From: a virus
Virus record (IMG/VR): IMGVR_UViG_3300025617_000109
Span: 1 to 24,876 of that record
Direction: 5' to 3' (one strand)
DNA: 24,876 nucleotides
In this document: one piece after another, positions 1 to 24,876 of the stretch
Position numbering within the stretch: the first letter of the stretch is position 1
Layout of the letters: every line of letters starts with the position of its first letter
Notes under the pieces: generated by a model
What the model was told of the DNA's origin: nothing
The model's database searches: none
What the model saw: only the letters and a program-made list of their open reading frames with translations
Position numbers and translations under genes: made by a program

Positions 1-1023
1 ATCTGTAATTGCTATTATTGGGTCTTCATTTGTATTACCTTGTACAACTAAAGTACCTTCAAATAAACTTGATAAAGGTTGTGATGTATTATCTTGAATA
101 ATAACTTGCCCTGCAAAAGTTGCATCTCCATCGGCGGTAAATGTAAGCATATCTACATTACTACCTAAATTTTCAGACTTAAGAATTAACTTATTATTAT
201 TACCGGAACCGGCTCCTGAATAGTATATTCTATAACCGTACCCGGTTCCGTCTCCTCTGTTACCAATATAAATTGCTCCATCTGCACTTGCTAGATTATC
301 TCCACCAATAAATAAATAATCTGTGGATTGAGGAGTGGCGTTATTCCCGTTAATTAATTTTAGATGACTTCCATTAACAGTAATATCCCCACTAGTGGTA
401 AGGTCTCCTACTGATATATTATTTGTAGTAGTTGCTCCTCTACCGGTAACAGAGTCTAGAGTATCAGTTTCTAAATATGAAGATAAAAATGGTCCAGTTT
501 CAGCATAAGAAGCAGTAGTTGCAGTTGCTGCAGTTCCTGTTGTATCTTGATTCCAAGTTGGTATAGTCCCTGCTAAGTTTGAATAATCTACATAAGAAGC
601 AGTTGCGGAAGTTCCTGTTGTATCTTGATTCCAGGTTGGTATAGTCCCTGCTAAGTTTGAATAATCTACATAAGAAGCAGTTGTTGCAGTAGTTGCAGAA
701 GCTACTGCTCCGTCTACATTTCCTCCTGCTACGTAAGAAGCAGTTGCTGCGGTTCCTGTTGTATCTTGATTCCAAGTAGGGACTGTTCCTGCTAAGTTTG
801 AATAATCTACGTAAGATGCAGTAGCTGCGGTTCCTGTTGTATCTTGATTCCAGGTTGGTATAGTCCCTGTTAAACTAGAATAAGGTACAGAAATACCTGT
901 TAAGTTACTTCCGTCTCCGTAGTAGGTAGAACCTGAGATAGATCCTAAAATAAGAAGAGAACCGGTTACTTCAGAAGAGGCAAGGGATTTATATCCCTTC
1001 CTTATAATAAATTCGTTTGCCAT
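1..1023 (-). CDS. Repetitive tail-fibre/adhesin-like structural protein, partial (C-terminus beyond window)
   Basis: An open frame of 341 codons starts at the ATG at 1023-1021 and runs off the left edge without a stop. A good ribosome site (AAGGA, about 7 nt before the ATG) supports this start. The N-terminus (MANEFIIRKGYKSL) leads into low-complexity Ser/Thr/Gly sequence containing YGDGSNLTG, a motif typical of phage fibre proteins. Residues about 52-165 consist of a 26-residue repeat (PTWNQDTTGTAATASYV followed by DYSNLAG) in four copies with one 21-residue insertion. A TDTLDSVTGRG linker follows at about 187, then a beta-rich region. I infer a trimeric host-recognition fibre or other distal tail protein. 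The fold and receptor cannot be read from the sequence. It is last in the fibre cluster, and its C-terminal part is not visible. Confidence 0.8.
   Translation of the reverse strand, partial: MANEFIIRKGYKSLASSEVTGSLLILGSISGSTYYGDGSNLTGISVPYSSLTGTIPTWNQDTTGTAATASYVDYSNLAGTVPTWNQDTTGTAATASYVAGGNVDGAVASATTATTASYVDYSNLAGTIPTWNQDTTGTSATASYVDYSNLAGTIPTWNQDTTGTAATATTASYAETGPFLSSYLETDTLDSVTGRGATTTNNISVGDLTTSGDITVNGSHLKLINGNNATPQSTDYLFIGGDNLASADGAIYIGNRGDGTGYGYRIYYSGAGSGNNNKLILKSENLGSNVDMLTFTADGDATFAGQVIIQDNTSQPLSSLFEGTLVVQGNTNEDPIIAITD
533..870 (-). repeat. Tandem 78-bp coding repeats in the fibre gene
   Basis: Four near-identical units begin (plus-strand anchor GTTCCTGTTGTATCTTGATT) at 533, 611, 752 and 830. 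Spacings are 78, 141 and 78 bp, so the middle gap is one 78-bp unit plus 63 bp. All spacings are multiples of 3, so the frame is kept and the repeat encodes 26 residues. The copies differ mainly at silent or conservative sites. Confidence 0.9.
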
Positions 1024-1062
1024 AATGTTATCCTTTTTTCACTGTCCAAAAGGTGATTCTAG

Positions 1063-1070
1063 TATAAATA
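1063..1070 (-). promoter_or_regulatory. Late-promoter-like octamer upstream of the partial fibre gene
   Basis: The coding strand reads ATCTATTTATACTAG, with the octamer TATTTATA about 40 nt before the ATG at 1023 and a clear AAGGA ribosome site between them. It matches the motif before most other transcription units in this window. Promoter function is inferred from that recurrence. Confidence 0.4.
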
Positions 1071-1078
1071 GATTTGGA

Positions 1079-1252
1079 TTAACTATTCACTACCTTATAT
1101 AATCTAGAATTATCAGCAGCTTCTAATTCAGTTTTTTTATTCAATGCTTCAGCTTCTGTATCATAACTGTATACAGTATCTTCTGCAGATAATTTCTCAA
1201 CCCAAACTGTTGCTGATTGTGAGTTAAACTGTTTTAATATCTTCCAAGCCAT
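1079..1252 (-). CDS. 57-aa small protein between two fibre genes
   Basis: This short ORF starts with ATG at 1252-1250 and ends at TAA 1081-1079. It begins MAWKILKQFNSQSATVWVEK and continues with acidic helical sequence (TEAEALNKKTELEAAD), ending YKVVNS. Only one base separates it from the stop of the 1265-aa fibre gene, so translation is probably coupled. I do not recognise a named family. The predicted pattern is two or three beta strands and a helix. Its position directly between two fibre genes allows a role as a fibre-associated subunit or assembly factor, but that is inference from location only. The absence of internal stops, tight spacing and protein-like composition support it being a real gene. 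Confidence 0.65.
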   Translation of the reverse strand: MAWKILKQFNSQSATVWVEKLSAEDTVYSYDTEAEALNKKTELEAADNSRLYKVVNS

Positions 1253-1253
1253 G

Positions 1254-4200
1254 TTATAATGTTCTTACTAAAGATTTGATCGACCAGTTATCTGTTGTAG
1301 TTGTAGCTCTTAATCTCATATCTGCTCCAGATATGTCTACACTTAAAGTTACCGGAGAAGTATCTCCAATATCTTTGGTTGAATTATCGGTAAATTCTAC
1401 TGATCCGGCAAGGTTAACTGCCATGACTGTTCCTACTCTAGCATTTGAACCACTTACGCAAGTATAGTCGAAGAATGCTCCTGTAAAAGACCCGGTATTT
1501 ACTGTTGCTATGGTTTCTGCAGCGGCAGAATCTACATCCGTATTCTCTTGATATGATATGTTGGCAGATTCAATTTGTATATCTCCTTCAACGTCTAATT
1601 TAGCACTAGGACTAGTCGTCCCTATTCCTACGTTACCAGTAGATCCTTTTATAATTAATCTTTCTTTTAATAATTGATCGCCTCCTACGTTTTTATTTCT
1701 AAAAATTATATCGCTATAATTCCCGTTATTACCAGTAAAATGATTGTCTATCCATAATCTAGCGTCACCTGTAGTGTAATGAAAAGTTCCTTTAAGTGTA
1801 GGGTTGTTTAAATATTTTGCCTCAAAACCTACAGTTTGTCCATCCGCAGTAGAGTTAGCTGTTATCTTAGCGTTGGCTGAATGGACTTCTAATCTCTCTA
1901 CAGGACTAGTCGTACCGATACCTAAATTACCGCTACCATCTAACCTCATCGCTTCACCAGCATCATCATAGAATATTACTTCATCTATAGCTGTGTGACC
2001 TATTAATAAATTGTCGTTTGATTTTACTAAACGAATAACAGGTTGAGGAAGACCATCTCCTCTTTCCATATACAATGAAGGAACTGTTGAATCGTTTAAA
2101 TATAGATTATTACCCCTTATGTTTCCATTTACATCTAACTTGTGTCCAGGACTAGTCGTTCCGATACCGACGTTTCCGTTTGGCATTACAACCATTTTTT
2201 CAGTAGGATGTGTTCCAGCGGTTGTTGCATCATTTGTAGCAATAACAAAAGCAGAACGTTCTTGTCCAGGTTGGTCTATAACTCGCCCACCAATCCAAAA
2301 ATTACCTCCAGTATAACTTCCTCCCCAGTTATTAGAATCTGGGTCAAGATGTAAGAATTCAATACCACCCCAGTAATCTCCAATTGCCCTATCATCACCC
2401 ACAGGGTATATCTTTAAAGCATTAGTTTCATTGCTTATTGTTGTTTGAAAATTTCCTCCTCTAATTAGAGATGTTTTCGACGAAGACTGCTGCCAATTAT
2501 CACTTACATTTATTAATCCAACCCCTCCATAAACGTGTAATTTTTCCTGTGGCAGAGTCGTTCCGATACCTACGTTGCCGTTTGTAAGAATTGATACTTT
2601 TGTATCGTTATTGGCCATTAAATAAAATGGGTGATTGCTAAAATTACCTATCCTTGTATAATTACCGTCAACACCTACTCTTTCTTGATATTCTACTATA
2701 GCACCGTCATTATTATAATCGGCATATGTTCTATTTAGGAAGAACCCTGTATTATTTCTGTGAGTTACAAACTGTCCGTTTGTATCATCTTTATGTATAA
2801 GTAATGCTTCAGTGGAGCTAGGAGTGGATGCTCCAATTCCAATACTAGTGGTAGTAGTGTTTCCTCTACCTGTAACGGTAGCTAAAGTATCTGTTTCCGC
2901 TGCTGCTGCTGTAGCTTGTATAGAAGCTAACGAACCTGATACTGAACCCCAATCGTCTATATGTACATCTGATCCTGATAGGTCACCTGTTGCCTCTAAT
3001 CCACCATTTAGGGTTAATACAGCACTTTGAGAAACGTAAATATTATCGGTTATATATAAATCTTGCCAGTGTTTATCTGATCTACCTAGATCTTCACTGT
3101 CGTTATTAAAAGGAGATAGACCTCCTTCAATCATTATTTGTCCTCCAGATACTGAAATACCTAATTCGTCTGTATCTCTTCCTAGAGTTAAATGATCGTT
3201 ATAAGAGGAAGAAGAGACATGTAATTTTGTAGATGGTGAAGACGTTCCAATCCCGACGTTGCCGTTAGTGACTAAAAATGTAGAATCAACGGTTGTGTCA
3301 CCATTTAAATAAGTTGTACCGTTATTGTAAAAGTTAAAGTTTGTATTAACTCCGCTAACGCTTAGGTAGTTCGTAGCATATACACCTCCATCCACCTGTA
3401 ACTTGTGTCCAGGACTAGTCGTTCCGATACCTACTTTTGATTGGGTAACATAAAGTGTGGAATCTAAAGTAATAGTATTACCATCATCAGTAATATTAGA
3501 ATCTTCTATATGGTGACCACCATTTCCTTTAACAATTGTATTATTGGTATTGTATATAGGTGTACCTTTGGTTTGGTATTCAGGACCGAATATAACTACT
3601 CCGTGTTCTGTAGAAGAACCACCATCATCTGAGTATTCATAGAACCAGTCATTAGATTCTCCGTCAAATTCTAAAGAAGCAGTAACACCGGCTGATCCAC
3701 TATCCTGTACTACTAGACCGGCATATCTTTCTGCTGGTGTATTATTGTTAAGTATAATATATGCATCTCCAATTATTTTAGCAGATCCGGTAACGGATTC
3801 TATATAATTAAATGAACCTGTTCCTGCTACTACTAAATCACCGGTTATTGACATATTAGCTGAAGCTGTAATGTCCCCGTTTAAGTTAATTGAACCTCCT
3901 GTCTCGTCTAAATCAATCAAAGATGAAGTGACTGTATAGGTATCTGAACCTACCCATATTTTACCGGTTGGTAGGTTTGGTACATCATTTGATCTACCTG
4001 AACCATAAACATATCCTGATCCATTAGATGCATGTACTTTATTTACTAGACCTAGATTTTGTATAAGGTTATCTGATCCTTGAGGTTTTACATTTGTAAA
4101 TCCACCATTTTCTCCTACATATACTACATCTCCTTCCTCAAAGGCAGAAGTATCTATACCATTTATATAACCTACAACAAGTGCTAAACCTTCTGCATCA

Positions 4201-5051
4201 TCTGCTAAAGTTTCATTTAGTACATAAGTTGCAGGCATTGTTGAAGCAACAGAAGCAGATGCTGCTATAACTTCAGAAGTATTTCCTGCTGTTCCTGTAG
4301 CATGTACTGGGGTACCTTTTTGGAGTGTACCACCTGATATGTTTTTAACGTTTGCATATACATTTGGTCTACCGAAACTTAAATTACCTGCACCATCTGT
4401 GGTGAGAAAGTCTCCTTCATCTCCATCTGTAGTAGGGTAATTTATATTAGCTATTGTTGCTCCTCCAGCAGTTAAGGTACTGGCAATGGTCAGTACTTCT
4501 GTACCTGTTATAGAACCAGTAATTATTTGATCTCCTACAAAGGTATTAGAACCTGTTGTTGCTATGGTACTATCTACAGCAAATGCTAATTCTTTAGAGA
4601 CTGAGTTAGAATTTGTATCGGTTATAGAAGTAGTTATATCTATACCTGTTCCGCCTATAAGTTCTAATTGATCAGAACCTGTTGCTACTAAGGTAGTTTG
4701 ACCATCTACAATTATATCTCTATAATGTGATCCAATTGAAATTAATGCAGTTGCTCCGGAATCAATGGAGTCTAAATTTAATCCTGTATCCGAATCAAAT
4801 TGTAATTTTGTAAAGCTATTTGAACTTACTTGGGTGCCTCCTGCTGAAGATCCTGATATTGTTAAAGCGGTTCCACCGCCAGAAACGGTTGAGAAGGAGA
4901 GCTTACCGTTTCCATCTGTAGAGATTACCTGTCCTGAAAAACCGTCTGAGGAAGGGTATATTAATCCGCTTGCGGTTAGAGCGGCAGTTGCGTTAAGAGA
5001 GTTTAAGCTAGCGTCTGATCCACTAACTATCAGTTTTTTCCAGTTTGGCAT
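1254..5051 (-). CDS. Large tail-fibre / adhesin protein with GIGTTSP repeats (1265 aa)
   Basis: This is the largest gene in the window, probably a trimeric fibre or baseplate-attached adhesin. The N-terminus, MPNWKKLIVSGSDASLNSL, matches that of the 331-aa protein upstream and is probably a shared attachment module. A domain at about 234-375 contains VKNISGGTLQKGTPV and EGDVVYVGENGG. A second at about 415-537 contains GDAYIILNNNTPAERYAGL. Seven copies of a [N/K]VGIGTTSPxxKLxV motif follow near residues 540, 600, 740, 830, 965, 1050 and 1145, a signature common in fibre and adhesin shafts. The last ~95 residues form a separate C-terminal domain (from about 1170) ending WSIKSLVRTL. I see no peptidase S74 chaperone signature at the C-terminus. 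The gene is preceded by a terminator and a promoter-like octamer, so it may start a new transcript. Confidence 0.85.
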   Translation of the reverse strand: MPNWKKLIVSGSDASLNSLNATAALTASGLIYPSSDGFSGQVISTDGNGKLSFSTVSGGGTALTISGSSAGGTQVSSNSFTKLQFDSDTGLNLDSIDSGATALISIGSHYRDIIVDGQTTLVATGSDQLELIGGTGIDITTSITDTNSNSVSKELAFAVDSTIATTGSNTFVGDQIITGSITGTEVLTIASTLTAGGATIANINYPTTDGDEGDFLTTDGAGNLSFGRPNVYANVKNISGGTLQKGTPVHATGTAGNTSEVIAASASVASTMPATYVLNETLADDAEGLALVVGYINGIDTSAFEEGDVVYVGENGGFTNVKPQGSDNLIQNLGLVNKVHASNGSGYVYGSGRSNDVPNLPTGKIWVGSDTYTVTSSLIDLDETGGSINLNGDITASANMSITGDLVVAGTGSFNYIESVTGSAKIIGDAYIILNNNTPAERYAGLVVQDSGSAGVTASLEFDGESNDWFYEYSDDGGSSTEHGVVIFGPEYQTKGTPIYNTNNTIVKGNGGHHIEDSNITDDGNTITLDSTLYVTQSKVGIGTTSPGHKLQVDGGVYATNYLSVSGVNTNFNFYNNGTTYLNGDTTVDSTFLVTNGNVGIGTSSPSTKLHVSSSSYNDHLTLGRDTDELGISVSGGQIMIEGGLSPFNNDSEDLGRSDKHWQDLYITDNIYVSQSAVLTLNGGLEATGDLSGSDVHIDDWGSVSGSLASIQATAAAAETDTLATVTGRGNTTTTSIGIGASTPSSTEALLIHKDDTNGQFVTHRNNTGFFLNRTYADYNNDGAIVEYQERVGVDGNYTRIGNFSNHPFYLMANNDTKVSILTNGNVGIGTTLPQEKLHVYGGVGLINVSDNWQQSSSKTSLIRGGNFQTTISNETNALKIYPVGDDRAIGDYWGGIEFLHLDPDSNNWGGSYTGGNFWIGGRVIDQPGQERSAFVIATNDATTAGTHPTEKMVVMPNGNVGIGTTSPGHKLDVNGNIRGNNLYLNDSTVPSLYMERGDGLPQPVIRLVKSNDNLLIGHTAIDEVIFYDDAGEAMRLDGSGNLGIGTTSPVERLEVHSANAKITANSTADGQTVGFEAKYLNNPTLKGTFHYTTGDARLWIDNHFTGNNGNYSDIIFRNKNVGGDQLLKERLIIKGSTGNVGIGTTSPSAKLDVEGDIQIESANISYQENTDVDSAAAETIATVNTGSFTGAFFDYTCVSGSNARVGTVMAVNLAGSVEFTDNSTKDIGDTSPVTLSVDISGADMRLRATTTTDNWSIKSLVRTL
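2136..2168 (-). repeat. Copy 1 of a perfect 33-bp direct repeat
   Basis: Identical over 33 bp to 3399-3431. It encodes part of the GIGTTSPGHKLDV repeat of the 1265-aa fibre. Identity includes third codon positions, which is more than protein conservation alone requires. Confidence 0.9.
3399..3431 (-). repeat. Copy 2 of a perfect 33-bp direct repeat
   Basis: Second copy of the 33-bp repeat at 2136-2168, 1263 bp away (421 codons). It encodes the GIGTTSPGHKLQV unit. Recombination between the two copies would delete 421 residues in frame. Confidence 0.9.
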
Positions 5052-5119
5052 ATCTTTTCAATTATGGTTGGTTACTCAATGAGCCCACTTCCTTTTTCAA
5101 GGCCTATAATAGCTTTATG

Positions 5120-5127
5120 TATAAATA
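5120..5127 (-). promoter_or_regulatory. Late-promoter-like octamer upstream of the 1265-aa fibre gene
   Basis: The coding strand reads TGCTATTTATACATAAAG. It lies just after a hairpin terminator and about 69 nt before the ATG at 5051. The terminator-then-motif arrangement supports a separate transcription unit for the large fibre. Confidence 0.45.
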
Positions 5128-5150
5128 GCAAAGGAGCCCGTAAGGCTCCC
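5128..5150 (-). terminator. Probable intrinsic terminator after the 57-aa gene
   Basis: Read on the minus strand, the hairpin is GGAGCC-TTACG-GGCTCC (plus arms 5133-5138 and 5144-5149), followed by TTTGCTATTT. The stem is a perfect 6-bp GC-rich helix, 8 nt after the stop at 5158. The U-tract is short, so termination may be partial. Confidence 0.6.
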
Positions 5151-5157
5151 TATATTA

Positions 5158-5331
5158 TTATTCTATACTTTTTAAAGAACCTGCTAATTTTACCCACACC
5201 CTATAAAACATTTCAAATTCATGCCCAGTGTAGTTAGCTTCTCTTAATTTAAGAAGTACAAATTCTAATTCTTCTTTTTCTAACCGACTATCCGGTTTTT
5301 GACTCTTACGAGTCTTTGATATAATACCCAT
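5158..5331 (-). CDS. 57-aa small charged protein between fibre genes
   Basis: ATG at 5331-5329, TAA at 5160-5158. The protein begins MGIISKTRKSQKPDSRLEKE, continues with ELEFVLLKLREANY and ends VKLAGSLKSIE. It is highly charged and predicted helical, with a basic N-terminus and amphipathic helices. I do not recognise a named family. It starts 16 nt after the stop of the 331-aa fibre and is followed at once by a hairpin terminator, so it is probably the last gene of that transcript. The composition, full reading frame and terminator placement argue for a real gene. Function is unknown; a fibre-assembly or baseplate accessory role is only a guess from context. Confidence 0.65.
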   Translation of the reverse strand: MGIISKTRKSQKPDSRLEKEELEFVLLKLREANYTGHEFEMFYRVWVKLAGSLKSIE

Positions 5332-5347
5332 ATAACCAATTTAGTAA

Positions 5348-6343
5348 TTACTCTGCGTAAATCCAAATTTCTCCGGAACTATCTACTTTAATGTTCCCGT
5401 TTTTCTGGTATTTAGCTATATCGCTTCCGCCGTTGTTTTCATCTACTACTGCTGCAGCAAATGCTTCAGGAGAGAAAGTAGTTGCAGTAGAATCTAAAGA
5501 TCCTGTAAAAGCAAATCTAGATGTTCCTGTATCCCATGCAAAAGCTTCTCCTTGTTTGCCACCTTGATCGATAATTAAACCACCTTGGGAAGCACCTGCA
5601 GAACCTGAAGAGAGAAGAATAAATTGATCTTCTACGTTTAAATTAGTTACTTGCTGTTCTACTGTATCTCCAGTGATCGTTAAATCACCTTGAATAGTTA
5701 CGTTACCACTAAATGTTCTATTGTCAGTAATAGTATCTGGTAATGTCAGTGTATAGGTAGGACCCCCACCTAAAGCTTGAGCAGCTGTTCCTGTTACTCC
5801 AATTTCTCCTGCGGTTCCATTTAAAGTAAAGTTAACATCACCCTGTACTGCTGTACCTGATGCTGAACCATAGTCTACTGATAATGATGTACCGGCTCCA
5901 CCTGATAAACCTGTACCTGCTACAGAGGTATTTAATTGAGTCTCTGTAATTCCTCCATCTGTAACAGCAACTGTAATTTCTTGAGCTGTTGCAGATGTAC
6001 TAATTGAGTTACCAGAAGAAATAGTAAAATCTTGGGTAAGTAAATCTACGGATGTATTACCTGTAGAACCTGAAATGTCTAAATTTGTTGCTAATCCAGT
6101 TAAACCAGATCCATCACCTTGAAAAGACCCACTAAAAGATCCTGAAAGAATCGAGGATGCTCCTGTGGATGTAATGTTATTGCTACCGATATTAAAGGTA
6201 GTACCAGTTAAAGTTAGTCCGCTGCTTTCTAAAGCACCGCCTACTCCTGCTATGATTAAATTATCGTTAGTTAGTACTGATGAGGTAATCTGTGCCAGGT
6301 GGGCATTAGAACCGCTAACTATTATCTTTTTCCAGTTTGCCAT
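5348..6343 (-). CDS. Tail-fibre-like structural protein (331 aa)
   Basis: The N-terminus MANWKKIIVSGSNAHLAQI is nearly the same as that of the 1265-aa protein. A GDGSGLTGL motif follows, then a long Ser/Thr/Gly/Asn-rich beta region. At about 228-300 there is a domain with VTNLNVEDQFILLSSGS and GGLIID, which resembles the GDAYIILNNNTP...GLVVQDSGS segment of the 1265-aa protein. The final residues (KVDSSGEIWIYAE) look like a short C-terminal strand or cap. I infer a virion fibre or baseplate-decorating adhesin. A promoter-like octamer lies 24 nt upstream of the ATG. Whether this and the large fibre are alternative or co-assembled parts cannot be decided from sequence. Confidence 0.8.
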   Translation of the reverse strand: MANWKKIIVSGSNAHLAQITSSVLTNDNLIIAGVGGALESSGLTLTGTTFNIGSNNITSTGASSILSGSFSGSFQGDGSGLTGLATNLDISGSTGNTSVDLLTQDFTISSGNSISTSATAQEITVAVTDGGITETQLNTSVAGTGLSGGAGTSLSVDYGSASGTAVQGDVNFTLNGTAGEIGVTGTAAQALGGGPTYTLTLPDTITDNRTFSGNVTIQGDLTITGDTVEQQVTNLNVEDQFILLSSGSAGASQGGLIIDQGGKQGEAFAWDTGTSRFAFTGSLDSTATTFSPEAFAAAVVDENNGGSDIAKYQKNGNIKVDSSGEIWIYAE

Positions 6344-6366
6344 GTTACAAAGTAAGTTTTATATAT

Positions 6367-6374
6367 TATAAATA
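6367..6374 (-). promoter_or_regulatory. Late-promoter-like octamer upstream of the 331-aa fibre gene
   Basis: The coding strand reads CGATATTTATAATATATAA, 24 nt before the ATG at 6343 and just after the stop of the 125-aa gene at 6379. The sequence and position match the other copies in the window. Confidence 0.45.
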
Positions 6375-6378
6375 TCGC

Positions 6379-6756
6379 CTAATTATTAAATCCAAGAAAG
6401 AACTCATCCGAACCGCTATAGAACATTCCACCGCTAGCTGCTGTGGGAGTTACAGTTTGCGCAGTCATCTGTAATATACCTTCTTCATTCACTTTTAATT
6501 TTTCTTCTCCATTGGTAGATACCGTAAAAATATCTTCTACTCCGTCTAATTCTATATCAAAAGAACCAGTTACTTTTAAATCATTTGTAGTAGAATAATA
6601 AGACCCGGTTTGAACAAATATACCGTTCTGAAATATATCTCCATTTACGGTCAATGGTCCGTCTATATTTAGAGAACCAGAAATATCTAGACTACCGGTC
6701 AGTTGTTTTGAACCGGATAAGTAAGAGTCAATCTGTTTCCATTGAATTAATGCCAT
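6379..6756 (-). CDS. Small fibre-like structural protein (125 aa)
   Basis: Begins MALIQWKQIDSYLSGSKQL, followed by a run of short strand repeats (TGSLDISGSLNIDGPLTVNG), a beta-helix-like pattern typical of phage fibre shafts. The WKQ...SGS start resembles the WKK..VSGS starts of the two larger fibre proteins. The C-terminal third (SGGMFYSGSDEFFLGFNN) is aromatic-rich. It starts 3 nt after the gp15-like gene's stop, so it is probably translated from the neck-module transcript. Likely a short adhesin or connector for the fibre cluster. No named family was recognised. Confidence 0.7.
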   Translation of the reverse strand: MALIQWKQIDSYLSGSKQLTGSLDISGSLNIDGPLTVNGDIFQNGIFVQTGSYYSTTNDLKVTGSFDIELDGVEDIFTVSTNGEEKLKVNEEGILQMTAQTVTPTAASGGMFYSGSDEFFLGFNN

Positions 6757-6759
6757 TTT

Positions 6760-7974
6760 CTACTTTATTTTACCGTTTAATACTACTTCATCTCCTGAAT
6801 CTAGTCTGTATTCAGTTTGACCTGTTGAGATAACTGCTGTAACATTGGTTCCAACTTGATTAACAGAGTAGAAGTTCACAGGTATAAACTGTCCATTAAT
6901 ATATAGATTAAATTTCTCCGGTCCTGATGTAAATCCTGGAGGTGGATTTACTATTTCTTTATTATTAAATACAGCAGTATTTGTTGTTACGAAGTCTGCT
7001 ATAAATGTATTATTGGTATTTACAAAGTTAATTTGATCTGTTGTCATACCAAAGCGTTGTACACCGAGAGTACCTTGATCAAAGAATCTGTAGTCGTTAT
7101 CAGCTTCTGCAGTTCTAGCTTTAGCAGATAATGTTTCTAAATCTCCTGCTAATTCCATACCGAAAGTAACAGATGATTTAGAATAATACTTATTCATACC
7201 TGCTAACTGAGCGTTTATACTATCTGGTACTATGTGACCGTTCATGGTTAAGGTAAAGCTAGTCTTAGCTGCTCTATCTTGACCTTGGGATAGTTCTGTA
7301 GCAGTAGAATAAGAGTCTATTCTTGCTCTAAAACTAAATTTTTCAGGGTCTCCCCAGTATCCATCTGACGCGTAGTTGATACTTTCTACTATTTTGTTCA
7401 TTTGTTCGATATAATCAGTAAAGATCATACATGAATAAGTCATAGTGACATATTCAGGAACTATAATACCGTAGTATTCATCTATTGGGTTCCTATTATT
7501 AACTAAACTAAATCTATCGTATACATTTTTTCTAGAAAATGCCTTTTTAAATATACCAACATTTATAGGATTAGAAGGATCTACCTTATTTCCTAGAGAT
7601 CTATTCTTTTCAACCGAATCTCTCTTAAACATTATAAGAGGTGCTTGTATTTTACCGTTTTTATCTCTATAGAATCCGTCTTTTTGTACAGATTTCCATC
7701 TCTCTGGAGAACCGTATAGGATTGGAACGTTAATTTTAGCCCCATTTTGAATTACTGAGGGTTTTATAACATTATTAAAGTAATAAATTATGGTTTCATC
7801 TATATCTCTCAGGCCAATGTTAAATCTCTTTACATCATCCCCTTTTACAGTTCTTTGATTCTCTCTTTTCTTTAAATTAGGTATTGGAGGCTTTCCTGTA
7901 CCGAGTATTGGCTCTATTTCTTTTTGAAATAGCTCTGCTTGTGTTTTTGGTACTGGTTTCTTCTTTCTAGCCAT
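6760..7974 (-). CDS. gp15: Tail completion / proximal sheath stabiliser, T4 gp15-like (404 aa)
   Basis: In T4, gp15 caps the tail tube and sheath and joins the tail to the head neck. The shared pattern is an INVPILYGSPERW segment (T4 gp15 has IRVPITYAS at the same place), a central MTYSCMIFTDYIEQMNKIVE helix (T4 has MIYELSIFTRYEDDMFQIVE), and a strand ending LTMNGHIVPD (T4 has LTFEVNGWMYPP). The N-terminus is very basic (MARKKKPVPK). At 404 aa it is well over T4 gp15 (about 272 aa). The extra ~100 C-terminal residues contain FNLYINGQFIPVNFYSV and look like a separate small beta domain. It lies next to gp14- and gp13-like genes, which supports the call. The alignment is from memory of T4, so identity is moderate. 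Confidence 0.78.
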   Translation of the reverse strand: MARKKKPVPKTQAELFQKEIEPILGTGKPPIPNLKKRENQRTVKGDDVKRFNIGLRDIDETIIYYFNNVIKPSVIQNGAKINVPILYGSPERWKSVQKDGFYRDKNGKIQAPLIMFKRDSVEKNRSLGNKVDPSNPINVGIFKKAFSRKNVYDRFSLVNNRNPIDEYYGIIVPEYVTMTYSCMIFTDYIEQMNKIVESINYASDGYWGDPEKFSFRARIDSYSTATELSQGQDRAAKTSFTLTMNGHIVPDSINAQLAGMNKYYSKSSVTFGMELAGDLETLSAKARTAEADNDYRFFDQGTLGVQRFGMTTDQINFVNTNNTFIADFVTTNTAVFNNKEIVNPPPGFTSGPEKFNLYINGQFIPVNFYSVNQVGTNVTAVISTGQTEYRLDSGDEVVLNGKIK

Positions 7975-7977
7975 CTG

Positions 7978-8463
7978 TTATAATCTTTGTCTTGCAATTC
8001 CTACTCTATCAGCTCTAGTTAAATGACAATCTAATACTAATGATATAGATTCTCCATGATCATTACTACGAGCTACATTATAATTGTTGTCTCTACCGTA
8101 GAATAACTGGTTCTCCTTAACTAAATCTACTTCATAGTAATCTTCATGCCACATTACTATATCTCCTACCTCAGGTACTAATTGAATGTCTTGTAAATCT
8201 CTTCTAAGTAGTGCAAATGAAGCGTTTCTACCTAAATCAGGTCCAAATTCATCTACATCAATTACTTGATCACCTCTAGTAATTAAACAATTAAATTTTA
8301 CTGGTTCTAAATATGTTTTTTCTAATGCTTCACCATATAAGTTAGTGGTAGTATCAGCTATACTGAGTTTATAGATGAGTATTTCCTGCTCAACTATGTC
8401 TTTAAGTAGTTCTCTATTAATGCTTACTAATAGATCAAAGTCTCTGTTACTTCCAAATAGCAT
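7978..8463 (-). CDS. gp14: Neck protein, T4 gp14-like (161 aa)
   Basis: Probably a head-completion (neck) protein that binds below the portal with gp13. The C-terminal half contains PEVGDIVMWHEDYYEVDLV followed by QLFYGRDNNYN, matching the T4 gp14 pattern GDLIYFPMDNSLFEINWVE then PFYQLGQN. The N-terminus (MLFGSNRDFDLLVSINREL) is helical. It is shorter than T4 gp14 (256 aa), lacking the long C-terminal tail. Its start overlaps the stop of the 99-aa gene in a TAATG junction, and gp15 follows after 3 nt, giving the 13-x-14-15 order expected for a neck module. The family call rests on one conserved segment plus context. Confidence 0.7.
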   Translation of the reverse strand: MLFGSNRDFDLLVSINRELLKDIVEQEILIYKLSIADTTTNLYGEALEKTYLEPVKFNCLITRGDQVIDVDEFGPDLGRNASFALLRRDLQDIQLVPEVGDIVMWHEDYYEVDLVKENQLFYGRDNNYNVARSNDHGESISLVLDCHLTRADRVGIARQRL

Positions 8464-8762
8464 TATTTCTCTTGTATTGTTTCTTCTGCTATCTCTATCT
8501 TGATTATATTATCATATTTAGAGGTAGCATTTGTTTTAAATGCATTAAATGCTTCTTTTCCTTCTTTTTGACTTATAACCTTTACTTTAAACGTCATAGC
8601 ACCCATTTCTGATGATGATCCGGCGTTAGTTACGGTGGTTACACCGGGTAAAGCACGTAAAAGCTCTGCCATATTTTCACTTTCGCCTTCTTTATGTAGT
8701 ATTCGTACCATACCTTCATAGGTATTGAATACTATCTGCTCTATGATGTTAAATAATTTCAT
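8463..8762 (-). CDS. Conserved-looking 99-aa protein between gp13 and gp14
   Basis: Not a family I can name. The protein has an N-terminal helix (MKLFNIIEQIVFNTYEGMVR), then LLRALPGVTTV, a strand MTFKVKVIS, a helix EGKEAFNAFK and a strand IIKIEIAEE. This beta-alpha-beta order is compatible with a small ferredoxin-like fold, but that is inference. It has TAATG overlaps on both sides, with the gp13 stop and the gp14 start, so translation should be tightly coupled to the neck proteins. This location suggests a neck or head-completion accessory subunit. Confidence 0.75.
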   Translation of the reverse strand: MKLFNIIEQIVFNTYEGMVRILHKEGESENMAELLRALPGVTTVTNAGSSSEMGAMTFKVKVISQKEGKEAFNAFKTNATSKYDNIIKIEIAEETIQEK

Positions 8763-9904
8763 TATCCTACATGTATTGTCATTGGAACATTCGAAAGAGT
8801 AGTTTTAAGGAATTCAGCTTCTTGTGACTGTGCTTCCATTTGTGCTCCTCTCGAAGTTTCATTTAACATTTCTCTTAAATTAGTTAAAAGTGCGTCTTTT
8901 TCTGTTCTAGCATCAGCTAATAAGTCGGCTTGATTTAAAGTTGCTTCAGAACCAGGAACTGGTACTGTTTGGTACTTACCTCTAACGTAAGCTAATAGCT
9001 CTTTACTTAATGCTAATGTATATCTAAAGATCCATTGACGTCCTACACTGTTTATATGACTATATGAAGGATTAGAATACGGTACTTCTGCTACATTAGT
9101 AATTAACCCATTATCGTTATTAAAATTAATAGCTGATTTATCAGAAGATTTATAGTATTCGAATAATAGTGTACCATTTTGAGTAGGTACTGGGAATACT
9201 TTTAGCTGATTATTAACTAATTCAAAAGTAAAAGTAGATTTTCTTATTTGATCGTTAAATTCTATTGCTTGAGTCTTTAATATATCGTAAGATGCAGGCA
9301 TAAGTAAGAAATTAACACCAGGACTAAAGGATCCAAAGTCAAAAGCATCCATTAAAGACTGTATACCGGTACCTGTACCGGCATATGGATCAAAATATCT
9401 CTGTATTGCTGGAGGTGCTTCGTAAAACACCTTTCTAATCTCTATTCCACCTTCTATTCCTTGTTCAGCTGCCCAAGCATCTAAGTCATATGATTGAACT
9501 GAGCTAGTAACGTTTAAAGAGCCGGAATATTTAGTTACATTACCTCCTACTCCTGCTTCTGTACCGTAATTCTTAGCTATTTGAACAAATCTATTAATAT
9601 TAGATTCAACTATCTGGTTATTGACCTTACTTCCTGTAGAAGCTCCTTCTAAGTTTAAGTAATTTTCTCTAATTTTATATTGGAATACTTCATTACCGTA
9701 AGTGGTGATAGCTTCCTCAAAACAAGCATAGAAAGAGCCTGATTGAAGTTCTACATCCATAAGTGGATATCCTAATCTAGTAGCGCAAAAAGAAGCTACT
9801 TTATCTGCATCGTTGGTAAAATCAGCCTCTAAGTCGTAAAAGCCAAAAGGTGTTTGACCGGAAGAAAAGGTACTAGATCCATTCCAAATACTTGTATTAG
9901 CCAT
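8762..9904 (-). CDS. gp13: Head completion (neck) protein, T4 gp13-like (380 aa)
   Basis: gp13 closes the packaged head and forms the neck with gp14. The N-terminal segment LGYPLMDVELQSGSFYACFEEAITTYG matches T4 gp13 (LGAPIINVEL...IYDCIQRALELYG) in spacing and key residues. The C-terminus matches as well: RQWIFRYTLALSKELLAYVRGKY, then a helix with ADARTEKDALLTNLREM, ending TIHVG (T4 ends GILVG). It is longer than T4 gp13 (309 aa), with extra sequence in the middle and near the C-terminus. It starts 47 nt after the PhoH gene, with a promoter-like octamer in that gap, so it may head its own transcript of neck and fibre genes. Confidence 0.85.
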   Translation of the reverse strand: MANTSIWNGSSTFSSGQTPFGFYDLEADFTNDADKVASFCATRLGYPLMDVELQSGSFYACFEEAITTYGNEVFQYKIRENYLNLEGASTGSKVNNQIVESNINRFVQIAKNYGTEAGVGGNVTKYSGSLNVTSSVQSYDLDAWAAEQGIEGGIEIRKVFYEAPPAIQRYFDPYAGTGTGIQSLMDAFDFGSFSPGVNFLLMPASYDILKTQAIEFNDQIRKSTFTFELVNNQLKVFPVPTQNGTLLFEYYKSSDKSAINFNNDNGLITNVAEVPYSNPSYSHINSVGRQWIFRYTLALSKELLAYVRGKYQTVPVPGSEATLNQADLLADARTEKDALLTNLREMLNETSRGAQMEAQSQEAEFLKTTLSNVPMTIHVG

Positions 9905-9919
9905 AGAGTGTAGTTTTAT

Positions 9920-9927
9920 AATAAATA
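9920..9927 (-). promoter_or_regulatory. Late-promoter-like octamer upstream of gp13
   Basis: The coding strand reads TACTATTTATTATAAAAC in the short gap between phoH and gp13, 16 nt before the ATG. It has one mismatch to the octamer (TATTTATT). Function is inferred from recurrence. Confidence 0.35.
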
Positions 9928-9951
9928 GTAACGTATTGTAATAAGAGAGTT

Positions 9952-10638
9952 TTAATCTCTAAACGTTTTATATACCTTAAGGATAGGAGCAACTATATCA
10001 TGTCTATGGTTATGCTGCAATGAATGAGTTATAAAGCCCTCCACTTGTTCTTCTATCCTAGCTAAAAAAGAAAATCCTGTCTCTCTTTTATCTTTTAAGT
10101 CAATTTGAGCAATATCTCCGCAGATTACCATCTTACTACCTATTCCTAACCTACCTATAACAGTTTCCATTTGAGTATGAGTTACATTCTGTGCTTCATC
10201 TACAATTACAAAAGAGTTTAGAAAGGTTCTACCTCTCATGAAAGCAAAAGGAACAATCTCTATATTACCTTTCTCTAATTCTCTATCTACTTTTTCTTTG
10301 CTATATAACATATATAGGTTATGGTATATAGGAGCTAACCACGGATCCATTTTTTCTCTAATATCACCAGGTAAGAAACCTATATCTTCTTTTGATACAG
10401 TAGGTCTGGTAATGATTATCTTTTTTACTTCTTTTCTGAAGAGTAAATCTAATCCTACTTGAGTAGCTACAAGTGTTTTACCACTTCCTGCCATTCCTTT
10501 AAGTACCGTAATTGGAGAGTTAAGTATAGAAGCTTTAGCTTCTTTTTGTTCATCGTTCAGTGTAACGTTAAATTTAATGGGACCCTTTGGTCTTCTTTTA
10601 GAGACGAAGACCTCGTCTGTATGATGGTTTGAAGCCAT
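9952..10638 (-). CDS. phoH: PhoH-like P-loop ATPase (228 aa)
   Basis: A PhoH-family NTPase, related to the ATPase core of superfamily 1 helicases. The Walker A motif GMAGSGKT is at 48-55 and Walker B FVIVDEAQ at 143-150. The ITRPTV segment, GFLPGD (87-92) and a GDIAQID motif near 174-180 are hallmarks of the family. The ATPase core is complete, without the N-terminal PIN domain some cellular relatives carry. phoH genes are widespread in marine phages, but their exact role in infection is unsettled. Here it sits between the major capsid gene (with its terminator) and gp13, and it has its own upstream promoter-like octamer, so it may be expressed late with the structural genes. This is unusual for a metabolic-type gene. 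Confidence 0.93.
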   Translation of the reverse strand: MASNHHTDEVFVSKRRPKGPIKFNVTLNDEQKEAKASILNSPITVLKGMAGSGKTLVATQVGLDLLFRKEVKKIIITRPTVSKEDIGFLPGDIREKMDPWLAPIYHNLYMLYSKEKVDRELEKGNIEIVPFAFMRGRTFLNSFVIVDEAQNVTHTQMETVIGRLGIGSKMVICGDIAQIDLKDKRETGFSFLARIEEQVEGFITHSLQHNHRHDIVAPILKVYKTFRD

Positions 10639-10663
10639 AAGTAAACAACGTTTATTAGTTTAT

Positions 10664-10671
10664 AATAAATA
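10664..10671 (-). promoter_or_regulatory. Late-promoter-like octamer upstream of phoH
   Basis: The coding strand reads AACTATTTATTATAAACT, 26 nt before the phoH ATG and just downstream of the gp23 terminator. This is a second terminator-then-motif arrangement like the one at 5120-5150. Confidence 0.42.
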
Positions 10672-10680
10672 GTTATTTGC

Positions 10681-10718
10681 TAGTAAATAAAAAAAGAAAG
10701 GGGCTAAAAAAGCCCCTC
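10681..10718 (-). terminator. Strong intrinsic terminator after the major capsid gene
   Basis: On the minus strand the hairpin is AGGGGCT-TTTTT-AGCCCCT (plus arms 10699-10705 and 10711-10717), followed by TTCTTTTTTTATTT. A 7-bp stem with four G-C pairs and a long T-tract is a textbook rho-independent terminator. It lies 28 nt after the gp23 stop and would end the highly expressed gp22-gp23 transcript. Confidence 0.88.
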
Positions 10719-10745
10719 TCAATATTAAGTAAAATCTAGTTAAGA

Positions 10746-12335
10746 CTATACAGTAGCTAAGTCGCTTACGTAAATCTTTCCGTAGAATTCTGGTCTGATC
10801 ATTTTCTTCGCGTAACGAGTCATGATACCTTTTCTTGGAGTGAAGGTATTTGGATCGTATACTAGAGGAGTCATGATTAATGGTACATATGGAGAATATA
10901 CAGCACCCGCTTCTAAGAACTGACCACCTCTGAATCCTAATAGGATTGTGTTTTCAGTTACATAAGGGTTTTTGTATACTTTAAATCTACCGTTAAGTTG
11001 TCCAACTTTCTGAACACCCATTGCAAATTCCATTTGATCACCGTCAGTTGAAGCAGCGTATCCAGGAATTGATTCCAAGATTGTTGCTACAGAAGGAGAA
11101 CATACTAAGAAGTTTGCTCCACCTCTTAACGTTTTCTGGTGAATTTTGTTAGATACTTTTTGGATTTTAGTTCCTAAAGTTTGGAACCACTGTCCTTGAG
11201 TATTATAGAATTCAGAAGATGCAGTACCCCAGCTTCCGCCAGCGTCTGTACCAGTCCATACTTTATTGTTTGCAGCAGACCACTTTTCAGTAGTTCTAGC
11301 TCCACCAATTAACATGTCTAAGATCTCAAGATCAATCTCCATAGAGATATACTCACTCAATAAAGATGTTAACTCAGCCTCAGCGTCAATACTGTGGTAA
11401 GCGTTAAGATCTTGAGCGAATTCTGGAGTCCATTGTGCTTTTAACTTACGTGTTTTAGCAACAACTGCTTCAGATTTTAACTCTACATTGATTTCTGGGA
11501 TATTGATTGATCCAGCAGGATTGTCTTCAAAGTCACCTCTTGTATTGTCAGTAGGTTGTACATGGTATAGCATTGTTCCAGCTAAAGCACCACCACCAGC
11601 AGTAATGTCACTCTTAGCTACTACGAATACTACGTCACTACCGTTAATATGAGTATACTCAGGGTAGTTAGTAATATCAGTTGAACCAGATAAGATTCTG
11701 AATGCTCTTACTCCTTCAACATCAGCTCCAGATGGAGTTGAAACTGAGATAGTTGCAAAGTCTGCAGGATCTAACTCTCCGTTGAAATCTACAGAAGCAG
11801 ATGAAGCAGATCCAGTAGCAGTACTAGAATATCCTGCAGATGCAGATGCAATAGTGTATCCGAATGCTCCAGCGCCATAAAGACCTCCTGAAGGATCAAC
11901 GTCTACTCCTACTTTAGTTACTCCAGACTGAGCTCCTTCACCATAAAGGCTTGAGTCAGCAGCTTTTCCAAATCCACCAGTTCCGTATTTAAAGTCTAAG
12001 TAAAATACTAGTCCTGAAGGTAAATTCATTGGTTGTACAGAGACGAAATCTTTAGCTGAGATTTGTGCGAATACCTTTCTTACTAAAGGTAAAGCTACTC
12101 CTGCCCATTGCTCAGATCCACCGCCTGCAGCACCGATTGCAGAGCCTCCAGTACCTGATTGCTCAGCTACGATTTGTTTTGCTTGGTTTTCCAACATGAT
12201 AGACATGTTTGCAGATTCTTTTGAATCTAGTCCTTCTAGCAATCCAGAAGCACTCCACTTATCAGCTAACCTTGTAGCGTCTTCTTGTAGGGTCTTGTAC
12301 CCGTTAGCGCTTTCTAATAGGTTGTTTAATTCCAT
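10746..12335 (-). CDS. gp23: Major capsid protein, T4 gp23-like (529 aa)
   Basis: Forms the hexamers of the icosahedral head. The hallmark of the family is visible near residues 75-115: EQWAGVALPLVRKVFAQI, then VQPMNLPSGLVFYLDFKYG, which aligns with T4 gp23 (GPAVMGMVRRAIPNL...VQPMNSPTGQVF). Length is close to T4 gp23 (521 aa). The N-terminal ~58 residues are helical and charged and correspond to the T4 propeptide removed by gp21. VAE at 56-58 and LLE at 32-34 are candidate cleavage sites, but this is inference. The C-terminal half includes LNAYHSIDAEAELTSLLSEY, typical of the group. It follows gp22 by 36 nt with no promoter-like octamer and is followed by a strong terminator, so 22 and 23 are probably co-transcribed. 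Confidence 0.97.
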   Translation of the reverse strand: MELNNLLESANGYKTLQEDATRLADKWSASGLLEGLDSKESANMSIMLENQAKQIVAEQSGTGGSAIGAAGGGSEQWAGVALPLVRKVFAQISAKDFVSVQPMNLPSGLVFYLDFKYGTGGFGKAADSSLYGEGAQSGVTKVGVDVDPSGGLYGAGAFGYTIASASAGYSSTATGSASSASVDFNGELDPADFATISVSTPSGADVEGVRAFRILSGSTDITNYPEYTHINGSDVVFVVAKSDITAGGGALAGTMLYHVQPTDNTRGDFEDNPAGSINIPEINVELKSEAVVAKTRKLKAQWTPEFAQDLNAYHSIDAEAELTSLLSEYISMEIDLEILDMLIGGARTTEKWSAANNKVWTGTDAGGSWGTASSEFYNTQGQWFQTLGTKIQKVSNKIHQKTLRGGANFLVCSPSVATILESIPGYAASTDGDQMEFAMGVQKVGQLNGRFKVYKNPYVTENTILLGFRGGQFLEAGAVYSPYVPLIMTPLVYDPNTFTPRKGIMTRYAKKMIRPEFYGKIYVSDLATV

Positions 12336-12371
12336 GATAAATTAAGTTTTAAAATTTTTGTTTTGTTTATA

Positions 12372-13400
12372 TTAAATGATTCCAGCTAATTTTTGCATTC
12401 TCTTAACCGCATCAGATACTTCTGAGATTACTTCTGGTTTAGTAGCAGTAGTCCCGGTAGCTTTAGAAGCCATACCTAATTTGCTTTCGTTAACTTTCTT
12501 TGTAGCTTTTTTAGTTACTACACTTTCAGAAACAGTTTCGAATACTAATTTTACTTCTTTTACTGTTTCAGCTTTATCGAAAGCAGCGATGATGTTAACT
12601 TTTTGAGACTCGCTAAGGTTATTAGCTTTGAATACTTTGTTAACATACATTAATTTTGCGTTAAGAAGGTTAACTTCTTGAAGTTGGTTTTGTAAAGTCT
12701 CGATAGTATTTAAAGCTTCGTTTAAATCAGAATTATCTTTATCTTCTCTCATAGAAGAACCAGCATGCTTATTTGCTAACTCTTCTGGTGATAAAGCTTC
12801 ATCGTCTCCATCTTGATCTCCTTCAACTTCTTCTTTTACTTCTTCTTCTACTTCCTCGTTAGTAGCTGACTCTAACTCGGCTAATAATTCATCTAGATCG
12901 ATTTCGTCGTCTGCATCTGCTTCCATGTCGTCCATTGCTGGTTCCATTTCTGCTCCTGCATCCATATCCATACCGTCTAGTTCTTCCTCTCCACCGTCGC
13001 CCATTTCTTGTGCGATGATGTCTCGGATAAGGTCCTTTAAGTCATCGACTTCCATGTCTTTAACTTCTACTTCTTCTTCGTCGCTTTCTGCTTCGTCCTC
13101 TGATTCTTCAGAGTCATCCTCAGCTTCTTCTTCAGCTTCTACTTCGTCTTCTACTTCAGCAACATATGCTTCGTCATTTTCTTCTTCAGAATAGTTACCT
13201 TCTTCTACCTCTTCTCCAGATAATTCTTTAACTACTTCTTCATCCGTGGAATCTTCCATTTCTTGAAGTTTAGCAGCTAACATATCTTTTAAATGAGGAG
13301 TCAAAGACTCTTCTAAAGCTTCCTTAGCGTTAGCAATAGCGGCTTCTCGTATAGACTTAGCTTCAGCAATAGCTTGCTTGAATAAATCTTTGTTTGCCAT
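12372..13400 (-). CDS. gp22: Prohead core scaffolding protein, T4 gp22-like (342 aa)
   Basis: Builds the internal core on which gp23 assembles and is degraded by gp21 during maturation. The N-terminus (MANKDLFKQAIAEAKSIREA, then NAKEALEESLTPHLKDML) matches the helical start of T4-like gp22 proteins, and the C-terminus ends with VKRMQKLAGI, another family feature. Residues about 45-215 are extremely acidic (runs of Glu/Asp), a common but lengthened feature of scaffold proteins. A helical segment (LNEALNTIETLQNQLQEVNLL) follows. Position immediately before gp23 is the T4 order. It has a 140-nt upstream gap with a leader hairpin and a promoter-like octamer. Confidence 0.9.
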   Translation of the reverse strand: MANKDLFKQAIAEAKSIREAAIANAKEALEESLTPHLKDMLAAKLQEMEDSTDEEVVKELSGEEVEEGNYSEEENDEAYVAEVEDEVEAEEEAEDDSEESEDEAESDEEEVEVKDMEVDDLKDLIRDIIAQEMGDGGEEELDGMDMDAGAEMEPAMDDMEADADDEIDLDELLAELESATNEEVEEEVKEEVEGDQDGDDEALSPEELANKHAGSSMREDKDNSDLNEALNTIETLQNQLQEVNLLNAKLMYVNKVFKANNLSESQKVNIIAAFDKAETVKEVKLVFETVSESVVTKKATKKVNESKLGMASKATGTTATKPEVISEVSDAVKRMQKLAGII

Positions 13401-13421
13401 TTTTAAAAATAATTGTGTGGT

Positions 13422-13449
13422 TTCTACGATTATTGGAATCGTAATAGAA
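13422..13449 (-). promoter_or_regulatory. Hairpin in the 5' leader of gp22
   Basis: A perfect 7-bp inverted repeat (TACGATT-ATTGG-AATCGTA, 13425-13443) with a possible extension TTCTA/TAGAA across a 3-nt bulge. It lies 25-49 nt before the gp22 ATG with no T-tract after it, so it is more likely a leader structure or mRNA-stability element than a terminator. A second 7-bp inverted repeat (13466-13487) sits further upstream. Confidence 0.4.
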
Positions 13450-13494
13450 AAGTTCGTTGTACGTAATACAGTATAGTCTAACTGTATATTCTTA

Positions 13495-13502
13495 TATAAA
13501 TA
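13495..13502 (-). promoter_or_regulatory. Late-promoter-like octamer upstream of gp22-gp23
   Basis: The coding strand reads ATATATTTATATAAGAATA, 95 nt upstream of the gp22 ATG, leaving a long 5' leader that contains two inverted repeats. It is the only candidate I see for driving the scaffold-capsid transcript. Confidence 0.42.
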
Positions 13503-13540
13503 TATACTGTTTCCGAAAAACTAAGTAATAGTAAAAACTT

Positions 13541-14077
13541 TTATGAAACTGCTTTAGCAGCGGCACCAACTGCAGAAGCAATCTCGCCTCCTACTACAGC
13601 AATGTCTCTACCTTTAAGTGCTGCTTTAACAGCAGAGATAGTAGCAGATGCAACTCCTCCGCCTCTTAGGGCATTTAGAGCTCCGATACCTGCCTTAACA
13701 CCAAGGCCGGCTAGAATAGCGATAAATAAACCTTTGGCGACTAAATCTCTTTTCTTTTGGTCTCTTACAAAAGGTTTTAAGAATCCTCCTATAGCTTTAA
13801 CTATGTTAACCTCATTATGATGAGCCCACTTATGAATAGCATCAGCTTTATCAGCAGCTTTATCTAGATTCATTTTACGTAAAGCTATTGCTGCATACTT
13901 ACCTAATACGTCTAATACTGTGTTAGAAGCTAAAGCCCAAGATAGTATACCTACGGTAGTAATTACCTCATTAACATCTTGTTCCCCTTCTTTACCGAAT
14001 TCAGTTTCCATGGCTTTAGCTAAGTCAGCTGCCATCTGTTGTTCAGCATTTTCAAGTATAATATCTGCTATTTTCAT
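13541..14077 (-). CDS. 178-aa hydrophobic head-cluster protein of unknown function
   Basis: Not a family I can name. It begins MKIADIILENAEQQM, where IILE|N resembles a T4 prohead-protease cleavage site ([I/L]xE) near the N-terminus, as in T4 internal proteins. Hydrophobic stretches lie at about 36-58, 115-137 (LFIAILAGLGVKAGIGAL) and 157-177, separated by a basic segment (KPFVRDQKKR). This could be a membrane-active protein or a core/internal head protein that packs through amphipathic helices. The TAATG overlap with the gp21 stop indicates coupled translation with the protease. Lying between 21 and 22 makes a prohead role more likely than lysis, but this is inference. Confidence 0.8.
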   Translation of the reverse strand: MKIADIILENAEQQMAADLAKAMETEFGKEGEQDVNEVITTVGILSWALASNTVLDVLGKYAAIALRKMNLDKAADKADAIHKWAHHNEVNIVKAIGGFLKPFVRDQKKRDLVAKGLFIAILAGLGVKAGIGALNALRGGGVASATISAVKAALKGRDIAVVGGEIASAVGAAAKAVS

Positions 14078-14655
14078 TATGCTCTTAATATATCGTTAAT
14101 AATTGAATCAAGACTTTGATACTTATTACCTTTCTTTTTAGCTTCATTTAATGAAATAGGGTTCATAAAGGCTCCATGAGTAGAAGGATTCGATACAAAG
14201 TCCCAGCATACTAATTCAAAATCAGACTGTACTTCTAGATTACCTTCGTTCGTCTGTTGAACTGAACCGGTCCCTCTAGAACTAATTCCTATAGTATGTC
14301 CTGCTTTGATAATTTCTTTTACAATGTTACCTGCTGGAGTATTAAGTAATTCTACTTTACCCATTAGGTCGTTTCCATTCCACCATAAGTCTTTAACTAT
14401 ATGTGAAGCATTTTTTAAAGATACAACAGGAGATTCTGGGTGATCTAATTCACCGTATGCATTTCCATTCTTAACGAATTCTTGCATATATTTTTTCATT
14501 TCTCTTTCTAAGATAGTTTTAGAGTAAACTCTACCATTCTGATTCTTAGCTACTGCTCTTTGCATAACACCTTCAACTTCAAATACACCAGGTCTAGTTT
14601 TTGACTCGGTGATTGTCGGTCTAAATGTTGATACTTCTACTAATAGTTGTGCCAT
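14077..14655 (-). CDS. gp21: Prohead maturation protease, T4 gp21-like (192 aa)
   Basis: Serine protease of the T4 gp21 type that processes scaffold, capsid and internal proteins inside the prohead. NQNGRVYSKTILEREM at about 39-53 is the usual early motif. The catalytic His is in GELDHPES (His72) and the Ser in GISSRGTG (Ser125 or 126). The downstream FELVCWDFVSNPSTHGAF supplies the conserved acidic region. Length (192 aa) is close to T4 gp21 (212 aa). It lies 3 nt after the 739-aa gene and overlaps the start of the 178-aa gene, within a head-assembly operon. Confidence 0.95.
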   Translation of the reverse strand: MAQLLVEVSTFRPTITESKTRPGVFEVEGVMQRAVAKNQNGRVYSKTILEREMKKYMQEFVKNGNAYGELDHPESPVVSLKNASHIVKDLWWNGNDLMGKVELLNTPAGNIVKEIIKAGHTIGISSRGTGSVQQTNEGNLEVQSDFELVCWDFVSNPSTHGAFMNPISLNEAKKKGNKYQSLDSIINDILRA

Positions 14656-14658
14656 GTC

Positions 14659-16878
14659 TTATTTTTTAGTCTCTCTTAATGCTCCGTTTACTGTAGGGGT
14701 ATAAACAGTCTGTTTCTCTTCTTCACCTAGCGGTGCTTCACCAGAATTATGTCTTTCTATATCCCTTTGTGAGATAACTCTAACTTTAGGTTGATCTAAT
14801 CCCTTAGTAAAACCTACCTTAGTAACGGGTCTTAAATCTTTATTGAATGCATTTTCAATTGCAGGTGCTAAAAAGCCTCCTACTTTAAGTCCTTCTTCGT
14901 TTCTGATATCACCTAAAGTATTATATACTTTTTGAATCTTAGTTCTTGTTTTATCGTAATAAGCTTCGATATCAGTAACAATATCTTGTAGTTGTATAAT
15001 AGCGGCTTTCATACCATCAAATCCGCCATACTCATCTGCAAATCTAGCAAGTTCTTGAGTAGCTGCTTCGTTAATAGTTCCTTCTTCTAATACTTTTTGG
15101 ATAATTGATTTAATGTTTTCTTTTACGATTTTATCTTTACCCATTGCTTTTTTGATTGCTTTGTCTTTTGCTGCCATATAATCGTCTCCGTCTACATCTC
15201 CATCTCCGTCATGATCTTTTCCTTTAGCTTCTTCTAAGTTCTCAACCATAAATTGAGTTTCTAGATACTCTAACACATCTTTTTTAGCAAACTCTATCAT
15301 TCCTGGTTCTGTCATTGGACCCATCTTCCATTCTTCCCAAGCTTTTATTAATAGATTAACGCCTTTATCAAATAAAGGACCCATGCTTTCTACATATCCG
15401 CCGGTTTCGTAATCATTTTCAGTTACTACTTTACCTCCTTGAGTTTTCTTTCTTCTACCTTCTCTAATAGATTCTTTATTTAATTTATGTACTCCTGTAC
15501 CGTCACAGTGGTCGCATCCTGAACCATCACATTCCGGGCAAATAGATTCTGGATCTGGTCCAGCTGCTTCAGCTTTTGGAGCATGCATAATGTCTACACC
15601 AAAGTTGTAATGGTCACCTATAGCATAAACTACTTCTTCTGCTTCCTCAGCTTCTGTAGTGTCGTTTTCTGCTGCTCTATCTTCTATTAAAGAAATAAAC
15701 TCTTGTAATCCTCCTACTCTTTCAGCTACTACTACTTCAGCTTCTTCTAATCCTTTTCTATTTGGATTTACGCCTTCGTTAAAACTAATTAAAGTTTTTT
15801 TAATAGCTTTTTTAAACATTCTAATATGATCTAAAGCTTCTGATTTGTCTCCATCTTTAATAGCATCTATTGCCATACCTAAATGACTGTTTTCTGAATG
15901 ATAGTTAACATCTTCAAAAGAATCATATAGAGCTTGTAGAGTTGTGATAGGAGTGTTAAGTCTAATTTTCATACCGAACTCCAACATACCTTCGTAATCA
16001 AAATCTGTAGAGAATTTATCGCCAGGTTTAAAAGATTTTACTACTTTATCTTCCTGACCGTATTTTTGTATATCTTTCATTTGTTGATCAGACATCGCTT
16101 CTTCAACTTCACTCTCTTGCATATAATCAGAAGGTGATTCGTAGTTTACAGAAACAAATTCATCAAATTCATCTCCAATTTGATCTAGAGACATTCCTCT
16201 AATATCTTGAAAATGGGTTTTAATAAAGTCTTTTATGATATCATTATCTGCACCTTTTTCTTTTTTAAGGTATGAGATAAGATCCATAGTAATTTCTCTA
16301 AGTGACTTAGTTGTTTGTTCTGGTACTGAGTCTAGATTATCATAGAAATCGTTTCTTTCATCGTCATCCATCTCATCGTTAGATTTTGCTGTACCGTCGT
16401 CATGATATCCTGGAGTACCTTCTTTTAGTTCGGCTTTTTTCATTCCGTTAAAGGTATCTACCTCATTTCCTTTCTTAGGCTCCACCATTTGATCATGCTT
16501 GTTGACCTTATTAGACTCGCCTGACATTAGATTAAGGTAGTGTAGAGGGTCTTTTTTAAGGTTTTTCAAAGCTTTATCTTTTGCTTTAGCGTGATCCTCT
16601 TCAGAAATTGACTCTTGAGACATTAATCCCATAGCTTCTAATTCAGCATCTATTCCTCTTCTAATAGCTTCATCAGAAATATTATCAAATTCTCTATATT
16701 CAGGAGTCCCATCTTTTTCAGATATCATTCCTTTTTGTTTAAGAATCTGTACGGTATCATCAAATCCTAAGAATTGATTGATAAGTTGAGGTTGTGCCAT
16801 ACGGGCATCTCTAACGAATTGTTTCTTAGAGAAAGATTCGTTCAATACCCCTCTATATTTTTCAGTTAACGTTTTCAT
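14659..16878 (-). CDS. 739-aa probable internal/core head protein with Cys knuckle and EF-hand-like loop
   Basis: No named family recognised. The N-terminus MKTLTEKYRGVLNESFSKK has a candidate gp21 site (LNE|S). Most of the protein is charged and helical. A CPECDGSGCDHCDGTG segment holds Cys447, 450, 455 and 458 (CxxC-x4-CxxC), like DnaJ-type zinc knuckles. DHDGDGDVDGDD at 555-566 fits the 12-residue EF-hand calcium loop (D1, D3, D5, G6, hydrophobic 8, acidic 12) and is followed by a Lys-rich helix (KDKAIKKAMGKDK). The C-terminus carries ELARFADEYGGFDGMKAAI and YTPTVNGALRETKK. Its place between the portal cluster and the protease, where T4 encodes small core proteins 67 and 68, suggests a prohead core or injected internal protein. 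It overlaps the 73-aa gene by 17 nt. Confidence 0.85.
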   Translation of the reverse strand: MKTLTEKYRGVLNESFSKKQFVRDARMAQPQLINQFLGFDDTVQILKQKGMISEKDGTPEYREFDNISDEAIRRGIDAELEAMGLMSQESISEEDHAKAKDKALKNLKKDPLHYLNLMSGESNKVNKHDQMVEPKKGNEVDTFNGMKKAELKEGTPGYHDDGTAKSNDEMDDDERNDFYDNLDSVPEQTTKSLREITMDLISYLKKEKGADNDIIKDFIKTHFQDIRGMSLDQIGDEFDEFVSVNYESPSDYMQESEVEEAMSDQQMKDIQKYGQEDKVVKSFKPGDKFSTDFDYEGMLEFGMKIRLNTPITTLQALYDSFEDVNYHSENSHLGMAIDAIKDGDKSEALDHIRMFKKAIKKTLISFNEGVNPNRKGLEEAEVVVAERVGGLQEFISLIEDRAAENDTTEAEEAEEVVYAIGDHYNFGVDIMHAPKAEAAGPDPESICPECDGSGCDHCDGTGVHKLNKESIREGRRKKTQGGKVVTENDYETGGYVESMGPLFDKGVNLLIKAWEEWKMGPMTEPGMIEFAKKDVLEYLETQFMVENLEEAKGKDHDGDGDVDGDDYMAAKDKAIKKAMGKDKIVKENIKSIIQKVLEEGTINEAATQELARFADEYGGFDGMKAAIIQLQDIVTDIEAYYDKTRTKIQKVYNTLGDIRNEEGLKVGGFLAPAIENAFNKDLRPVTKVGFTKGLDQPKVRVISQRDIERHNSGEAPLGEEEKQTVYTPTVNGALRETKK

Positions 16879-17083
16879 CTAAATAATCAAACATTTTAGT
16901 GTTATAAGGTCTTTTTTTTTGCTTTACTGTTTTGTAACCTAACTTTTCAGCTTGTTTTGTTGCTCTATTCTTTTTATTTCCTTTCGAAAATGCGTAAGGA
17001 GTTTGATAACCTGCAACGCCGGCTGTCGAACTTAGTTCCTCTATTACTTCTCTAACCGCTTGTACTAGTTTACTTCTTTTCAT
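16862..17083 (-). CDS. 73-aa basic protein in the head cluster
   Basis: Begins MKRSKLVQAVREVIEELSST with an amphipathic helix, then TAGVAGYQTPYAFSKGN and a strongly basic stretch (KKNRATKQAEKLGYKTVKQK), ending FDYLDENVN. I do not recognise a named family. Its start forms an ATGA overlap with the stop of the 284-aa gene, and its 3' end overlaps the 739-aa gene by 17 nt, so all three are translationally coupled. The size and charge resemble small prohead-core proteins, and IEE in VREVIEEL fits the [I/L]xE protease pattern. Core function is inference. A run of nine A residues in the coding strand (encoding KK) was checked for frameshifting and leads only to short extensions. Confidence 0.75.
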   Translation of the reverse strand: MKRSKLVQAVREVIEELSSTAGVAGYQTPYAFSKGNKKNRATKQAEKLGYKTVKQKKRPYNTKMFDYLDENVN

Positions 17084-17934
17084 AATTTGCGCATCTCGTT
17101 TACTAAATCGTAATACTGCATTAAATTAATCAAATGGTTATCAGAGATCTTTTCAGTTTTCTTTAAAGGAGTAATTCCTTTAAGTACTTCCTGTAATTTT
17201 ATTTTTACTACTTCGTCTTTGACCTTATTTGCTAGTTCTTCAACTTCCTTTCTGATCTTTTCTACTTCTTCATTAACTAGGTTTCTAAGTCTAGTAGTAG
17301 AATCGACTGAAGTAATAAATTCTTTTAGTATGTTTTTTTGTTCTGGTAGAAGAGACTTATAGTTTGAATTAAATTTTTCTAATAGTATCTTATACGTTAA
17401 TAAACGTAAATCCTTATCGTACTTAGAGTATTCTTCTATTAATGTATCTTTTACTGACTCTTTATCAAGTTGACTAGAGGTAAGGTGTTCCAGTACTGTT
17501 AACTTATTATTAACTAGAAACTCTGGATTAACTAAAGTTGAGTTATTCTGGGCTTCTAGCAGGCAATATAGAGCAGCTAATGGTTTATAGTCTCTTACTT
17601 GAATTGCAAAAAATTCTTCTATATTGTAACTTTCCTTTAAGTCAGAAATTAGCTTGTATTTAGCCTCTTTTAAAGTTTTCTGATTAAATTTTCTTGAAAT
17701 TTCAGTAATAGTAGATATTACTGTTTCTGCTTTGGCTTCACTTAAGTTGTTATTCTTAAGAATGTAATCATATAATTTTAGCTCTTTTCCAATCACATTA
17801 TTACCGCCGAAGTATTTTTTTAAAATACCGACTGCGGCTGATTCATTCTTAGAGATAGTATCAGCAGCTATTTGTTTAACTAACAATTCGTAAATTAAAC
17901 CAGTATTTTTAAACTTTGAATGTTTTATCTTCAT
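17080..17934 (-). CDS. 284-aa helical protein downstream of the portal gene, function unknown
   Basis: Begins MKIKHSKFKNTGLIYELLVK and is almost wholly helical and charged, with no catalytic motif visible. A strongly heptad-like Glu/Lys stretch near 220-250 (EEVEKIRKEVEELANKVKDE) looks like a coiled coil. It starts 30 nt after the portal gene and has a promoter-like octamer 18 nt upstream of its ATG. Its stop overlaps the 73-aa gene start (ATGA). The location between gp20 and the core/protease genes suggests a role in prohead initiation or the core, perhaps linking portal to scaffold. That is inference from position. Confidence 0.8.
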   Translation of the reverse strand: MKIKHSKFKNTGLIYELLVKQIAADTISKNESAAVGILKKYFGGNNVIGKELKLYDYILKNNNLSEAKAETVISTITEISRKFNQKTLKEAKYKLISDLKESYNIEEFFAIQVRDYKPLAALYCLLEAQNNSTLVNPEFLVNNKLTVLEHLTSSQLDKESVKDTLIEEYSKYDKDLRLLTYKILLEKFNSNYKSLLPEQKNILKEFITSVDSTTRLRNLVNEEVEKIRKEVEELANKVKDEVVKIKLQEVLKGITPLKKTEKISDNHLINLMQYYDLVNEMRKL

Positions 17935-17951
17935 AATATACGGTTACTATA

Positions 17952-17959
17952 TATAAATA
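17952..17959 (-). promoter_or_regulatory. Late-promoter-like octamer between portal and the 284-aa gene
   Basis: The coding strand reads CCATATTTATATATAGTAA, just after the portal stop at 17964 and 18 nt before the next ATG. It matches the recurring motif. Confidence 0.4.
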
Positions 17960-17963
17960 TGGG

Positions 17964-19853
17964 TTAGTCCTCTAAATCTCGTAATTGAGTTTCATCTAAT
18001 AGTTTAGATTCAGTTTCTTTTGTTTCTTCAAAAATCATTTTCTTGTTTTCTCCAAAAGAATCTTTAATCTGATGATAGACTGATTGTGCTTTTGTGGTAT
18101 TGGTTTCCATTACGTTTTCATTATCGGATGGAAATCCTCCATGCATTCCATGCACACCTAATCTATCTCTACCTCCCATCGGATCGTTATTAGTACCGTA
18201 TACCGACATTTTCTCTTTAGGTCTTCCACCTTCAGGTCCTACTTCATTATAGCCAGAGGGAACATCTCCTACTCCTCCTCCTTTTTCTGTAGCTGTTGCT
18301 CTTCTACCGTACATAGAAGCTAAGTCATGAGGTGTACCGTATGATCTTCCTGATTTAGCAGGATCATTACCTTCTGCTTCTATCTGTGCGTGTCTAAAGG
18401 CCCTCTTACCGTCTTCTCTAACTAAATCTCTCATTTCGTTATATGTATCTTCGGACATATCGAATATATTTTCATAGATATAATCTGATGAGAATAGTTT
18501 AGAGTCTTTCATTTGGTTAGCTAGATCTATTTTCTCTTTTAATAGGGCTACTTTTTCCTGTTCGTATATTACAGAAGGATTAGTAAGCTTTAATTCAAAA
18601 TTAGTTAGACTCTCTCCAGTAAAGCCTTGAGTATACAAATGTACCAAAGCAATTTTAGTTAACTCTGATTCTAATATTTTCTGTATTCTTTCTACTGTTC
18701 TAGCAAATCTAATGTCTTCTGCTGCTAAAGTAGCTTTACCGGTTAGGTCTCCTTCGTATCCAAAATATGCTTTTGGAATCTTAAGAGCAGCAAACATCTT
18801 AGCTTGTAGGTATTGAATATCGTTTGTTCCGTCGTAATCTAAACCTTTAGTAGTTTCGATTCTAGTAGAAGCATCTCCACCCCTTACAGGAATATAGAAA
18901 TCTTCCATCATATTCTGCATATTGAACTTCAAGTTATATTGACCTGTTTTAGGATCAACATAAGGAGTCTTTTTCATAGTGTTGATAGTTTTTTGCATAA
19001 ACTGATCAACTTCTGCAGGAGGAATAGAACCAACATTAACAAAGAAAGTTCTCTTTTCAGGAGCTCTCATTATACGGTGAATTAACATCGCATCTTCCAT
19101 TAACGTCAATTGCTTAAATATCTTTCTAGCTGGTTCGATATAAGAACGACCGTAGGGTAAGTAAGCATGATCTGATATTAACCTAAAATGTGCTACTTCG
19201 TAATTATCTAAAGTAACTACTTTTGAGTCTCTTTTAGGAATATAGTTAGGATCTTGTGATGCTGCTATACCGTCGGGGTTGATAGAGAATTGAACCTCAG
19301 AAGGTTTATCGGGATTAGCACCTTCATGTCTAGATACATTATATACAGTATACGGAAGTACATTGTATACTCCAAACTTTTCAGCTATTTCTAACTTTAA
19401 GAAATAATCTCCGTACTTTAACATTCCTCTAACCCATGACCATAGGTTAAACTCTACATTTAATACATCGTAAAATAAATTATAAAGGACTCTCTGTAGG
19501 TTTTCATCAGATGATTTTACTGATAGTATTTCACCCATATCGTTTTTAAGAGTAGCTTCGTCAGCTAGAATATCTAATGCTGAAGCTATAATTGGATCTG
19601 TATCCATTGCTTCATAGTCAGAATATAACTGTATTCTAAGTGTTTGATAGTTTAGATTTGGATTAAAAATGTTCTGCTTATTGTAAACATGTAATCTAGT
19701 AAATCTATCAACTAATGCGTTAGTTTCAAAATTACCTGTAGTTTGAATACGATTAATATCAGCAACCTTAAGTTCGGTACCTCCTATGTTTCGTATAATT
19801 ACATCCGAAGAGAAAAGTCTCTGTAATCTCCCAAATAATGATTTATCGGCCAT
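17964..19853 (-). CDS. gp20: Portal vertex protein, T4 gp20-like (629 aa)
   Basis: Forms the dodecameric portal through which DNA is packaged and ejected. The N-terminal domain contains YDPIIASALDI-type sequence (DTDPIIASALDILADEA) and WVRGMLKYGDYFLKLEI. The central hallmark is near 260-350: LMEDAMLIHRIMRAPEKRTF, FVNVGSIPP, NMMEDFYIPVRGG and GTNDIQYLQAKMFAALKIP, which closely follow T4 gp20 (YRITRAPERRVFYIDVG...MEDFWLPRREGG...DIEYF). It is about 100 residues longer than T4 gp20 (524 aa). The extra C-terminus from about 480 is Gly/Pro-rich and charged, with GMHGGFPSDNEN, and ends in an acidic helix (TKETESKLLDETQLRDLED). It follows the terminase by 42 nt, with a promoter-like octamer in the gap. 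Confidence 0.97.
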   Translation of the reverse strand: MADKSLFGRLQRLFSSDVIIRNIGGTELKVADINRIQTTGNFETNALVDRFTRLHVYNKQNIFNPNLNYQTLRIQLYSDYEAMDTDPIIASALDILADEATLKNDMGEILSVKSSDENLQRVLYNLFYDVLNVEFNLWSWVRGMLKYGDYFLKLEIAEKFGVYNVLPYTVYNVSRHEGANPDKPSEVQFSINPDGIAASQDPNYIPKRDSKVVTLDNYEVAHFRLISDHAYLPYGRSYIEPARKIFKQLTLMEDAMLIHRIMRAPEKRTFFVNVGSIPPAEVDQFMQKTINTMKKTPYVDPKTGQYNLKFNMQNMMEDFYIPVRGGDASTRIETTKGLDYDGTNDIQYLQAKMFAALKIPKAYFGYEGDLTGKATLAAEDIRFARTVERIQKILESELTKIALVHLYTQGFTGESLTNFELKLTNPSVIYEQEKVALLKEKIDLANQMKDSKLFSSDYIYENIFDMSEDTYNEMRDLVREDGKRAFRHAQIEAEGNDPAKSGRSYGTPHDLASMYGRRATATEKGGGVGDVPSGYNEVGPEGGRPKEKMSVYGTNNDPMGGRDRLGVHGMHGGFPSDNENVMETNTTKAQSVYHQIKDSFGENKKMIFEETKETESKLLDETQLRDLED

Positions 19854-19881
19854 TCAATGAATATTTTAATTCAGTATATAT

Positions 19882-19889
19882 TATAAATA
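19882..19889 (-). promoter_or_regulatory. Late-promoter-like octamer upstream of the portal gene
   Basis: The coding strand reads AGCTATTTATAATATATAC, 29 nt before the portal ATG. It is almost the same as the copy before the 331-aa fibre gene (TATTTATAATATATA in both). Confidence 0.45.
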
Positions 19890-19895
19890 GCTACG

Positions 19896-21467
19896 TTATA
19901 ATAACCAAGATATATCTTCTTGTCCGTAGCCATTATCAATAATATAAGGATTATTTTGCTGATTACCAACTGATTTCATAACTGCTTTGTTTTTTGCGTT
20001 TAAATTTTGAAAAGAGGATAATTGAGCTCTAGCTAAATCCATACCTTGCTGTCTTAACCTTAATGCTGTGTCTCTAACGTATAGAGCTGTTGCACAAGCC
20101 ATTAATAAGTCATCATTATAGTTTGTTTGTGCTTGTGGTTTACCATTTTTCCATACAAACACTCTCATTTCTCCTAATAATCTTTTAGATTGAATAGTTA
20201 CGCCTCTTTCTCTAATATATTCTATCATTTTAGCGATTACTAGAGGTCTAGTTCTAACAGACATAGTAAATCCAGGTACTAGTTTATCTCTTTCGTACTT
20301 AGACATATAAGATTCTACTGTTTCCATTTGAGAGGTAGAACTATAGTATAAATTGCTATATTGACGTTCAAGTATCTGTTCAATTGTAGCCCAACCTATA
20401 TTTGCATTCTCAACAACTAAAAGAGCTTGATTAAATTCTGTTGCAATACCAACTAATACATTACCAAAATCTTTAGGAGATATTTTACCTTTGTATTCTC
20501 CTACCTGTACACAGTTTTCTATATCAAATATATGAAATGCAGAATAATCGGCAGAGTCTCCTCTTGATACATCAGCTACTACCATATAAGATTTAGTATA
20601 ATCTACTCCTTCCCATACCCATAGGTTGCTATCTACACCTCTTCTTTCTAATGGTTCTTTAAGGTATGTTTGCTCAAAGAACATCATATCATCAGGTTCG
20701 AATACTGTATCACCAGAAGCTAAGAAATCACAATCACACTCTTGACCGGCCATTCTAGGTCCTAAGTCTGAGTCTTGTTGATCTCTCCATGATTGATCCC
20801 TTTCTGGATGTACTGTCCAGGGTAGCTTAATAGGTAAAAAGCTATTTTCTCCTGATTCAGCTTTATCCCAAGTTTGATGAAACCAGTTACCAATACCGTT
20901 AGGTGTTGATAAAGCCATACATTGTCCACCGGTAGCTAAGGTTTGTTGAGCTGCTGTAAACGTCTCTTGAATGTTATCAATAAAGGCTGCCTCATCGATA
21001 AGAAGTAATGATACTGCCTCTGACCTTGCAGCATCGGCGTTAGATGATTTAGCTGTAATTTTAGATCCATTTTTTAACCTTAAAGATAGTTTATTTTTTT
21101 CTACTGCAGGCAGCTTTAACCATTTAGGTAACTGGTCATACATAAACATAGTTTTAGAAACTAAGTTACGTGCAGTTGCTTGAGTAGTTGCTAATGCTAA
21201 AACGTTTTTATCTTTATGAAATAACATTAACCATAGACTATATGCTGCTGCTAGAGTAGAGATACCTAACTGTCTAGATTTTAAAGTAATTAAGTATTGA
21301 TTATCTCTAAAAAGATGTAGTACTTTTTCCTGAAAGGGGTATAGATTAAATAAGATACGGCCTCTAGTAGGGTGCTGAATATAACAGTACTTCTTCATGA
21401 AGTATGCCGGATCTTTAGCACACTTTATATATTCCTGTGCTATTATTTTTTTTATGTCTTGTGCCAT
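19896..21467 (-). CDS. gp17: Terminase large subunit, T4 gp17-like (523 aa)
   Basis: Motor ATPase and nuclease that packages and cuts concatemeric DNA. ATPase domain: Walker A-like SRQLGIST at 64-71 preceded by Lys63, Walker B LLLIDEAAF at 154-162 and the coupling motif STPNG at 187-191. Nuclease (RNase H-like) domain: MVVADVSRGDSADYSAF with Asp299, VVENANIGWATIEQI with Glu353, and NDDLLMA with Asp452/453, the same three acidic sites as T4 gp17 (Asp401, Glu458, Asp542). The canonical Walker A lysine is replaced by Ile (GIST instead of GKT). Variants of this K-x-R-Q-x-G-x-S-T kind occur in many phage terminases, so I read it as active. It is shorter than T4 gp17 (610 aa). No small terminase is adjacent. 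Confidence 0.97.
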   Translation of the reverse strand: MAQDIKKIIAQEYIKCAKDPAYFMKKYCYIQHPTRGRILFNLYPFQEKVLHLFRDNQYLITLKSRQLGISTLAAAYSLWLMLFHKDKNVLALATTQATARNLVSKTMFMYDQLPKWLKLPAVEKNKLSLRLKNGSKITAKSSNADAARSEAVSLLLIDEAAFIDNIQETFTAAQQTLATGGQCMALSTPNGIGNWFHQTWDKAESGENSFLPIKLPWTVHPERDQSWRDQQDSDLGPRMAGQECDCDFLASGDTVFEPDDMMFFEQTYLKEPLERRGVDSNLWVWEGVDYTKSYMVVADVSRGDSADYSAFHIFDIENCVQVGEYKGKISPKDFGNVLVGIATEFNQALLVVENANIGWATIEQILERQYSNLYYSSTSQMETVESYMSKYERDKLVPGFTMSVRTRPLVIAKMIEYIRERGVTIQSKRLLGEMRVFVWKNGKPQAQTNYNDDLLMACATALYVRDTALRLRQQGMDLARAQLSSFQNLNAKNKAVMKSVGNQQNNPYIIDNGYGQEDISWLL

Positions 21468-21469
21468 AA

Positions 21470-22924
21470 CTAACTTACTTTAACTCCCGAAGAAGTAATA
21501 AATAGAGATTTACCGCTCCAACCACCTGCTGCTCTTGTACGTACAGTAACAGGTATTGTAACATCTTTCGTATCTCCTGAGATTTCTATTTTAAACTTAA
21601 CTGTGAATGATTGTGAATCACCGTTATAGCTGTTTGAAATACCTTTTATATCGTCACTAGAATCTACTGTGACTATGCTTTTTAATATTTTATCCTCAGA
21701 TACATCTTTAATCGTTGATCCAGATTCTGTTCCTACTAATAATTTATATGGACAAGGTGTTTCTCCTTTTACTACTGTACCGTATGTGTAAGCTGCGATA
21801 GAATTTAAAAAGTATTTTAAAGTCTGAGGATTAGATAACATCTTACTTAATCCTGAGATTATATTATTTCTAAATGGATAGTAAAAGTCTTTACCGTAAA
21901 ACTCTAAATCATCTTTTTGAAACTCTACTGCTAAATCTGCAAATACATCTCTACTTTTAGTTTCAGAAAAATCTTCTTTTGAAATATCAAAATTATTTAT
22001 AGCCTCTTTTGCATTAGTACCAGAAACAGTAGATGCTGCTTTATTCCAAGAACCATCTATAAGTTTCTTTATTTCCTCTGAGATACTACCTTCTAATTTA
22101 TCGAAAAAAGCTACTATATTAGTATTAAACTTAGGAGTTTTATCTTCTTTTTCAGCTATCTTATTTGAATAGCCTATAAAATCTCCATTGTTTAACTCTA
22201 TAATAATATCAGAAGGATTTTTAGAATTTATATTTGCAGGCTTACCTCTAGGAGTCCAATATAAATTTTTTATACTTACTCCTTTTAAATCACTTTTCAA
22301 TGCTACTGCATTATTATAACCTATCTTTATATCTCTTTCAGGAGTTTCATCTTTTTCTATCAACTCTATTAGTTGAGAATAAGTTACTTCATCTCCTTCT
22401 CCTGTAAGAACTCCTGTTCCTCCTTGCTTATCTACTATATCTTCAACACTGTTAAATTGAGGGTGTTTTAAAAAATATAGAGATAAAAATTCATTAACGT
22501 TAGAAGATGCTGTAGTGTCTTTTCTTGTTTTCTGTCCGTAGTGAGATATAACTTTTGATTTAGGTATCACTATAAATTCCCCTATGGAGTTTTCTAAATC
22601 TTTAAATAATTCGAATTTAGCTGAGCCTCTTAATGAAAGTATAGGTTCTTTTGTTACATCTGCAACTGCTTTGTAAATAAGGTCTGTAAATTTAATATCT
22701 TTATTATTAAGTAACTCTCTAACTTTATTATCCAAATCAGGATCTATATTATAAAAAGGATTAAATATACCTCTACTTTGATATTTAGGAGATACAGTAA
22801 GTTCATTTAACTTAAAGTCAAACATAGATTCAAATAAATCCATATCCTCTTGACTGTTAATGTCAGGATATCCTTTTTTGGTTCTATATGACCATTCGAG
22901 TATAGCTTTGTCTATAAGGTTCAT
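21470..22924 (-). CDS. 484-aa protein upstream of terminase, possible PD-(D/E)XK-like fold
   Basis: Begins MNLIDKAILEWSYRTKKGYP. I cannot assign a named family. The central segment (about 236-255) reads NPSDIIIELNNGDFIGYSNK and is followed by TPKFNTNIVAFF. An Asp followed after a beta hairpin by xNK has the spacing of the PD-(D/E)XK nuclease core, but with Ser instead of Glu/Asp before the Lys, so activity is doubtful. The C-terminus is beta-rich and has TVRTRAAGGWSGKSLFI. It starts directly at the stop of the 386-aa gene and ends 2 nt before the terminase ATG, so it is coupled to packaging. It could be a packaging-associated nuclease, a DNA-end or recombination protein, or purely structural. 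Confidence applies to the gene, not to the fold. Confidence 0.85.
   Translation of the reverse strand: MNLIDKAILEWSYRTKKGYPDINSQEDMDLFESMFDFKLNELTVSPKYQSRGIFNPFYNIDPDLDNKVRELLNNKDIKFTDLIYKAVADVTKEPILSLRGSAKFELFKDLENSIGEFIVIPKSKVISHYGQKTRKDTTASSNVNEFLSLYFLKHPQFNSVEDIVDKQGGTGVLTGEGDEVTYSQLIELIEKDETPERDIKIGYNNAVALKSDLKGVSIKNLYWTPRGKPANINSKNPSDIIIELNNGDFIGYSNKIAEKEDKTPKFNTNIVAFFDKLEGSISEEIKKLIDGSWNKAASTVSGTNAKEAINNFDISKEDFSETKSRDVFADLAVEFQKDDLEFYGKDFYYPFRNNIISGLSKMLSNPQTLKYFLNSIAAYTYGTVVKGETPCPYKLLVGTESGSTIKDVSEDKILKSIVTVDSSDDIKGISNSYNGDSQSFTVKFKIEISGDTKDVTIPVTVRTRAAGGWSGKSLFITSSGVKVS
21497..21504 (-). promoter_or_regulatory. Possible embedded late-promoter-like octamer upstream of terminase
   Basis: The coding strand reads CTCTATTTATTACTTC inside the last codons of the 484-aa gene, 29 nt before the terminase ATG. 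It matches the variant seen before phoH and gp13 (TATTTATT), but it lies in coding sequence and may be chance. Confidence 0.25.
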
Positions 22925-24085
22925 TTAATATCTTCCTTCTAAATCTTCTTCGTCCATTTCATTACCTTTCAAGTCGATAGCATATCCATACCCTTCTTTA
23001 GGTCCGTCTCCGTCTCCATAATCGCTATAAACTCCTCCGGTAATGAAGTATCCATTAGGGTACTTTTCTATAGATTCTATTCTACCATCGTCGTTTGGAT
23101 CATCATCGCCTATTTCGTATGTTTTGCCGCCTAATGTTAATTTTTTTAACCTTTTAGGTTTAAATGAAGGTTTAGTATCTTTTGGTTTGTTTTTATCGTA
23201 TTCTGCGAATTGTCTATCTTGAATAGCATCGAGCTCTGGGTGAGATTGGATACCGCTTTTTCCTATTTCAACAGATCGTATTTTATCTTCATGCCCTGGG
23301 TTATCGTTGTACTTAATAGATGCTTCTAGTCCTAATTCTTTAGCTTTTGCAACTAACTCCTCAGCATTTTTTAATAGTTCTTCAGGAGTATGTCCAACTA
23401 CAGTCATACCTTCATTTACAGATCTACTGTTAGAAGTAAGTTTATTCTCTACTAAGAATTTTCTTAAATTAAAATTACTTATTTCATTTATAGGTTGATC
23501 ATCATCTAGGTAAGCTCTTCTTAATTGAGTTTGCATAGACTCTCTTTCATCACTGTCATACTGGAATGAATTTGGGATTAAAGAATCTAAATCGTATGCA
23601 TTTTCTACTTTTCCAAATTGTTTAACAAAGATTTCTAAGTCTTCTTGTGTATCAGTATCACCATATGGTTTAAGGTAAACATCTACAAATTTATCAAAAG
23701 CTTCTCTTTGACCTTTATCTAATCCACTTAAATCAACACCAGATAAATCATATTTTTGTCTTGGAGCAGATGGTTTACTGTCTCCAGTCATTTCATCGTT
23801 GTAATAATCAACTGCCATATCTACGATATCGCTAGAAGGTACATCTTCTTCTCTTTGATCATAGTAGTATTCTACAGAACTATCTATAATAGCTTGTAGA
23901 ACTTTATCTGAAATGTTTGGTAATTGAGCTTTAATACCTGCTTCTACTTCTGCTTGATAAGCAGCATCATCGATTTCATAGCTATATTCGTCAAAAGAAA
24001 AAGTTAATTCTTCTTTTAATATTTTACTACTAGCAGTAAGTTTATTCTCTGTTAAGAATTTTCTTAAATTAAAATTATTTTTCAT
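22925..24085 (-). CDS. 386-aa acidic protein with duplicated FNLRKFL leader (probable fusion of two modules)
   Basis: The N-terminus MKNNFNLRKFLTENKLTASS recurs at about residue 204 as SNFNLRKFLVENKLTSNS, exactly 200 codons later, so the protein is two modules that each start with the same leader. Both copies hold an LxE (LTE, LVE) that fits the T4 prohead-protease cleavage pattern. Module 1 is acidic and helical (DDAAYQAEVEAGIKAQLP). Module 2 contains HTPEELLKNAEELVAKAKEL and a C-terminal beta region with GKTYEIGDDDPNDDGRIESI and YFITGGVYSDYGDGDG. No family is recognised. The leader suggests delivery into the prohead, so these may be internal head proteins. An out-of-frame ATGA just before copy 2 looks like a relic start/stop junction. 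Confidence 0.82.
   Translation of the reverse strand: MKNNFNLRKFLTENKLTASSKILKEELTFSFDEYSYEIDDAAYQAEVEAGIKAQLPNISDKVLQAIIDSSVEYYYDQREEDVPSSDIVDMAVDYYNDEMTGDSKPSAPRQKYDLSGVDLSGLDKGQREAFDKFVDVYLKPYGDTDTQEDLEIFVKQFGKVENAYDLDSLIPNSFQYDSDERESMQTQLRRAYLDDDQPINEISNFNLRKFLVENKLTSNSRSVNEGMTVVGHTPEELLKNAEELVAKAKELGLEASIKYNDNPGHEDKIRSVEIGKSGIQSHPELDAIQDRQFAEYDKNKPKDTKPSFKPKRLKKLTLGGKTYEIGDDDPNDDGRIESIEKYPNGYFITGGVYSDYGDGDGPKEGYGYAIDLKGNEMDEEDLEGRY
23435..23477 (-). repeat. Direct repeat copy 2, encoding the internal FNLRKFLVENKL leader
   Basis: 41 of 43 bases are identical to 24035-24077, at a distance of exactly 600 bp. The match includes silent positions. Confidence 0.88.
24035..24077 (-). repeat. 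Direct repeat copy 1, encoding the N-terminal FNLRKFLTENKL leader
   Basis: First copy of the 43-bp direct repeat, in the opening codons of the 386-aa gene. The two mismatches fall in the codon that differs between Thr and Val. Confidence 0.88.
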
Positions 24086-24100
24086 GTTTATTATTACTAT

Positions 24101-24108
24101 TATAAGTA
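24101..24108 (-). promoter_or_regulatory. Weak late-promoter-like octamer upstream of the 386-aa gene
   Basis: The coding strand reads ATACTTATAATAGTAAT in the 23-nt gap before the ATG at 24085. It has one mismatch (TACTTATA) to the recurring octamer, followed by the same ATA. Confidence 0.3.
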
Positions 24109-24876
24109 TTATGCTTCTGGTTCTTCTCCTGGTTCTTCAAAGTCAATTGGCTCTCCGCCTAAATCAGCTCCACCTTCTTCTTCACCTCCGGCGTCTGCTG
24201 TATCATCTCCTCCTAATGCGTCTATACCTGCATCACCTCCGCCACCGGCATCAGTTCCAGGGAAATCTCCGCCTCCGCCACTGGAAGAACTTCCAGAGTC
24301 TACATCAGCTGCTTCTCCTTCTCCGGCTCCAGTCATAGGTCCTTCTTTATATAGAATAGCTAATTTATCTAAAGCCTGTTGATAATCATTTATTTTATCA
24401 ATATAGAATCTTTTACCCATTATCTGAGCTTCAAATCCAGTACCGGTCCATTTTAAGATGTAATCTTGACCGTTCTTTAGATTAATTCTAAACTCAGTAG
24501 GTCTTGGTGAAATCCAGTCTATTTTATCGACAAACTCTTTAAAATCTTCTGTTTGTAATTTAATGATAGCTGCCTTTAGAGTAGGAAACTTAGATAAGAT
24601 TTGATCTGTAACGTCTTCTAATACTGTTTCTTTAGGAGCTTTTTTATCACCAGGTTCTTCTGGTGTTGGTTCTTCATCCTCTATTTCATCTAATAAACTT
24701 TCAGCTAAGCGTTTTTTACCTTCTTGAAAATATTCATCTTCTTCTTCATCATAATCATCATAATCATCATAATCATCTTCTTCTTCATCTTGATACTCAG
24801 ATTCGTAATCAAACATATCTTCTGTATTCTTAGAATATTCACTTTCGTCTTTCCTTTCTATATACTCTAAAGCTAT
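24109..24876 (-). CDS. Acidic, Gly-rich protein of unknown function, 5' end beyond window
   Basis: An in-frame ATG lies at 24816-24814 (MFDYESEYQDEEEDDYDDYD), but the frame stays open to the right edge for 20 more codons (IALEYIERKDESEYSKNTED), so the true start is probably outside; no convincing ribosome site precedes the internal ATG. Visible parts are: a Tyr/Asp/Glu-rich region made of 9-bp DNA repeats; a short helix (KKRLAESLLDEIEDEE); a compact domain of about 95 residues (VTDQILSKFPTLKAAI through YQQALDKLAILYKEG) that looks folded, with IDWISPRPTEF and a YILKWTGTGFEAQIMG hairpin; and a Gly/Asp/Glu-rich disordered tail ending EEPGEEPEA. No family is recognised. It precedes the leader-bearing 386-aa gene by 23 nt and may belong to the same head-related operon. 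Confidence 0.75.
   Translation of the reverse strand: MALEYIERKDESEYSKNTEDMFDYESEYQDEEEDDYDDYDDYDEEEDEYFQEGKKRLAESLLDEIEDEEPTPEEPGDKKAPKETVLEDVTDQILSKFPTLKAAIIKLQTEDFKEFVDKIDWISPRPTEFRINLKNGQDYILKWTGTGFEAQIMGKRFYIDKINDYQQALDKLAILYKEGPMTGAGEGEAADVDSGSSSSGGGGDFPGTDAGGGGDAGIDALGGDDTADAGGEEEGGADLGGEPIDFEEPGEEPEA
24748..24778 (-). repeat. Short 9-bp tandem repeat encoding Asp-Asp-Tyr
   Basis: About three copies of a 9-bp unit (plus strand ATAATCATC) encode DDYDDYDDYD in the acidic protein. It is a simple in-frame repeat prone to copy-number change. Confidence 0.7.

Follow-up and report, generated by a model that had tools for sequence, protein, structure and literature searches.

A 386-amino-acid open reading frame (ORF) in a T4-type phage fragment begins with a short leader and carries the same leader again near its middle, which raises the question of how the second copy came to lie inside a protein and what it does there. 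We analyzed the 24,876-nucleotide stretch of DNA that holds this ORF (hereafter the window), in which all main genes lie on the minus strand, together with related viral contigs. We propose, with a probability of about 0.7, that two cargo genes, each bearing a capsid-targeting sequence (CTS), have fused, and that the polyprotein would be imported into the prohead and cut there by a gp21-type protease to release two internal proteins. What the initial annotation of this locus missed is that the leader looks like a capsid-targeting and protease-cleavage sequence, and as such it appears to outweigh the junction in importance.

One open frame with two leaders

The ORF spans 22925..24085 on the minus strand, between a gene ending in EEPGEEPEA and the gene upstream of the terminase, a place at which relatives have a variable number of leader genes. 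The leader-bearing ORF reported here earlier is real, but the start given for it, 23435, lies inside the true frame. The leader, FNLRKFL[T/V]ENKLT, starts at residue 5 and again at residue 205. Leader 1 (residues 1–25, MKNNFNLRKFLTE followed by NKLTASSKILKE; 24011..24085, minus strand), a predicted capsid-targeting sequence, has [LI]xE motifs ending at residues 13 and 25, and precedes the module 1 body (residues 26–200; 23486..24010, minus strand), the first predicted cargo protein. Internal leader 2 (residues 201–225; 23411..23485, minus strand) bears the motifs INE, LVE and VNE, ending at residues 201, 213 and 225, and leads into the module 2 body (residues 226–386; 22928..23410, minus strand). 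Both bodies are free of [LI]xE.

The two DNA copies of the leader are identical at 41 of 43 bases over the stretch originally compared and lie exactly 600 bp apart, and we also recovered the 2-nt length difference between copy 1 (ATGAAAAATAATTTT) and copy 2 (ATGAAATAAGTAATTTT). This near-identity had been taken to indicate a duplication that is recent or maintained by recombination. By itself it does not show a recent event, and the pair is not unusual: across the core, leaders from unrelated contigs agree with it at every codon. The repeated part is the leader only, about 25 codons; comparison of the module 1 and module 2 bodies established no similarity beyond it, and the likeness of the halves is driven by the leader. 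The module 1 body was modeled as mostly helical at low confidence (mean pLDDT 63.2), too poor for a fold search. The module 2 model (mean pLDDT 77.7) shows a weakly folded leader, an N-terminal part of helices and strands and a beta-rich C-terminal part; a fold search with this model alone returned no PDB match at E ≤ 0.001. The whole ORF matched nothing in PHROGs and no Pfam family above its cut-off (there was one sub-threshold match), and no peptidase domain was found in the Pfam search.

The modules are separate genes in relatives

That two leader-bearing genes became one ORF, as first proposed, is borne out by relatives, which encode the halves as separate genes but never side by side; the direct parent, with the modules adjacent as two genes, was found in none of them. 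Module 1 (residues 1–200) is a complete gene in six loci (L002, L003, L004, L005, L006 and L008), ending in QPIN, QPMN or QPID before the stop, and in four others (L007, L009, L013 and L016) module 2 (residues 201–386) stands complete, with a leader and a start of its own. The stand-alone module 2 ORF begins MKNNFDLKKFLVENKLT. Two further candidates for stand-alone second modules, L077 and L091, were rejected; both are 5'-truncated fusions.

In the window, the final sense codon of module 1 marks the join. The idea that it preserves a relic ATGA stop/start overlap finds no support, because the module 1 orthologues end in TAA, never in ATGA, and in L003 and L005 a spacer of 11–23 nt separates this TAA from the next leader gene. 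Nor is such an overlap the usual arrangement in this genome, as had been assumed: a 4-nt overlap joins 1 of the 18 neighboring gene pairs checked in the window. The out-of-frame ATG itself is present (AAATGAAATAAG; 23478..23489, minus strand), and to judge from its counterpart in L007 and L009, ATGAAAAATAATTTT, this ATGAAA probably derives from the start codon that module 2 once had. The same ATG might be taken as a sign of programmed frameshifting between two genes at the ATGA, a mechanism that had been raised, but the out-of-frame start reads M-K-stop, and with an uninterrupted frame through the junction no shift is needed; we regard the probability of this mechanism as negligible.

Could the open frame instead be an assembly or sequencing error, an indel or base error having joined modules that are still separate genes? 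The evidence for the junction is a single contig, and its exact 30 nt were found in no other viral contig. All module 1 orthologues stop here with TAA, a stop that a single T to G change would suffice to open. But the spacer and start codon of module 2 are missing as well and the frame of leader 2 is intact, so that more than one error would be needed, and in-frame double leaders occur in at least 15 other ORFs. Such an error is therefore very unlikely in our judgment, and fusion of two leader-bearing genes is well supported by the comparison of the contigs. The 3' half of leader 2 is common to the module 2 orthologue in L009 and its 5' half to leader 1, which suggests that sequence was exchanged within the leader.

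Large ORFs of L015 and L017–L020 also contain the body of module 2 or the C-terminal part of it. In every full-length context the homology of this body starts right after [LIV]xE (VNE/GM, ITE/DL, VNE/DL, LDE/NL and LVE/ML, the slash marking the boundary). The window has a large acidic, polyprotein-like ORF of its own (14659–16878), with a GKDHDGDGDVDGDDYMAAKDKAIKKAMGK segment of EF-hand-like look; its homologues in L015 and L018–L020 carry all or some of the window's module 2 body as an insertion, in some after VNE.

The leader heads a large set of unrelated proteins

Two leader-alignment scans of viral contigs gave 257 and 238 confirmed stretches, and the best 80 of each, together with earlier loci, make up our leader frame set. 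In this set the leader occurs in at least 274 distinct frames, directly after a methionine in 271 of 274. The distinct trimmed ORFs that begin with it number at least 270, lie on contigs of T4-like phages and comprise at least 88 unrelated body families (median 156 aa), acidic on average. Domain searches with 87 body representatives yielded 2 Pfam and 6 PHROG families, each matching one representative and none with a known function, so the bodies are almost wholly unannotated. In bacterial genome contigs we found two leader loci only, both on one metagenome-assembled contig, and a literature search, mostly of papers available without subscription, found no earlier description of the leader. 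Four to six consecutive leader genes with unrelated bodies stand at L004 8168–11186, L003 1190–2947 and L010 9293–11624, arrays that are likely cargo islands.

In a collection of named phages, the sole match to the fusion protein was Flavobacterium phage immuto. The major capsid proteins of immuto and the window share 70% identity, and immuto encodes three leader proteins (gp179, gp194 and gp195), the genes for two of which stand just ahead of the terminase. One leader-bearing immuto gene product, gp194 (QQO91873.1; L044 17632–18633), is annotated as the cob(I)alamin adenosyltransferase PduO; it has no Pfam match at E 0.1, and the annotation looks doubtful. Gene starts in the window lack clear Shine-Dalgarno sequences, as is common in Bacteroidetes, and the host is probably a marine member of that group.

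Leader DNA is conserved beyond what codon usage predicts: codons match between loci at 0.70 (0.60 predicted), and within a locus the match rises to 0.78, a difference reached in 0 of 500 permutations. The higher identity within loci fits exchange at the leader, and on both counts the leader may also be a recombination site. One could go further and read the leader as another kind of shared N-terminal element altogether, either a docking motif for a different complex or a DNA sequence for recombination or regulation. This reading gains from the DNA conservation, and from the detection of head genes near only 86 of 139 leader loci in a pairwise search of short flanks. Neither a DNA element nor a generic docking motif, however, predicts the two [LI]xE motifs in the leader and their depletion in the bodies, described below, and we consider this reading distinctly unlikely.

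The leader resembles a T4 capsid-targeting and cleavage sequence

In T4, a CTS of 10–19 residues brings internal proteins into the prohead and is removed by gp21 after L/I-x-E; in IPIII, residues 4 and 7 serve targeting and residues 8 and 10 processing, and Asp at position 10 abolishes processing while leaving targeting intact (PMC9026906). In the T4 record, IPII and IPIII begin MKTYQEFIAE (cut MKTYQEFIAE/A) and IPI begins MKTFKEFTSTTTPVSTITE. When the sequences are aligned on the cut glutamate, the four key positions of IPIII coincide with leader residues that hardly vary, L, F/Y, L and E (as in LKKYLAE and LRKFLTE). Relative to this glutamate the hydrophobic and aromatic residues come in the same order, but the present leader exceeds the T4 CTS by two residues and the match is too short for a test of significance; any homology of the two is putative. 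A different short start, ending in ILE near residue 9–10 (MNLIDKAILE, MKIADIILE, MHKLEKLILE), is seen in other genes of the head cluster, at the N-termini of window ORFs 21470–22924 and 13541–14077 and in L009 8934–9986; it is possibly a second class of targeting sequence.

The window encodes the enzyme presumed to do the cutting, a prohead protease of gp21 type (14077..14655, minus strand; phrog_207, 5e-54; T4 gp21 5jbl, 6.4e-24) that keeps the GELxH and SSRGxGS segments of T4 gp21. Around it are genes for a major capsid protein of gp23 type (10746..12335, minus strand; phrog_138, T4 gp23 chains up to 5e-31), a portal protein of gp20 type (17964..19853, minus strand; phrog_213) and the terminase large subunit, a gp17 relative (19896..21467, minus strand; phrog_2). 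Between the protease and capsid genes, in the place of the T4 scaffold gene 22, lies an acidic ORF (12372..13400, minus strand) without a PHROG match, likened to gp22 by position and composition only. Elsewhere in the window (443–979), a large structural-looking ORF contains tandem 78-bp repeats (one step is 63 bp) of YSNLAGTVPTWNQDTTGTAATASYVD units.

Upon inspection of the leader family, we found [LI]xE in the leader core of 263 of 270 leaders, the core glutamate being in neither viral-contig scan pattern but in the scoring matrix used to call leaders. A second [LI]xE, a site in neither the scan patterns nor that matrix, stands at the leader end in 246 of 270, compared with 7–18% in later 15-residue windows. 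Proteins that meet a gp21-type protease should avoid [LI]xE in their mature parts. In line with this expectation, every [LI]xE of the window fusion lies in one of its two leaders, four in all (residues 13, 25, 201 and 213); shuffling gives P=0.009 for finding none in the bodies. The V-N-E at residue 225 may be a fifth cut site. Across 90 representative bodies, [LI]xE occurs 159 times against 206.7 expected (0.77x, z=−3.8), and no other spacing from 1 to 6 is as depleted; [LI]xD (1.21x) and [LI]xK (1.18x) lie above expectation, and a set of 329 other ORFs from related contigs shows enrichment of [LI]xE (1.19x, z=6.3). These motif and depletion statistics are indirect evidence, and the sequences behind them are related to one another. 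An exception to the depletion is the gp194-like family, whose first body has many [LI]xE motifs and is perhaps a scaffold-like part. From the sequence comparisons, we consider the leader likely to be a capsid-targeting and cleavage sequence.

Double-leader ORFs recur

Among the contigs compared, double-leader fusions recur. At least 16 ORFs, including that of the window, have two leaders, and they represent about six lineages overall. A single family, with immuto gp194 as a relative, accounts for ten of the 16: four of these end in a leader and six continue into a second module; these six second modules show a single weak similarity (36% over 39 aa). The other joins are those of the window, L126, L133/L137, L136 and L192. 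One cargo type has evidently been joined behind different partners, since module 2 of the window has a relative in the second module of L114 (48% over 73 aa). Shorter leader remnants link modules in L004, L006 and L010.

Leaders stand at both ends of ORFs L086 1080–2552, L094 5001–6257 and L099 867–2228, which end, for example, in LQEGTFDLRKFLAENRK before the stop. A terminator-like hairpin lies 3' of these three, and another leader gene 3' of L093. By analogy with what is reported for T4 Alt, the terminal leader is possibly a C-terminal propeptide.

These ORFs bear on whether the chain would be cut between the modules at all. A two-domain internal protein might be packed whole, with the internal leader as a leftover linker; perhaps the fusion happened recently and leader 2 persists by inertia. 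Yet no core residue has been lost from leader 2, and the I-N-E site comes with the join, while [LI]xE is missing from both window bodies. In the other lineages, too, internal leaders keep the core [LI]xE, usually with another site just upstream: [LIV]xE stands there in 13 of the 16 double-leader ORFs (the 16% background is for [LI]xE). We hold packaging without this cut to be unlikely, and a processed two-cargo polyprotein to be plausible.

Discussion

From the separate genes in relatives, the leader family, the placement and depletion of the motif and the protease gene, we infer targeting, cleavage, packaging and injection as follows. Each ancestral cargo gene would have begun with a CTS of the kind found in T4 internal proteins, which would dock its protein at the prohead's scaffold core. 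Import of the whole fused chain would fall to the first leader. The gp21-type protease encoded on the same contig would then cut after [LI]xE, at E13/E25, E201 and E213 and possibly after V-N-E225, leaving mature proteins of about residues 26–200 and 214/226–386. Both would be packaged alongside the DNA and, upon infection, probably injected. A broader proposal, that this T4-like lineage repeatedly fuses units of targeting sequence and cargo, with the internal leader serving as linker and cut site and one leader importing the cargo in a fixed ratio, seems to us an even bet.

The closest parallel is the set of T4 internal proteins IPI, IPII and IPIII (and Alt): otherwise unrelated small proteins, encoded by a variable gene set, share a short N-terminal leader of hydrophobic and aromatic residues followed by [LI]xE (PMC9026906, PMC3012670, PMC12373910), and a gp21-type protease, gp17, gp20 and gp23 occur in the phage. 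In contrast to T4, the leader here covers about 12–25 residues with two cut motifs, heads at least 88 body families rather than three proteins, forms multi-gene arrays and also occurs internally or C-terminally, giving rise to double-leader ORFs. The bodies are acidic on average, whereas T4 internal proteins are reported to be basic.

Polyvalent proteins of phages and conjugative elements likewise combine several cargo domains in one chain and are putatively packed and delivered with DNA; their authors liken them to polyproteins and ascribe release to peptidase domains in the chain (PMC5512222). Here, by contrast, the cut sites come from repeated leaders and would serve the head protease, and searches of the fusion ORF at Pfam cut-offs and in PHROGs found none of the multiple recognizable effector or peptidase domains that mark polyvalent proteins. 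In SPN3US and phiKZ, the prohead protease cuts propeptides of head proteins, including ejection proteins, after a motif glutamate, and two SPN3US paralogues have identical N-termini; according to the available passages of that work, the motifs differ (A-x-E or S-x-E), the propeptides are mostly long, and these passages contain no cargo-leader-cargo fusions (PMC5694885).

The leader provides a simple sequence tag for a large and almost entirely unannotated protein set. Phages of the immuto type probably carry leader-tagged proteins in their heads and inject them. Because the T4 equivalents inhibit restriction enzymes (PMC12373910), injected cargo may by analogy counter host defense, and the leader list becomes a list of candidate anti-defense proteins in phages of a major marine bacterial group. 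The fusions, in turn, suggest natural multi-cargo packaging and make it possible to test head-protease specificity directly in phages other than T4. If the broader proposal is right, several injected proteins would enter the head by one leader and in a fixed ratio.
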